A model generated the notes under the pieces. The model had not been told where the DNA came from and did no database searches. It was given only the letters and a program-made list of their open reading frames with translations. 64,000 nucleotides of DNA from the NCBI GenBank assembly GCA_937927915.1, contig CALGKB010000004.1, positions 248,001 to 312,000 of the forward strand, in the 5' to 3' direction. Positions 1-64,000 of this stretch are shown one piece after another. Numbering within the stretch: the stretch's first letter is position 1; the number at the start of each line of letters is the position of its first letter. A program made the position numbers and the translations under genes. Source of the stretch: an uncultured Pseudanabaenaceae cyanobacterium. GTDB taxonomy: Bacteria; Cyanobacteriota; Cyanobacteriia; Pseudanabaenales; Pseudanabaenaceae.

Positions 1-1
1 C

Positions 2-826
2 ACTGCTCTGGCAGCAGAAGGGTTTGATTTCCCCCCCATTACTCCTATCGATCGGTCTGGTTTTGACCCCCTCACCAATGTAGTAGAAGTAGAAGGATTC
101 TTACCCGCTGATTTTACCTTTGACATCGCCGCTCTGAATGGGGACAAGGATATAAATGCTGCTGCTGTCCTTAATACAGATGACCGTTTGCCCGTCCATC
201 GCCCTGACTGCCGTATCGGTATGGTGTCTTTACCAAATTGTTTTGGGACCGGCACGATCGTGGGCAGATTTACCATCATCACTAACGCTCATGTAGTCGA
301 GAGTGCGAAGTCTATCAATGACATCAAGTTTATCCCTGGGAAGACCAGAGACGGCAATCAAAGGGAATACATTGCTAACCGCTGCCTGTACTGGAATGAT
401 AACCCTAACACCCCCTGGAAAGATGATTTCGCAATCATAACCTTCTCCGAACCGATCGGCGATCGTTTTGGCTGGTTTGGCTACACAGATAGGGCAACTG
501 TCACCCCTAACTTTACGGAAACTGGCAGACTGACTGGCTATTCTGGCGATATCTGGAACCGCTACGGCTTGCCTAGTACTGATTTCGATATTGTGCGGGG
601 GGATGTGGAAGGCACAAGCAAAGATAACGATTGGACACACAGAATTGACACCAACCCCGGTGCCTCTGGTTCTGCCATAGTTTCTGAACGGGACAACTTG
701 GTGCTGGGGGTACATTGGGGCGGCAGCTCCAGCAATAATCACTGGACTCCCCTCAACCGCAATTTCTTGGAGTGGATTCAACGTGCCGATCGGGAAGCTG
801 CAGAAGCCTATGCCCGCCGTAAGTAA
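2..826 (+). CDS. Trypsin-like (V8-type) serine endopeptidase, 5' end outside window
   Basis: The reading frame is open from the left edge of the window, so the gene starts upstream; the TTG at 188 is only an internal codon. The visible part shows a chymotrypsin-fold protease: a TNAHVV motif with the catalytic His near nt 290, a KDDFAIITF segment supplying the Asp, and PGASGSAIV with the catalytic Ser near nt 665. The order His-Asp-Ser and the GxSGS form fit V8/glutamyl-endopeptidase-like enzymes (family S1B). Such proteins are normally exported, but the N-terminus that would carry a signal peptide is not in view. The next gene downstream is another protease, of the subtilisin type, and a terminator lies between them. 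Protease class is secure; substrate is unknown. Confidence 0.8.
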   Translation, partial: TALAAEGFDFPPITPIDRSGFDPLTNVVEVEGFLPADFTFDIAALNGDKDINAAAVLNTDDRLPVHRPDCRIGMVSLPNCFGTGTIVGRFTIITNAHVVESAKSINDIKFIPGKTRDGNQREYIANRCLYWNDNPNTPWKDDFAIITFSEPIGDRFGWFGYTDRATVTPNFTETGRLTGYSGDIWNRYGLPSTDFDIVRGDVEGTSKDNDWTHRIDTNPGASGSAIVSERDNLVLGVHWGGSSSNNHWTPLNRNFLEWIQRADREAAEAYARRK

Positions 827-847
827 GACGAGGTAACTTCTCTGGCT

Positions 848-872
848 GCCTGTGCCCAGCGCAGGCTTTTTT
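848..872 (+). terminator. Rho-independent terminator after the trypsin-like gene
   Basis: A 7-bp GC-rich stem (GCCTGTG paired with CGCAGGC, one G-T pair) closes a CCCAG loop at 848-866 and is followed by six T residues at 867-872. It starts 21 bp after the stop codon at 826. It argues against the subtilase gene starting at the in-frame TTG at 871, which lies in the T tract. Confidence 0.8.
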
Positions 873-936
873 GTTGGGGGTGAATAAATTGATTCCGTCT
901 TGCCTACTTACTAGTGGAGATGTTGCAGGAACCAAT

Positions 937-2193
937 ATGTTGACTAACTATGACCAAGTTGCTATTGCCAGCTGTGACCTGTTTTCCCCTTTGCCCCCTG
1001 TAGAACCGATCGTTGTCGGCGAAGAAGAGATACAACCGCAGTTCCTGGGAGACTTGGATAACCTCATCAAGCAATTACCGCTCCTAGGGGATGGGGTCAA
1101 CAGGATCGGTGACCTTTTACAGCCCCATTTAGACAACCTTTCCGACCTAGCTCCCCGCTTTGAGGACTTAATACCCAACTTCTTTAACACAGCCAAGTAT
1201 GATCCCTTGACGGGCTACGGTCTGGTCAACGCTGCCGCCGCAGTATCTGTAGCTCTGTTTGGTTCCTTTTCCACCCCGTTTTGGAATGTGCAGGACCTGG
1301 GGGGCAACGAATGGGCAAATGATTTGATCAAAAGCCCGGAAGTTTGGCAGGGCACTCCATTCAATCGTCCCATTACAGGGGAGGGCGTAGTAGTAGCAGT
1401 CATCGATGACGGTGTAGACATTAGTCACCCTGATATTGCTGCTAACATTTGGCGCAACCCCAGAGAGATTCCAGACAATGGTATTGATGACGACGGCAAC
1501 GGCTTTACTGATGACATTCACGGCTGGAACTTTACCACCGACTCCAACAACAACGATGTACGACCTGCCTCGCCCCTAGATGTGCACGGTACCCATGTAG
1601 CAGGCACGATCGCTGCCCTCAGAAATGACCTAGGCAGTACTGGTGTGGCACCAAACGCTAAAATTATGCCCATCAAAATTGCCGACACCACCCCCGATCG
1701 CCGTTGGCAGAATGTTTCCCCATCCAACATTGCCAGAGCAATCCGCTATGCCGTTGACAATGGGGCGGCAGTAATCAACATGAGCTTTGGCTTCAATGGC
1801 TTTGCTCCAGAAATGCGGGACGCCTTAGAGTATGCAGCGAGCAAAAACGTGGTCACAGTAGCTGCAGCAGGGAATAAAAGTGGCAATACCCCCATGTTCC
1901 CCGCCAATCAGGCAATTAGTTGGGGTATTTCTGTTGGTTCTGTTGGTCGAGATATGAATTTGTCTGACTTTAGTAACCGAGCAGGCAACCACAGCGGAAT
2001 GCTCCACGTTATGGCACCAGGAGAAAGTATCCACTCTCTAGCATTAGACCAAAAATTTTGCCTTAGCAGTGGTACCTCCATGGCAGCTCCCCATGTGGCG
2101 GGTGTAGTGGCTTTGATGAAGAGTGCTAACCCCCATCTTTCTGCCTCTGACATCAGAAAAATTCTTGCCGAAACTGCTACAAAACTGAGCTAA
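937..2193 (+). CDS. Subtilisin-like serine protease (peptidase S8)
   Basis: A 418-residue subtilase. The catalytic triad is visible in order: Asp at about residue 157 (VVAVIDDGVD), His at about 217 (DVHGTHVAGT) and Ser at about 381 (SSGTSMAAPHVAG), with the oxyanion Asn in AAAGN near 313. Before the catalytic domain are about 120 residues containing a YDPLTGYGLVNAAAAV segment, of a kind usually found near the end of other subtilases. I take the ATG at 937, which has AGGA five bases upstream; the frame extends back to a TTG at 871, but that lies in the terminator of the preceding gene. With this start no clear signal peptide is seen, so export is uncertain. Family assignment is firm; role (nutrient, processing or turnover) is unknown. 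Confidence 0.88.
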   Translation: MLTNYDQVAIASCDLFSPLPPVEPIVVGEEEIQPQFLGDLDNLIKQLPLLGDGVNRIGDLLQPHLDNLSDLAPRFEDLIPNFFNTAKYDPLTGYGLVNAAAAVSVALFGSFSTPFWNVQDLGGNEWANDLIKSPEVWQGTPFNRPITGEGVVVAVIDDGVDISHPDIAANIWRNPREIPDNGIDDDGNGFTDDIHGWNFTTDSNNNDVRPASPLDVHGTHVAGTIAALRNDLGSTGVAPNAKIMPIKIADTTPDRRWQNVSPSNIARAIRYAVDNGAAVINMSFGFNGFAPEMRDALEYAASKNVVTVAAAGNKSGNTPMFPANQAISWGISVGSVGRDMNLSDFSNRAGNHSGMLHVMAPGESIHSLALDQKFCLSSGTSMAAPHVAGVVALMKSANPHLSASDIRKILAETATKLS

Positions 2194-2200
2194 GCAGATC

Positions 2201-2222
2201 AAAAAAAGGGAGGCTTTCCCTT
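2201..2222 (-). terminator. Terminator of the cta operon
   Basis: On the minus strand, AAGGGA and TCCCTT form a 6-bp stem with a 5-base loop (2206-2222), followed by a seven-T tract (complement of 2201-2207). It lies 18-39 bp past the ctaE stop codon and only 8 bp from the convergent subtilase stop. Confidence 0.7.
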
Positions 2223-2239
2223 CCCCAAAGCCGCAAATA

Positions 2240-2833
2240 CTAGAGCAGATAGAGCAATCCAAACAGGATAATCCAAATGACATCAACAAAGTGCCAATAA
2301 ATAGAAGCACCGATGATGCCAAAGTGTTTATCCTGGAAAGCACCGGGGCGCAAAGAATTGAGCAGGACACCCAAAATAATCAACAGACCGATGCAGACAT
2401 GGAAGCCGTGAAAACCCGTCAGGACATAGAATGCACTGCCGAACAAATTAGTGGAGAGGGCGAACTCCAAATGACGGTACTCGTACACCTGCCCTGCCAG
2501 AAATATAACTCCCATGATGAAAGTAGCTAGGAGCCATCCCCGCACTGCCCCCATTTTGTGGTGCTTGATTGCCTCATCCGCTTGGTGAATGACCAAACTA
2601 CTAGAGACCAGAATCGCCGTATTGATTGCCGGCAGGAGAATCTCCACCTCCGTATCAGCGGGCGGCCACACCTCATAGCCCGATCGATATAGCAAATAGG
2701 CACTAAATAAGCCCATGAAGATCATGCCCTCGGACACCAGGAACAGCAGCAGCCCAAACACCCGTAGGTCAGGATGCTCGTGGTGATGGTCAACTTCCTG
2801 CGCCACTAATTCAATACCTTCAATACTTTGCAT
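2240..2833 (-). CDS. ctaE: Cytochrome c oxidase subunit III
   Basis: Subunit III of the heme-copper terminal oxidase in respiratory/thylakoid membranes. The 197-residue protein begins with a His-rich stretch (DHHHEHPD) and continues into the family segment SEGMIFMGLFSAYLLYR, then several hydrophobic helices including FYVLTGFHGFHV and IYWHFVDVIWI. It is the short five-helix form; proteobacterial proteins have seven helices and about 260 residues. It is the last gene of ctaC-ctaD-ctaE, starting 9 bp after the ctaD stop, and a terminator follows. The ATG at 2833 fits the family N-terminus. Confidence 0.95.
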   Translation of the reverse strand: MQSIEGIELVAQEVDHHHEHPDLRVFGLLLFLVSEGMIFMGLFSAYLLYRSGYEVWPPADTEVEILLPAINTAILVSSSLVIHQADEAIKHHKMGAVRGWLLATFIMGVIFLAGQVYEYRHLEFALSTNLFGSAFYVLTGFHGFHVCIGLLIILGVLLNSLRPGAFQDKHFGIIGASIYWHFVDVIWIILFGLLYLL

Positions 2834-2842
2834 ATTTGCCTC

Positions 2843-4441
2843 CTAGTGAATCTGCGTGCCGTAAGCGTAGGGGTCTGTAACCAAAGGCGGCTCCCCGTGC
2901 CAGTTTTCGGTAGGGGGTGGTGACAGAGTTGTCCACTCCAGAGTCAGAGCACGCCAGGGATTGCTGCCAGCCCGTTCTCCCTGCACCCAGCTGTACACCA
3001 TATTCACCACAAAGGGAATGGTAGACAGAGCCAGAATCAGGGCACCAATGGAACAAATTATGTTCAAATCAGTAAATTGGGGGTCATACTGCGCCACCCG
3101 CCTAGGCATACCCTGCAATCCCAAAATATGCATGGGGAAGAAGCACAAATTAAAGCCAATGTAAGTGAGCACAAAATGCACCCTACCCCAGAACTCGTTA
3201 TACATACGCCCTGTGATCTTGGGAAACCAGTGGTACAGCCCCGCATAGATGCCAAACACACTGCCCCCAAACAGGACATAGTGGAAATGGGCTACCACAA
3301 AATAGGTATCGTGCACATGGAGGTCGATGGGAGCACTCCCCAACATGACGCCACTCAAGCCCCCTATCAAAAATAGGGAGATAAAGCCGAGGGCAAACAA
3401 CATACTCGATCGGAAGTGAATCTTGCCGCGCCAGATTGTAGCAATCCAGCTAAACACCTTAATCCCTGTCGGGACCGCTACCAACAACGTGCCCACCGTA
3501 AAGAAAATACGCAACCAGTCCGGCGTACCGCTGGTAAACATATGGTGCGCCCACACCAGCAGACCCAAACAACAGATCATCATGCTGGAATAGGCAATTG
3601 CCTTATAGCCAAAGATAGGCTTGCGGGCATGGACAGGTAAAATCTCCGAGATAATGCCAAACACAGGCAAAATCATCACATACACAGCGGGGTGGGAATA
3701 AAACCAGAACAAATGTTGGTAGACAACTGGGTTGCCCCCACCGGCAGGATTAAAAAACACCGTACCAAAACAGAGGTCAAACAACAGTAGAATTAGCGCC
3801 CCAGCCAAAACGGGTGTTGCCAGGAGAGCAAGCACGGAAGTTGCCAGCATTGCCCAGCAGAACAAGGGCATATGGAACAAGCCCATCCCCGGTCGCCGCA
3901 TTTTTAAGATTGTCGTAATGAAGTTGACCGCCGCCAGGATAGAAGAAGTGCCAATGATGATAATGCTTAGAATCCACAGCACCTGCCCTGCCTTCTGTTC
4001 CGTCAGAATACTCAAAGGCGGGTAAGCCGTCCACCCCGTTGATGCCGGTCCCACAAAGAAACTGGCAATCAAGAGTAAACCCCCTGGAATCGTCAGCCAA
4101 AACGCCAGGGCATTGAGACGGGGAAAAGCCATATCCCTTGCCCCGATCATCAGGGGTACCAGGTAATTGCCAAAGCCCCCCGTCACCACCGGCACGATCC
4201 ACAGAAAGATCATGATGGTGCCATGCAGAGTAAACATACCGTTGTACAGGGAGGGGTCAAGGAGGTCTGGTTCTGGTGTTGCCAACTCTGCTCGCACTAA
4301 GCCTGCCAGGGCACCCCCCAGCAAATAAAACAGAAAACTGGTAACGATATATTGAATACCAATCACTTTGTGATCGATGCAAAAACTAAAGTATTTCAGC
4401 CACTGCGGGCGACTGGAACTGTAGGTAATTGCTGTGGTCAT
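2843..4441 (-). CDS. ctaD: Cytochrome c oxidase subunit I
   Basis: The catalytic subunit, 532 residues and 12 expected membrane helices, carrying heme a, heme a3 and CuB. The heme-ligand and CuB regions are recognisable: LHGTIMIFLW, WFYSHPAVYVMILPVFG (His-Tyr pair), WAHHMFTSG (tandem CuB His) and HDTYFVVAHFHYVLFGG (heme ligands). The YSHP motif without the D-channel glutamate that follows HP in other oxidases marks subfamily A2, usual for cyanobacteria. The start overlaps the ctaC stop by 4 bp (ATGA), so the two are translationally coupled. It works with CtaC, which passes electrons from cytochrome c6 or plastocyanin. Confidence 0.97.
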   Translation of the reverse strand: MTTAITYSSSRPQWLKYFSFCIDHKVIGIQYIVTSFLFYLLGGALAGLVRAELATPEPDLLDPSLYNGMFTLHGTIMIFLWIVPVVTGGFGNYLVPLMIGARDMAFPRLNALAFWLTIPGGLLLIASFFVGPASTGWTAYPPLSILTEQKAGQVLWILSIIIIGTSSILAAVNFITTILKMRRPGMGLFHMPLFCWAMLATSVLALLATPVLAGALILLLFDLCFGTVFFNPAGGGNPVVYQHLFWFYSHPAVYVMILPVFGIISEILPVHARKPIFGYKAIAYSSMMICCLGLLVWAHHMFTSGTPDWLRIFFTVGTLLVAVPTGIKVFSWIATIWRGKIHFRSSMLFALGFISLFLIGGLSGVMLGSAPIDLHVHDTYFVVAHFHYVLFGGSVFGIYAGLYHWFPKITGRMYNEFWGRVHFVLTYIGFNLCFFPMHILGLQGMPRRVAQYDPQFTDLNIICSIGALILALSTIPFVVNMVYSWVQGERAGSNPWRALTLEWTTLSPPPTENWHGEPPLVTDPYAYGTQIH

Positions 4442-5316
4442 TGCACTAATTCCTCGCTAATGACATGGTGAATATGGTCAGGGACGTGATGGGGGGGCAA
4501 AGCAAAAAATTCTTCTCCTGGTTTGCTAGCAATTGTTTTACCTGTACTCTGTGCCACTGCCTGCTCCGCTAGCCATTTTTGATAGTCCTCTGGCGTGTCG
4601 ACTACCATTTCAGCCCGCATACCGCCGTGATAAGCGCCACACAACTCGGTACAGATAATGTTAAAAGTGCCTAATCTGGTGGGCGTAAACTCTAAATGGG
4701 TAGTCATACCAGGGATCGTGTCCTGTTTGAGGCGCAGTTCCGGTACCCAAAAGGCATGAATGACATCCATCGCCTGCATATTCAGACGCACTTTGCGCCC
4801 CAGGGGGACGTGTAATTCCCCACTAGTGACTTCCGTGCCGGGATAGGTAAAAATCCAGGCAAACTGCATAGCAGTCACATCAATTTCCGTTACAGGCTCT
4901 GCCACTGCCGCCGTAGAGACATAGGCAGCCTGGGGATGATGGTGAGCAATCATCAAAGACTCCTTCCCCACAATGCGGTTGTAAACTAGGGTGCTGTAAA
5001 TCGCTAACCATAAAACTGTCACGATCGGGATGGCTGTCCATAGGACTTCCAAGCGCAAATCCTCAGCAATAGCAGGACCGTCCTCTTCGTCCCCTGCCCG
5101 CCGCTGAAACACCAAAACGGCAAATATTAACAGCCCTTCGATCAGCAGAAATACGCCAAAGGCAATGCCGACCATGGTGTTGAATAACCGATCGTAAGCC
5201 TGGGCCTCCAACCCCGCCGCCGGGGGCAGTAAGTGATTGTTGGTGCCGTACCAGACCGCTGCACTGATGATCAAAGCCACCAGTACCACGATCGAGACGA
5301 TGCGTTGAGGTTTCAT
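4438..5316 (-). CDS. ctaC: Cytochrome c oxidase subunit II
   Basis: A 292-residue subunit II that receives electrons from the soluble donor through the CuA centre. Two N-terminal hydrophobic helices (about residues 6-25 and 45-70) anchor it, followed by the cupredoxin domain. CuA ligands are visible: His in DVIHAFWVPE, then CTELCGAYHGGM with both Cys, His and Met. First gene of the operon; 95 bp separate it from the glgB stop upstream, which leaves room for a promoter. The C-terminus is a polar, His-rich tail. Confidence 0.96.
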   Translation of the reverse strand: MKPQRIVSIVVLVALIISAAVWYGTNNHLLPPAAGLEAQAYDRLFNTMVGIAFGVFLLIEGLLIFAVLVFQRRAGDEEDGPAIAEDLRLEVLWTAIPIVTVLWLAIYSTLVYNRIVGKESLMIAHHHPQAAYVSTAAVAEPVTEIDVTAMQFAWIFTYPGTEVTSGELHVPLGRKVRLNMQAMDVIHAFWVPELRLKQDTIPGMTTHLEFTPTRLGTFNIICTELCGAYHGGMRAEMVVDTPEDYQKWLAEQAVAQSTGKTIASKPGEEFFALPPHHVPDHIHHVISEELVQ

Positions 5317-5411
5317 CTCACCTTCCTGAAACTGTATTAGTTATTTTTAGGCACCTCCACCCTAAATGCCCCAGTCTTTGTTATCTCTTCATATTTGCTG
5401 CAGTACTACCT

Positions 5412-7655
5412 TTATAATTTGCCAGTAGAACTTTGCCGATCGGGTTTCAGGATCAGCGTCCCCAAGGGCGGTAGACAGAGATCGAGGGAGTAGGGTTGCC
5501 CGTGGTAGGAAATCTCCTCTGCTTCCTTGCCTCCCATATTGCCCACACCACTACCGCCATAAATTGTGGCATCACTGTTAAAAATCTCGCGATAAAAGCC
5601 GGCTTCCGGTACACCAATGCGATAGCTGGAATGCACAACCGGCGTAAAGTTACAAACTGTAACGACAAATTCATTATCTAAGGTACGCCGCACAAAGGAG
5701 ACGACAGAATTGCGATTGTCACTGCAGTCAATCCAGTAAAAACCCTCGTGGCTAAAGTCTTCTTCGTAGAGTGCTCTTTCCCGCTTAATCAAAGCATTGA
5801 GGTCTTTTAGCAACCGCTGCAAACCCTTGTGGAGAGGATACTGCAACAGATGCCATTCCAAATCCCCCCACACATTCCATTCACTCCATTGCCCAAACTC
5901 CATCCCCATGAACAGGGTCTTCTTTCCAGGGTGAGTATACATATAACTGTAAAGACAGCGCAGGTTGGCAAACTTTTGCCATTCATCCCCTGGCATTTTC
6001 CCCGGCATTGGACTCTTGCCATGCACTACTTCGTCGTGGGACAGCGCTAGCATGAAATTCTCCGAGAAGGCATACATGATGCTAAAGGTGACATTATTTT
6101 GATGGAACTGGCGAAACCAGGGGTCGAGGTGGAAGTAATCCAACATATCGTGCATCCACCCCATGTTCCACTTTAGATTAAAACCTAACCCCCCCACATA
6201 GGTGGGCCAAGTACACATGGGCCAAGCGGTTGCCTCCTCGGCAATGGAGAGAATACCAGGAAAATAGTGGAAAACAGTCTCATGTAACTGCCGCAAAAAG
6301 CGAATTGCCCCTAGATTCTCCCTGCCACCAAATTCATTTAAGACATAGTCCCCCTCTTCCCGACAGTAGTCTAAATAGAGCATGGAAGAAACGGCATCCA
6401 CCCGCATTCCATCAATGTGATATTTCTCATACCAAAACACAGCGTTGGCAATCAGGTAATTGCGCACTTCATTGCGATCGTAATTAAAAATCAAAGTCCC
6501 CCACTGCTTGTGTTCGCCGCGGCGGGGGTCAGCGTGTTCGTAGAGGTGTGTGCCGTCAAAGTAGGCTAAGCCATGACCGTCCTTGGGGAAGTGCCCCGGT
6601 ACCCAGTCAATGATGACCCCTATCCCCTCCTGATGACAGCGATCGATAAAGTACATGAAATCCTGGGGTGTGCCATAGCGGGAAGTAGCGGCATAGTACC
6701 CCACCACCTGGTAGCCCCAGGAACCGTCAAAGGGGTGTTCCTCGATCGGCAATAGCTCAATGTGGGTAAAGCCCATCTCCTTGACGTAGGGAATCAGGGT
6801 TTCCGCCAGTTCGCGGTAGGTGAGGAAGCGCGCCCCCGGTTTGAGGTCAGCAGCAGGGACAGCGGGGTAGCCGTCTTTGGGGGGATGGTCCATAGACCCG
6901 TGCATCCAGGAACCGAGGTGGCATTCATAGACAGTAATAGGTTGCTTGAGGGGATTGGTCTTTGCCCGCTTTTCCATCCACTCCTGGTCATGCCAGGTGT
7001 ACTCCAGTTTGTTAACAATAGAGGCAGTGCGGGGGCGAATTTCCTGCTGAAACCCCACGGGGTCAGATTTTTGGTAGATATGCCCGTGACTGTTCCTCAC
7101 CTCATACTTGTAATGGGTCCCTTCCCCCAAATCCGGGATAAACAGCTCCCATACCCCCGGATTTTCCCGCCGCATGGGGTGTCGTCTGCCGTCCCAGTGG
7201 TTAAAGTCGCCAATCACCGAGACACTGCGGGCATTGGGTGCCCACACGGAGAAATATACCCCCTCTACCCCGTCCACTGTCACTACATGAGCGCCCAGTT
7301 TTTCGTAGAGATGATGATGATTGCCCTCGCCAAAGAGATAGCGATCGAACTCTGTCCACAGGGAAAAGGTAAAGGCATAGGGGTCATGGACAGTTCGTTC
7401 CCCGATGATGTCAATGACATGAAATTGGTAGGTATAGGGGGGTTGGATGTCTGCCACTGCCTCAAAAAAATCTGGGTGCCCCAGCCGCTGCATTGGAATA
7501 ACTGCCCCACCCACTAGCAATTCCACCAGGGATGCCTGGGGAAAATAGGCGCGCACTGCCATCTTGCCATCCTGGGGATGGATTCCTAAAACCTTGTGAG
7601 GATAAGCATGGCGGGTTTCCGCAATATGGTAAAGTTCTTCGACACTGGCAGGCAT
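5412..7655 (-). CDS. glgB: 1,4-alpha-glucan (glycogen) branching enzyme
   Basis: Makes alpha-1,6 branch points in glycogen (GH13 family). The 747-residue length matches cyanobacterial GlgB. An N-terminal beta-sandwich is followed by the CBM48-like segment ([21 protein letters not shown], shown in part by [14 protein letters not shown]) and the GH13 barrel with the nucleophile region [14 protein letters not shown], acid/base region [10 protein letters not shown] and [14 protein letters not shown]-terminal all-beta domain completes it. It stands alone on the minus strand, with a 66-bp gap to the divergent hydrolase gene. The start at 7655 gives a typical N-terminus ([16 protein letters not shown]). 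Confidence 0.97.
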
Positions 7656-7721
7656 AGATGGTTAGCACAAACTGTTTAATCATAGTAATACCAGAAGCGC
7701 CCAACTATTCGCAAATCGACC

Positions 7722-9326
7722 ATGAGTGTAGTTTTTTACCCAGGAGTAACTGTAGAACGGGATGTCTACATACCAATGCGGGATAGCATCCATCTTTGTG
7801 CCGACATTTATCGCCCCCAGGAAACGGGTACTAAATTTCCCATCCTACTGATGCGCCTGCCCTACGGCAGAGAGATTGCTTCTACGGTGGCCTATCGCCA
7901 TCCCAGTTGGTATGCACAGCAGGGCTACATTGTAGTCATTCAGGAGGTGCGGGGCTGTGGCGACTCTGAGGGCGTGTTCTATCCCTTCCGCTGGGAGTAT
8001 CGCGATGCAGTGGACACGATCGCTTGGTGCCTATCGGAAATTCCCGAAAATAACGGCAGGGTGGGGATGTATGGGTTTTCCTACCAGGGTTTGAATCAGT
8101 TTCAGGCAGCGGTGATGCAACCCCAGGGCTTAGTCACCATTTGTCCTGCCATGGCGGGGGCGGATTTGTTCCTGTGGCTATATTGGGGGGGAGCTTTCTG
8201 TTGGGAATTTGCCTTTACGTGGGCATTGCAACTGGCGCAACTACAGTCCTGCGAACCTCTAGCTACCCAACTTTGGCAGGCGCAACAAAATGTTCCCCAA
8301 CTTCTACGATCGACTTTGCCTAGAGATTTTCCCCCCCTTACAGCCAGTTCTCCAGGACAGTTTTATGTAGATTGGCTCAATAGCCGTACAGAAGTCTCCT
8401 GGGAATATCTCCATCCCATCTCCCGCTTCCATCGCTATGACCTGCCTGCCCTACACATCGGCGGTTGGTATGACCCCTTTATTGACAGCATTTGGCAGAC
8501 CTATGAACGCGCCTGTGCTGCCACCAAGAAACCGCAAAAATTAATTATCGGTCCCTGGCAACATTTCCCCTGGGGACAACGGGTGGGAGAACTGGACTTT
8601 GGCAGCGAAGCAAGCCGATCGGTGGATGAATTACAGATAGCCTGGTTTGATTTTTGGTTAAAAGACATCGACAACGGCATTGCCACCCAACAACCCCATC
8701 TCTTCTTTGTCATGGGCAAAAATACTTGGACAACAGACCTCAACTGCACTGGCACCCTGACCTACCACCTCTCCGACGGCAAGCTTGACCCCCATCCCCC
8801 CAGCCAGGCAATCCCCAGCATTTATGTCTACGAACCCTGGAACCCCACCCCCAGTACCCCCTATGCCCCCCACGACCAAAGACAAATTAACGATCGGTGG
8901 GACTGCGTCAGCTTTTGGAGTGATGTGCTAGAGGAGAAAATCACGATTGGGGGTAAGGTGGAATGTCATTTAGAGGCAAGTACTACCGCCCTGGATACGG
9001 ACTGGGTACTGAAATTGTTAGACGGCTATCCCGACGGCAGGGAGATGTTAGTGACCATGGGAGTCCTGCGGGCTAGCTACGGCGGCAAAAGGGCTGAAGA
9101 TACAGAAGCATTCCTTTACCGTATTGTGCTCCGCCCCACCTGCCACTGTTTTAGCCAGGGACACCGTATAGGTGTGGTGGTCAGTTCAGCCGCCTTTCCC
9201 CTCATCGAAAGACATAGCAACATCGCCGGTGACCCCTCCATCACTACTCCCAAACAATGGCGAGCCGCTACCCAGTTAATTTTCCCCACCTCTAAACTCT
9301 GCCTCCCCCTCCTCCCCTCCCAGTGA
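7722..9326 (+). CDS. CocE/NonD family hydrolase (X-Pro dipeptidyl-peptidase S15-like)
   Basis: A 534-residue alpha/beta hydrolase of the CocE/NonD family, which includes cocaine esterase, glutaryl-acylase-like enzymes and S15 dipeptidyl peptidases. The N-terminus has the family segment DIYRPQETGTKFPILL. The nucleophile elbow is GMYGFSYQG; the acid and His probably sit in HIGGWYDPFID and IIGPWQHFPWG. The C-terminal third is the jelly-roll domain usual for the family. No signal peptide is seen, so it is probably cytoplasmic. Substrate cannot be inferred. Transcribed divergently from glgB. Confidence 0.87.
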   Translation: MSVVFYPGVTVERDVYIPMRDSIHLCADIYRPQETGTKFPILLMRLPYGREIASTVAYRHPSWYAQQGYIVVIQEVRGCGDSEGVFYPFRWEYRDAVDTIAWCLSEIPENNGRVGMYGFSYQGLNQFQAAVMQPQGLVTICPAMAGADLFLWLYWGGAFCWEFAFTWALQLAQLQSCEPLATQLWQAQQNVPQLLRSTLPRDFPPLTASSPGQFYVDWLNSRTEVSWEYLHPISRFHRYDLPALHIGGWYDPFIDSIWQTYERACAATKKPQKLIIGPWQHFPWGQRVGELDFGSEASRSVDELQIAWFDFWLKDIDNGIATQQPHLFFVMGKNTWTTDLNCTGTLTYHLSDGKLDPHPPSQAIPSIYVYEPWNPTPSTPYAPHDQRQINDRWDCVSFWSDVLEEKITIGGKVECHLEASTTALDTDWVLKLLDGYPDGREMLVTMGVLRASYGGKRAEDTEAFLYRIVLRPTCHCFSQGHRIGVVVSSAAFPLIERHSNIAGDPSITTPKQWRAATQLIFPTSKLCLPLLPSQ

Positions 9327-9496
9327 AAATGTGCGCTGATTTGTGCGCGATCGATATACAACTGTGCCTAAAATCTTGCCCTGTGTTAATTTTGGCAAAG
9401 TTATACATCTTTGACTGCCCGATGTTTACCTTCCCTATCACAATGTAAGGAAACCTTAAAAATGGGCTAGGGGAGGAAGACTGTCCTGTATTGTAA

Positions 9497-9514
9497 GGAT
9501 AGGTATTCTTATCC
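9497..9514. repeat. Short inverted repeat just upstream of the sigma-like gene
   Basis: GGATA and TATCC (9497-9501 and 9510-9514) flank an 8-base spacer and end two bases before the ATG at 9517. The repeat covers the place where a ribosome binding site would be, so it could form a hairpin in the mRNA or be a protein site. The rest of the 190-bp gap (9327-9516) shows only a second small inverted repeat (AAGG/CCTT near 9448-9458) and no obvious consensus promoter. Confidence 0.35.
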
Positions 9515-9516
9515 CT

Positions 9517-10698
9517 ATGGTAGTCAGGCATGATATAGTTTCTAAATTCTGTTCCTACGCCTGTTTTGCGGAGGGGAAATTTCAGCGTTGGGTTCTAAAA
9601 GCCCGTCTCAAGGCAGAATTTGAGAAATTACTGGCACAAAGCGAGGAAAAGCTGGGAGAAGTTTTCTGGTCGTTATACTGGTTTAAACGCTGGCAAGAGC
9701 GCCAAGAGAGAATAGCCCAGGCACACCTAGAGGCTTATCTCCAGGAACCTTGCTACTGGGCAGCCAAAACCTTCCTAACCCATGTGGAGGGGAGTAATTA
9801 TTCCCTGGCTGATTGTTTCCAAATGGCAGCTATGGAAACTGTCAAAGTCCTGCAACACTTTCAGCCCGCAGTGGGACAGCATCTTGCTAAATATGCCCAG
9901 TACAGCTTTGCTAATCTCCTGCGGGAAACTTTTCGCTGCCAGGGGGAAGTGGATATCTGTACAGATTGGGCATTGCTGCGCAAAATCAGTGAAAAAACGC
10001 TCCGAGCGGCGCTGAGCCAGCACTCTACCGTCACGATTGAGTCCCTGGTCTTGTGTTGGAAAACTTTTAAGCAAGTTTATGTGCCGAAACCGGGCAATAC
10101 ACGTAAGCTAGAAACCCCGGATGCAGAGACGCTGGGGAGCTTAGTGCAAATTTACAACAGCCGCATTTTAACTGCGAGTTTATCCCTGTCCAGGTTACGG
10201 GATGGAAGCACTGCCCTCCTCTGGTTACAAAAATGCGCCACTGCTGTCCGCCAATATCTCCATCCCGCTGTCACTTCCCTGAATATACCCCTTACAGAAG
10301 AAGGGGGTGAACTACAGGACCAGCTCCCTGACCCCCAACAAACGGAAGACCTCACGGAGGTTCTCATCCAACTAGAGGCATACCAAGAGCGGGAATGGCA
10401 AAAGCAAGAGTTAAAGAATTGTTTAACGACCACGATCGCCAACCTCCCCCAAGAAAGCCAACAGATTTTGGCGGGTTACTACCAACACCATTGGACACAA
10501 AAGCAACTATCAGAGAAATTGCAGCTATCCCAGCCCACCATCAACCGCCGTCTCCAGAAAGCCAGGCAGACTCTCCTGCAGTCCCTAGTGACATGGCTAC
10601 AGCAGACCATGAATATTACCCCCAGTGCCGACATACTAAAATCCAGTGCCGACCTCCTAGAGGAATGGCTAGACCAATACTACGGAGCAACTCTATGA
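9517..10698 (+). CDS. Divergent sigma-70-like factor (C-terminal region 4 helix-turn-helix)
   Basis: A 393-residue protein whose C-terminal part (about 300-362) looks like sigma region 4: ANLPQESQQILAGYY, then a helix-turn-helix at about 325-350 (WTQKQLSEKLQLSQPTINRR). Residues about 80-170, including FLTHVEGSNYSLADCFQMAA, may correspond to a diverged region 2, though no classical -10 recognition motif is evident. It resembles sigma-like proteins that sit beside DUF1822 and CHAT genes in cyanobacteria. Its stop overlaps the next ATG by 4 bp, so it is first in a coupled operon and may regulate it. It could instead be a DNA-binding regulator that does not act as a true sigma factor. Confidence 0.65.
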   Translation: MVVRHDIVSKFCSYACFAEGKFQRWVLKARLKAEFEKLLAQSEEKLGEVFWSLYWFKRWQERQERIAQAHLEAYLQEPCYWAAKTFLTHVEGSNYSLADCFQMAAMETVKVLQHFQPAVGQHLAKYAQYSFANLLRETFRCQGEVDICTDWALLRKISEKTLRAALSQHSTVTIESLVLCWKTFKQVYVPKPGNTRKLETPDAETLGSLVQIYNSRILTASLSLSRLRDGSTALLWLQKCATAVRQYLHPAVTSLNIPLTEEGGELQDQLPDPQQTEDLTEVLIQLEAYQEREWQKQELKNCLTTTIANLPQESQQILAGYYQHHWTQKQLSEKLQLSQPTINRRLQKARQTLLQSLVTWLQQTMNITPSADILKSSADLLEEWLDQYYGATL

Positions 10699-11807
10699 CC
10701 GTACAATTTTACAGCACCCTGTTAGAAATTCCGCCCCAGCTCAAGGCACAGGCTCTGCGGGAATATAGGAAATATCCCCGTCCCCAGGAAGGCTGGCAAT
10801 ACCTCCTCAACTACCTAGTTGCCAAGACAGTGGTTAATTGGTTACGGGAAGAATTGGGGGGCAAACCCAGTATTTCTGACACGCCCACCTGGCAATTTGT
10901 CAATGGTGTAAAAATAAGTTTAGAGGGTATAAATTTGGTCGTTCTCCCTGATGAAAGTATCGACCGTGCTAGCCTAGTTATTCCCCGCGAGTGGGTAGAA
11001 CATCCCGATTGGGTAGGGGATTACTTTTTTGCCGCCACTGTAGACATTGATCGGGAGATGGTAGAACTATGGGGCTTTTGCGATTACAGTGCCATAAAAC
11101 AGGCAACTATTGACTACCAAGATCAAAATTACATCTTGGATAGAAGCAAACTTAGTTGTGACCTCAATCTGTGGCTCAGCTATCGACAATTTAATATCCC
11201 TTTAGCCCCCAAAGTGGTCAACTCTGTACCCCAACTTGCCTCTACGCGAGTTAACAATTTAACCGATCGTTTAGCTCTTACTTCTATTATTTCTCCCCGT
11301 TTAGCCATTCCCTTTAGTGATTGGTTGAGTTTATTACATGAACGGCGGGCACTGGAGAGATTAGGACTTTTACGGCAGGGACAGCGGGTAAAATCTGTAA
11401 CCAATTTACGGGACTGGTGGGCGGGTATTTTTTCGAGTGAGTGGCAAGAACCTGCTCTCTCCTATGGCTATGCTTTGCGGGGGGAAGAAGAAAAAATTAC
11501 GCGCCTGCGGCAGATGATGTTTACGACAGAGGGAGAAACTGTCCAGTTGTATATCCTTGTCAGTTTGACCAAGAAAAGTCAGCAAGAAGTAGGCGTATTG
11601 TTTCAGCTACTTGCTCCCCCCGACCAGCGCTTGCCAATCCTGGAAGTTGCCATTCGTGATGCTGAGGGCAATACTGTTATCACTACAGCTACTCAGGGCA
11701 ACGAATCCCTGTTAAAACTGCGCAGCTTCTCCTGCACGAGCGGTGACCAATTTAGCTTGGTATTGCAGTACAAAAATGAAACCATAACAGAGGAGTTTAC
11801 AATTTAA
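10695..11807 (+). CDS. DUF1822 family protein
   Basis: A 370-residue protein assigned to the cyanobacterial DUF1822 family on overall pattern (NWLREELGG region at the N-terminus, DRASLVIPREWVEHPDW and VDIDREMVELWGFCDY in the middle). The frame continues 300 bp upstream inside the sigma-like gene, but the ATG at 10695 overlapping that gene's stop (ATGA) is the natural start. No signal peptide, membrane helix or catalytic motif is seen; it reads as a soluble, beta-rich protein. Function unknown. Its place between the sigma-like factor and the CHAT-FHA-ABC protein, with 2 bp to the next start, suggests it serves as an adaptor or regulator in that system. Confidence 0.75.
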   Translation: MTVQFYSTLLEIPPQLKAQALREYRKYPRPQEGWQYLLNYLVAKTVVNWLREELGGKPSISDTPTWQFVNGVKISLEGINLVVLPDESIDRASLVIPREWVEHPDWVGDYFFAATVDIDREMVELWGFCDYSAIKQATIDYQDQNYILDRSKLSCDLNLWLSYRQFNIPLAPKVVNSVPQLASTRVNNLTDRLALTSIISPRLAIPFSDWLSLLHERRALERLGLLRQGQRVKSVTNLRDWWAGIFSSEWQEPALSYGYALRGEEEKITRLRQMMFTTEGETVQLYILVSLTKKSQQEVGVLFQLLAPPDQRLPILEVAIRDAEGNTVITTATQGNESLLKLRSFSCTSGDQFSLVLQYKNETITEEFTI

Positions 11808-11809
11808 CT

Positions 11810-14800
11810 ATGTCTATCTACGTCACTATTTCTCTGGGCAACGGCAGTGTTAGGGAGGGTTTTCCTTCTGTTATAGCCCAGATTTTAGACATTGACAGTC
11901 GTCGCCCCCAGAAGGCAAAAGTGACTGGCAGTTTACCTGCTTTCCCTCCTCTAATTGAGACATTACAGCTATGGCAAAGATATTACATCGCTAACAGCAA
12001 AAGTAAATTACTACGTCAGATTAAGGTCGATCCTACAGAAGAGACTTTGCATTTTACTCTCGAAGAATTTTACCGCCTAGGAGAGGAGATAGAGAAGCAA
12101 CTGAATGACTGGCTGCAGTCCAAGGATTTCCAACCGATTGAGCGTCAAATCCGCACCTATTTTTCCAGCAAAGACCAGTTTCAAATTGCCATTGAAAGTA
12201 ATGACCAACAAATTTGGCAATTGCCTTGGCATCTGTGGCAGTTCTATCAGGATTTCCCCCACTGTGAAGTAGGGATTGGCAGTCTCAAAAGTGTGCAAGT
12301 TTCCCCTACTGTCATTACCAGACAACTCAGCCGCGTCCTGGCTATTTTAGGGGATAGTCATGGTATCAATATTGAGGAAGACCGTCATCTTCTAGAGAAT
12401 TTACTGGGGACAGAAATCTGTTTTTTAATAGAACCAACGCGCCAACAATTTAATGAAGCTCTCTGGGATCCATTAGGATGGGATATTCTCTTCTTTGCTG
12501 GGCATAGTTACACTTGTATCCAAAGGTGCTCCATCGTCCTTAACCGTCAGGAAGAATTAAATATAGCTGACCTATCTTATGCCCTTAAGCAAGCTATTAG
12601 TAAAGGTCTATCCCTAGCTATTTTTAATTCCTGTCAAGGTTTGGGGTTAGTCAGTCAGTTAGCTCCCCTCTCCATTCCCCACTTAATTGTAATGAAAGAA
12701 CCAGTCCCCGATCGGGTGGCGCAGGAATTTCTCAAATACTTTTTAGAAGTATTTACTAAGGGTACTGCTTTCCCCCTCTCTTTGCGCATTGCCCGCCAAA
12801 AGTTACAAGGACTGGAGCAGGAGTGCCCCTTTGCTTCCTGGTTGCCAATTCTCTATCAAAATACCTGCGAGTTGCCGCCCACTTGGTCGCCACAAACTAG
12901 ACAGGAACGCAATACCCAGACTTTCACACCTGCTCCAACCCCTGCCGAAGTTAAAATTTTCAATGAATCTGTTTATGTTAAAACTATCAGTTTGACGGAG
13001 GCAGAAACTCTCATTGGCAGGGCAGAAGACTGTGATATTCATCTCGATCGGACTTCTGTTTCTCGCCATCATGCCATCATTAAAAGGGAGAATAACCGCT
13101 ATAGTATTACAGATTTAGGCAGTCGGATGGGGACATTAGTCAATGGCACGCCAATTACACCCCATACTCCCTGTCCCTTACAACATCAAGACCGTATTGA
13201 AATCAGTCGTTATCTGTTAGAAGTTTACCTCGTTCCTAGTGCAGTACCAGAACCCCCGCCACCTGCAGAAGGCACTGTAGCCTATCAGTTTAGTCCTACT
13301 GAACAAGAGAATAAAATTAGCATTAATTTTCGCAACAAATCCAATCTCACAATTGGCAGAGACCCCAGCAATGATGTGGTGCTTAGTCACCCTGCCGTTT
13401 CTGCTTTCCATGGCATCGTCACCAGGTTTGATGGTTCTATTTATATCACTGACCTCAACTCCAGAAATGGCATCTTTGTCAACGGCAAAAGGGTTAAGGG
13501 TAGGAAGAGTCTCAATTATAACGATCGGGTACGCATTGCTTCCTACAGCCTCATTTTTAATGAAGACCAGACTTTTACTTCTATTGACGAGAGTGGCAAG
13601 ATTCGCATTGATGCCGTCGATTTGTGCCAGGTCATTGATGATGCCAATACAAGGCAAAAACGCAACCTATTGAACCATATTTCTGTTTCTATTTTACCCA
13701 GGGAATTTGTGATCATTGCCGGGGTAAGCGGTGGGGGTAAATCGACTCTAATGGATGCTTTGAATGGTTTTCGACCCGCCTCTAGCGGTGTAGTTTACTT
13801 TAATGGTCTCAATCTCTATCAGAATTATGATGCCTACAGAAGTGAAATTGGCTATGTGCCACAGCAGGATATTGTTCACACAGATTTAACTGTATACCAA
13901 GCCTTAAATTTTGCCGCCAGGTTGCGTATGCCTCCTGATGTTAGACCCCAGGAACGGGAGCAGAGAATTACCCAGGTACTAACAGAATTAAAACTCCTAG
14001 AGCGGAAAAATACTAAAATTGCCCGCCTCAGTGGTGGGCAGAAAAAAAGGGTATCAATTGCTTTAGAACTGTTGACTGAACCTAGTCTATTTTTCCTCGA
14101 TGAAGCTACCTCAGGACTTGACCCTGCCACTGACCGTGAAGTGATGCAAATTCTACGGCAAATTGCGGACTCTGGGAAGACAGTTTTGTTAATTACCCAT
14201 GCCACAGAAAATGTGAAAATTGCTGACCAGGTGTTATTCCTAGCTAAAGGTGGTAATCTTGCCTATTTTGGTCCCCCTAGTGAGATTCAAAAATATTTTA
14301 GTACAGTCGCAGGGGAAACAATCGATACGTTCACTGATATTTATCGCGTTGTGGAAGATCAAAGTAAGCGCAGTGGCGAACAATGGCGGGCGGAATTTAT
14401 GCAGTCCTCCTACTACCAAAAGTATGTCAGACAAAGACAGAAACAGATAGACCTCCATGCTCCTAGTCATACTTCTGCTAAGAAAACAGAAACGGCAGCT
14501 AATACATCTCTACTTAGTCAGTTTTGGATTTTACTACAGCGTAATTTCCTACTGCTATTTTCCGATCGGGTTAGCACTGTTTTAGTAATTTTAGTTACCC
14601 CCATTTTAGGATTTTTGGACACCCTCACCTGGGACAGAAATCTCTTTGATGTCGTACTGGGGAACAGTGGGCAGGCAATCACTATGCTCTTTAATATGGG
14701 GTTGGTAGCGATAATTGCAGGCTGCCTGTCGACAATGCGGGAAATTATTAAGGAAGCAGATATTTACAAACGGGAGAGGGCAACAGGCTTAAAAACATCA

Positions 14801-15652
14801 GCCTACATCCTGTCTAAGTTATGTTTTTGTATTGTATTGGCGCTGTATCAATCAGCAACTCTCTTGGCATGCAAGTATATTTCCGTTAATTTGCCAGGTA
14901 CATTGTGGCAGTATTATTTAATCATGTTCCTGTCCAGTTTGGCAGGTACGATACTAGGTTTGTTTGTTTCTAGTATTTCCCCCAATCAGAATGTTACGCC
15001 CCTATTGGCAATAGTCTTACTAATTCCCCAGATTACTTTTGGAGGTGGCGTTCTGCCTGTCAGGAGTTTAAGTGGTATTGGTGGGATTATTAACCAAGTA
15101 ACTTTGACAAAGTGGCCCTTTGAAGCTTTAGTAACGGTGTCAGGGATTGGTAAAGATGTAGTACAAGATCAATGTTGGAATTTAACTAAGGCAGAGCGGG
15201 AGCAACTAACGGATGTAGACAAGCAAGAAAAGTGTATTTGTTTGGGCGAAAATATCTTTAAGTACTGCCAATTTCCTGGTATCCTGGCTGACTATGACGC
15301 AGAAAGTATAGACAAACCTGAGCCTGTGCAACCTAAACGACCAGCCTCGCCGGGTAAAATTCCCAGTAATCCATTGGAAATGCCAGATTATGAAAAAAAG
15401 GTAGATAAGTTCAACCGCGACCTAGAAAGTTGGGAAAAGAATATGCAAAAATGGCGATCGGATTTCAGCAAATGGAAGGAGAAGCGAGAAAGTCTAATTG
15501 GCAGTGCTGAGGGCATTATCAGTCAGATTCGCGATGACTATGGGCAGGGCTTTGCTGTTAACATTTGGGGACATATGCGGAATATGATAATTCAGATTTG
15601 TTTCCTCGTTGTTCTCATTTTTTATCTGCAGAAGCGTAGGGATGCTCTATGA
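11810..15652 (+). CDS. CHAT-FHA-FHA-ABC ATPase-ABC2 permease fusion protein
   Basis: A 1280-residue multidomain protein. Residues about 170-350 form a CHAT (caspase-like) domain with likely dyad His232 (FFAGHS) and Cys275 (FNSCQG). Two FHA phosphothreonine-binding domains follow: 390-475 (LIGRAEDCDIHLD, SVSRHHAII) and 500-585 (LTIGRDPSNDVVL, LNSRNGIFVNG). An ABCG-type ATPase has Walker A GVSGGGKST (638-646), signature LSGGQ (740-744) and Walker B LFFLDE (760-765). The ABC2 permease (about 905-1100) has several hydrophobic helices, then a charged loop (about 1115-1250) and a last helix at 1258-1273. FHA-ABCG fusions are known in cyanobacteria; a CHAT domain on the same chain is unusual. Coupled to the next gene by a 4-bp overlap. 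Transport substrate and peptidase target are unknown. Confidence 0.88.
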   Translation: MSIYVTISLGNGSVREGFPSVIAQILDIDSRRPQKAKVTGSLPAFPPLIETLQLWQRYYIANSKSKLLRQIKVDPTEETLHFTLEEFYRLGEEIEKQLNDWLQSKDFQPIERQIRTYFSSKDQFQIAIESNDQQIWQLPWHLWQFYQDFPHCEVGIGSLKSVQVSPTVITRQLSRVLAILGDSHGINIEEDRHLLENLLGTEICFLIEPTRQQFNEALWDPLGWDILFFAGHSYTCIQRCSIVLNRQEELNIADLSYALKQAISKGLSLAIFNSCQGLGLVSQLAPLSIPHLIVMKEPVPDRVAQEFLKYFLEVFTKGTAFPLSLRIARQKLQGLEQECPFASWLPILYQNTCELPPTWSPQTRQERNTQTFTPAPTPAEVKIFNESVYVKTISLTEAETLIGRAEDCDIHLDRTSVSRHHAIIKRENNRYSITDLGSRMGTLVNGTPITPHTPCPLQHQDRIEISRYLLEVYLVPSAVPEPPPPAEGTVAYQFSPTEQENKISINFRNKSNLTIGRDPSNDVVLSHPAVSAFHGIVTRFDGSIYITDLNSRNGIFVNGKRVKGRKSLNYNDRVRIASYSLIFNEDQTFTSIDESGKIRIDAVDLCQVIDDANTRQKRNLLNHISVSILPREFVIIAGVSGGGKSTLMDALNGFRPASSGVVYFNGLNLYQNYDAYRSEIGYVPQQDIVHTDLTVYQALNFAARLRMPPDVRPQEREQRITQVLTELKLLERKNTKIARLSGGQKKRVSIALELLTEPSLFFLDEATSGLDPATDREVMQILRQIADSGKTVLLITHATENVKIADQVLFLAKGGNLAYFGPPSEIQKYFSTVAGETIDTFTDIYRVVEDQSKRSGEQWRAEFMQSSYYQKYVRQRQKQIDLHAPSHTSAKKTETAANTSLLSQFWILLQRNFLLLFSDRVSTVLVILVTPILGFLDTLTWDRNLFDVVLGNSGQAITMLFNMGLVAIIAGCLSTMREIIKEADIYKRERATGLKTSAYILSKLCFCIVLALYQSATLLACKYISVNLPGTLWQYYLIMFLSSLAGTILGLFVSSISPNQNVTPLLAIVLLIPQITFGGGVLPVRSLSGIGGIINQVTLTKWPFEALVTVSGIGKDVVQDQCWNLTKAEREQLTDVDKQEKCICLGENIFKYCQFPGILADYDAESIDKPEPVQPKRPASPGKIPSNPLEMPDYEKKVDKFNRDLESWEKNMQKWRSDFSKWKEKRESLIGSAEGIISQIRDDYGQGFAVNIWGHMRNMIIQICFLVVLIFYLQKRRDAL

Positions 15653-16707
15653 AATTCTGGTTACCGGGTTTTGCTGCTACTGTTTTTATCAGGCTTGCCG
15701 CTCCTGTCTGGGCTAACATGGCAGTTGTCTCACCCCAATTCTCTGACTTATGTAGGGCAAATAGAACTGAATGTACAAGGATTGGTACCCATGCCAAGGT
15801 ATCTACAGAGCTAATTTATCAGGTATTTGAGGCGGAGCGTACCAGGAATTTTGATGCTTTGGCAAGTCAATTGGAGGCAATTAAATTGCTGACGGGAGCA
15901 GAACAAATACAGATAGTTAATCGTCGCTTGCCTCTGTCACAATTTTTCCCTGTGCAACAAAGTTTAGTTTTTGGGGGTTATGCTCTGCTGGGGAGAAAGA
16001 TTACTAAAAGGGGGGATGAAATAGGGAAGGCAGAATATACCGTCTTTGTCAAGGGGGTTTTTAGTGAGTTGGAAGACCCTAATGACATTATTGCTAGTAT
16101 TCAAGGTATACCCGATCGTCTTTCTGCTCAATCTAATGTACAACTACACCAGGGGATGCGCAACTACGCCCAAGAAATTTTTAATAGTCCTCCCTTTCAA
16201 GATTTACTAACGGAAATTCTGACTTTCCAGCAACAGGGAAATATTCCTATAGAAATCACCCTCAGTGGTCACAGTTTGGGGGGGAGTTGTATTGTTTTAG
16301 CTGCTCTTATGTCCGATCGAGGAGTGAAACTAGAAAATATGAATGTTATTACCTTTGGGGCACCTTTGTTTTTACAAAGAGGTTTTGTCGATCGCTACCA
16401 AAAGTTAGGCGAGAGAATAGTCAGGGTGGAAGTGGATGGGGATATGCTCAATTATGAAGTAGACTCCCCCTTACTGCTTGTGTATAGAGCATTAGGATAT
16501 TTGCCACTGGGGAAACTGCTTAGGGGCTTTGTCCCTAATACTAAATACAAGATGTTGCAGGCAGAGGTTTTATCTTTAAGCAGACAGCAACCCCACCAGG
16601 AGAACCTGAACAGAATAGTTAACTTGCAATTACAAGCGATACTAGAACGAGTTCAGATTCATGTCTATAGCTACCGCAACTTTTACAATTTATCCAGACT
16701 GGACTAA
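15649..16707 (+). CDS. Secreted lipase-like (class 3) alpha/beta hydrolase
   Basis: A 352-residue protein with a likely signal peptide (MKFWLPGFAATVFIRLAAPVWA at the N-terminus, cleavage near residue 22, listed here in two parts: basic start, then hydrophobic core ending AAPVWA). The lipase elbow GHSLGG has the nucleophile Ser209, followed by VITFGAP, as in class 3 (fungal-type) lipases; Asp near 263-266 and His342 could complete the triad. It starts inside the stop of the CHAT-FHA-ABC gene (ATGA), so the two are co-translated. It may be the extracytoplasmic effector or a cargo of that transporter. True lipid substrate not known; phospholipase or esterase activity is equally possible. Confidence 0.78.
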   Translation: MKFWLPGFAATVFIRLAAPVWANMAVVSPQFSDLCRANRTECTRIGTHAKVSTELIYQVFEAERTRNFDALASQLEAIKLLTGAEQIQIVNRRLPLSQFFPVQQSLVFGGYALLGRKITKRGDEIGKAEYTVFVKGVFSELEDPNDIIASIQGIPDRLSAQSNVQLHQGMRNYAQEIFNSPPFQDLLTEILTFQQQGNIPIEITLSGHSLGGSCIVLAALMSDRGVKLENMNVITFGAPLFLQRGFVDRYQKLGERIVRVEVDGDMLNYEVDSPLLLVYRALGYLPLGKLLRGFVPNTKYKMLQAEVLSLSRQQPHQENLNRIVNLQLQAILERVQIHVYSYRNFYNLSRLD

Positions 16708-17718
16708 AAACCTACGGCTGGGTCACTTACATCAATGCCCAGATTGCGGAGTTCTTCATTGAGGGTTAGCATCTCGCTTTGTGCATCTAATAAGCCTCTT
16801 TCCCGCAGTGCCTCTTTGGGGGGCTTAATTTTAGCTACAATAGTGCTAATTCTTATAATTTCTGGTTGCACAGATTTGACAAATTTCTCTCAGTCGATGT
16901 TAGCTTTTGCCATCACAGCATTCACAAATTCTCCGGTAGGCAAATTGATAAAGAACTGCGGAGTGGCAGGTATTCTTTTAGCCACACTAGCATCTATAAT
17001 CCGAAATAATTCACTTGTACAATTGCGCTCAAAGAGGTTATACATTTGTGTCATTCCCATCCGATCGCTTTGTCTGAGGGCTGCCTGTAATAATTTAATC
17101 CTATCTCTTGGGGAGAGATTTAAGCGCAGCTGATTGACTGTACTCAGTTCTATATAGATCATTTGTCTTGCTCTGTCCTGTAGAGAGACAAAGCTGTAGG
17201 ATAGACCCAAGGAGTCAAGGAGGGCAGAGATAACATCAAACTGCATGGCTGGTAAACCTGTTCCCTCTATGGAGTAAACAATATCAGTTAGAGTCACTTC
17301 TCTTTTGGGGGCAAGCACATTTTGGCTAGTCAAAACAACCGGGTTATCTGCTCGAAAACGAAAACGCAATTGGCTGTGACAGGCAGGGCAACTCTCTGGT
17401 AAAATTTCCTGGGTCTGATATATAGCAGATTCTAAACCGTTGAGGGGAATAGTAGCTAGCCAAAATTGCTTTAAATGACGAAAGTTGGCAATCGTGATTG
17501 TGTTAGCATCTTGCCTGAGAATTTTTACCGATCTTTGTTCGCAGGAGTTCATACATTTCCCTTTGTGCATACCCCCAGGCATCCTTGCTTTGGGGTCGTA
17601 GGGATCACCTGTGCCACAACTACAATCATTTAGATGTTTGGGACTGTAGTGGATGAGCAGCAAAACTAAGTATGAACACAGCTAACAGGGTTGCTAATGA
17701 CAGACAACGGGGTAGCAT
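16704..17718 (-). pseudogene. Broken gene for an exported DUF4105-like protein (frameshift plus in-frame TGA)
   Basis: Three minus-strand pieces read as one decayed gene. An ATG at 17718 opens a 30-codon signal-peptide-like segment (MLPRCLSLATLLAVFILSFA at its start) that ends at a TGA at 17626-17628. One frame away, about 245 codons follow, beginning DCSCGTGDPYDPK and including CPACHSQLRF and YNLFERNCTSELF; the NCT segment recalls DUF4105 proteins. This frame meets a TGA at 16890-16892, but stays coding-like beyond it for 61 codons (for example KPPKEALRERGLLDAQSEML) to a TAG at 16704-16706. Removing one base near 17626 would join the first two parts as SQTSK-DCSCG. The TGA could be a mutated Trp codon. 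The stop overlaps the convergent lipase stop. Confidence 0.65.
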
Positions 17719-17790
17719 ACTCTGGCTTACTTCTTTGCTATGACAAATTTAGCACGATCGCTTCTAGGTGGGTAAATAGAGTAGGTAATC

Positions 17791-18138
17791 TTATTGTGTT
17801 GCTTGGTGAAAACGTTGGTACTCCGAGGAATTCTCCCCATACATATCGATAATGTGTTCATAGCAGCATTCTATGGCAAATTCATCTAATTCTGACGGGG
17901 GCACACCATAGAGTTCTAAGAATACCTCTGGCTCTACACGACAAAAATAGGGTCGGTCATTGTAAATTTTACAGGTTCTGGTGGGGTGATCAAAATGGAT
18001 ACACCAGCCATCACTGCCGACTAGGGAGTAATAGAGTTGCAGTTGTTGGGGGGTTAAAAATTCCTGCAGGTAGGGACGCTCCCCAGGCTGGAGATAGCAA
18101 CAAGCCCCACAGTTTTTGATGCATTGCCATTTAGCCAT
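17791..18138 (-). CDS. YkgJ family cysteine cluster protein
   Basis: A 115-residue protein with the metal-binding cysteine pattern of the YkgJ/UPF0153 family: CIKNCGACC near the start, then WCIHFDHPTRTCKIY and PYFCRVEP. The family is thought to bind zinc or an iron-sulfur cluster; its biochemical role is not settled. The ATG at 18138 lies within the end of the GT2-GtrA gene upstream (8-bp overlap), so the two are probably translated from one message. It is soluble, with no signal peptide. Confidence 0.85.
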   Translation of the reverse strand: MAKWQCIKNCGACCYLQPGERPYLQEFLTPQQLQLYYSLVGSDGWCIHFDHPTRTCKIYNDRPYFCRVEPEVFLELYGVPPSELDEFAIECCYEHIIDMYGENSSEYQRFHQATQ

Positions 18139-19309
18139 CGCTTCGCCAGTTAAATTTTAAGTTAATCAGGTAGTTCCAGGCAGTGGAGATAATAATTGCC
18201 AGCAGATTAGCCACAGCTATCACCATCCCTAGTTTAGCAAACAGGGAAAAAGTAGCAATGTTGATTACTGCCCCGATCGTGCAAGCAAGATTGAATGCCC
18301 CAAATCGCTGCAGGCGTTGTCTGAAAGAAGTTTTCCCAATTGTTGTATCCCTAAATGTCCAGAACTCATTGCCGATGAAATTATTGATGATGGCAATTTC
18401 CACTGCTAGAATCTTACTCAAGAAGATAGTCACATCCCCCAAATTGGTCTTGGTGGCAAGGAGAGAAAAACCAAAAATCTGACTGCATATAGTGAGGACA
18501 ATAAAATCCACCACCACACCACTAGCACCGACAACGGCAAAGCGGAGAAATCTTCCCCAACGGGCAACCTTCCCTTTACCAACAGCAAATCGCAGCCTAA
18601 TTAAATGCCTGATATATTGTTCATACTGGCGCCAGGTGACTTTACTACTCCCCTCCTTTCTTTCCAGGAAGGTGTAGGGAACTTCTTGCACCCGATCGAT
18701 GTTTCCCCGCGCCATTACTTCTAGTAAAATTTTGTAGCCAATGGGAGAGAGTTCACAGTCAGCAATTGCCGAGCGTTTAACTAAAAAATAACCACTCATG
18801 GGGTCACGCAACTGGCTAGCAATTTCCGGCAACAGCCACAGGGCAAGACTCACTGCCCCCCGCGATAAAAATTGCCTGATACTATTCCAACTGCCCACAC
18901 TGCCCCCCCTTGTATAGCGACTGGCTACGACTAAATCCGCCCCTCCTTCTATTGCTTTGAGCATCTGTTTTAGGGTAGCCGGGGGATGTTGTAAATCCCC
19001 ATCTATGACTCCTAAAATTTCCCCCCCTGCCATCTGCCAACCACAGATAACCGCAGTGGCTAAACCCCTCTCCCTCCTCCGCCTTACTACCTGCAATTGG
19101 GGATAACTAACCTGCAGAGATTGTGCCAATTCCCATGTCCGATCGGGACTATCATCATCCACAATTATTATCTCGTAGCCATCGGGTATGACCGCATCTA
19201 AAACAGCCACCAAAGAACTAACTAAAACTGGCAAATTTTCCCGCTCATTGTAGGTGGGAATGACCAAGGACAACCGACAGCTAGGGTTAAAGCCAGCGCT
19301 AATTTTCAT
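18131..19309 (-). CDS. GT2 glycosyltransferase fused to GtrA-like membrane domain
   Basis: A 392-residue protein. Residues about 12-240 are a family 2, dolichyl-phosphate mannose synthase-like glycosyltransferase: LVIPTYNERENLP, IIVDDDSPDRT (nucleotide-binding Asp), GVIDGDLQHPP (DXD-like) and RDPMSGYFLVKR. The remainder is a GtrA domain with four hydrophobic helices (starting RFLRFAVVGASGVVVDF, ending TAWNYLINLKFNW). Such fusions transfer a sugar from a nucleotide donor to polyprenyl phosphate and help flip or use it in envelope glycan synthesis. The donor sugar is not evident. First gene of a two-gene unit with the cysteine-cluster protein. Confidence 0.9.
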   Translation of the reverse strand: MKISAGFNPSCRLSLVIPTYNERENLPVLVSSLVAVLDAVIPDGYEIIIVDDDSPDRTWELAQSLQVSYPQLQVVRRRRERGLATAVICGWQMAGGEILGVIDGDLQHPPATLKQMLKAIEGGADLVVASRYTRGGSVGSWNSIRQFLSRGAVSLALWLLPEIASQLRDPMSGYFLVKRSAIADCELSPIGYKILLEVMARGNIDRVQEVPYTFLERKEGSSKVTWRQYEQYIRHLIRLRFAVGKGKVARWGRFLRFAVVGASGVVVDFIVLTICSQIFGFSLLATKTNLGDVTIFLSKILAVEIAIINNFIGNEFWTFRDTTIGKTSFRQRLQRFGAFNLACTIGAVINIATFSLFAKLGMVIAVANLLAIIISTAWNYLINLKFNWRSDG

Positions 19310-19398
19310 AAGGCAAGGGGAAAAATTACAGATTGTAAATTAGTCTAGCCCAATGTCCCGATCGTGAGACCCTATATTTAGGGCTAACTGTATAGATT

Positions 19399-20049
19399 AT
19401 GGACTACACAATTAAGTTTAAGCCTGCCTTTGCCACGCTGTTTGTCACTCTGCAACCGGGGGAAGCAATTGTGGCAGAACCAGGGGCGATGGTGAGTATG
19501 GACGCCGGCGTGACCATGACGACAATGATTACCTGGAAAAGTCTGTTGTTGGGATTGTTAGGGGGAGAGTCCATTTTTTTTAATGTGTTCAAGAACACTG
19601 CCCGCCTTCCCCAAACGATCGTCTTTAGTACCGCCAATTTGGGGGATATAGTGTGTGTGGACATAGACAATAGGGGTTTATGTGTGCAAGCGGGAGGCTT
19701 TATTGCCTGTACCCCCGCGGTTGAGGTGGGACTGCAATGGGCAGGTTGGGCTAGTTTCTTTGGCGGTGAAGGACTATTTCGCTTGCGACTAAGGGGTAGG
19801 GGGAAAGCTTTTCTGGGCTGTTTTGGTGGCGTTTTGGAGCGGGTAATTCCAGGGGTGTTTGTGGTGGATACAGGCCATTTAGTTGCCTATGACCCTGACA
19901 CAAAAATCAAAATTAGATGGGCGGGCAGTTGGATTGGTTCTCTCAAATCAGGGGAAGGTTTAGTGATGGAACTAATAGGCAGGGGCAAAATCTATTTGCA
20001 ATCCCGCAGTGAAGATGGACTAGTACGGTTTCTCAGGCCAAAACTCTAG
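19399..20049 (+). CDS. TIGR00266/AIM24 family protein, first copy
   Basis: A 216-residue member of the AIM24/TIGR00266 family, proteins folded as a beta-helix-like trimer barrel of unknown biochemical role. Visible family features are the QPGEAIVAEPGAMVSMD segment, repeated glycine-rich turns (LLGGESIFFNVF) and VVDTGHLVAYDP. It has no signal peptide. The paralogue follows 9 bp after the stop and is certainly co-transcribed. Divergent from the GT2-GtrA gene. Confidence 0.88.
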   Translation: MDYTIKFKPAFATLFVTLQPGEAIVAEPGAMVSMDAGVTMTTMITWKSLLLGLLGGESIFFNVFKNTARLPQTIVFSTANLGDIVCVDIDNRGLCVQAGGFIACTPAVEVGLQWAGWASFFGGEGLFRLRLRGRGKAFLGCFGGVLERVIPGVFVVDTGHLVAYDPDTKIKIRWAGSWIGSLKSGEGLVMELIGRGKIYLQSRSEDGLVRFLRPKL

Positions 20050-20058
20050 GAGGAAATT

Positions 20059-20739
20059 ATGGAGATTGAATTGCTGCACGATACAAGTAGTCGTATTGCC
20101 AAAATTACCTTAGACCCCAATGAAACATTACTGGCAGAGGCAGGCTGTATGATTGCTATGAGCGAAAATATGGGTGTAGAAACTACTCTGCGGCGGGGTA
20201 GGGGGGGTGGCATTATGGGAGGCTTGAAGCGTTTGTTGGGGGGAGAATCCCTCTTTTTAAGTGTCTTTCAAGCTGTCCGCAGCCCAGCGGAAATTTATAT
20301 TGCTCCCAAACTGATTGGGGATATTCTCATCTATGAAATGACAGGGAAGGAGTTAATTATACAGGCGGGTTCCTATCTCGCTTGCAGTGAAACAGTGGAA
20401 ATAGATTTGGGCTGGCAAGGCTTTAAGTCAATATTGGCTAGCGAATCTTTGTTCTGGCTTTCCGCTACGGGTAGAGGTACGCTGTTACTCAGTTCCTTTG
20501 GGGCTATTTACGATGTCGATGTGGAGGGGGAATATATTGTCGACAGTGGCAATATCGTTGCCTTTGAAAATACTTTGAATTTCACCATCGGTAAGCCCCC
20601 CGGCAGCAGTTGGATTAGCACATTCCTAGGGGGAGAAGGCTTTGTCTGTCGCTTTAAGGGCAGGGGCAAATTGTTCTGTCAAAGTCACAGTCGCCATCGC
20701 TTCGGCTTGGAAATTGGTCGCCAGTTGCCACCCCGCTAG
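20059..20739 (+). CDS. TIGR00266/AIM24 family protein, second copy
   Basis: A 226-residue paralogue of the preceding gene with the same landmarks: LDPNETLLAEAGCMIAMSEN, LLGGESLFLSVFQ, YIVDSGNIVAFE and GGEGFVCRFKGRGKLF. An AGGAGG ribosome binding site (20049-20054) lies just before the ATG at 20059. Two diverged tandem copies suggest that they form a hetero-oligomer or have split roles. Function unknown. Ends convergently 39 bp from the dpsA-like gene. Confidence 0.88.
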   Translation: MEIELLHDTSSRIAKITLDPNETLLAEAGCMIAMSENMGVETTLRRGRGGGIMGGLKRLLGGESLFLSVFQAVRSPAEIYIAPKLIGDILIYEMTGKELIIQAGSYLACSETVEIDLGWQGFKSILASESLFWLSATGRGTLLLSSFGAIYDVDVEGEYIVDSGNIVAFENTLNFTIGKPPGSSWISTFLGGEGFVCRFKGRGKLFCQSHSRHRFGLEIGRQLPPR

Positions 20740-20778
20740 TTTGACCCCCGATCGTTTTTGACCGAGGGCCAATTTTAG

Positions 20779-21327
20779 CTAAGCACGGGCAACAAATCCC
20801 AGGGTGAGACTGTCTTGGGCAAGGAAGTGGGCATTATGGTAAGCCCTTTCTTCTGTTTTCAGCAGGATTTGCTCGTACATGTAACGGGTGGCTCGATCGC
20901 CTAAGCTCTCTGCCTGGGCTGCCAAACGCCGCAGAAGATTCACCAATGCCTGCTCCGCTTCCAGGTCGTGGCTAATCATCTCACGACAGGTAAATGCCCC
21001 ATCGGGTTCGGGAGTAAAACAGCACAATTCCGCTAAACGGGCAAAACTGGCTACCGGTACGCCCCCCAAACCGTTCAAACGCTCCCCGATCGTGTGGATG
21101 TGGTCCCTCACTTGATCGGCACTGTCCTGGAACCACTGGTGCAGCATATAAAATTCACTGCCTTCCACCACAAAGTGATGCTTTTGATACTGAATGTACA
21201 GGGCTTGGAAGCTGGCTAAAGCAATGTTCATGCCCTCACAAATGGGTGTAGTGACATCAGTTTCCAAACCAACAGCGTTAGGCTTGACCGTCCCCCACGC
21301 CTGTACTGGTGTCGTCGCAATTGCCAT
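20779..21327 (-). CDS. dpsA: Dps family ferritin-like DNA/iron protection protein
   Basis: A 182-residue Dps-type miniferritin that binds and oxidises iron with hydrogen peroxide and protects DNA. The four-helix bundle carries family residues at the inter-subunit ferroxidase site ([35 protein letters not shown]) and the later helix with [12 protein letters not shown]. It has the cyanobacterial DpsA features, including the TPICEGMN segment. GGAGGGG precedes the ATG. A consensus promoter with an overlapping palindrome lies upstream, fitting stress-controlled expression by an iron- or peroxide-responsive repressor. Confidence 0.9.
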
Positions 21328-21369
21328 GATTGTTCCCCTCCATAGAGCTTTGTTGATTGGAATGGTTCC

Positions 21370-21399
21370 ATTATAAGTTACATTCTATGACATTGTCAA
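21370..21399 (-). promoter_or_regulatory. Consensus sigma-70 promoter of the dpsA-like gene
   Basis: On the minus strand, TTGACA (21394-21399) and TATAAT (21370-21375) are both perfect matches, 18 bp apart; the ATG lies 42 bp beyond the -10 box. Perfect boxes are rare in this window and imply a strong promoter that needs repression. Confidence 0.8.
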
Positions 21400-21417
21400 T
21401 AATATTTTTTATTGCAA
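21393..21417. promoter_or_regulatory. Candidate operator palindrome overlapping the -35 box
   Basis: An AT-rich inverted repeat: TTGTCAATAA on one side and TTATTGCAA on the other, matching except for one extra base, with about 6 bp between. It covers the -35 box of the dpsA-like promoter. The composition and layout recall Fur/PerR-type operators, but the match is judged by eye only. Confidence 0.5.
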
Positions 21418-21470
21418 ATAAGTTTATATACAAAGATTTGCGGGGAGATTTTTTGCTACAAATTCCCAGG

Positions 21471-22274
21471 TTATTGCCACTGCAGCAGTAGTTTGTTGGC
21501 AATTAAAATTGTGCCTAAAGTCAGGCGGTACCAGATAAATACCCAACTACTTCTAGTCTGAAAAAAACGCAACAGCCAAGCGATGGCTAAATAGGAGAAG
21601 ACAAAGGAGGAAAGCATACCTACGCCTAAAAGGAGAAGGGTATCGGAGTGGGCAAAGGCTTTCCGGGATTGAAATAAGGTGGCAATAGTCAGGGTAGGAA
21701 TTCCCAAGAGAAAGGAAAAGCGGGCGGCGGTCTGGCGTTCTAACCCTAGAAAGAGGGCGGTGGTCAACGTGCAACCCGATCGGGATGCCCCAGGAATAAG
21801 GGCAATGGTCTGTCCCAAACCGACGAGGATACCGTCCCACATCTGCAGATCGCTAAAGCGCCGTTTCCTGCTCCCCAAAAGTTCTGCTAGCCCTAGGAGA
21901 ATTGCCATGGCAATTGCCGCTGCCCCAATCACGATGGGGTTTTCCGGAATAGCATCCCGCCAGATATATCCCACCAACAAAACTGGTATCGTGCCCACGC
22001 CAATACCTGTGGTGATACGCCATTCCTCCCGTTGCCAATCCTGGGTTGCCAGAGCTTGGTAGGTGCCTGCTAAAAGGGAGCGGAGGTCGGGGTAAAAATA
22101 GAGAATGACTGCCACTACACTGCCAAATTGGATGGCATCGACATAGTACTTTTCCCCCACCGCCTGCCAGCCCCAGATTTGCGTCACGATCAAGAGGTGC
22201 GCCGTGCTGCTGATCGGTAAAAACTCTGTGATGCCCTGCACCAAACCTAAGAAAATTGCCTGTAGATATGCCAT
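21471..22274 (-). CDS. uppP: Undecaprenyl-diphosphate phosphatase
   Basis: A 267-residue polytopic membrane enzyme of the UppP/BacA family that recycles undecaprenyl pyrophosphate to the monophosphate carrier for peptidoglycan and other glycans. Both signature regions are present: GLVQGITEFLPISSTAHL near the N-terminus and LIPGASRSGCTLTTALFLG in the second half. The start at 22274 gives the usual N-terminus (MAYLQAIFLGLVQG). Divergent from the psbY-like gene with 52 bp between. Confidence 0.95.
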   Translation of the reverse strand: MAYLQAIFLGLVQGITEFLPISSTAHLLIVTQIWGWQAVGEKYYVDAIQFGSVVAVILYFYPDLRSLLAGTYQALATQDWQREEWRITTGIGVGTIPVLLVGYIWRDAIPENPIVIGAAAIAMAILLGLAELLGSRKRRFSDLQMWDGILVGLGQTIALIPGASRSGCTLTTALFLGLERQTAARFSFLLGIPTLTIATLFQSRKAFAHSDTLLLLGVGMLSSFVFSYLAIAWLLRFFQTRSSWVFIWYRLTLGTILIANKLLLQWQ

Positions 22275-22326
22275 GTGCCTGCTGAAACTGCGATAATCAA
22301 GTGTAGATGGTTAAGGAGAATACAGT

Positions 22327-22485
22327 ATGGACATTGATTTCAGACCCCTGATTGTGTTGGCACCTGTAGTTTTGGTGGTTTTCTGGGCTGCCTATAACAT
22401 CATCAGTGCAGCCATTCGCGGCGAAGCAAAACTGTTTGGGGCAAGGGGCAACAATCCTTTCGCCCCCGAAAACAGCAAAAAATAA
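22327..22485 (+). CDS. psbY: Photosystem II protein PsbY-like small membrane protein
   Basis: A 52-codon gene starting MDIDFRPLIVLAPVVLVVFW, with one hydrophobic helix (about 8-24) followed by AAYNIISAAIRG. This matches the pattern of cyanobacterial PsbY, a low-molecular-mass photosystem II subunit near cytochrome b559. AAGGAG lies ten bases before the ATG. The C-terminal tail (KLFGARGNNPFAPENSKK) is longer than in the usual 36-41 residue protein. A hairpin (AGGGG/CCCCT, 22498-22520) follows. Alternatively it is an unrelated small thylakoid protein. Confidence 0.72.
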   Translation: MDIDFRPLIVLAPVVLVVFWAAYNIISAAIRGEAKLFGARGNNPFAPENSKK

Positions 22486-22560
22486 CTAAACTGTACCAGG
22501 GGATGCCAAACCGCTCCCCTCTTGGTGTTACACTGTGGGGCGATCGTGCACAATCTCACT

Positions 22561-23751
22561 ATGGCAGTTGGAGAATACAAACCAGGACTAGAGGGTGTTC
22601 CCGCTACTCAGTCCAACATCAGCTATATCGATGGTCAGCAGGGAATATTGGAATATCGCGGCATTCGGATTGAGGAGCTATGCCAACACAGTAATTTTTT
22701 AGAAACTGCCTACCTTCTAATTTTTGGTGAACTGCCCACTGCCGAGCAGTATGCAACTTTTGTACGGGATGTCACCTATCGCCGCCGCATCAAGTACCGC
22801 ATTCGGGATATGATTAAGTGTTTTCCCGAGAGTGGTCACCCGATGGATGCTCTGCAGTCTTGTATTGCTGCCTTGGGCATGTTTTACCCCCTGCCGGACC
22901 TCCATGACCCCGCCCTCATCTATGATGCCAGTGCGCGCCTGATCGCTAAAATGCCAACGATAGTGGCGACCTTCCACCTCATGCGCCAGGGCAATGACCC
23001 CGTTCCCCCTAGGGACGACCTGGACTACCCCGCTAACTTTTTGTATATGCTCAATGAGAAGGAGCCTGACCCCCTGGCAGCGCGGGTGTTTGATGTCTGT
23101 CTCATGCTCCATGCGGAACATACGGTGAATGCCTCTACTTTCTGTGCCCTGGTGACCGCTTCTACTCTCACTGACCCCTACACGGTGCTGACTTCCGCTA
23201 TTGGCACTCTGAGCGGTCCGCTGCATGGGGGAGCTAACGAACAGGTGATGAAGATGCTGGCAGAAATTGGCACGATCGAGAATGTCCGTCCCTACCTGGA
23301 ACGCAAGATTAAAAACAAAGAAAAAATCATGGGCTTTGGGCATCGGGTCTACAAGGTGAAAGACCCCCGCGCCACTATCCTGCAGGAGTTGGCAATTAAA
23401 CTCTTCGATCGCTTTGGTCACGATCGCTACTTTGACATTGCTTTGGAGTTGGAGCACCAGGCAAAGGAGTATCTGGGGGACAAGGGGATATTCCCCAACG
23501 TGGATTTCTACTCGGGGTTGATCTATCGCAAGTTGGGTATCCCCACGGACCTGTTTACGCCAATTTTTGCCATTGCCCGCACGGCGGGTTGGCTTGCTCA
23601 CTGGAAGGAACAATTAGCGGATAATCGTCTCTTCCGTCCCACCCAGGTCTACACAGGCTTGCACAATGTGCCCTATACGCCGATGGAAAAGCGTGTTTCG
23701 ACAAGCGCAGGGGATGGCGTAACCAGGATGGCTTCCTCTTCTCTACCCTGA
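22561..23751 (+). CDS. gltA: Citrate synthase
   Basis: Condenses acetyl-CoA and oxaloacetate to citrate, entry step of the TCA branch that supplies 2-oxoglutarate for nitrogen assimilation. The 396-residue protein has the catalytic His in GPLHGGANEQV, the second His in MGFGHRVYKVKDPRA and the catalytic Asp in NVDFYSGLIY. I choose the ATG at 22561 (MAVGEYKPGLEGVPATQS); the frame continues to a GTG at 22522 in a region with no fitting sequence. The stop shares its A with the ATG of the ABC ATPase gene. 2-Methylcitrate synthase is related, but no prp genes are nearby. Confidence 0.95.
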   Translation: MAVGEYKPGLEGVPATQSNISYIDGQQGILEYRGIRIEELCQHSNFLETAYLLIFGELPTAEQYATFVRDVTYRRRIKYRIRDMIKCFPESGHPMDALQSCIAALGMFYPLPDLHDPALIYDASARLIAKMPTIVATFHLMRQGNDPVPPRDDLDYPANFLYMLNEKEPDPLAARVFDVCLMLHAEHTVNASTFCALVTASTLTDPYTVLTSAIGTLSGPLHGGANEQVMKMLAEIGTIENVRPYLERKIKNKEKIMGFGHRVYKVKDPRATILQELAIKLFDRFGHDRYFDIALELEHQAKEYLGDKGIFPNVDFYSGLIYRKLGIPTDLFTPIFAIARTAGWLAHWKEQLADNRLFRPTQVYTGLHNVPYTPMEKRVSTSAGDGVTRMASSSLP

Positions 23752-24380
23752 TGTTGGTTGTGCAGGATTTGGTCTATCACCCGGCGGCAACTCCCCGACC
23801 GATTTTGCAGGGGGTAACTCTCAGTTTAGGGGCTAGGCAGCTGGGTATTATTGTCGGTCCCAGTGGCTCCGGTAAGAGTACTCTTTTGGAAATTTTGGCG
23901 GGCTTTGCCCAGTGGCAGGCGGGGTCAATCTATTGGCACAGTGAGGAGTTACTGCCGGAACAACTAGGGCAGATTTGTGGCTTGGTGTTTCAATTTCCGG
24001 AGCGGCACTTCTGCGGCAGTACGGTCCTAGAGGAGTTGCGCTTGGGGCACCCCCGTCTCAGCCATGAGGAAATCCAGGGGGCACTAGGGGCGGTCGGTCT
24101 GGGGGATGTCAATTTGGATACCGCGCCCCAATCCCTCAGTGGGGGGCAACAACGGCGTTTAGCTCTGGCTGTGCAGTTAATTCGCCACCCCAGCGTGCTG
24201 CTCCTGGATGAACCAACGGCGGGTTTGGATTGGTCTATGCGCCGCCAGATTGTGCAACTGCTTACGCAACTAAAACAGGAGTGGATGTTGTTGGTGGTCA
24301 CCCATGAACCGGAGGAGCTGCTGCCCATTGCCGATCGGGCTTGGCAAATACGGGGGGGAGTGGTCACCCCCCTCAAATAG
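23751..24380 (+). CDS. ABC transporter ATP-binding protein
   Basis: A 209-residue ABC ATPase with Walker A GPSGSGKST (near residue 37), Q-loop VFQFPERHF, signature LSGGQQRR and Walker B VLLLDEPTAG, plus the H-loop VTHEPEE. The FPERHF Q-loop context recalls energy-coupling-factor (EcfA/CbiO) ATPases for cobalt, nickel or vitamin uptake. No permease gene lies beside it, so it must pair with subunits encoded elsewhere. Translationally coupled to citrate synthase by a one-base stop/start overlap. Substrate not inferable. Confidence 0.88.
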   Translation: MLVVQDLVYHPAATPRPILQGVTLSLGARQLGIIVGPSGSGKSTLLEILAGFAQWQAGSIYWHSEELLPEQLGQICGLVFQFPERHFCGSTVLEELRLGHPRLSHEEIQGALGAVGLGDVNLDTAPQSLSGGQQRRLALAVQLIRHPSVLLLDEPTAGLDWSMRRQIVQLLTQLKQEWMLLVVTHEPEELLPIADRAWQIRGGVVTPLK

Positions 24381-24737
24381 TTAGTTACGGCGGATTTCCT
24401 TTGCCATGTTGCGGAAGAGGTCCATGCTGTTGGAGTCCTTCGCCGTGCGCCGATCGGTGGGTCTGGGTGTAAATTGACTTGGGGTCGTGTTGTTGCTGTT
24501 TGCCGCCGTTTCTGCCTCCTGTTGTACTGCCACTACCTGCTTTTCCAGGGAGGAGACTTGCAGGACTACTTCGCCCCCACCCCCCGTCTTGGTCTTGGCA
24601 AAGGTGCGCCGTACGGTAGAGGGTTTGCGCATATAGTTTATGTCCCCTAGGGTCTTGGCGGTGTCGGGATCGAGGAAATAGCTATCCTCACTTTGGTTAT
24701 TGCTGCGGTTGAATAACCAGCCAAAGAAGCCTGCCAT
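24381..24737 (-). CDS. Conserved cyanobacterial hypothetical protein
   Basis: A 118-residue protein starting MAGFFGWLFNR, then SYFLDPDTAKTLGDINYMRK and a basic segment (PSTVRRTFAKTK), a low-complexity Asn/Thr-rich linker and a C-terminal DLFRNMAKEIRRN. The N-terminal half looks like a conserved family; the rest appears disordered. It has no catalytic motif. The N-terminal aromatic residues could act as an amphipathic membrane anchor. The stop abuts the convergent ABC ATPase stop with no gap. I cannot assign a function. Confidence 0.7.
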   Translation of the reverse strand: MAGFFGWLFNRSNNQSEDSYFLDPDTAKTLGDINYMRKPSTVRRTFAKTKTGGGGEVVLQVSSLEKQVVAVQQEAETAANSNNTTPSQFTPRPTDRRTAKDSNSMDLFRNMAKEIRRN

Positions 24738-24811
24738 AGAGTTTTCCTTAAGAAATGTAAAAAGTTTGCCCCTTCTAGTGTACGCAATTTTGCCCCACTT
24801 TGACCCGACTT

Positions 24812-25504
24812 CTACAGGACACCCGCACTGGGCAGGATGGTCAATTCGGGAATCAAGACCTTGTCGCTGAGTAAGAGGAGCTGGACTAAAGCCTGGGCTA
24901 CGTCCTGGGGGGAGAGCATCTGAGTGCGATCGAACTGACTAGCCACTGCGGGATCAAGACTATCCCACAATGCTGTATCTACTGCCCCTGGACAAAGGGC
25001 CATGACGCGGATGCCGTGACTCTGTTCCTCCTGAGCCAGTGCCTGGGTTAAGCCCCAGAGGGCAAATTTACTGGCGCAATAGCACCCCCACTTGGGGAAT
25101 GCCTGCTTGCCGGCAATGGAGATGATGTTCACGATCGTGCCGCTGTGTCTAAGGCGCATGGTCGGCAGGACTGCCTGGATGCATTGGAAAACACTGGTGA
25201 CGTTGAGGTCGAACACCCGCTGCCATTGGTCTAGGGGCGTATGGATGATTTCCCCCACATAGGCTGTCCCCGCGTTGTTGATCAAAATGTCAATACCGCC
25301 ACATTCTGCCACAATTTTTTGCACTGTTGGTTTTACGTGGGGGATGTCCAACAAGTCCAGTTGGTAGACACGGCAGGGTAGGTCAGTGCTCGATCGGCTG
25401 ACGACTGCCACTTCTATCCCCAATGCCTGCAGGGCGAGGGCAATTGCCTTGCCAATACCGCGACTCCCCCCCGTGACCAATGCTTTTTTGCCTGCCCAAT
25501 TCAT
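24812..25504 (-). CDS. Short-chain dehydrogenase/reductase
   Basis: A 230-residue classical SDR. The NAD(P)-binding motif TGGSRGIG, the NNAG motif (INNAGTAYVG) and the catalytic YxxxK (YCASK) are present, with Ser in IISIAG. It resembles FabG-type 3-oxoacyl reductases, but it lies in no fatty-acid gene cluster, so the substrate remains open. Divergent from gyrA; 70 bp between the two starts. Confidence 0.88.
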   Translation of the reverse strand: MNWAGKKALVTGGSRGIGKAIALALQALGIEVAVVSRSSTDLPCRVYQLDLLDIPHVKPTVQKIVAECGGIDILINNAGTAYVGEIIHTPLDQWQRVFDLNVTSVFQCIQAVLPTMRLRHSGTIVNIISIAGKQAFPKWGCYCASKFALWGLTQALAQEEQSHGIRVMALCPGAVDTALWDSLDPAVASQFDRTQMLSPQDVAQALVQLLLLSDKVLIPELTILPSAGVL

Positions 25505-25574
25505 CTGTACACCTCGCCGTCAGTAGTAGATTGAGCATAGCAGAGAGGGCGTATAATGTAGTAATAATAAGGAT

Positions 25575-28163
25575 TTGGCGACGATCGTGACCAACTTGAC
25601 CCCACCTCAAGAAGACCGCATTATTCCCACTGACTTACGGGGAGAAATGTCCCGCTCCTATCTTGAGTATGCCATGAGCGTAATTGTGGGGCGCGCGCTG
25701 CCGGACGCTAGGGATGGCTTGAAACCTGTCCACCGCCGTATTCTCTATGCTATGCACGAGTTGGGCTTGGCTCCCGATCGTCCCTTCCGCAAGTGCGCCA
25801 GGGTAGTGGGGGATGTCATCGGTAAATATCACCCCCACGGCGATACCTCCGTCTATGAGGCGTTGGTGCGTATGGCGCAGGATTTTTCCATGCGGGAGCG
25901 TTTGGTGGATGGGCACGGCAATTTTGGCAGTGTGGATGATGACCCGCCGGCGGCGATGCGGTACACGGAATGTCGTTTGACTGCCATTGCCCAAGAGGGT
26001 TTGCTGCAGGATATTGCGGCGGAAACGGTGGACTTTGTTCCCAACTACGATGGCTCGCAACAGGAACCCCTAGTGCTGCCGGCGCGGATTCCCCAGTTGC
26101 TGTTGAATGGGGCAGCGGGGATTGCAGTGGGCATGGCGACCAATATTCCCCCCCACAATCTGGGGGAGTTGGTGGATGGCTTGATTGCTCTGGTGCACAA
26201 CCCTGACCTCTCGGATGAAGATTTAATGCGCTATATCCCTGGTCCAGATTTTCCCACGGGGGCAACGATCGTGGGCAAGGACTCCCTACGGGAAATCTAC
26301 ACCACTGGCAGAGGTTCTCTCACTATGCGGGCGGTCACCCATATTGAGACAGTCCGATCGGCGGGCAGGCAGGAACGGGAAGCGATCGTGGTGACAGAGT
26401 TGCCCTATCAAACAAATAAAGCGCTGTTGATAGAAAAAATTGCCGAACTGGTCAACGACAAACGCCTAGAGGGCATTGCGGATATTCGGGATGAATCCGA
26501 TCGGGAGGGGATGCGCCTGGTGATTGAGTTAAAGCGAGATGCCCAGGCCAAGGTGGTGTTGAATAATCTCTACAAGATGACGACCCTGCAGAGCAACTTT
26601 AGTTGTCATATGTTGGCGCTGGTGGACTCTCGCCCTGTGTTGTTGAGTCTGAAGCAGGCGCTGCAGGTCTTTCTCGATTTTCGCTACGAGGTCATCACAC
26701 GGCGGACGCGCTACTTTCTCCGCCAGGCAGAGGAACGAGACCATGTGCTGCAGGGGTTATTGGTTGCCCTCGCTCACCTTGACTCTGTGATTGAGTTAAT
26801 CCGATCGGCGGCGGACACCAGTACAGCAAAAACTGCCCTCATCGATCGTTATCACCTCTCCCCTGCCCAGGCGGATGCCATTTTGCAGATGCAGTTGCGA
26901 CGATTGACAGCCTTGGAGGCGGACAAAATTCAGCAGGAGCATGAACAACTCCTAGCCCAGATTGCTGATTTGCAGGACATCCTAGCCAATCGCCAGCGCA
27001 TTTTAGACATCACAGTTGCTGAACTGCAGGAGATGAAGGCAAAATTTGCCACACCCCGCCGCACCCAGATCACTGGCAACGAAGGGGAAATCGATGTGGT
27101 TGATCTGGTGGCCAACAACGAAACCCTGATCCTCCTCACTTCCCAGGGCTACATTAAACGCCTGCCCATCAACACCTTTGCCGCCCAAAACCGCGCCACA
27201 CGGGGCAAAGCCAGTAGCACAATGAAGGAAAACGACACCATCGAACACTTCCTCGCCTGTCGCACCCATGACTATCTGTTGTTTTTTACCGATCGGGGCA
27301 AGGTCTACAGTTTGCGTGCCTACGAGGTGCCGGAGGGCAGTCGCACTGCTAGGGGAACAGCGGTGGTGCAGATGCTCCAAATTGCCGCCGATGAAAAGGT
27401 GACCTCCCTAGTGGCAGTGAGTGACTTTGCGGCGGAGGAATACCTAGTGATGTTGACGGTGGGGGGATACATCAAAAAGACGCGTCTCTCTGCCTTTAGT
27501 AACATCCGGGCTAATGGTCTGATTGCTATTTCCCTCAATCCCGATGACCAGCTGCGGTGGGTGCGGCGCGCTACCAGTAGTAACACAATTCTAATTGGTT
27601 CGCGGCAGGGGATGTCCATTCGTTTCCGTGCTGATGATGAACAACTGCGTCCGATGGGCAGGGATACGAAGGGGGTAAAAGCTATGACTTTGAAAGGGGA
27701 TGACCAGATTGTCAGTATGACCATTTTGCCGGCGGGTTTAGCGGAGATTGAGGGGGAAGAGAACGAAGAGGAGGGGTCGGAAGAAGAAAACCTAGGGGGC
27801 AACGACTGCCCTGACAGCAACCATGACAAACAGACGGGACCGTGGGTACTGGTGGTAACCCAGGGGGGCTATGGCAAGCGCGTACCTGTTGATCAATTCC
27901 GCATTCAGAAGCGGGCGGGCAAGGGTCTGAGAATTACCAAATTCAAGTCGGAACAGGACGGAGTAGCGGCTTTGCGTCTGGTGGATGTCAACGATGAAAT
28001 TATGATCATTACCAGTCGGGGGGTGGTGATGCGACAAGCGATCGATGACATCAGTTGTCAATCCCGCACGGCAAAAGGGGTGCGACTACAGCGCCTTGAT
28101 CCCGATGACGTAATTGTGGCAACCACCCTAGTTCCCCCTGCCCTCCAGGAAGGCGAGGAATAA
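25575..28163 (+). CDS. gyrA: DNA gyrase subunit A
   Basis: The DNA-breaking subunit of gyrase, which introduces negative supercoils with GyrB. The 862-residue protein has [20 protein letters not shown], the catalytic Tyr in MRYTECRL and a C-terminal beta-pinwheel with repeated DNA-wrapping blades. Between two blades is an acidic insert ([15 protein letters not shown]). The start is uncertain: TTG at 25575 is very close to AAGGA (3-base gap); a GTG at 25587 would give the more usual [10 protein letters not shown] start. The quinolone-region and pinwheel make GyrA far more likely than ParC. Confidence 0.94.
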
Positions 28164-28180
28164 TGTTATAATGTCAATTT

Positions 28181-28267
28181 GGAGAAGTGGCAGAGTGGTT
28201 GAATGCGGCAGACTCGAAATCTGTTATGGTGTAACAGCCATCGGGGGTTCGAATCCCCCCTTCTCCG
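28181..28267 (+). tRNA. tRNA-Ser (anticodon CGA)
   Basis: An 87-base class II tRNA. The acceptor stem GGAGAAG pairs with CTTCTCC, with discriminator G at 28267. The anticodon loop CTCGAAA gives anticodon CGA (28215-28217). A long variable arm follows (TTATGGTGTAACAGCCAT region), and the T arm has GGTTCGAATCC. No CCA is encoded. A TATAAT box at 28167-28172 lies just upstream, so the gene can be transcribed separately from gyrA, whose stop is 17 bp away. It reads UCG codons. Confidence 0.95.
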
Positions 28268-28268
28268 T

Positions 28269-29399
28269 CTAGCCTGTTGCAGTCTGCAACCTTTCCTGGC
28301 GCAGCGGTAGGGTAAGACTGATCCAGGCGCCCTGGGTTTCGGGGTGATTGCAGGCTTTGATACTGCCTTGGTGGAGGAGGACACATTGTTTGGCAATGGC
28401 TAAGCCCAGTCCACTGCCCCCCACTCCCCCATGGGGACGGGAACGGGCGGGATCGGCACGGTAAAAACGCTCAAAAATATGGGGTAAATCCTCAGGGCTA
28501 AAGCCAGGACCGTAGTCAATGACATCGATCGTGACTGCCTTTTCCGCCGCTGTGACTTCCAGGCGGATGGTCTGTCCAGGGGGGCTAAATTTGATGGCAT
28601 TGTCCAGGAGGTTCAAAAAGAGACGGTGGAGACGGGCTTCATCCCCCTGCAGTTGCAGCTGCTCTGGTCCTCTGTATCCTAGGGTGAGCTGTTTGCGGTG
28701 GGCGAGGGGTTCTAGGGTCTGCCAGACACGCTGTAGCAGTTGGGGCAGGTCGAGGTGGGTAAGAGTGAGGGTAGGTACCTTACCCATGTCCTGTTGTCCC
28801 AAGTCCAGGAGGTCTGCCACGATGTCACTGAGGCGGATAACTTCCTTGAGGAGCCGATCGAGCCAGGGACGCAATTCCGGAGGGCTACGGTCTTGCAAAG
28901 TCTCCACGACCAAGCGCATGGAAGTGAGGGGGGTTTTTAATTCGTGGGCAACGTCAGCAGTCCAGCGATCGCGCTGTTGGGAGAGTTGTACAGCCTCACG
29001 GCGGTCTTCTAAAAAAACTCCTACGTGTCCCTGGGGGAGGGGGATAGTGTGGGCGCGCAAATGCAGACTGGGGAGAGTTTCCAGGGGGTTGGAGGAGACC
29101 AGGTGGTGTACCCAAGACTTTTGCAAGGGGGTTTGGTGCAGACGGGTTTCCTGAATCAGTTGGTCTAGTTCGTAGGAGCGCACCAGCTGCAGTAGGAGGC
29201 GGGGGGCAGCTTTGATGCCCAGGAGTTTTTCCCCTAGGGGATTTGTCCAGTAGAGGCGATTTTCCTGGTCTACCTCCAGATAAGCAATGGGAGCAGCCTG
29301 CAACAAATATTGCCAATGTTCCCTACTAGGGGGGCGTTTTAGTCTCTGCCAAATTGCCACCAAGGCAACGCCCAGCAAGAAGCCCCACAGGAAGTTCAT
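28269..29399 (-). CDS. sphS: PhoR/SphS-like sensor histidine kinase
   Basis: A 376-residue histidine kinase with one N-terminal hydrophobic helix (about residues 2-17), a PAS domain (about 28-135), a HisKA domain with phospho-accepting His152 (DVAHELKTPLTSMRL) and an HATPase domain (FLNLLDNAIKFSPPG, DYGPGFSPEDLPHIFERFYR, GGSGLGLAIAK). This layout, with a single short N-terminal anchor and no large periplasmic sensor, is that of cyanobacterial SphS, which controls the phosphate-starvation response. It overlaps its partner regulator by 4 bp. The stop lies one base from the convergent tRNA-Ser. Symbol inferred from layout and context. Confidence 0.78.
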   Translation of the reverse strand: MNFLWGFLLGVALVAIWQRLKRPPSREHWQYLLQAAPIAYLEVDQENRLYWTNPLGEKLLGIKAAPRLLLQLVRSYELDQLIQETRLHQTPLQKSWVHHLVSSNPLETLPSLHLRAHTIPLPQGHVGVFLEDRREAVQLSQQRDRWTADVAHELKTPLTSMRLVVETLQDRSPPELRPWLDRLLKEVIRLSDIVADLLDLGQQDMGKVPTLTLTHLDLPQLLQRVWQTLEPLAHRKQLTLGYRGPEQLQLQGDEARLHRLFLNLLDNAIKFSPPGQTIRLEVTAAEKAVTIDVIDYGPGFSPEDLPHIFERFYRADPARSRPHGGVGGSGLGLAIAKQCVLLHQGSIKACNHPETQGAWISLTLPLRQERLQTATG

Positions 29400-30139
29400 C
29401 CTAGGCGATAGCCAAAGCCCCTGACGGTGAGCAGATATTTGGGGTCACTGGGGTCTGATTCCAGTTTTTCCCGCAGCCAGCGGATATGAACATCGACGGT
29501 TTTGCTGTCGCCGACAAAGTCAGTGCCCCAGATTTTTTCCAGGAGTTGTTCCCGGGACCACACGCGGCGAGGATGTCCCATAAACAGTTCCAGAATGCGG
29601 AATTCCTTGGGGGAAAGACTGATTTCTTCTCCCCGTACCGTGACGCGGCATTCCTGGGGATACATAGTAATATCACCAAATTTAAGGACATTTCCCTGTC
29701 CATGACTCTCAAAGCGGCGGCGACGCATCAAAGCACGACACCTGGCAATCAGTTCCCCCATGCCAAAGGGTTTGGTCAGATAGTCGTCTGCCCCTACTTC
29801 TAAGCCCACAATGCGATCGGATTCACTGCCTTTGGCACTCAGCATCAGCACAGGGACATGATTACCTTCGTGGCGTAACATCCGACACAGGTCTAAACCA
29901 TTGATATAGGGCAGCATGATGTCTAGGATAATTAGATCGATGGGGTTCGATCGGTGAGCCATACTGAGGGCGGTGTAGCCATCTTCGGCAAGCAGGACCT
30001 CGTACCCTTCCTCCTGCAAGGCTAGGGCAATGGTTTCCCGAATGGTGTCTTCATCTTCCACGATCAGAATACTACCCAGGGTGTACTCTGGTTGCGGCGG
30101 TCTGAGAGCCTCAGTAGAAAGCATAACCAAATCGCTCAT
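29396..30139 (-). CDS. sphR: PhoB/SphR-like OmpR-family response regulator
   Basis: A 247-residue regulator. The receiver domain (about 22-135) has SILIVEDED with the acidic pocket, phospho-acceptor Asp73 (LIILDIMLPY) and the conserved Lys in YLTKPFG; a winged-helix DNA-binding domain follows (SPKEFRILELFMGHPRRVWS, VDVHIRWLREKLE). An N-terminal extension of about 20 residues precedes the receiver. First gene of the pair; the stop overlaps the kinase start (ATGA). SphR-type regulators bind repeats of PyTTAAPyPy; a candidate array lies upstream of lrtA in this window. Confidence 0.8.
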   Translation of the reverse strand: MSDLVMLSTEALRPPQPEYTLGSILIVEDEDTIRETIALALQEEGYEVLLAEDGYTALSMAHRSNPIDLIILDIMLPYINGLDLCRMLRHEGNHVPVLMLSAKGSESDRIVGLEVGADDYLTKPFGMGELIARCRALMRRRRFESHGQGNVLKFGDITMYPQECRVTVRGEEISLSPKEFRILELFMGHPRRVWSREQLLEKIWGTDFVGDSKTVDVHIRWLREKLESDPSDPKYLLTVRGFGYRLG

Positions 30140-30205
30140 CCTAGCAAATTCAGTACGATCGTATCATCAATCAGATCACCCTCTGCTTTTCTTAAGGTCT
30201 AGATT

Positions 30206-31363
30206 ATGTCACAACGCCCCATCTATCTGGACAATCACAGCACTACAGCGGTTGACCCCAGGGTGTTAGAGGCAATGCTTCCCTATTTTGGCGAGTACTT
30301 TGGCAACCCCAGCAGCAAGACCCATGTGTACGGCTGGGAGGCGGCAGCGGCGGTGGAACAGGCAAGGGCTGAAATAGCGCAAATTTTGGGGGCAACCCCG
30401 GCGGAGATTATTTTTACCAGCGGCGCCACGGAATCTAACAATTTGGCAATCAAGGGAGTGGCAGAGGCCTACTACGATCGGGGCAGACATTTTATTACAG
30501 TACAGACGGAGCATCGGGCAGTACTTGACCCCCTGCGCTACCTGGAGGGATTGGGTTTTGTGGTCACCTACTTGGGGGTGGATGGGGAGGGCTTGCTAGA
30601 CCCAGAGGCGGTGGCGCGGGCAATCAGACCCGATACAGTGTTGGTCTCGGTGATGGCGGCAAACAATGAAATTGGTGTTCTGCAGGACTTGGCAGCGATC
30701 GGGGCTATCTGTAAGGCAAGGGGGGTGTTATTCCATACGGACGCAGCCCAGGCGGTGGGCAAAATTCCCCTGCATGTAGAGGCAATGGGAATTGATTTGT
30801 TGTCTTTTACTGCCCATAAATGTCACGGACCGAAGGGGATTGGTGGTCTCTATGTGCGGCAAAATCAGCCCAGGGTGAAACTGGCACCCCAATTACACGG
30901 TGGTGGGCAGGAGCAGGGACTGCGATCGGGGACTCTCTATCCCCCCCAGATTGTGGGGATGGCTAAGGCTCTCACCTTGGCGGTGGCACAGCAATCCCAG
31001 GAACAGCAATATATCCGTCAACTGCGGGAAAGACTGTGGCTGCAACTGGCTGACCTACCTGAGATTTATTTGAACGGGCATTGGCACCAACGTCTGGCGG
31101 GTAATCTCCATGTCTCCTTTGGTGGCATTAGGGGTGATACCCTCCTCAGTGCTCTACGACAGTCCCTAGCCCTCTCCTCTGGTTCTGCCTGTAGCTCCGG
31201 CTCTGCCCAACCTTCCCATGTGCTGTTAGCGATCGGGCGCTCTCCCTCTTTGGCAGCAGCTTCCCTGCGCTTTGGCATCAGCCGGTTTAACACAGAATGG
31301 GAAATCGATCGGGTGGCAGAGTTAGTGCGGGAGCAGGTACACAAACTCAGGACTTCTTCTTAA
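30206..31363 (+). CDS. iscS: Cysteine desulfurase (NifS/IscS type)
   Basis: A PLP enzyme that removes sulfur from cysteine for Fe-S clusters and thio-cofactors. The 385-residue protein starts YLDNHSTTAVDPRVLEAMLP; the PLP Lys is in FTAHKCHGPKG (about Lys205) and the active-site Cys in SSGSACSSGSAQPSHVL (about Cys329), on the long loop of group I (NifS/IscS) enzymes. The stop overlaps the convergent rre1 stop region by 17 bp. No nif or isc scaffold genes are adjacent, as is usual for general desulfurases in cyanobacteria. Confidence 0.93.
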   Translation: MSQRPIYLDNHSTTAVDPRVLEAMLPYFGEYFGNPSSKTHVYGWEAAAAVEQARAEIAQILGATPAEIIFTSGATESNNLAIKGVAEAYYDRGRHFITVQTEHRAVLDPLRYLEGLGFVVTYLGVDGEGLLDPEAVARAIRPDTVLVSVMAANNEIGVLQDLAAIGAICKARGVLFHTDAAQAVGKIPLHVEAMGIDLLSFTAHKCHGPKGIGGLYVRQNQPRVKLAPQLHGGGQEQGLRSGTLYPPQIVGMAKALTLAVAQQSQEQQYIRQLRERLWLQLADLPEIYLNGHWHQRLAGNLHVSFGGIRGDTLLSALRQSLALSSGSACSSGSAQPSHVLLAIGRSPSLAAASLRFGISRFNTEWEIDRVAELVREQVHKLRTSS

Positions 31364-32039
31364 TGGGCACCAGGTGGTGTTGCAGGGCGTAGCGGACTAA
31401 CTCCGTGCGGCTGGCAGTCCCCGTTTTCGCAAAGAGGCGACTGACGTATTTTTCCACATTTCTCACTGTTGTACCTAGGCGTTTGGCAATCTCTTTGTTC
31501 ATTAAGCCCTCGACCACCAATTCTAGGATGTCTTCTTCGCGGGGGGTGAAGTTGATTTCTACATGGGGTTCTGCTTTGCCTTCCTCTGTATGCTGATGTT
31601 TGAGGAGAGCACGGATTTCCGCCAGTTGTCCCGCCAGCTCTTGAATTTCTGTGCCACTGGACTGTGCCTGTTTGCGTTTGAGGATGTTTTGCACGATCGC
31701 TACTAATTCTTCAGGGTCAAAGGGCTTGGCAATGTAGGCATCGACTCCACTCTGATAGCCCTTGATGCGATCGCTGGTCATACCCCTAGCGGTGAGAAAA
31801 ATGACAGGTAAGTTAAGAAAACGTTCATCCGATCGAATCTTTTGCAAAAACTCATAGCCATTTACCTGCGGCATCATAATATCGGAGATCACCAAATCAG
31901 GGCGGTCTGCCTCAATACTCTGCCAAGCTTCCTTGCCGTTGGCTGCCATTTTGACAGTAAAACCGCTGTCTTCTAAATAAGCACTCACCGCCTCCCGCAG
32001 TCCAGGTTCATCGTCCACTAGTAGTAAATGTCCTGTCAT
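31347..32039 (-). CDS. rre1: NarL-family response regulator, Rre1/Ycf29-like
   Basis: A 230-residue regulator with a receiver domain (LLLVDDEPGLREAV, phospho-acceptor Asp53 in LVISDIMMPQVNG, Lys in IAKPFDPEE), a linker of about 50 residues and a LuxR-type helix-turn-helix (TPREEDILELVVEGLMNKEI, then GTTVRNVEKYVSRLF). This pattern fits cyanobacterial Rre1 and the chloroplast Ycf29 protein, which act with the kinase Hik2 in redox and salt/heat responses. The kinase gene is not nearby. Alternative: another NarL paralogue. Confidence 0.82.
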   Translation of the reverse strand: MTGHLLLVDDEPGLREAVSAYLEDSGFTVKMAANGKEAWQSIEADRPDLVISDIMMPQVNGYEFLQKIRSDERFLNLPVIFLTARGMTSDRIKGYQSGVDAYIAKPFDPEELVAIVQNILKRKQAQSSGTEIQELAGQLAEIRALLKHQHTEEGKAEPHVEINFTPREEDILELVVEGLMNKEIAKRLGTTVRNVEKYVSRLFAKTGTASRTELVRYALQHHLVPIKKKS

Positions 32040-32079
32040 ACTCCTTCCCTTACTTACTTCCTAAAGTAAAGACGTGGCA

Positions 32080-33186
32080 CTAAAAAGTTTTGTTGCCGTC
32101 ACAGATGAGGCGGGGCAGGCGGTGTTTGAAACCGCAGAGAATCTCCCAGGGAATAGTGTGGAGTTTGGTCGCCCAATCGGTAGCATCTGCCATAACTGTG
32201 AGAATGTCCCCCACCCGTACCTGGGGTAGGTCCGTTAAATCTACCATACACTGGTCCATCGTGATTGTGCCAATTTGGGAGACTAATTTATCTTGGTAGG
32301 AAAACTGCACCTGATTAGACAAGCCCCTATTCACCCCATCGGCGTAACCGATCGTCACTACCCCCACCCTGGTCTCTCGCGTTGTGCAAAAGCGATGTCC
32401 GTAGCTCACCCCTGTCCCAGGGGGCAAAATTTTGATATGACTGATTCTAGCCTTCACCGTCATCGCTGGGTGTAACTGTACCAAGGAGCGAAAATGGGGG
32501 GCAGGCACATAGCCATAGATACCCAAGCCCACCCGCACCAGGTTGTAGTGGAGAGAGGGAGCCAGTAATAACCCCGCCGTATTGCAGAGATGGCGGTAGG
32601 GAATGTCACAGCCAGCCACTGACTGCCGAAAACGATCGTTTTGCACCTGCACAAACTCACTATCTAGTTCATCCGCCGTTGCCAGATGGGAATAGACCCC
32701 CACTACCTCCAAAGCGGAGCACTTCTGTACCGCCTCCAGAAATGCCGCCCCCCTTTGCCAGGGCATCCCCAGACGGGACATTCCCGTATCAATCTTGACA
32801 TGGACAGGCAGACAGAGACCGAGATGGTGGGCTACCCGTTCACAGAGCTGCGCTTCCCCCCAGTCACTCACCGTCGGCTGTAGACGGTATTCCAGCAGAG
32901 CATAGACCTCTTCTGCCGTCGTCGTCGCCCCTAAAACCAAGATGGGCACAGTGATTCCCTGTTGGCGCAGTTCTATCCCCTCCTCGATCGTGGCTACTCC
33001 CAACCAACTCGCTCCCCCCGCGATCGCTGCCTTTGCCACTGCCACTGCCCCATGCCCATAGGCATCTGCCTTGACTACTGCCATAAACTCTGTCCCTGCC
33101 TGCAGGAATTGCTTGAGGGTGCAGACATTGTGGGTGATGGCGTCTAGATTAATCTCCACCCAGGCACGGTGATTGGGCTGTAGCAT
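32080..33186 (-). CDS. alr: Alanine racemase
   Basis: Interconverts L- and D-alanine for peptidoglycan. The 368-residue PLP enzyme has the cofactor Lys39 in AVVKADAYGHGA, the second catalytic Tyr region GVSYGHRF and the C-terminal beta domain with TIGYADGVNRGLS and TMDQCMVDLTDLP. Start at 33186 gives WVEINLDAITHN close to the N-terminus as expected. It lies between rre1 and a small unknown gene on the same strand. Confidence 0.95.
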   Translation of the reverse strand: MLQPNHRAWVEINLDAITHNVCTLKQFLQAGTEFMAVVKADAYGHGAVAVAKAAIAGGASWLGVATIEEGIELRQQGITVPILVLGATTTAEEVYALLEYRLQPTVSDWGEAQLCERVAHHLGLCLPVHVKIDTGMSRLGMPWQRGAAFLEAVQKCSALEVVGVYSHLATADELDSEFVQVQNDRFRQSVAGCDIPYRHLCNTAGLLLAPSLHYNLVRVGLGIYGYVPAPHFRSLVQLHPAMTVKARISHIKILPPGTGVSYGHRFCTTRETRVGVVTIGYADGVNRGLSNQVQFSYQDKLVSQIGTITMDQCMVDLTDLPQVRVGDILTVMADATDWATKLHTIPWEILCGFKHRLPRLICDGNKTF

Positions 33187-33210
33187 GGCGTTTTTGGTCT
33201 CCGACTAGGG

Positions 33211-33624
33211 CTAGATTTTATAGTAACTAGGGCGATTGCCGCGACTGGGGTCTTTGCGCCAGCCGTAGAGGGTGCCCCCTTCTGACAGACGTTTGCGAAA
33301 CACCCCTTGGGAAATCAAACAGCCCTGGGCTACCGCATCGTTATAAGCCTCTTCCAGGGAGTAGAAGATAGTATCTTCCGTCGGTGCTTTGCCTTCCTCC
33401 CCTGCAGGGGAAGAGATGAGAGACCGATCGAGGGTTGCTGTCCCTGTTTGTTTTCTCTCTTCGATCGTCAAGAGAATTTGGTAACAATCGATCGCTTGTT
33501 TGATCACCCGCACCATGTCTTTTGTCTGGAGGAGAGAGTTATTAGCTTGGGTTGCCTGTCTTTGCAGCCAGTGGATGATTGCCAACTGGTTATTGATGAT
33601 GTCCTTGTTTTGCGTTGATAGCAT
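33211..33624 (-). CDS. Hypothetical protein, no recognised family
   Basis: A 137-residue soluble protein. The N-terminal half is helical (MLSTQNKDIINNQLAIIHWL, then TKDMVRVIKQAIDCYQILL), followed by a polar linker (residues 60-80), then SLEEAYNDAVAQGCLISQGV and a basic, aromatic C-terminus ending YGWRKDPSRGNRPSYYKI. The C-terminal part looks like a small nucleic-acid-binding or conserved cyanobacterial module, but I do not recognise it. It lies 24 bp before alr on the same strand and may be co-transcribed. No membrane helix or signal. Confidence 0.6.
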   Translation of the reverse strand: MLSTQNKDIINNQLAIIHWLQRQATQANNSLLQTKDMVRVIKQAIDCYQILLTIEERKQTGTATLDRSLISSPAGEEGKAPTEDTIFYSLEEAYNDAVAQGCLISQGVFRKRLSEGGTLYGWRKDPSRGNRPSYYKI

Positions 33625-33737
33625 AGGTCGTTTGTCGTCTCTATACTGCTATTTTAAGGGATTTTACTTCTTATCTTGCTAACTATGACAAACAAAACTA
33701 GCCTAGTGCTGTGGTGTTAGCATATCTTTAAGTTGTC

Positions 33738-33743
33738 TATAAT
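33738..33743 (+). promoter_or_regulatory. Possible -10 box of the rhodanese gene
   Basis: A perfect TATAAT lies 22 bp upstream of the rhodanese ATG at 33766. No good -35 box is seen 16-18 bp before it, so this is a tentative promoter element. Confidence 0.35.
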
Positions 33744-33765
33744 CAGAGCAGGGAGTGCACTACTT

Positions 33766-34113
33766 ATGTCATTACCGCAAGTTAGCAGTTTGACAGTGCA
33801 GGAGTTAGCACAAAAGCTACAACAGGAGGGATCGCAATTACAGCTAATAGACGTGCGGGAACCAGAGGAGTTGGCGTTGGCAAGTATTCCTGGCTTTCAG
33901 AACTTTCCCCTCAGTCAATTTCCCTATTGGTATAACACTATTTGTCAGACCCTCGACCCTACTAAAGAAACCCTGGTACTTTGCCATCACGGCATCCGAT
34001 CGGCGCGGGTCTGTGCTGTATTGATCAATCTCGGCTTTCAACAGGTTAAAAACATTGCGGGGGGAATTGATGCCTATGCGCGGGAAATTGATCCCACTGT
34101 GGGTCGGTATTGA
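33766..34113 (+). CDS. Rhodanese-like domain protein
   Basis: A single-domain rhodanese of 115 residues. LIDVREPEELALASIPG is the family start and LCHHGIRSARV the active-site loop, with Cys as likely sulfur carrier. Such proteins move sulfane sulfur or reduce thiosulfate/persulfide. I take the ATG at 33766, with GGGAG upstream (33751-33755), rather than the in-frame TTG at 33733. It lies 43 bp before hemL on the same strand and may be co-transcribed with it. Confidence 0.87.
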   Translation: MSLPQVSSLTVQELAQKLQQEGSQLQLIDVREPEELALASIPGFQNFPLSQFPYWYNTICQTLDPTKETLVLCHHGIRSARVCAVLINLGFQQVKNIAGGIDAYAREIDPTVGRY

Positions 34114-34156
34114 GCAATAATATGGAAATTGACCATACAGACGCATAATAAACCAC

Positions 34157-35461
34157 ATGGTAGCAAGTACTTTTAATACCTCCCGTTCCCAAGCAGTCTT
34201 CAAGCGGGCAAAGGAACTCATGCCAGGGGGAGTCAGTTCCCCAGTGCGGGCATTCAAGTCCGTCGGCGGTGAACCAGTAGTATTTGATCGCGTGGCAGGG
34301 GCTTATGCCTACGACATCGACGGCAACCGCTACATCGACTACATTGGCACCTGGGGACCAGCGATCGTGGGGCACGCCCATCCAGAAGTAATTGAGGCAA
34401 TCCAACAGGCTGCCACCAAGGGGACAAGTTTCGGTGCTCCCTCCGTCTTGGAAAATCAACTGGCAGAGATGGTGATTGCAGCAGTCCCCTCCATTGAGAT
34501 GGTGCGCTTTGTCAACTCCGGCACAGAAGCCTGTATGTCTGTCCTACGCCTGATGCGGGCATTTACGGGGCGGGACAAGGTGATTAAATTTGAGGGTTGC
34601 TATCATGGGCACGGGGATATGTTCCTAGTGCAGGCGGGTTCTGGCGTGGCTACCCTGGGTTTACCGGATTCCCCTGGCGTACCCAAGTCCGTAACTGCTA
34701 ATACCCTCACAGCCCCCTACAATGACCTAGAAGCAGTCAAAGCTTTGTTTGAGGCAAACCCCGACACGATCGCGGGGGTAATTTTGGAGCCAGTGGTAGG
34801 GAATGCTGGGTTTATTATGCCCCAGCCAGGCTTTTTAGAGGGCTTACGGGCCCTGACGCAGCAGTACGGAGCACTGTTGGTATTTGACGAAGTGATGACG
34901 GGCTTTCGCATTGCCTATGGGGGAGCACAGGCAAAATTTGGCGTTACCCCCGACCTCACCTGTTTGGGCAAGATCATTGGGGGTGGACTGCCTGTGGGTG
35001 CCTATGGCGGCAGACGGGAAATTATGGAAATGGTAGCGCCCGCCGGCAGTGTCTATCAAGCGGGGACCCTCTCTGGCAACCCCTTAGCCATGACAGCGGG
35101 GATCAAGACCCTGGAAATTCTACAACGGCCTGGCACCTACGAATATCTAGAAAATATCACAGCTAAACTCAGCCAGGGAATGCTGCAGGTGGCAAGAGAA
35201 ACTGGTCACGCCGCTACAGGGGGACACTTAAGCGCCATGTTTGGCTTATTTTTTACCGATCGTCCTGTGCACAACTACAGTGATGCCAAAACCAGCAATC
35301 TGGCTAAGTTCAGCAAATTCCATCGGGGGATGTTAGAGCGGGGGGTCTATCTAGCCCCTTCCCAATTTGAGGCAGGCTTTACTTCCCTTGCCCACACGGA
35401 GGCGGATGTAGAAGCCACCTTGGCAGCTATGCGGGAAGTCCTGAGTCAGATTGAACCCTAA
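34157..35461 (+). CDS. hemL: Glutamate-1-semialdehyde 2,1-aminomutase
   Basis: Converts glutamate-1-semialdehyde to 5-aminolevulinate, the C5 route to heme, chlorophyll and bilins. The 434-residue class III aminotransferase has [20 protein letters not shown], the acidic PLP motif [12 protein letters not shown] and the cofactor Lys in [17 protein letters not shown]. The start at 34157 gives the usual N-terminal region ([20 protein letters not shown]). It supplies the tetrapyrroles needed for photosystems and any bilin photoreceptors in the window. Confidence 0.97.
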
Positions 35462-35528
35462 AACCGCACTTGGCTGGTAGGGTCACTGCCCCCTCTGGCA
35501 TAATGCAAGTAGAGTGGGGGCAACTACC

Positions 35529-37358
35529 ATGATTGGACGGCTACTAGATGGGCGCTATCGCATCAAGCGATTGCTGGGCAAAGGAGGTTTTGGGCATACC
35601 TATCTAGCAGAAGACACCAAACGACCCGGCAATCCCCCCTGTGTAGTCAAACACCTCCGTCCCCGCAGTACCAATCCTGAATTTCTCGCGATCGCCCGCC
35701 GTCTCTTTGCCACCGAGGCAGAAATTTTGGAAAAGCTGGGGGATTTAGACCAAGTTCCCCGTCTCTACGCCTATTTTGAAGAAGATGAACAGTTTTATCT
35801 GGTACAGGAATTTATCGACGGTCGTCCCCTCAGCGAAGAACTAGAACCCAACAGACCCTGGGACGAACCCCAGGTAATTGATTTTCTGCAAAATATTCTC
35901 TCTATTCTCGTAGCATTGCACAAACGGGGGGTTATTCATCGCGACATCAAACCAGAAAACATCATCAGAAGACATAGCGATCGGAAGTTGGTGTTGATTG
36001 ACTTTGGCGCTGTCAAACAGGTAATGCAGGATAGGGACGATAAAAGTAATGTATCAGTAGCGATTGGCACCTCCGGTTATATTCCAGCGGAACAGGCACA
36101 GGGCAAGCCGAAATTCGCCAGTGATATTTACGCAGTAGGCATGGTAGCAATTCAGGCACTTACAGGTGTACCCCCCAGTCACTTCGGGGAAGACAGCGAC
36201 GGGGAAGTGCAATGGCAGATGTGTGTAGATGTAAATTTAATTAGCCCTAATTTGATTGCTATTTTGGAAAAGATGGTAAGAAGAGATTACCGCCAGCGGT
36301 TTGCCACGGCGGAGGAAGTCCTGCAAGCACTAGAAGTAAGCACCTTGGAGATCGCTGCCCACCCTCCGACAGAAGTCATAGGTAGCAAAACTACTTCTCT
36401 GCTTCCCCTCAAACCTTTGCGCATTGCTATGTTATCTCTGGCTCTTCTTACCTTTACAGGCAGTGTTTTCATTGCCCACCATGTCAGAGCTAGTAGCTGC
36501 AGGGAGTTGCGTGCCTGTCGCGCTGTGCCCAAGGGGGTTTTTCGCTTTAGCAGTGGCACCAGTTGGCAACCTATACGGGAACGACTAGAGAAGGAATTAA
36601 AAGTGACTCACCCAGATTTAGTCTTTTCCTTTATCAAACCCCTCGACGGTCAGCCCAGCAGTGGTAAAGCGATCGAAATGCTACTAGACGGCGAGGTAGA
36701 TTTTGCCTTGATTTCCCGTCCTTTGGAGCCAGAAGTGTGGGATAAAGCGAAAGCGAGGGGCATTGAATTACAACAGGAGAAGGTAGGGATCGGGGGTTTG
36801 GCGGTAGCTGTCCATCCTGATGTCAATATTTCTGGCTTGACCCTAAAGCAAATACGGGATATTTACTTGGGCAGAGTCACAAACTGGCAAGAGGTGGGGG
36901 GCAAGGATTTGGCAATTAAACCGATCGTGCGTCCCAGTGTGTTGGACCGGGGGGCAAAGTCTATCCTAGGGGATGGTATCAGAAGTTATGCACTCCCCTT
37001 TTCTGTCGCCAGGGTAAAAACACCCGAGGAAGGGATAGAGCGGCTCAAAAGCAACCCAGGCTCGATATTTTGGGCTTCGCTGGGGATTATGAGCAAAGCC
37101 TGCGATGTGAAAATCATTGCTATTGGTCTCAGTCCCGACAAACTGCTCTCCCCCGTTTTGAATAACAAAGACTGTCCCCGCCCAATCAATGTGGCAGCCC
37201 TCAGCAGTGGTGACTATCCTGTGACCAGTTTCATGGTAGTTGCCTTCAAAAAGAATGACAAACGATCATGGATAGCTGGTACAACCTATGCCAAATTGTT
37301 GCGGACAAAGGAGGGAACCCAAATGTTTGATGAAGAAGGGTATGTCAGTTTGAAATAG
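35529..37358 (+). CDS. Ser/Thr protein kinase with extracytoplasmic PstS-like domain
   Basis: A 609-residue membrane kinase. Residues about 8-270 form a Hanks-type kinase: glycine loop GKGGFG (17-22), Lys41 (CVVKH), catalytic HRDIKPEN (Asp139) and DFG at 158-160, all intact. A membrane helix follows at about 298-316. Residues about 336-609 resemble a PstS-like phosphate-binding domain: FRFSSGTSW, SSGKAIEML, DFALISRPL, LTLKQIRDIYLGRVTNW and SGDYPVTSFMVV. The topology puts the kinase inside and the binding domain in the periplasm. ATG 35529 is chosen over GTG 35514. Phosphate or another oxyanion may be sensed; this is inference. Confidence 0.87.
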   Translation: MIGRLLDGRYRIKRLLGKGGFGHTYLAEDTKRPGNPPCVVKHLRPRSTNPEFLAIARRLFATEAEILEKLGDLDQVPRLYAYFEEDEQFYLVQEFIDGRPLSEELEPNRPWDEPQVIDFLQNILSILVALHKRGVIHRDIKPENIIRRHSDRKLVLIDFGAVKQVMQDRDDKSNVSVAIGTSGYIPAEQAQGKPKFASDIYAVGMVAIQALTGVPPSHFGEDSDGEVQWQMCVDVNLISPNLIAILEKMVRRDYRQRFATAEEVLQALEVSTLEIAAHPPTEVIGSKTTSLLPLKPLRIAMLSLALLTFTGSVFIAHHVRASSCRELRACRAVPKGVFRFSSGTSWQPIRERLEKELKVTHPDLVFSFIKPLDGQPSSGKAIEMLLDGEVDFALISRPLEPEVWDKAKARGIELQQEKVGIGGLAVAVHPDVNISGLTLKQIRDIYLGRVTNWQEVGGKDLAIKPIVRPSVLDRGAKSILGDGIRSYALPFSVARVKTPEEGIERLKSNPGSIFWASLGIMSKACDVKIIAIGLSPDKLLSPVLNNKDCPRPINVAALSSGDYPVTSFMVVAFKKNDKRSWIAGTTYAKLLRTKEGTQMFDEEGYVSLK

Positions 37359-37359
37359 G

Positions 37360-38016
37360 ATGGCACTCGATCGTTTTTTAGACCTCTTTTTACAAAGAAA
37401 ATGCCCTCTCTGTGGGCGTTCCACCCCTGATTTTGTTTGCATATATTGCAGTCGTGCTCTCTTAGCCTGTCAGGCAGCTCAATTTTGTGAGCTAAAAACT
37501 CCGCTACCCCTTTTTCGCTGGGGGGTCTATGACGATGCCTTGAAACGAGCGATCGCTACCTGTAAGTACAACCATCAACCCCGTATTGCTACTTTTTTAG
37601 GACAGCAGATGGGCATCAGATGGCAAAAAGAGAAAGATACGCAGAAGTTACCTAAGATGGCAGTGGTACCCATACCTTTACACCCAGACAAATTGAAACA
37701 GCGGGGGTTTAATCAGGCAGAACTATTGGCGCGGGGTTTTTGTGATATAACCTCTATGCCCTGTCGTCCCGACTTGTTGCAACGGGTCAAAAATACTAAG
37801 CCCCAGATGGAAACCAAAAGTGTACAGGCACGAAAAGATAACTTAGATGGCGCTTTTATCACTGTTAAAAATAAGACAAAACAACCCATCCTTCTAGTGG
37901 ATGATATTTATACCAGTGGGGCTACAATGACTGCAGCAGTGACAACTCTCACCCAGGCTGGTTACAAAATAGGTGCTATGCTTGTCTTAGCGCGGACAGG
38001 GTTACACGATCGTTAA
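37360..38016 (+). CDS. comF: ComF family phosphoribosyltransferase-like protein
   Basis: A 218-residue ComF-family protein. Two CxxC-like pairs near the start (KCPLCGRSTPDFVCIYCSRA) form a zinc finger, and the PRPP-binding loop PILLVDDIYTSGATM marks the type I phosphoribosyltransferase fold; HPDKLKQRGFNQAELLARG is the conserved central part. ComF proteins are needed for natural transformation in several bacteria, perhaps in handling incoming single strands. It begins one base after the kinase stop and ends 2 bp before the methyltransferase, so these form an operon. Confidence 0.9.
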   Translation: MALDRFLDLFLQRKCPLCGRSTPDFVCIYCSRALLACQAAQFCELKTPLPLFRWGVYDDALKRAIATCKYNHQPRIATFLGQQMGIRWQKEKDTQKLPKMAVVPIPLHPDKLKQRGFNQAELLARGFCDITSMPCRPDLLQRVKNTKPQMETKSVQARKDNLDGAFITVKNKTKQPILLVDDIYTSGATMTAAVTTLTQAGYKIGAMLVLARTGLHDR

Positions 38017-38018
38017 GT

Positions 38019-38900
38019 ATGGTGTCCAATCTTTTACTGAAACTTAGTCGTCAACTTTATACGGAGGAGAAAGAGCGGGTATCTTTTGTGCAATCCTTGT
38101 TGCAGCCGCAGCCTCTCCCTCCTGCTATTTTGTGGTGTCGAGATTATCAGCCCAAGCCCTTTTCTCCCCTGCCTCCCTTCCCCTGGCAACCAGATTTCAC
38201 CGATCGGTTACCCCCTGACAGCCGACCGGGCAAACATGAGTTACACGACCAGGGTTATTATTACTGCTTAGATTTATCTTCCATCTTTGCTGCCAGCGTC
38301 TTGTTAGCTATTTCTACAAAAGTGCAGGTTGTCTTTGACCTCTGTGCTGCCCCTGGAGGGAAAGCGATTTTTGCCTGGCGTTTATGGCACCCCGAAGTTC
38401 TTTACGCTAATGAAGTGATTGCGAAACGATCGTGGGTATTAGCCGCCAATCTCAAACGCTGTCAGATTACCAACTACCAAATGCTACAATCAGATGTCGA
38501 GTTTTTAGCTAGCAGGTATGTTGAGGAAGGAGACGTGGTGATAGTAGATGCTCCTTGCAGTGGACAATCGCTTTTAGTAAAACAGGAGAAAAACGAAGGC
38601 TGTTTTCATCCCACTATGATTACCCGCAATGCCCAGAGACAGCGCAGAATCCTTGCCAACGCCGCCAAGATAGTGAAAGAGGGGGGATATTTGGCATACA
38701 TGACCTGCACCTACTCGCCAGAAGAGAATGAGGAAAATGTGGCATGGTTTCTGAAACGCTTTCCCAACTTTCAACCCCAGACTGTACCTACTTTAGCAGA
38801 GTATCAGTCCCATTTGACAGAAATTCCCTGTTATCGGCTGATGCCCCAAAGTTATATTGGTGCCGGTGCTTTTACTGTCCTGCTCCAAAGATATGACTAA
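38019..38900 (+). CDS. RsmB/NOP-family RNA (cytosine-C5) methyltransferase
   Basis: A 293-residue SAM-dependent methyltransferase. Motif I is DLCAAPGGKAIF, the SAM-adenine region VLAANLKRC, motif IV VDAPCSGQ with one catalytic Cys, and motif VI YMTCTYSPEENEENV with the second Cys. It lacks the N-terminal NusB-like domain of full RsmB, as is common for short cyanobacterial members. RNA target (rRNA or tRNA) is not inferable. The stop overlaps the queA start by 8 bp. Confidence 0.9.
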   Translation: MVSNLLLKLSRQLYTEEKERVSFVQSLLQPQPLPPAILWCRDYQPKPFSPLPPFPWQPDFTDRLPPDSRPGKHELHDQGYYYCLDLSSIFAASVLLAISTKVQVVFDLCAAPGGKAIFAWRLWHPEVLYANEVIAKRSWVLAANLKRCQITNYQMLQSDVEFLASRYVEEGDVVIVDAPCSGQSLLVKQEKNEGCFHPTMITRNAQRQRRILANAAKIVKEGGYLAYMTCTYSPEENEENVAWFLKRFPNFQPQTVPTLAEYQSHLTEIPCYRLMPQSYIGAGAFTVLLQRYD

Positions 38901-39936
38901 TCCCGACCATCTGCTCTCCAACTACGACTATTTCTTACCTGAGAGAGCCATCGCCCAAACCCCCGCTGTACCCAGGGACCACTCCCGCCTTATGGTGATC
39001 ACCCCCGATCGGCAAATCTATCATCAGCATTTCTTTGACCTACCGCAGTTCTTACAACCTGGTGACCTATTGGTTTTCAATGACACTAAGGTCATTCCCG
39101 CCCGTCTGTATGGCTACAAACAAACAGGGACAAAAGTAGAAGTTTTACTGTTAGAAGAGATAGAAAAGGATCGGTGGTTAACCCTGGTAAAACCTGGTCG
39201 TCGTCTGCTAGAGGGGGTCAAAATCTTCTTCAGTGAAGAATTTTGGGGAGAGGTAATAGCGCGAGAAGAAAAAACGAGAGGACGCATCATTCACTTCCAC
39301 CATCCCCCTCACCAGACTATGACAGAACTTTTGGCAAAATACGGCACAATTCCCCTCCCTCCCTACATCACTGCCAACAGTGCCAGTCCTGAACAATATC
39401 AGACAGTTTATGCCCGCAAGCCAGGGGCAGTAGCAGCCCCCACGGCGGGTTTGCACTTTACCGATCGGTTACTGTCTGAGTTACAGCATAAAGGGATAGA
39501 AATGGCATGGATTACTTTGCACGTAGGGGTGGGGACTTTCCGCCCTGTGGAAGTGACAAATATTACAGAACACAAGATGCACGCAGAGTGGTTGCAGGTG
39601 ACCCCAGAAGTGGCAGGGAAAATTGCTCAGACCAAGGCAGAGGGGAAAAGAGTGATTGGAGTGGGAACAACAGTGGCAAGGGCATTAGAAAGTACCAAAG
39701 GCAATCCCTTTGTCGGTAAAACGAGTTTGATGATCTACCCAGGCTATACATGGCAGGTCCTAGATGGTCTGATTACTAACTTTCATCTACCCCGATCGAG
39801 CCTATTGATGCTAGTAGCTTCCTTTTTGGGAGAAGGGGGAAGAGAGTTTCTCCTCCACACCTATCAGATCGCTTTGGAAAAGGGTTATCGTTTTTACTCC
39901 TTCGGCGATGCCAGTCTGCTTCTGCGCAAGCTCTAA
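38893..39936 (+). CDS. queA: S-adenosylmethionine:tRNA ribosyltransferase-isomerase
   Basis: Adds the ribosyl unit of SAM to 7-aminomethyl-7-deazaguanine in tRNA during queuosine synthesis. The 347-residue protein starts [15 protein letters not shown] and shows family segments [41 protein letters not shown] and [13 protein letters not shown]. The ATG at 38893 lies in the end of the methyltransferase gene, giving an 8-bp overlap; an upstream in-frame start at 38857 would deepen the overlap and add unrelated residues. Ends with a 4-bp convergent overlap with leuS. Confidence 0.95.
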
Positions 39937-42458
39937 ACCACAAAGTTGACCAACTTGCCCGGTACAGCGATTACTTTTTTCACCTCCTTTCCTTCCAAGT
40001 AGCGTTGGGCGATTTCAGAATTGCGGGCGTATGCCTCCAACAGTGCCTTGTCTTGCGCATCTTTCGCTGGTACTTGTATGTTACCCCGCACCTTTCCGTT
40101 AATTTGAATGACGAGGGTAATTTCCTCCACTTCTAAAGCAGTGGGATCGAGTTCTGGCAGACGTTGCAAGTGGATAGACCGATCGTGACCCAGACGATGC
40201 CACAGTTCTTCCGCAATATGGGGAGCAAAAGGCGCCAACAACAACAATAGAGTCTCTATACCTTCTTTGTAAGTAAGAGAATGTTTATCTTCTGTGTCTT
40301 GCAAAGCATTACTGAGAATCATTAACTCGGAAATGGCAGTATTGAACTGATAACCCTCCTGAAAGTCCTCTTGGATAGCTTGAATAGCCTTGTGAATCGA
40401 TCGGCGCAGTTTTTTATCCGTTCTTTCTGTCACTTGTTGGGGGTCAAACTCTGTTACCAGTCGCCATACCCGATTGAGAAAACGGAATTGTCCCTCCACA
40501 TCCGCATCATCCCACTCCAAATCTTTTTCCGGCGGCGCTTTGAACAAAGTAAACATCCTCACCGTATCAGCACCGTATTTGCTAATCACATCCCCCGGAT
40601 TGACACCGTTGTATTTTGACTTGGACATTTTTTCATAGACCGTGATTAACTTTTCTCCCGTGTCAGGGTCAGTGGGATTATTTAGATCGGCAATCAAATG
40701 GGGAGGAATAAACTTGCCCGTGACAGGATTCTTATAAGTCAAGCCCTGCACCATACCCTGGGTCAACAAACGATCGAAGGGTTCTTCACAGGTGACCAAA
40801 CCCCTGTCATACAAAGCCTTGGTGAAAAAGCGGGAATACAACAGATGCAAGATGGCATGCTCAATTCCCCCCACATACTGGTCCACAGGCAACCACTCCT
40901 TCACTTTCTCTAGGGCAAAGGGTCTGTCTGTATTTTGGGGGTCACTGTAGCGGAAGAAATACCACGAGGAATCAATGAAAGTATCCATCGTATCCGTTTC
41001 CCGTCGCGCCGCCTTGCCACAGCGAGGACAATCTACTTCTACCCATTCCTCCAACTTCGCCAAGGGGGAAGGACCACGCCCCGTAAATTCTACATTCTCC
41101 GGCAACAGGACAGGCAACTGCTCCTCTGGTACTGGCACCACTCCACAGTCAGGACAGTGAATGACGGGAATCGGACAACCCCAATAGCGTTGGCGGGAAA
41201 TCAACCAATCCCTAAGACGATACTGCACCCGCTGTTTCCCCCAGCCCTTCTCCTCCGCTTTGGCAATAATCAAACCCTTTGCCTCTGTAGATAACCGACC
41301 TGTGAACTCCCCCGAATTGACCAAGAGACCCGGTTCTGTGTAAGCCCGATCGCTAATCTCTTCTCCCGTAGTGGGCACAATCACCGTGACAACGGGTAAA
41401 CCATATTGCTTAGCAAAGACAAAGTCCCTTTCATCATGGGCTGGCACCCCCATCACCGCCCCCGTACCATATTCATACAAAACATAATCGGCAATCCAAA
41501 CAGGAATCTCTTTACCCGTAAAGGGATTGACGGCATAGGCACCAATGGGTATACCCTGCTTGGGTCTGTCCTCCGCTGTCCGTTCTGTCTCCGACTCCTG
41601 TTGTACCTTTTGCACAAACTCCTGCACCGCTGGTAAACGATCGGGGGTTGTCAATTCCATCACCAGGGGATGCTCAGGCGCTAACACCACATAGGTAACA
41701 CCAAACACCGTGTCAGGACGGGTAGTAAAGACAGTAATTTGCGCTTCCTTGCCCACCACGGCAAAATGTAATTCCGCCCCCACCGACTTGCCAATCCAGT
41801 TTGTCTGCATTGCCTTGACTTTTTCCGGCCAATGGGGCAGTTTATCCAAGTCCTGCAGCAGCCTCTCCGCGTAATCTGTAATTTTCAAAAACCACTGCCG
41901 CAGCTTTCTTTTCTCCACCAACGCCCCCGATCGCCACGATCGCCCTTCATTGTCTACCTGTTCATTTGCCAGCACCGTTTGGTCAATGGGGTCCCAGTTC
42001 ACCATTGCCTCTTTTTGGTAGGCTAAACCCATGTCAAATAATTGCAAAAACAGCCACTGCGTCCAGCGATAGTAATCAGGCAGACAGGTAGTAACCTCCC
42101 GCTCCCAATCGTAGGACAGACCCATCTGTTGCAGTTGCTCCCGCATTTGGGCGATGTTCTGTAATGTCCAGGTACGGGGGTGCACACCCCGATCGATGGC
42201 GGCATTTTCCGCCGGCAAGCCAAAGGCATCCCAACCCATCGGGTGCAGCACACGATAGCCAGCCATCCGATACCAGCGGGCAATCACATCAGTAATAGTG
42301 TAGTTACGCACGTGCCCCATATGCAGGCTACCGGAGGGATAGGGAAACATGGACAGGGCATAGAACTTGGGGCGGTCATCCCCCGTGGGCGTCCTGTAGA
42401 TACCGTCCTGCTGCCATTGTGCCTGCCATTTAGCTTCCAGGGAGAGGGGATCGTACAT
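39933..42458 (-). CDS. leuS: Leucyl-tRNA synthetase
   Basis: Class I aminoacyl-tRNA synthetase, 841 residues from the ATG at 42458. The HIGH signature region is [15 protein letters not shown], the KMSKS loop [13 protein letters not shown]; the editing domain ([20 protein letters not shown], shown in part TRPDTVFG) and zinc-like insertion ([21 protein letters not shown]) are present. The frame extends to a GTG at 42485, nine codons earlier; neither start has a clear ribosome binding site, but the family starts just before the YxP motif, so 42458 is preferred. Divergent from the chemosensory operon. Confidence 0.95.
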
Positions 42459-42637
42459 AGAGCTTGCTTTTGCCAGCGACAACACATTTTGATTGTAGGA
42501 GTAATCACTTCCTTTTGAACACCAGAAACAGCATAATTTTTACCAATTGGGGAGATTTTTACTTCTATTTCGGCAGGACCAAGGCAGGGCTGACAATTGG
42601 TGCTAGACTAGAAGTTGTTATCACTTGTGTTAGCAAT

Positions 42638-43003
42638 ATGCGCAAAATCTTAGTGGTGGAAGATAGTCTGACAGAACGGGAGCAAATCAGTCTTTATCTG
42701 ACTAATGCTGGTTTCACCGTGCGTGCCGTCGGCTCCAGTGAAGAAGCAGAAGCAGTGATTGCCAACGATCGTCCTGATGCCATCGTGCTAGATGTGATTT
42801 TGCCGGGCAAGAGTGGCTTTGAATTTTGCCGCCGCATCAAGAACGACCCCGCCACCGCCAACATTCCCGTAGTTATCTGCTCCACCAAAAATACAGAAGT
42901 AGACAAGACCTGGGGGCGCATGGGAGGAGCCACCTCCTACCTCACCAAACCCGTTGAGCCAGAACTCCTGATCACCACCGTCAAGCAAGCCCTCAACATC
43001 TAA
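42638..43003 (+). CDS. CheY-like response regulator (PilH/PixH type)
   Basis: A stand-alone receiver of 121 residues: KILVVEDSLTERE with acidic pocket, phospho-acceptor Asp52 (AIVLDVILPGKSG), Thr/Ser switch in VICSTKN and Lys in YLTKPVEPE. This is the form found as first CheY in cyanobacterial pilus-chemotaxis operons. The frame is open further upstream to 42464, but that stretch has no domain and crosses the leuS start, so the ATG at 42638 is used. It is the first gene of the chemosensory operon and would be phosphorylated by the CheA encoded at 50665. Confidence 0.9.
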   Translation: MRKILVVEDSLTEREQISLYLTNAGFTVRAVGSSEEAEAVIANDRPDAIVLDVILPGKSGFEFCRRIKNDPATANIPVVICSTKNTEVDKTWGRMGGATSYLTKPVEPELLITTVKQALNI

Positions 43004-43008
43004 GCACC

Positions 43009-43509
43009 ATGACCAACAACCCCCTCGACCCCACCCAGGCTCGCCTTAACAACCACGAAGTCCTAATCAACCAACTGATTCAAACCCAAGCCACCATGAA
43101 CGCCAACATCAACCTGCTCACGGAAATTCTGCAGCGCGTCGTAGACCAGCAAGAGCGCCACAGTGCCGAGATGCAACGCCTGAATGAGCGCCTCGATGCC
43201 CAGGAGGGACAGCTGAAAATCCTCATAGAGCAATTTCTCAGTGGCTTCAACCTGCAAACCCTACGGGAGATCGTCCAGAGCTTCGATGCCAAATTTGAGG
43301 CAGTATTTCGCCGCCTAGAGGAAAACGATCAGAAGTTTGCGGCACTCTTCCAGGAACTGCAGGCAACTAAGGAGGAGATGCGCCAGGAGCGGGAAAGGAG
43401 TGATGCCCGCTTCAACGAAATGTTACAACGCTTTGATGCCAAATCCCGCGAACAGGATGAACATATCCGATCGCTATTGGAGCTTTTACAGCGCAAATTG
43501 GAGGGCTAA
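43009..43509 (+). CDS. Small coiled-coil protein of the chemosensory operon
   Basis: A 166-residue, very polar protein that is nearly all predicted helix with heptad spacing (for example LTEILQRVVDQQERHSAEMQ, ENDQKFAALFQELQATKEEM), and a short break around FLSGFNLQTLR (residues 79-89). No known domain. It starts 5 bp after the CheY stop and ends 2 bp before cheW, so it belongs to the operon. It might be an oligomeric scaffold or an adaptor for the Che complex. No family name can be given. Confidence 0.72.
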   Translation: MTNNPLDPTQARLNNHEVLINQLIQTQATMNANINLLTEILQRVVDQQERHSAEMQRLNERLDAQEGQLKILIEQFLSGFNLQTLREIVQSFDAKFEAVFRRLEENDQKFAALFQELQATKEEMRQERERSDARFNEMLQRFDAKSREQDEHIRSLLELLQRKLEG

Positions 43510-43511
43510 CT

Positions 43512-44030
43512 ATGGAACTAGTGACTTTAGATGTCTTTACCAGGGAAATCACGGCGGATTTATTTAACGATCGCCCTGTTGTTGTCTTTACGGAACAGAC
43601 CCGCTTTTTACAGTTTCCCCTGGGGGGCTATGAATTTCTCTTTCCTTTGGCAAACCTGAAGGAAATTTTTAGCATCAACCTTGGGCAAGTTACCCTCATG
43701 CCCGGCTTGGAAAAATACGTCTTGGGCATCTACAACTGGCGAGGGAATTTGGCTTGGCTGGTGGATTTACAGGAATTGTTGACAGGGGTGACGACGAATT
43801 TTCGGGAAAACTGTCTCTGCCTGCTTATGCCCTTGGAAGGACAATACTTGGGGATGGTGGTGGAACAAGTGGAAGGCATTGCCACTTTGAACAACAGTGA
43901 TTTATTACCCCTTACCTCCAAAATAGTTGACCCCATTCCCAGTCAGTTCATTCAAGGTTACTACCTCCAGGAAAAACCCCTGCTCGTCCTCGAACCCCAA
44001 GCCATAATTGACACCTTCCTGCATAGGTAA
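43512..44030 (+). CDS. cheW: CheW-like coupling protein
   Basis: A 172-residue CheW domain protein (PixI/PilI-like) that links the receptor to CheA. The core has FLQFPLGGYEFLFPLANLKEI, VLGIYNWRGNLAWLVDLQELL and YLGMVVEQVEGI. GGAGGG lies just before the ATG at 43512. It is followed by a 230-bp gap with its own promoter-like sequence before the receptor gene. Confidence 0.9.
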   Translation: MELVTLDVFTREITADLFNDRPVVVFTEQTRFLQFPLGGYEFLFPLANLKEIFSINLGQVTLMPGLEKYVLGIYNWRGNLAWLVDLQELLTGVTTNFRENCLCLLMPLEGQYLGMVVEQVEGIATLNNSDLLPLTSKIVDPIPSQFIQGYYLQEKPLLVLEPQAIIDTFLHR

Positions 44031-44109
44031 GTATTACAAATCTTTAACAATAGTGAGATATTTCTAGGGATTTATTTGTATTTCTTTACATAGATTTTCT
44101 TCTATGGTG

Positions 44110-44139
44110 TTGACTTTGCCGGGGGGATTTTACTATGTA
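44110..44139 (+). promoter_or_regulatory. Likely promoter ahead of the GAF-MCP gene
   Basis: TTGACT (44110-44115) and TATGTA (44134-44139) are 18 bp apart in the 230-bp gap 44031-44260. Just downstream, 44148-44165 holds a tandem 9-bp direct repeat (ACAAATAT with G or A). The gap otherwise shows only AT-rich sequence and GGAAAGG near the ATG at 44261. Confidence 0.5.
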
Positions 44140-44260
44140 AATAATGAACAAATATGACAAATATAACCAACTTGATACCCCACTCCTGCCCTTAAGGTAG
44201 AATACAAATCAGTCAAGTTTCCCACATTTCCCGCTGCTGTTTTAGGTTTTAGGAAAGGTT

Positions 44261-47200
44261 ATGAACTCCCAACAACAACTCCTCAATGAACTCACCGCCC
44301 TCGTCAACGATAGTAGTCGCACCAGACAAGTAGACAGTAGGGTTTTGCAGGAAAAACTGTTACGCCTGAAGGAAATTGCGGCTAATCTCAACTCCCACAG
44401 CGACGTAGCGCCAACGGAGGGGCAGGATTTGATCACTGTCTTGAGGGGTTGTATTCAACAGGAGGATTTACTCCAGAAGGCAACGATCGGTTTACAGGAG
44501 TCCCTCAAATTAGACCGCGTTCTAGTCTACACTGTGGCGGGGGAGACCGTAGTAGCAGAAGCCCTGACAGCGGGATTTACGCCAGCTTTGGGACAGAAGT
44601 TACCGATCGTGTTTGTGGGGAATGGGGAATCCATCACGGTTGCGGACGTGAACAACGGCGAGTTTACGCCCTATCAAAAGCAGTTATTTGAGCAGTATCA
44701 GGTGCGGGCGCTAGTGGCAAGACCCCTGTTAGTGGAGGGGAAACTGTGGGGAGTCTTAGTTGGTCATCAGTGCAATGGCACCAGGAACTGGACACAGAAG
44801 GACTTAATAGGTTGGGAGCGAGTTGCCCAGGAGTTAGAGGCACAGCTGCTAGTACAGCGGGTTAGGGGTGAAATGAGCCAATGGCAGCGACTGAGTGACT
44901 ATGCTCAACAGATTCAAAGCAAAATCCAGAGATTGCAGCCCTCCCAGAGTCTAGAACAGCTGTTGCAGGTGGTAACGATTGATGTGCGGCAAGCACTACA
45001 GGTGGATCGGGTGGCGATTTATCAATTTGCCGCTGATTGGACGGGGGACTACATTGTAGAAGCAGTGGCCCCAGGCGTACCGCCCCTCGTAGGGGTGAGC
45101 ATTGCTGATGAGCATTTCCATTCCCTCAAGGGGGGCAGATTTGCCAAGGGGGAAAGTTTAGTAGTAGATGACATTCATAGCGGCAAGGTGGCAAGTTGTC
45201 TTGTACCTGTGCTAGAGCAGTTTCAGGCAAAGGCATTGGTGAGTGTCCCCATCAGAGTAGAAGAGAACTGGCGGCTGTGGGGATTGCTAGAGGTCTACCA
45301 AAACGATCGGGCGCGGCAGTGGCAGCCAGCGGAAGTACAGTTTTTACAGACGGTCAGTCAAATTTTAGAGAAATATTTGGCATATCATGCCTTCAGTGCC
45401 TACCAGAAGCTGGATCAATTGGGCAGTCGTCTGAACAACACGCAAAATGTGCGGGAACTCTTGCAGGTGGCAACCCAGGAAGCTCTCTACAGGTTCCATC
45501 TCGATCGGGCAGCGGTTTATCAATTCAACATTGATTGGAGTGGGGATTATGTAGTAGAGGCTTGTGCTCCTGGCATAATGCCCTTGGTTGGCAACTCTAC
45601 CTTGGATGAGTGTTTCCAGGCAATGAAAGGAGGGCGCTACGTCAGTCGGGAAATTTTTGTGGTCAATGATGTGGAGAAATCCAACTTAGATGCCAAGCAC
45701 AAGAAGTTATTAGAGGGGGCGGAGGTGCGCTCCTACGTCTCTGTGCCTTTGTTCGTGGGGGAGCAGCTGTGGGGGTTGTTGCTGTTTTATAGTCGCAGGG
45801 TCAGACATTGGCAGGGCTTAGAAATTAAGCTGATGGAGCACCTAGGGCAAGTAGTGAGCCAAAGCCTGAGTTACCGCCAACAACAAGACTACCTCCAGCG
45901 GTTTGAAAAACAGGAAGAAGAGGCAACGAAGTTCATCTACCAGCTGGGACAGCGAAATGTCGTGCAGATGCAAGAACGATCGTCTTTGGAAAATGTGTTT
46001 GCCTACACGACGAAGGAATTGCGCAGGGTGTTGAAGGCGGATCGGGCGGTAGTCTATCAGTTCTTCCCCGACTGGAGTGGTCGTTTTATCTATGAAGATG
46101 TAGGGGAAGAGTGGATCAAGCTAGTAGGTTCTGACCTGAAGGATGAATATCTGCAACAGACTCAGGGTGGTCGTTACCGCCTAGGGGAAAGTCTGCGGGT
46201 GGATGACATCTATACGCAAACGAAGGATGAATGTCACCTCAATCTGTTGAAGCAGTGGGGTACCAGGGCTTATATGCTCACCCCCATTTTTGAAGGACAG
46301 AAGTTGTGGGGAATCTTGGGGGTTTATCAAAACAGTGGTACTCGCCATTGGGAGAACTATGAACTGGATGTCCTGATTCAAGCAGGGGTACAACTAAGTA
46401 TTGCTCTACAACAGGCAGAGTATCTGGACCAAATTGAAGCCCGTTCCCAAGCCCTCACGCGCAAGGCGGAACTGGAGAGAGTCCTCAACAAAATCACAGA
46501 GAAAGTGCGTCTAGCCCAGGACCTAGATACCATCTTTCGCGTCACAACAGAAGAAATGCGCTTGGCAGTGGGTACCGATCGGGCGGTGGTCTATCAATTC
46601 AACCCTGACTACAGCGGGCAGGTGGTGGCAGAGTCCGTCGGTGCGGGTTGGGTGTCTCTCTTGATTGAACAACAAAACGACCCTGTGTTGAGAGGAGATA
46701 GAACGCAAAACGATCGCTGTATCTTGCGCAAGTGGTCAAGCGGAGACATCATCGAGCGGGACACGTACTTACAGGAGACGAGGGGGGGCAAATACGCCCA
46801 GGGTGAAATTTTCACAGCTATCGATGACATCTACGCCCAAAACTTCCCTGCCTGTTATGTAGCGTCTTTGGAGAAATATCAAGCCAGGGCTTACGTGATT
46901 GCGCCTGTCTATCAGAGTGGCAAGTTGTGGGGTTTGGTGGGTATTTATCAAAACACAGGACCAAGGCACTGGACAGAAGATGAATGTTTCTTTGTCAAAC
47001 GGATTGCCCAGCAGCTGGGTTTGGCACTGCAACAGGCAGAGTATCTAAAGGAAATTCAAGCCCGATCGGAGGAACTGACGCAAATTGCCAACCTGGAGCG
47101 GACACTCAATCGCATTTCTGACAAGATTCGCCAGACGCAGGAGCTGGAGATTGACACAGTTTTCAAAGTGGTTACCCAGGAAGTGCGGCAAGCCCTCAAA

Positions 47201-48730
47201 TCCGATCGTACAGTTGTCTATCAATTCAATCCTGACTTTAGCGGACAGGTGATTGCAGAAGCAGTGGGAGCGGGTTGGGTTTCCCTGCTGGTAGAACAGA
47301 CAACGGATGAAGTACTGCGAGGGGATAGAACACAAAACGATCGGTGTATCCTGCGGAAATGGGCGGGGGCAGACATCATCGAGCGGGACACCTACCTCCA
47401 GGAGACAAGGGGAGGCAAATATGCAGAAGGGGTAACCTGCACAGTAGTAGAAGACATCTATCAGCAAAATTTCCCGCAGTGCTATATCAACTCCCTAGAG
47501 AAATACCAGGCACGCGCCTACATCATCGTACCCATCTATCAAAAGGGCAAACTGTGGGGACTCCTGGGGACCTATCAGAACTCAGGACCGCGCCAATGGA
47601 AGGAATCAGAAGTGACGTTTATGCAGCAGACGGCACAACAACTGATTGTGGCTTTACAACAGGCAGAGTATTTGGCACAGATTCAAGCCCAAGCAGAGCA
47701 GCTGGCTATTGCCGCTGAGCGGGAAAAACAGGCGAGGGAGAATTTGCAACAGTCCGCCCTACGCATCCTAAGAGCGATCGAGCCATCTTTCAAGGGGGAT
47801 TTAACGGTGCGGGCACCCCTGTCAGAGGATGAGGTGGGAACAATTGCCGACGGGTACAACACTACAATTCAAACCCTACGGGAGTTGGTACGGCAAGTAC
47901 AGGGGGCGGCAACACGGGTAACCCAGGCTTCCAGCAGCAACAGTACAGCAGTGAGTCAGTTATCCCAAGAGGCACAGGAGCAGGTGAACAAGCTAGAACA
48001 GGCTCTGCAGTATTTACAGCAGATGTTGCAGTCTGTGGAAGCAATCACTACCAGTGCCCAGACGGTACAACAATCAGTAGAAGAGGCAAATCGTGTTGTG
48101 CAACAGGGGGACTCCTTAGCGGAATTGACGGTTGCCAGTATCTTAGAGGTGCGGGAGACGGTGTCAGAGACGGCTAAGAAGATCAAGCGGTTGGGTGAGT
48201 CTTCCCAAAAAATCTCCAAGGTGGTAAACCTGATTGAAAACTTCGCTACCCAAACCAACTTGTTAGCTTTGAACGCTGCCATTGAAGCTACCAGGGCAGG
48301 GGAGTTTGGCAGAGGTTTTGCGGTTGTCGCTGATGAAGTACGATCGTTAGCCTATCAATCCGCTAATGCCACCACTGAAATTGAACGCCTAGTGCAGGAA
48401 ATTCAGACGGAGACCAACGGTGTGATTGAAGCGATGGAGATGGGGATTAGCCAGGTGGTGAAAGGTTCCAATCTAGTTAACGAAACCCGTCAGAGCCTGC
48501 AGAGCATCGCCCAACTGACACAAAAAATCAGTGAATTGGTGACCGGCATTACCCAAGCAACGCAGGTAGAAGAACAGCAATCACAAATTGTAACGCAGCA
48601 GATGAATGACGTTGCCACGATCGCTCATCGTACTTCCGCAAGGGCAGCAGAGATTGCCCAGGCCTTCCAGGAACTGCTGCAGACTGCCCAGGCATTAGAA
48701 ATCACTGTGAGCAAATTCAAGGTGGACTAA
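44261..48730 (+). CDS. Soluble methyl-accepting protein with six GAF domains, cyanobacteriochrome-like
   Basis: A 1489-residue receptor without membrane helices. Six GAF domains lie at about 60-200, 225-365, 393-530, 575-715, 745-915 and 945-1125, then a HAMP-like segment (about 1165-1215) and a C-terminal MCP signalling hairpin ([20 protein letters not shown]). At the bilin-attachment position of cyanobacteriochromes, GAF2 has Cys-Leu (313), GAF4 Cys-His (658), GAF5 and GAF6 Cys-Tyr (865, 1074), while GAF3 has Lys-His (479). GAF3 instead has DECF (Cys451), like the second cysteine of DXCF types. The gene resembles PixJ/PtxD phototaxis receptors. It would drive the CheA encoded downstream. 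GAF4 is the strongest chromophore candidate; binding by the others is unproven. Confidence 0.9.
46493..47635 (+). repeat. Internal tandem duplication (GAF5 and GAF6)
   Basis: The segments 46493-47005 and 47093-47635 encode GAF5 and GAF6, which share long identical stretches such as [14 protein letters not shown] and [17 protein letters not shown] and the same Cys-Tyr position. The DNA also stays similar, so the duplication is more recent than the split from the other four GAF domains. Confidence 0.7.
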
Positions 48731-48731
48731 A

Positions 48732-50675
48732 ATGAGAGCACCAACGCAGGAAGAACAGTTTATTGTCCGTCTGCTGGAGGAAACCTATACCAGCAATGGC
48801 AATCCTGCCAGGGTCTATCCCATCCTGGAAGAGCACAGGGACTATCACGGTCAAATCGAGCGGTTACTGGCTCTATGGGCAGAGCGCAAGTTACAGAGTT
48901 CTAATCTGGCGACAATTAAGAAGCTGGTGCGTTTGATCCTGCGCTTTTGTCTGTTGCTCCAGGGTTATGAAGCGATTCCGCGCCTACAGCGATTGCAGAT
49001 TGCCCTTGTGGGTTGCGAAAAGATCAGACAGGCAATTACAGCGGAGACAGCCCCCGATGAAAATGACCTCACCAATTTAGTGGAGGGCTTTTGTCGCCAG
49101 GCAATTCAGGGGATAGAAACTTCCAGCAAAGAACTAGAGCAGGAGCGAGAACAGTTAACCCTTCTCACCAAAACCTTGGAAGAGAACCAGTCCCATTTGC
49201 AGGCAATGCAAGCAGCCTGGGAACAGGAAAGAAAACAAGCGATCGCACAACTAGAGTCAGAACTGGCGCACAGAAGGCAACTAGCTGACCAAGAAATTGA
49301 AGCACAACTGATTGCTCTCAAGACAGCCCAGGAGAAGTGGGAAGCAGAGAAAGAAATAGAAAAGCAAAGGATGGCTCAGGAGTGGGAAAAACAACTGAGC
49401 GCCATGCAGGAAATGCAGACAAAATTTGAACTAGAGCAACGCCAGGCGCGGGAGAGACTAGAGCAGGAACTGATTCAAAGACGACAAATCTTTGAGTTGG
49501 AGCAGGAAGAACAGATTGCGCGCATTCAAGAGATGCAGCAACAAGTACTAGCGGAACAACGCCAGGCGCGAGAACAGATAGAAGTAGAAAGACAACAGGT
49601 GTTGCAGGAACTGGAACAACTACGCCAACAGTTTTTGACAGAACAGCAACGGGTGAGGGAGGAACTAGCAGAGGAAAGCAGACAAGTTAGACAGGCAATA
49701 CAAGAGGAACGGGAGGCTTGGGAGGCAGAAAGACAACGTTACCAAGAGGAACTGGCAGCGGAACAAGCGCAGGTGAGAGCACAATTGGCACAGGAAGTTT
49801 TGCAGACCAGAGAGAGTTGGGAGCAGGAGAAACAGCGGCTACAGCAACAATTTGCGGCTGAAGTGGAATACCAACGCCAGGAAGTAGAGCGCAACTTACA
49901 AAACCTCCTGCAGGAAGAATATCAGCAGAGCAGACAGGAATTGGAGGCACAGTTAGAGCAACAACGCCAAGAACAACATCTACTGTTGCAACAGGAGTTA
50001 GAACGGCAGCGGCTAGAACAACAGCAGAGATTAGAAAGAGAAGCGATCGAGGCAAAAACACAACTACAGGCAGAGATAGAAGCATTACGGCAGCAGATGT
50101 GGGCAGAGCTAGAACAACAGCGACAACAGCAAGAAAGAGAACTACAACAACAGCGAGAGCAAGCCCTACAGCAATTAGAAGCAGAAATTGCAGCAGAGAG
50201 ACCCCTCAGACAGTTACAGCAGCAGGAACTCCTCTTCCAAGAATATCAAAAACAACAGGAAGAAAACCAAAAGCTGCGCGAAAGAGTACAACAGGAAATC
50301 AGTCAGCGTCTAGCGCAGTTAGAAGAGGAGATGAAGGTGAGATTGCAGGAGTTTGAGCTGCAGCTACAAATACAACGCCAGAAACTGGAGACAGAGAAAG
50401 CAGAAACCAGAAGACTCTTAGACCAGGAAATACAGCGGGCAAGGGAGGAACTGGCAGTAGAACTCAACGCTAAACGACAGGAATGGGAACATTTGCAGGC
50501 AGAGAAGCGACTACTGCAGGAAAGAGAACATGACTTAAAACAACAGGAGCTGCGCTTGCAATCCGATCGGGAACAACTAGAACTCGATCGCCAGGCTTTA
50601 CTACAGGAGCGACAACTATTGCAGTCGACCATGCAGAGGCTAGCCAATTTGCGGGGGATAGGACATGACCACTGA
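48732..50675 (+). CDS. Large Gln/Glu-rich coiled-coil protein of the chemosensory operon
   Basis: A 647-residue protein. Residues about 1-130 are a compact helical region (FIVRLLEETYTSNGNPARVY, LVRLILRFCLLLQGYEAIPR); from about 135 to 640 it is continuous heptad coiled coil rich in Gln, Glu and Arg, with only short breaks. It starts one base after the MCP stop and overlaps cheA by 11 bp, so it is a fixed part of the operon. No transmembrane helix. It may act as a cytoskeleton-like scaffold, comparable with HmpF, the polar coiled-coil protein of filamentous cyanobacterial motility; homology is not shown. The gene has low-complexity CAA/GAA repeats that give false frames on the other strand. 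Confidence 0.82.
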   Translation: MRAPTQEEQFIVRLLEETYTSNGNPARVYPILEEHRDYHGQIERLLALWAERKLQSSNLATIKKLVRLILRFCLLLQGYEAIPRLQRLQIALVGCEKIRQAITAETAPDENDLTNLVEGFCRQAIQGIETSSKELEQEREQLTLLTKTLEENQSHLQAMQAAWEQERKQAIAQLESELAHRRQLADQEIEAQLIALKTAQEKWEAEKEIEKQRMAQEWEKQLSAMQEMQTKFELEQRQARERLEQELIQRRQIFELEQEEQIARIQEMQQQVLAEQRQAREQIEVERQQVLQELEQLRQQFLTEQQRVREELAEESRQVRQAIQEEREAWEAERQRYQEELAAEQAQVRAQLAQEVLQTRESWEQEKQRLQQQFAAEVEYQRQEVERNLQNLLQEEYQQSRQELEAQLEQQRQEQHLLLQQELERQRLEQQQRLEREAIEAKTQLQAEIEALRQQMWAELEQQRQQQERELQQQREQALQQLEAEIAAERPLRQLQQQELLFQEYQKQQEENQKLRERVQQEISQRLAQLEEEMKVRLQEFELQLQIQRQKLETEKAETRRLLDQEIQRAREELAVELNAKRQEWEHLQAEKRLLQEREHDLKQQELRLQSDREQLELDRQALLQERQLLQSTMQRLANLRGIGHDH

Positions 50676-53487
50676 TGCAGAAATTCAACAACAGGTATAT
50701 CAATACTTTCTCATTGAAGCACCGGAGTTACTGCAAAAGATAGAGCAAGACCTCTATCAACTCCTAGGGGGGCACTCTGTAGAATTGGTACACAACCTCA
50801 TGCGTAATGCCCATACCCTCAAGGGATCGGCTGCTAGTGTGGGGAAGACAACGATTAAAACGATCGCTCACCATTTGGAAGATGTCTTTAAGTCTTTGTA
50901 TGACCCCAACATAGAATTTGACAGTGAGTTAAGTAGTTTGCTGATTGAGGGGTTTGAATGTTTGAAATTGCCTTTAACAGCGGAAATCAACGGTGTACCC
51001 TACGATGAAGAAGAGATACTCGATCGCACCGCCACTGTATTTGCCAGACTACAGAATAAACTGGGAGATTTTTTTGGGCAAGAGGCACCGGTTTTGAGTT
51101 CTGCTGACTTGGGTTATGATGTTGTCGCTGCTATTTTTCAGGACAGCATTCCTGAGGAACTAAACCAGTTGGAGGTGGTGATTAACAGAGGTGATGCGGA
51201 GGAAATTCGTTCTACCTTGCAACAACAGGCAGAATTCTTTTTGGGCATTGCCCAGTCCTACAATCTCACCAACTGGCAAAACTGTGCCCAACAGGTGCTG
51301 GATATGTTGAGTACACAGCCAGACCCAGAGACACTGAAAATGATCGCCCAGGTAGCCCTGGAAAACTATCGGCAGACCTGTCAACAAATAGTAGCAGGAG
51401 AGCGAGGCACACCCCCACCAATACAAGAAACTGTCACCGTTACAGAACCGCAGAAGTTAGAGCAGGTAGTAGAAGAAGAACCGACATCGATTGCCGTAGC
51501 AGTACCCCAGACAACCTCTGTCAAAACGCCACCAGCTACAGAGAAAGTGACAGAGGAACTCGCAGAAGTCAAACCTGTTTTGACAGTGAGAGTCCCGATC
51601 GAGCAACTGGAGAATTTGAATTATGATTTAGGGGAATTACTGATTAACTTTAACCAGCAGTCCCTCAACAATGAACAGATTAGCATCACTACCAGGAATT
51701 CGCTGCTAACTCTCTATGACTGTCGGGAAAAGCTGCGCAGGATAAAAGACTGGTCCGATCGTTATCTTGCTGCGACAGTGAATGTTGCCTTTCGGGCAGG
51801 GCAGTTTGATAGCTTGGAGATGGACCAATATGACGAACTCCATGTTTTGTTACAGGCAACCTTAGAGAGTATGTCTGCCCTGGAAGAAAAACTAGAAGAT
51901 ATCAATTCTTTGTTGCAGGTTGGGCAGCTCAATCTCAAAAAACAAAAGCGCATTTTAGCGGATGCCCAGGAACATCTTGTTCAGGCACGTACTGTTCCCC
52001 TAGCTAGTCTGCTGGAGCGATTTCCGCCCATGGTGCAGCAGTTAGCCCATTCCTACAAAAAACCAGTGCAGCTGGAGATCACAGGTAATCCTACTCTGGT
52101 GGATAAGGGAATTGTGGAACAGTTGTATGAACCTCTGCTGCATTTAATTCGCAATGCTTTTGATCATGGTATTGAAGCGCCTGAAGCCCGCCGCCAAAAG
52201 GGTAAGCCAGAAACAGGCAAAATAGTCATTCATACCGAAAACTTTGGCAATCGTATTACCTTGCAAGTGAAGGATGACGGACAGGGAATTAATTGGCAAA
52301 AGATCAGACAAAAGGGTATTGAGAAAGGGCTGATTAGTGAAACCGATCGGCTATCCCCTGCAGAACTATCAGAACTTTTATTTGTGCCTGGTTTTTCCAC
52401 AGCCTCTAAGTTGAGCGAACTTTCGGGGAGAGGGGTAGGTTTAGATGTAGTGAAAAGCAAACTAAAAACGATCGAGGCGACCATCTCTCTGCATTCGGAA
52501 GTGGATGTAGGCACGACTTTTACTTTAGAAATTCCTGTCAATCTCACAACTCTCAATTTATTAGTCTGTCAGTCCCAGGGTATTCCCTACGGCTTTTTGA
52601 TTGATAGTATTCATCAGATTATTTTACCCCTGCCCGAGCAAATTCAGGTACAAAATCACAAGCGTTTATTAACTTTTAATGGTCGGTTACTGCCGATTTT
52701 GCCCCTCTCTGATCTGATTACCTATAATCGTAGTAATCCCTATGTTATTGGGGCTAATTCCTCTCTACAGGCAGGTTTTTATGCCCTAGGTAAACAACAT
52801 TCCAAGCCTGTGTTAATTTTGAAAAACCAGGACTTTTGTTTAGAAGTTGACCAAATTTTGGCAGAGCAGGAGTTGGTGCTCAAATCTTTTCGTCCTTTAC
52901 CCCGTCTGTTGCCCTATTTACTGGGTTATACTGTTTTGGGGGATGGCAAATACACGTTGGTAATAGACACCGATCGGTTGATTTATCGTAGTGGTACCTC
53001 TGTCAGTCTGCCGACAAGGCAGTTGCCCCTGGCTTTACCAGCGGAGGAAATACAATTACTGGAGACGGAGGCGAGTGTAAGTTCATTGCCACCAGAGACA
53101 TTACAAGCAGGTAAGGTAGATGACTATCTGATTTTATTAGTAGATGATTCGATTACACAAAGGCAAAGTATGTTGCTCACTTTACAGAAAGCCAATATGA
53201 GGGCAATACAGGCAAAAGATGGCTATGAAGCACTGGAACAGATTAGCCAAAATCCTGATATAGATTTGATTATTTGTGATATAGAAATGCCTCGGATGAA
53301 TGGCTTTGAGTTTTTGCAGGCATATCGCCCCAATCCCCACTTGAAACAGGTACCTGTGATTATGTTGACTTCTCGTAGTAGTGAAAAACATAGACAAACT
53401 GCCATGGAATTAGGAGCCACTGCCTACATGACAAAACCATACAAAGACCAAGAGTTGATTGCTCAGATTCACAGTTTAGTAGGATAA
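50665..53487 (+). CDS. cheA: CheA-type hybrid histidine kinase with C-terminal receiver
   Basis: A 940-residue CheA/PixL-like kinase. An N-terminal HPt domain has His50 in NAHTLKGSAASVG. A linker is followed by the dimerisation helices, the HATPase domain (PLLHLIRNAFDHGIEAPEAR, DDGQGINW, GRGVGLDVVKSKL), a CheW-like regulatory domain and a receiver domain with Asp872 in IICDIEMPRMNGFEFL and Lys in YMTKPYKDQE. This hybrid CheA-CheY layout is usual for cyanobacterial pilus-chemotaxis systems. The start (ATG 50665) lies within the end of the coiled-coil gene; CheW follows 4 bp after the stop. Confidence 0.94.
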   Translation: MTTDAEIQQQVYQYFLIEAPELLQKIEQDLYQLLGGHSVELVHNLMRNAHTLKGSAASVGKTTIKTIAHHLEDVFKSLYDPNIEFDSELSSLLIEGFECLKLPLTAEINGVPYDEEEILDRTATVFARLQNKLGDFFGQEAPVLSSADLGYDVVAAIFQDSIPEELNQLEVVINRGDAEEIRSTLQQQAEFFLGIAQSYNLTNWQNCAQQVLDMLSTQPDPETLKMIAQVALENYRQTCQQIVAGERGTPPPIQETVTVTEPQKLEQVVEEEPTSIAVAVPQTTSVKTPPATEKVTEELAEVKPVLTVRVPIEQLENLNYDLGELLINFNQQSLNNEQISITTRNSLLTLYDCREKLRRIKDWSDRYLAATVNVAFRAGQFDSLEMDQYDELHVLLQATLESMSALEEKLEDINSLLQVGQLNLKKQKRILADAQEHLVQARTVPLASLLERFPPMVQQLAHSYKKPVQLEITGNPTLVDKGIVEQLYEPLLHLIRNAFDHGIEAPEARRQKGKPETGKIVIHTENFGNRITLQVKDDGQGINWQKIRQKGIEKGLISETDRLSPAELSELLFVPGFSTASKLSELSGRGVGLDVVKSKLKTIEATISLHSEVDVGTTFTLEIPVNLTTLNLLVCQSQGIPYGFLIDSIHQIILPLPEQIQVQNHKRLLTFNGRLLPILPLSDLITYNRSNPYVIGANSSLQAGFYALGKQHSKPVLILKNQDFCLEVDQILAEQELVLKSFRPLPRLLPYLLGYTVLGDGKYTLVIDTDRLIYRSGTSVSLPTRQLPLALPAEEIQLLETEASVSSLPPETLQAGKVDDYLILLVDDSITQRQSMLLTLQKANMRAIQAKDGYEALEQISQNPDIDLIICDIEMPRMNGFEFLQAYRPNPHLKQVPVIMLTSRSSEKHRQTAMELGATAYMTKPYKDQELIAQIHSLVG

Positions 53488-53491
53488 AACT

Positions 53492-53986
53492 ATGTTGACT
53501 ACTCCCTTTACTCCCCAACGTTTAGCCACCCGCAGTGACAACGAAAATCTGCTGCGCTTGATAGTGTTTGAAGTAGCGGGTTACTGGCTAGCTCTGCCAA
53601 TTACAGCGGTAATTAAAGTTATTCCCTGTCCAGTAATTATCAGCAACAATAACCAGGGGGTTGGCATGGTCAATTTGGGCAGTGCGGTTGTCAGTGTTGT
53701 GGATTTACAGTTTCGCTTTACCTCTAAGTCTTTGGTCGATCCTCAGTTTTTAATTCTCACCGTTAGTCAGCGCCGCGAAGTGTTTGCTATTCCCACCGAT
53801 CGGGTGCCCGGAATGGTGGAAGTTTCCTTGGAACAGATATTGCCTTTGCCCGCTGCCTACAGACAAATTGACGCCCTTGGTTTGTGCAGTCACATGGCAA
53901 CTTTGGAGCAGGAGAAAGTGACTATTTATCTCCTGGATGTCGGTAGTTTCACTATAGATGTGACCAAACAGTTGCCCCATGGTTGA
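53492..53986 (+). CDS. cheW: Second CheW-like coupling protein
   Basis: A 164-residue CheW domain protein: LIVFEVAGYWLALPITAVIK, GVGMVNLGSAVVSVVDLQ and EVFAIPTDRVPGMVEV. It is diverged from the CheW at 43512 and may couple another receptor or act as a regulator of CheA. It starts 4 bp after cheA and overlaps the next gene by 8 bp, so it is translated with both. Confidence 0.85.
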   Translation: MLTTPFTPQRLATRSDNENLLRLIVFEVAGYWLALPITAVIKVIPCPVIISNNNQGVGMVNLGSAVVSVVDLQFRFTSKSLVDPQFLILTVSQRREVFAIPTDRVPGMVEVSLEQILPLPAAYRQIDALGLCSHMATLEQEKVTIYLLDVGSFTIDVTKQLPHG

Positions 53987-55034
53987 AGAAGGTTTATTGC
54001 AGTATTTCTTACAGCAAGAACCAGCAATTACTGACCCTGAAAAAGATAAATTAGCATTTCTCGATCGGGGTTATCTTTCTTCTCCTTGGTGTGATCAAAT
54101 TCATTTATTTAGGGAAAGACTGCAGCAAGTAAATGTCAAGCATTTAAGGCAGGGACAAATACCGCCGATTGATGTTCACTTTCTCTCTTTTCTTCCTGCT
54201 GCCATAACAGAGGCTTGTGTTTGTGTAGTCGACGGGCAAGGTGAGCAGTACTGGTACGGTAGGAGGGCGACTGTGCCTGTGCAACTGTGGAGTGCTACAA
54301 AGTTCTTACCTATTTATTATCTCCTGTCTCAAATTGAGTCAGAGGCATCGCCTTGGCAGTGGTGCATCAAGGATAGAGATACCGATCGTCTATTCTCTTT
54401 TCTGTCTTTAGTTGAGTTGGTGTTTACCTACGCTGAAGGGGATAATGTGTCTAACAGCCTGGCTTTGCTGTGCAAGAGCTTTTGTTGTCCAGAGGAGTTG
54501 ACAAACTGGCTACATACACTCACAGGCAGTCAAGATGACATTTTGCAGGGGGGCTATGGCGCGCCTGCCTTTCTCTCTTCTCCAATTTTACAAACAAAGG
54601 ATGGCAGAGAAATTAGCAGAGGACAGTATGAGCATCGTGGGCAAAATCTTGTTTCTGTCTATAGTTTAACTCGTGCCCTGGTAGAACTAGCCTGGATAGA
54701 TACAAATAGACAGCCCGATCGTTATGCTCTTCTGCTGGCAGCAATGGCAAAGGATACAGCCCGTTATATAGATGTTGCTATTAGTTATCTATCTTTGCCT
54801 TTATCAGAGGTTGTCATTCTCTCCAAGATGGGGTTTGGTAGAAGTACAGAGAGAAATCGATCGGAGTTGGTGTATACGGCGCTGCTCTCTAGTAGGGAAT
54901 TAAATATCTGTTTAACCTGCAGGGCTGCCCTTAATCTCCATGACCCCGCCCAGGAAGCCCGTTATCTGGATGCCTGCATGGCAACAGCAGTGACAGAGAC
55001 AATCGCCAACTTAGGAAACTTCTATACCCCCTAG
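53979..55034 (+). CDS. Serine beta-lactamase/transpeptidase-like protein
   Basis: A 351-residue protein that fits the serine beta-lactamase/PBP fold by motif and spacing: SxxK as SATK (Ser105, Lys108), an SDN-like GDN (154-156) and a KTG-like KMG (283-285) followed by a typical beta-strand pattern. The 178-residue distance from SxxK to KxG is close to class A enzymes. No signal peptide or membrane helix is seen, which is unusual for such an enzyme. It may be a cytoplasmic peptidoglycan-fragment or beta-lactam hydrolase, or a non-catalytic regulator. Last gene of the chemosensory operon; overlaps CheW by 8 bp and mfd (convergent) by 24 bp. Confidence 0.6.
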
Positions 55035-58000
55035 CCATTCAATGAGATTTTGAATTTGTTTGTCCACTGGTAGAACGCCCAAACCCCGCACTATCACTTT
55101 CCCCGGTTGAAAGACAAAGCGGCTCTGTAGATGGGTAGGTATCTGGGCGTAGATCGTCTTCCAGGCTGGTTCTTCTATCTTTGTCTCCAGAATGACATTT
55201 TGTTTGTTTTCTAATTTGATGCGAGAAAAACCTAGTTTCTTAGTGATTTGCTTTAACTCCATGACCTTGAATAGCTGCTCTACGGGATTAGGAATCTTAC
55301 CATAGCGGTCTTGCCATTCCAAAGCAATCTGTTGTAGTTCTTTACGGGAGTTGGCAGCAGCGATCGTGCGATAGGCACTCAATTTCTGTGCATTATCTGG
55401 TATGTATTCGTTGGGGATAAAAGCAGTAACCGGTAAGTCAATCTGGGTGTCATCCACTGCCGTAATCTTAGAACCGCGAATTTCCGCAATTGCTTCCTGT
55501 AAAAGCGTCATGTACAGATCAAAACCGATCGTGTCCATCTGTCCTGATTGTTCTGCCCCTAAGAGATTGCCGGCACCACGGATCTCCATATCTCGCAGCG
55601 CCAACTGATAGCCCGACCCTAATTGCGTGAACTCTTGAATCGCTCGCAGTCTCTCCTGTGCTGCTGGTGTCAGTTCCCCCTGGGCAGGATAGAGTAACCA
55701 GGCATGGGCTTGTACTCCCGCTCTCCCCACCCGACCCCGCAGTTGATAGAGCTGTGCTAATCCAAATTTGTGGGCATCTTCAATGATAATTGTGTTAACC
55801 CTGGGAATGTCTAACCCTGATTCCACAATGGTTGTACAAACTAAGACATCCGCTTCGCCACTGTTAAAACTCAACATTGTTAACTCCAATTCTGCCTCCG
55901 GCATTTGACCATGGGCAATAGCAATGCGAACACCGGGAATCATTTCTCTAATCTTGCCTGCTACTTCTTCTATGCCTTCTACTCGCGGTACTACATAAAA
56001 GACCTGCCCGCCCCGATCAAGTTCCTGTCTGATCGCAGACCGAATGACATCAGGGTCATAACGTAAAAGATGGGTTTTGATAGAACGACGGTTGGGAGGA
56101 GGTGTGAGAATTAAGCTCATCTCTCTCACCCCTGACAGTGCCATGTAAAGAGTGCGGGGAATGGGGGTGGCAGACAAAGTAAGGACATCCACTTCCGTTT
56201 TCAAAGTTTTGATCTTCTCCTTCTGGGCGACACCAAACCGCTGTTCCTCGTCGATGACTAGCAGCCCGAGGTCTTTATAGCTGACTTCCTTAGATAGTAA
56301 TTGATGGGTGCCCACCACAATATCTATTTCCCCTGTTTTCAGTTTGGCGATAATCTCTTTTCTTTCACTGGCGGAACGGAAACGGTTTAATAGAGCAATG
56401 TTGATGGGATAGGGGGCAAATCTTTCTTTCAAGGTGTGATAGTGTTGTTGCGCTAGAATGGTGGTGGGGACAAGCATTGCCACTTGTTTACCAGCTACTA
56501 CTGCTTTGAAGATGGCACGCACTGCTACTTCTGTCTTTCCAAAACCCACATCCCCACAGACTAACCTATCCATCGGTCTTTCACTTTCCATGTCTTTTTT
56601 GACATCTTGCGTGGCTTGCAGTTGGTCAGGGGTTGGTTGGTAGGGGAAAGAATCTTCCATCTCCTGCTGCCAAGGGGAGTCAGGGGGAAAAGCAAATCCC
56701 TTTTGCTCTGCTCGTTTGGCGTAGAGTTCTAACAGATCAAAAGCCAGTTTGCGAATTGCTTTCTTTGCTTTGGCAGTGGCGTTTGCCCAGGCTTTACTTG
56801 CCAATTTGTTGATGGGAGGTGGTTCCTCTTTTAAGCCTCGATAACGGGATAGACAACCCACTTGGTCCGCTGCTACTCTTAACAAGCCGTCTGCGTATTG
56901 GATGACAATGTATTCCCTGGTTTCTTTGTTAATGGTCAGCTTTTCTAATCGCAGGAATTTGCCAATGCCATGGTGACGATGCACGACGTAATCCCCTGGG
57001 GATAATTTGTTGAGGTCGACCTGTTGGGAAACTGCCTGCCGCCGTTTGCGCACATAGCTAGCTGTCCCTAGACTGTGCTGTCCAAAGAATTCCCGATCGG
57101 TGACAATAACTAAGCGCAGGAGAGGACAATAAAAGCCCTGCATTTCGGCTGTGCCAGCGTATTTGATGCCTACGGGTGTGCGGCTTTGATGTAATTTTTC
57201 GATTGTATTGTAATCCCTGGGATTGGGGACAAATTGGGCAGGACAGTCATGTTCCTGTAGCAGAGAAACGGCACGGGAGGGTTGGGCAGAGATGATTGTA
57301 ATTTGACAGTTTTGGGAGCGATATTCCCGTAGTAATTTTGCCAGATTGCCGAATTGATGGGGGACAACGGGGAGGGGACGACAGGGAATATTGATGTGGT
57401 GATCAGTCTCTAGTTCCGATAGGTAAACAACCGGAAAACGATCGCTAATTCTGCCTAAAATTTCAGCAAAGGAGCAATGTAAATTCCCTGCCGGGGGAGC
57501 AATCTTGACCGCTGCTTCATACCAACTCTGACAGTGAGCTTGACAATGATTGAGTTCATCAATGGCAACAAGCGTGGCAGCAGGTAAATAGTCTAAAAGA
57601 GAAGCACTGGCTTGGGGGGAAATGGCTTGGGTGTAGGGACCCAAAATGCGATCGAAATGGACAGGGGCGATAACTACTTTGCTGAGGGGTTCTAGTGCTT
57701 TTTGACTGGCAGGGTCAAATTCCCGCAGCCGTTCTACCTGGTCGCCCAACCAATCCAGCCGCACAGGCAATTCGTGCATTACAGGAAAGATGTCAATGAT
57801 GTCCCCCCGCCGACTCCATTGTCCTTCTGCTTCTACCAGACTGGTGCGCTCATAGCCCAACTCTGTCAAATATGCACAAAAAGCTGTCAGGTCGTAGGTC
57901 TGTCCTGCCTGTAAAACGATCGTTTTTCCCTGTAGCTCTCTACTGCTGGGCAGGTGAGTTTGCAATGCCCGATCGGTGCAGACGATCGCTCTTTTGTTGT

Positions 58001-58334
58001 CCTGGTAGAGTAAGTCTGTCAATACTGCCATCTGCCCCCACATGATCTCGGCATCGGGAATGTAGGGTTCATAGGGCAAGGCATCGGAGGTGGGATAGAG
58101 AAAGACCTGGCACCAGCCCATCGTCTCCAACTGCCCTGCCCACCGACTGGCTTCTTCCATGGTGGAGGTAACCAGTAACAGATTTTTGTCCTGGGCTAAG
58201 GCTGTACTGATTAACCCCTTCCCTACCCGATTTAACCCGCTTAATTCCAATTGTTGACGGGTCTGTAGTTTGTCCTGCAGTTCTTCTAGGAAGGGAGAGC
58301 GGCTAATCGCCCGCAGAACGGAGGTCAACGGCAT
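55011..58334 (-). CDS. mfd: Transcription-repair coupling factor
   Basis: Removes stalled RNA polymerase from DNA lesions and recruits UvrAB. The 1107-residue protein is near the family length. The N-terminal UvrB-like domains, the RNA-polymerase-interaction region ([20 protein letters not shown]), the DEAD-like motor ([43 protein letters not shown]), helicase C domain ([16 protein letters not shown]) and the C-terminal TRCF domain are all present. The start at 58334 is followed by [15 protein letters not shown]. Its 3' end overlaps the beta-lactamase-like gene by 24 bp. Confidence 0.96.
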
Positions 58335-58377
58335 AGCGCTACAGTCTCGCAGTCAAGGTAGCTGCACAAATTGTAGC

Positions 58378-59505
58378 TTAACTTCCCACTAACCCCGCGG
58401 TCAGCCGCTTGATTGCCGCCATTGCCACATCGCGATAGCGCAGTTCGCCGCAGAGTATTTGCCCCATGCGCCGGGTGGAGGCAGGACGTTTGACCCCAAT
58501 ACGATAGGCAATCCCTGGTATGCGATAGAAAATGGCTGCCAACTTCTGCGCCCAAAACATATCTTCTCCCCATTCTGTCTGCACCTTGTGACTGTAGTCC
58601 GCTAGGGCTTGCCTGTCTCCTGCTAGGGCACGATCGATGGCTAGGGCTGCTAACATCCCCGTTAATAGAGCAGGTCTGATCCCCTCAGCGGTAAAGGGGT
58701 CAACGACACAGGCGGCTTCCCCTGCCAAGATAGCATTTTGGGTGTGTAGCTTTTGATGCCCGTCCCACAGACAGAGGGGATGCCCATATTTTTTAATTTT
58801 GCTGATGTCCACACCAAAGGTACAGGCATAGGCTGCGGCAATTTCCTTGAGGTTCTGTTTTTCCTCGCTGCCCCGGAAGGTGCCCGCCCCAATAGAATAG
58901 CCGTCCGCCTTGGGGAAATTCCACAGATAGCCATTCACCACAGAGCCAAAGTCAAAGTGGGCAGACAAGCGATCGGGTTCGGCAAGGGGGACTTCCACTT
59001 CCAATGCTGCTCCCATGCGCCGCCGTCGCTCCCGAAAACCTAGTAACTTTGCCATGGTGCCTTTTGCTCCATCCGCCCCCACGAGGTAGAGCGCCTGGAA
59101 ATCCCCCTGGTCAGTATGCACCGTCCAGCGATCGTTTTGCCAGGTCAGGGCTGTGACAGTGGTTTGCGTTTGCAGTGCTGCCCCTGCCCTTTGCGCCTGC
59201 TGGATGAGGAAGTAGTCAAAAACATCCCGCCGCACCATCCATACCGCTTCTGTTCCCTCCAGGGGAGCGAGAAACTCATCCCCCATCTGCCAGGTGTAGC
59301 GAATTTGGCTGATTTTGTTGGCGATCGCTGGGCTAAAGTCAAAGTCAAACCATTTTTGTACTGCTGGCGAGACGCCCCCCCCACAGGGTTTGTAGCGGGG
59401 CAATGCCTCTTTTTCCAAGACTAATACATCCCGTCCTCGTTTCGCCAGATGGTAAGCCGCAGACCCACCCGCTGGTCCTGCTCCCACGACAATACATTCC
59501 CGCAT
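58378..59505 (-). CDS. FAD-dependent geranylgeranyl reductase-family protein
   Basis: A 375-residue flavoprotein of the ChlP/geranylgeranyl reductase family, which saturates isoprenoid chains of chlorophyll, tocopherol or lipids. The N-terminal FAD motif is VVGAGPAGGSAAYHLA, followed by VLVLEKEALPRYKPCGGGVS. Later LVGADGAKGTMAK and AILAGEAACVVDPFTAEGIR complete the FAD site. It is smaller than and distinct from the usual ChlP, so it may be a paralogue with another prenyl substrate. Lies 43 bp before mfd and 3 bp after the GT9 gene on the minus strand. Confidence 0.88.
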   Translation of the reverse strand: MRECIVVGAGPAGGSAAYHLAKRGRDVLVLEKEALPRYKPCGGGVSPAVQKWFDFDFSPAIANKISQIRYTWQMGDEFLAPLEGTEAVWMVRRDVFDYFLIQQAQRAGAALQTQTTVTALTWQNDRWTVHTDQGDFQALYLVGADGAKGTMAKLLGFRERRRRMGAALEVEVPLAEPDRLSAHFDFGSVVNGYLWNFPKADGYSIGAGTFRGSEEKQNLKEIAAAYACTFGVDISKIKKYGHPLCLWDGHQKLHTQNAILAGEAACVVDPFTAEGIRPALLTGMLAALAIDRALAGDRQALADYSHKVQTEWGEDMFWAQKLAAIFYRIPGIAYRIGVKRPASTRRMGQILCGELRYRDVAMAAIKRLTAGLVGS

Positions 59506-59508
59506 TAG

Positions 59509-60465
59509 CTATGTCCCTAAAATACAGTCCACGATCCTTTGGGGGGCAATGTCAGTAATCTTCCCCGTCTCCGATCGGACAAACTTGTACTTAGCAACGG
59601 GGGGCAACAATTTCTTGGGGTCAGTGGGTCCAAACAAAGCCACCAGCGCTGTCCCCACCGCTACAGCTAGGTGCATGGGGGCACTGTCCGTACAGAGTAA
59701 CAGATTTGCCGCCGCAATCATCGCTGCTGTTTTGCCCAGGTCACTAGGGGCAGTCACTTTCACTGCCATGAGAGTTTGCAACTTACTGACAAATTCACTG
59801 TCCTCAGGTCCCTGCAAGACCACGATCGGTAGGTTTACGCGCTCTCGCACCTGCTGCAAGACCACTGCCCATTGCTCGGCAGGATAGATTTTGGCAATCC
59901 CCTTTTTCACTGCCAATTCACTGGAGCCGCCATGGAGAAGAATGTAGCCACTCTCCCTTATCCCCAAGCGCTGCTGTTCTGCCTCTGCCCACTCCAGGTC
60001 ACCCTGGGGGACTTGAATTTTGAGGGGGGGACAGGGAGTGTTAATGCCAAAGCCCCGCAGGAGGTCATGGTACATTTCCGCTGCATACTGCTCCGTCTTG
60101 AGGGGTACCGGGTCTGTTAGCCAAAAATTACTGCCATTGGCAAAGGCAATGCGTTTGGGAATTCCCGTCAACCACAGGAAAAAGCCCACTGCCCAACTCT
60201 TGCCCAGGGACATGACGGCGGCATATTCCTGTTCCCGCACATTCCCCAGGAGGTTGCCCCAATCCGCCAGGCTATTGCGGTCTTTGAAGTCAAACTCCCA
60301 CACCTTGTCTACTCGGGTCGTCAGGCGATAGGCTCCCACCGATCGGGGTTCTACTACCACATCGATCGTGGCTTGGGGGTATTTTGCCTTTAGGCTTTCC
60401 AGGGTGGGGAAGAACAGGAGTTGGTCGCCAATGCCACCGGGTACCAGAGCAAGGACACGCATCAT
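59509..60465 (-). CDS. Glycosyltransferase family 9 (heptosyltransferase-like)
   Basis: A 318-residue GT9 protein. RVLALVPGGIGDQLLFFPTL is the family N-terminus; ILLHGGSSELAVKKGI and LLLCTDSAPMHLAVAVGTALVALFGPTDP are the donor-binding signature. GT9 enzymes add heptose or related sugars to lipopolysaccharide core. It starts 41 bp after the pgi stop, and its own stop lies 3 bp before the flavoprotein start. The acceptor is unknown. Confidence 0.9.
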   Translation of the reverse strand: MMRVLALVPGGIGDQLLFFPTLESLKAKYPQATIDVVVEPRSVGAYRLTTRVDKVWEFDFKDRNSLADWGNLLGNVREQEYAAVMSLGKSWAVGFFLWLTGIPKRIAFANGSNFWLTDPVPLKTEQYAAEMYHDLLRGFGINTPCPPLKIQVPQGDLEWAEAEQQRLGIRESGYILLHGGSSELAVKKGIAKIYPAEQWAVVLQQVRERVNLPIVVLQGPEDSEFVSKLQTLMAVKVTAPSDLGKTAAMIAAANLLLCTDSAPMHLAVAVGTALVALFGPTDPKKLLPPVAKYKFVRSETGKITDIAPQRIVDCILGT

Positions 60466-60505
60466 AGGTATTTACTGCTTTAACCTTTGTCATCCTAGCG
60501 CAGTT

Positions 60506-62098
60506 TTAGCTTTCTTGTAAGGGCGAAATTAGTAGGGTATCGGGTTTGCCCGTGTTCCCCTCCAGGTTAATGCGGAAGTTAGCGTCCAGATGACGCACTA
60601 TTTGGTAGATTGCCTCGATGTCGCCGCCTGTTTTGCTGGCTAGTTCCTCTAGGGTCATGGGGCGATTCTCCTGGGCAAGAATTGCCAACAGTTGGGTTTG
60701 CAATTGCAGAAGGCGCTGTGCCTCTTTTTTCCCTGCTTCTACCCCCGGTTGGTCGTAGGCGTTGATGTTGACAAGACTGGCGTAGAAACCCACCGCCCGC
60801 TCATAGAGGGCAATCAGTGCCCCAATGGTTTTGGGCGTCACATCCCCGATCGTGATGGTTATGGAATCCCTGTTGTTGTCGTAGAGTGCTTTCCTTGTCC
60901 CTAGGAGTGCCCCCATGAGGTAATCGCCACTGTAGATGCCCGGTTCTACCTCGGGAGGGGGGTTGTCGATTTCACGGGGGGGACGATCCCTGAGGACTTC
61001 AATAAAGGTGGCAAAGAAGTTGTTGATGCCATCCCGCAGTTGTTGCACGTAGGCGTGCTGGTCGGTGGTGCCCTTGTTGCCGTAGACGGTAATCCCCTGT
61101 TCCACTAGGTTGCCTTGGCGGTCCTTTGCCTTGCCCAAGGATTCCATCACCAACTGCTGGAGATAGCGACTGAGGAGGAGCAGGCGGTCTTTGTAGGGCA
61201 AGATTACCATGGCTTTTTCCCCCTTGCCCTTGGTCTCCCAGTACCAAGCCATAGTTAAGAGAGCGGCGGGGTTGTGGCGCAAATTGGGCACACGGGTAGC
61301 ACTGTCCATCACCCTTGCCCCCTCCAACAGCCCCATGATGTCAATACCCTCCAGCGCCGCTGCCAGCAGTCCCACCGCCGACATCTCTGAGGTGCGCCCG
61401 CCAATCCAGTCATACATGGGGAATGTCTCTAACCACCCTTCCTGCCTTGCCTGTAGGTCTAATTTGCTTGCCTCCATTGTCACCGCCACGGCGTAGGGGG
61501 GAAACTCTAAACCCATCTGGGCGTAGGCATGGCGCACTTCCTTCATGGCATTAGCTGTTTCGGGGGTACTGCCGGACTTGGAAGTGACGATCGTCAAGGT
61601 CGTTTGCAGGCGCCCTCCCAACTGTGTGAGCAAGCGATCGATGCCATCGGGGTCAGTGTTGTCAAGAAAGTGAAATTGCAGGGGGGGAAACAGAGGAGCT
61701 AACGCCTGGGAGACAAACTGCGGTCCGAGGGCAGAACCACCAATGCCAATCCAGATTACATCCGTAAAGTGGGGGAGGGCGGGGTCAGGGGGGGAAATCA
61801 AACCGTTGTGGACATCCTGGGCAAAGCTGAGGACTCGCTGCACAGTGGTTTCTATGTCCCGGCGGATTGCGGGGGTAGGGGCTAACTCCGGCGCGCGCAG
61901 CCAATAGTGACCGACCATCCTCCCCTCATCGGGGTTGGCAATCTCCCCTGCCTCCAGGGCTTTCATCTCGGCGAATGCCCGCTCCATCTGTACTTCCATC
62001 GCGTTGACAAATTCTGGCGTAAACCGCACCCGACTGATGTCCACATAGAAATCCAACTGCGGATGGTAGTAGAGCCACTCTTTATATCTTTGCCACAT
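60506..62098 (-). CDS. pgi: Glucose-6-phosphate isomerase
   Basis: Interconverts glucose-6-phosphate and fructose-6-phosphate in glycolysis, the pentose pathway and glycogen metabolism. The 530-residue protein matches the cyanobacterial length. Signatures [39 protein letters not shown] and [15 protein letters not shown] are visible. The C-terminal tail ([20 protein letters not shown]) is typical of cyanobacterial members. Divergent from lrtA with a 196-bp gap that contains the candidate Pho box. Confidence 0.96.
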
Positions 62099-62164
62099 GG
62101 ATTTACCTTTTCTCCCTTGGCTTTAGCTTACCATTCCCTGTTGCCTTGCCCAATATTACCTAAC

Positions 62165-62194
62165 GTTAACCTTTTGTTAAGATGTTCTTAGCAT
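62165..62194 (+). promoter_or_regulatory. Candidate Pho box (SphR-type repeats)
   Basis: Three 8-bp units, GTTAACCT, GTTAAGAT and CTTAGCAT, are each separated by exactly 3 bp (11-bp period). This matches the layout described for cyanobacterial SphR boxes (PyTTAAPyPyW repeats), though the first base of two units and the last unit deviate. It lies 101 bp upstream of lrtA and 66 bp from the divergent pgi start. Confidence 0.45.
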
Positions 62195-62294
62195 TTCTGC
62201 TGTGACTAGCTAAGGGTGATAGTGTGAAAGAAGAACCGATCGTGATCAAATTACTGTAAACATACCTAGATCGGTGATTTCAGGAGGTAAACAT

Positions 62295-62870
62295 ATGAAA
62301 TTAGTGATTCAGGGCAAAAATATCGACATTACTGATGCCATTCGCGACTATGTGCGCCAAAAGATCGATCGGGCGGTCAGTCACTATCAAGCCCTTACCC
62401 ATGAAGTGGATGTCAGTTTGTCGGTAGCGCGTAACCCCCGCATCAGTGCCAGTCAAGCGGCAGAGGTGACGGTATATGCCAACGGCACAGTGATTCGTGC
62501 AGAAGAAAAGAGCGACAACCTCTATGCCAGTATCGATCTGGTGGCGGATAAGATTGCCCGCAAGCTGCGCAAGTTCAAGGAAAAGAAGAGCAGCAAGACT
62601 CCTGAAAAAACCTCGATCGCGGTGGAACAGCTGCAGGTCCCGCCTCCTGCCACTAACGGCAAGGCACCTGTGTTACCGCCCCCCGTCATTCGCAACAAGT
62701 TTTTTGCCATGCCCCCCATGTCCGTTGAGGAGGCCCTGGAACAATTGGAGTTGGTAGACCATGACTTCTATGTTTTCCGCAACAAGGAGACGGGGGAGAT
62801 CAACGTCATCTACGAACGGAATCACGGTGGCTATGGTCTGATCCAACCCCGCCAAGTCACTACAGGCTGA
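62295..62870 (+). CDS. lrtA: Ribosome hibernation promoting factor, long form
   Basis: A 191-residue long-form HPF (LrtA, light-repressed transcript in cyanobacteria) that dimerises 70S ribosomes in the dark and in stress. The N-terminal domain ([32 protein letters not shown]) binds the ribosome; a variable linker precedes the C-terminal dimer domain ([34 protein letters not shown]). AGGAGG (62282-62287) sets the ATG at 62295. The stop overlaps the convergent purA stop by 11 bp. The candidate Pho box upstream would link it to phosphate status. Confidence 0.93.
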
Positions 62871-64000
62871 GCAGTCCCCGCTTGGGTCCGTGAATGGGGT
62901 CTTCAATGATGATCGTCTGACCACGGTTAGCCCCTAGGGAGACAATGGCAATAGGGATTTCCATTAGGTCTGCCAAAAACTTGAGGTAGTCCCGCGCCTC
63001 CCTGGGGAGTTCACTGAGGGAACGGCAGTGTTGGGTTGGAGTGCGCCAGCCAGGCAGGGTTTCATAGATGGGTTTCGCCTTGGCAAAGGCACGGCTGTTG
63101 CTGGGGAAGTCTCTCACTACCTTGCCCTCAATTTCGTAGGCAATGCAGACCTTGATCTCCGGTAATTCATCCAGGACATCTAACTTGGTGATTGCTAAAC
63201 AGTCCAAGCCATTGATGCGCACGGCATAGCGTCCAATGACGCCGTCAAACCAACCGCAGCGCCGCTTCCGCCCCGTCGTTGTGCCGTATTCTGCCCCCCG
63301 CTGGCAGAGATATTCGCCAATGTGGTCATGCAGTTCTGTGGGGAAGGGTCCCTCGCCGACGCGAGTCACGTAGGCCTTAGCCACGCCAATAATGCGATCG
63401 ATGGTTGTCGGTCCTACCCCCGCCCCAATACAGGCGCCCCCGGCAATGGGGTTAGAGGAGGTGACGTAGGGATAAGTGCCGTGGTCAAGGTCCAGGAGAG
63501 TCCCCTGTGCCCCTTCAAACAGAATGTTGCGCCGCTTTCTAATTGCTTCGCTGATTTTGAGGGAGGCATCCACCACATGGGGACGTAACCGCTCCCCGTA
63601 CTCCAGGTACTGTGCCACGATCGCTTCTGGATCAAGGGGGGGTAAACCATACAGGCGCTGCAGGACTAAGTTTTTGTGCTCCACTGCCCAGCGAATTTGC
63701 TCTGCCCCCGCTTCCCGATCGAGTAAATCCAAGACCCGTACCCCAATGCGTTCTGACTTGTCAGCATAGGTAGGTCCAATCCCTCTGCCTGTGGTGCCGA
63801 TGCGGTGCTTTGCCCGCTGTTGCTCCGCCGCCTGGTCAATCAAACGGTGATAGGGCATAGTTACATGGGCAGTCTCCGCCACATAGAGCCGATCGGTAGA
63901 GATGCCTAGCTCCTGTAAACGCTCGATTTCCGCCAGGAGGGTCTGGGGATCAACCACTGTCCCACCCGCAATGATACAGTCCTTGTTAGGATAGAGAATA
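62860..64000 (-). CDS. purA: Adenylosuccinate synthetase, 5' end outside window
   Basis: Converts IMP, aspartate and GTP to adenylosuccinate in AMP synthesis. About 380 codons are present; the frame stays open to the right edge, with [13 protein letters not shown] continuing into [14 protein letters not shown], so the GTP-binding N-terminus (WGDEGKGK region) lies beyond 64000. Present are [49 protein letters not shown] and the C-terminal [12 protein letters not shown]. Convergent with lrtA. Confidence 0.95.

Follow-up and report, generated by a model that had tools for sequence, protein, structure and literature searches.

A Ser/Thr kinase fused to a PstS-fold domain

The window, that is, the whole stretch of 64,000 nucleotides of Pseudanabaenaceae DNA that was analysed, encodes a protein in which a Ser/Thr kinase, a transmembrane (TM) helix and a solute-binding protein (SBP) domain follow one another in a single chain, with the following features:

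35529..37358, + strand: kinase-TM-SBP fusion gene, 609 amino acids (aa) (open reading frame and translation; orthologs in two congeners)
35556..36326, + strand: domain of a Hanks-type Ser/Thr kinase with all catalytic motifs, aa 10-266 (Pfam PF00069, E 3.6e-36)
36417..36473, + strand: one TM helix predicted from hydropathy, aa 297-315, with the kinase assigned to the inner side
36534..37355, + strand: PstS-fold (PBP_like_2) domain, aa 336-609 (Pfam, AlphaFold model, Foldseek)

The reading frame extends from an ATG at 35529 to a stop codon ending at 37358; an alternative GTG start is open at 35514, and the orthologs instead start with MIGRLLDGRY or MINNLLDGRY. Within the region matched by Pfam Pkinase, GKGGFG at residue 17, VVK at 39-41, HRDIKPEN at 137, DFG at 158 and SDIYAVG at 198 are all present, and the profile together with the Gly loop, Lys, HRD and DFG predicts a Hanks-type enzyme. 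Hydropathy analysis revealed one TM segment at about 297-315, preceding the SBP domain, which is recognised by Pfam PBP_like_2 (aa 377-571, E 7.3e-19, above the cut-off). The NCBIfam model TIGR02136 aligned over aa 346-607 (E 2.6e-21) with 76.1 bits, not reaching its cut-off of 206.6, and a Pfam scan of the fusion found no TPR domain. With KPLR on the N-terminal side of the helix and a Cys-bearing domain on its C-terminal side, the kinase would lie inside and the SBP domain outside. The initial annotation had described an intact Hanks kinase joined through one helix to a PstS-like domain, and Pfam, hydropathy, AlphaFold and Foldseek agree with this description.

The same fusion is found at full length in two congeners (84% and 69% identity), one of which, G387, also has hemL upstream and comF downstream of the gene, as in the window. 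Nei-Gojobori comparison with the G387 ortholog gave a dN of 0.033 and a dS of 1.9 for the kinase half (dN/dS about 0.02) and a dN of 0.12 and a dS of 1.15 for the SBP half (dN/dS about 0.1), with the linker and TM segment under looser constraint than both domains. Because full-length orthologs exist and dN is far below dS in both halves, a chance open reading frame can be ruled out, and purifying selection on kinase and SBP indicates that both halves are maintained. G387 carries in addition a second kinase-SBP paralog (L147:3373-5140, - strand) with a kinase 73% identical, in which kinase and SBP lie in different overlapping frames, reflecting a frameshift, a split gene or an assembly error.

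The neighbours of the fusion gene in the window are hemL, comF, a gene for an RsmB/F-like methylase and queA. Neither pst genes (pstCAB) nor a gene for an ABC-transporter permease or ATPase was found near the fusion gene in the window; two pstS-like genes adjoin pst permease genes elsewhere in the genome. The initial annotation had also proposed sphR-sphS genes and a candidate Pho box for the window. A histidine kinase and response regulator pair resembling SphS-SphR indeed lies at 28272-30139, 5.4 kb from the fusion gene and with unrelated genes between, but its best models, PnpS/PhoR and PhoB, all score below the equivalog cut-offs. No Pho box above chance was detected at the fusion gene, the nearest match in the window being at 33727, and scanning the window returned ten matches with two mismatches versus 4.9 expected by chance. 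A promoter scan of 35300-37500 was likewise empty on the coding strand upstream of the gene.

Fold and ligand pocket of the SBP domain

An AlphaFold2 model of the SBP domain, built with 62 family sequences, reached a pLDDT of 93.9 and adopts the type II SBP fold of PstS. Foldseek searches with this model retrieved PstS structures with TM-scores of 0.65-0.75, with the phosphate-bound 4gd5 on top, followed by 9l8j, Synechocystis Sll0540. In E. coli PstS, we take the phosphate contacts to be Thr10, Ser38, Asp56, Arg135 and Ser139-Gly140-Thr141; these residue letters were confirmed on the MG1655 gene, and alignment against E. coli PstS located their counterparts in the window copy:

36558..36560, + strand: T344, corresponding to PstS Thr10 and replaced by Ala in the G387 ortholog (alignment)
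36660..36662, + strand: S378, equivalent of PstS Ser38; found in 61 of 62 family rows (alignment)
36717..36719, + strand: R397, aligned with PstS Asp56; 61 of 62 family rows have Arg (alignment)
36921..36968, + strand: loop of Arg135-Ser139-Gly140-Thr141, aa 465-480 (alignment, model)
36498..37175, + strand: stretch with the four outer cysteines C324, C330, C525 and C549 (alignments)

While the Thr, Ser and Arg contacts are kept in the window copy (R468 being the equivalent of Arg135), Asp56 and the SGT motif are changed. The Asp56-to-Arg exchange is shared by nearly all of the anchored SBP family described below and by TIGR02136-type proteins. In the alignment, SGT is replaced by R-G-A with a one-residue insertion or shift, at a site where most family members have GGT or SGT and where Thr is present in 49 of 62 rows. 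The RGA loop was modelled without a helix at a pLDDT of 65, whereas a canonical family member modelled as control showed a helix at the SGT loop. Comparison of the predicted fold with the PstS ligand site, the check named in the initial annotation, was therefore mixed to negative, with three contact equivalents present and Asp56, SGT and the loop helix missing. The phosphate specificity suggested there is not supported: Arg397, RGA and the Ala in place of Thr344 in G387 speak against it.

Among the three orthologs, 14 of 16 positions of the aa 465-480 loop are invariant, and the four pocket loops together are invariant at 34 of 41 positions versus 116 of 233 in the rest of the domain (Fisher p 5e-5). 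C324 and C330 occur in all three orthologs, and C525 and C549, a putative disulfide, are nearly invariant throughout the family. Because the pocket loops are conserved despite the altered contacts, we read the window pocket, on alignment and model, as one that is under selection yet no longer a standard phosphate pocket. The window copy has lost much of the phosphate-binding site, and phosphate is perhaps not its ligand.

Anchored SBPs and their links to kinases

Searching 386 genomes of the phylum with the SBP domain alone revealed a cyanobacterial SBP family with about 30-37% identity across the whole domain and a nearly invariant Cys pair. The window domain belongs to this family of anchored SBPs by full-length homology, by C525/C549 and by having one TM ahead of the SBP. 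The majority of its members have about 350 aa and a single N-terminal TM; longer members carry an N-terminal kinase, CHAT, caspase C14, TPR or unknown region followed by a C-terminal SBP, with one TM between the two parts in almost all of them. With these architectures and the kinase neighbours described below, the family looks like a reusable receptor module. Two further candidates were set aside: L005, the second, weak PBP_like_2 match of the window genome, is no relative, its sequence looking like that of a TRAP-type (TAXI-like) solute receptor, and the PstS-like proteins that carry DUF4912 differ in architecture and give only weak scores with the window domain. One non-class member of the phylum encodes a sigma70 region-4-like helix-turn-helix N-terminal to a PstS-like domain (L105:2647-4020), perhaps a membrane-tethered regulator.

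Kinase-SBP fusions were found in the window genus, in G151/G429 and, with three copies, in G448. Parsimony on the SBP tree requires three changes, i.e. three lineages of kinase fusions; the starred (strongly supported) branches alone are compatible with a single origin. The branch leading to the window clade is long (1.83). In the 8.5 Mb genome of G448, the SBP module has expanded strongly (L133-L142) to three kinase, three CHAT and two TPR fusions and two proteins with an unknown N-terminal region.

Gene neighbours of standalone members were surveyed at the 29 best-scoring loci, one per genome, ranked by similarity and not exhaustive. A Ser/Thr kinase gene lies close to the SBP in 25 of these 29 loci, a sample dominated by family f7 whose cases are not independent, with further positive loci in f3, f11, f15, f24, f25 and f27; chance adjacency was estimated at about 10% for a 7 kb flank, from some 30-80 kinase candidates per genome. 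The kinase is within 1.5 kb of the SBP in 13 loci, and 12 more have it in the wider flanks, upstream and on the same strand; the gaps between the genes range from roughly 20 bp to 2.3 kb, several being just 20-35 bp. One of the four negative loci stops at a contig edge. Relatives of the binding domain are thus systematically linked to kinases, which is evidence beyond what sequence alone had offered.

Two arrangements recur. In the first, type A, one to three SBPs lie downstream of a zinc-ribbon kinase whose C-terminal region is multi-TM, read as about four TMs; at the three loci examined closely, this kinase is itself preceded by a LysR regulator. The second, type B, places the SBP next to a kinase that has one TM and lacks a sensor domain. 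LysR regulator, zinc-ribbon multi-TM kinase and anchored SBPs of two unrelated folds are encoded together at L154:3857-10079, L151:102-7485 and L160:7519-12982, the last operon being without a Peripla_BP_6-type SBP. In the kinase tree, the kinases of A pairs form one clade (99) with the G448 fusions as sister (92); the latter carry an N-terminal extension, which in L142, the only one scanned, matched a zinc ribbon weakly. In the SBP tree, the window clade is grouped with the type B SBPs (SH-aLRT 92), and the window kinase falls into a starred clade with four of seven B-pair kinases and kinases of other architectures. With other architectures included in the kinase clade, direct fusion of one ancestral gene pair is unsupported. 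In the window genome itself, a standalone SBP with the anchor follows, after 10 bp, a CheA-like hybrid that has a receiver domain, not a Ser/Thr kinase (L107:4838-10001, - strand), and a zinc-ribbon kinase with a C-terminal multi-TM region is encoded without an adjacent SBP gene.

In type A operons, the PstS-like SBPs share the N-terminus MSQKNETxVLVLxLLITxGLxGGGFWWF with an unrelated ANF/Peripla_BP_6 protein. A 34-position profile of this anchor, which is present in most standalone members of the SBP family, matched in 31 of 40 genomes. The matching proteins comprise PstS-like proteins with and without canonical SGT, Peripla_BP_6 proteins and one OmpA-domain protein, and several of them adjoin a zinc-ribbon kinase. 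In the OmpA-domain protein (L185:340-1932), the anchor is combined with a region that looks like another SBP, and OmpA lies at the C-terminus. The anchor is absent from the window fusion, and in the window genome the profile finds only the standalone paralog. Because a membrane anchor is kept across unrelated folds, it is best explained by docking on a shared partner, most simply the kinase. We tentatively propose, while giving it somewhat less than an even chance, that many cyanobacteria possess a plug-in sensory system, with several interchangeable SBPs of unrelated folds (PstS-like, ANF/Peripla_BP_6, SBP-like with OmpA) docking through the same anchor on the one membrane Ser/Thr kinase that they serve; the window protein would then be a fused offshoot with its pocket retuned to a new ligand.

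A candidate receptor kinase and its closest parallels

The kinase-helix-SBP layout supports the receptor-like design put forward in the initial annotation. From sequence and model, the window protein is probably a one-protein transmembrane receptor kinase for a small ligand, the fused version of an arrangement in which an SBP is encoded beside a kinase. In the unfused arrangement, the membrane-anchored SBP would serve as sensor of the neighbouring kinase. In the fusion, the periplasmic SBP-fold domain would close on a small ligand, the single helix would transmit this closure, and the cytoplasmic Ser/Thr kinase would respond with a change in activity or dimerisation. The ligand is probably an anion or a small polar solute; the phosphate reading is not supported for the window copy. 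The intact kinase, the confidently predicted fold, purifying selection, conserved pocket loops, kinase-linked relatives and the lack of an adjacent ABC-transporter gene all argue for such a receptor. Against it stand the degenerate SGT loop and the long branch, with which ligand binding could have been lost, as well as the missing MSQKNET anchor and the paralogs of the same genome, which do not pair an SBP with a Ser/Thr kinase.

Three other explanations account for parts of these data. The degenerate, low-confidence SGT loop, a shortened family-specific insert and the long branch would also be expected if the SBP-like domain were ligand-free now and helped the kinase to dimerise or to dock to other proteins or the envelope; given that no part of the domain is better conserved among orthologs than the pocket loops and that both domains are under purifying selection, we regard this as unlikely. 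A similarly improbable alternative is a direct periplasmic phosphate sensor, in which the PstS-like domain switches the kinase on phosphate in parallel to SphS-SphR. Arg at the Asp56 position, RGA in an uncertain loop without helix, Ala in place of Thr344 in G387, neither Pho box nor pst linkage and a TIGR02136 score far under the cut-off all speak against it, despite the PstS fold, closest structures that are phosphate-binding proteins (one phosphate-bound), the retained equivalents of Thr10, Ser38 and Arg135 and an SphS/SphR-like pair in the same window. We give very little credence to a binding protein of an ABC importer whose transport is tuned by the kinase: the SBP fold and the two pstS-like genes that adjoin pst permease genes at other sites of the genome would fit, but the SBP is tethered to a kinase, no permease or ATPase gene lies near the fusion gene, and among its relatives the links are to kinases, caspases and CHAT.

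Cyanobacterial genomes encode dozens of kinases each, and few bacterial Ser/Thr kinases have, to our knowledge, a known stimulus. Where a kinase recurrently pairs with a tethered SBP, its stimulus can be sought by testing a soluble domain for ligand binding, and an anchor common to unrelated sensors suggests a general docking rule. Cyanobacterial genes annotated as "phosphate ABC transporter periplasmic phosphate-binding protein" (e.g. in AP018283 and AP018278) may accordingly encode receptors and not transport parts.

The nearest working model for a receptor kinase of this kind is GlnH-GlnX-PknG of Actinobacteria, where a periplasmic SBP encoded in the kinase operon is proposed to control a Ser/Thr kinase across the membrane via a membrane protein (PMC6069109). 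There, GlnH is an aspartate-binding lipoprotein, GlnX a separate protein with sensor-like four-helix bundles and PknG soluble (PMC6069109); in contrast, the window protein unites all three parts in one chain, and instead of an SBP_bac_3-type lipoprotein and a soluble TPR kinase it has a PstS-like PBP_like_2 domain and no TPR. Direct fusions of Ser/Thr kinases to solute-binding domains were listed in 2005 for Streptomyces coelicolor (Glu/Gln type) and Nostoc PCC 7120 (ANF-receptor type) (PMC1262709). These share the direct fusion with the window protein and differ in SBP class, although the ANF type of the Nostoc kinase is the one that shares the anchor with PstS-like SBPs in the operons described here. 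The searched passages of this report and of a survey of cyanobacterial kinases (PMC2176072) make no mention of a fusion of PstS or PBP_like_2 to a kinase, and our search of the open-access literature returned no description of a kinase-PstS fusion, the type A operon or the anchor. While direct SBP-kinase fusions are already known for other SBP types, the PstS-like version thus appears to be undescribed in the open-access literature searched.

With PstS/TIGR02136 proteins (4gd5, 4q8r, 4exl and 9l8j, Sll0540), the window domain shares the fold and most of the sequence profile, but it differs from them in being tethered to a kinase outside a pst operon, in the loss of SGT, in its conserved Cys pair and in its score below the cut-off. 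One cyanobacterial orthocaspase with a PBP-like_2 domain has been listed (PMC8283722), in which the same Pfam domain is joined to a cytoplasmic signalling or effector part, a caspase there and a kinase in the window protein. Two proteins found here, L094:2150-4276 and L095:2483-4546, resemble it in combining caspase C14, a TM and a PstS-like domain, and are possible ligand-gated orthocaspases.
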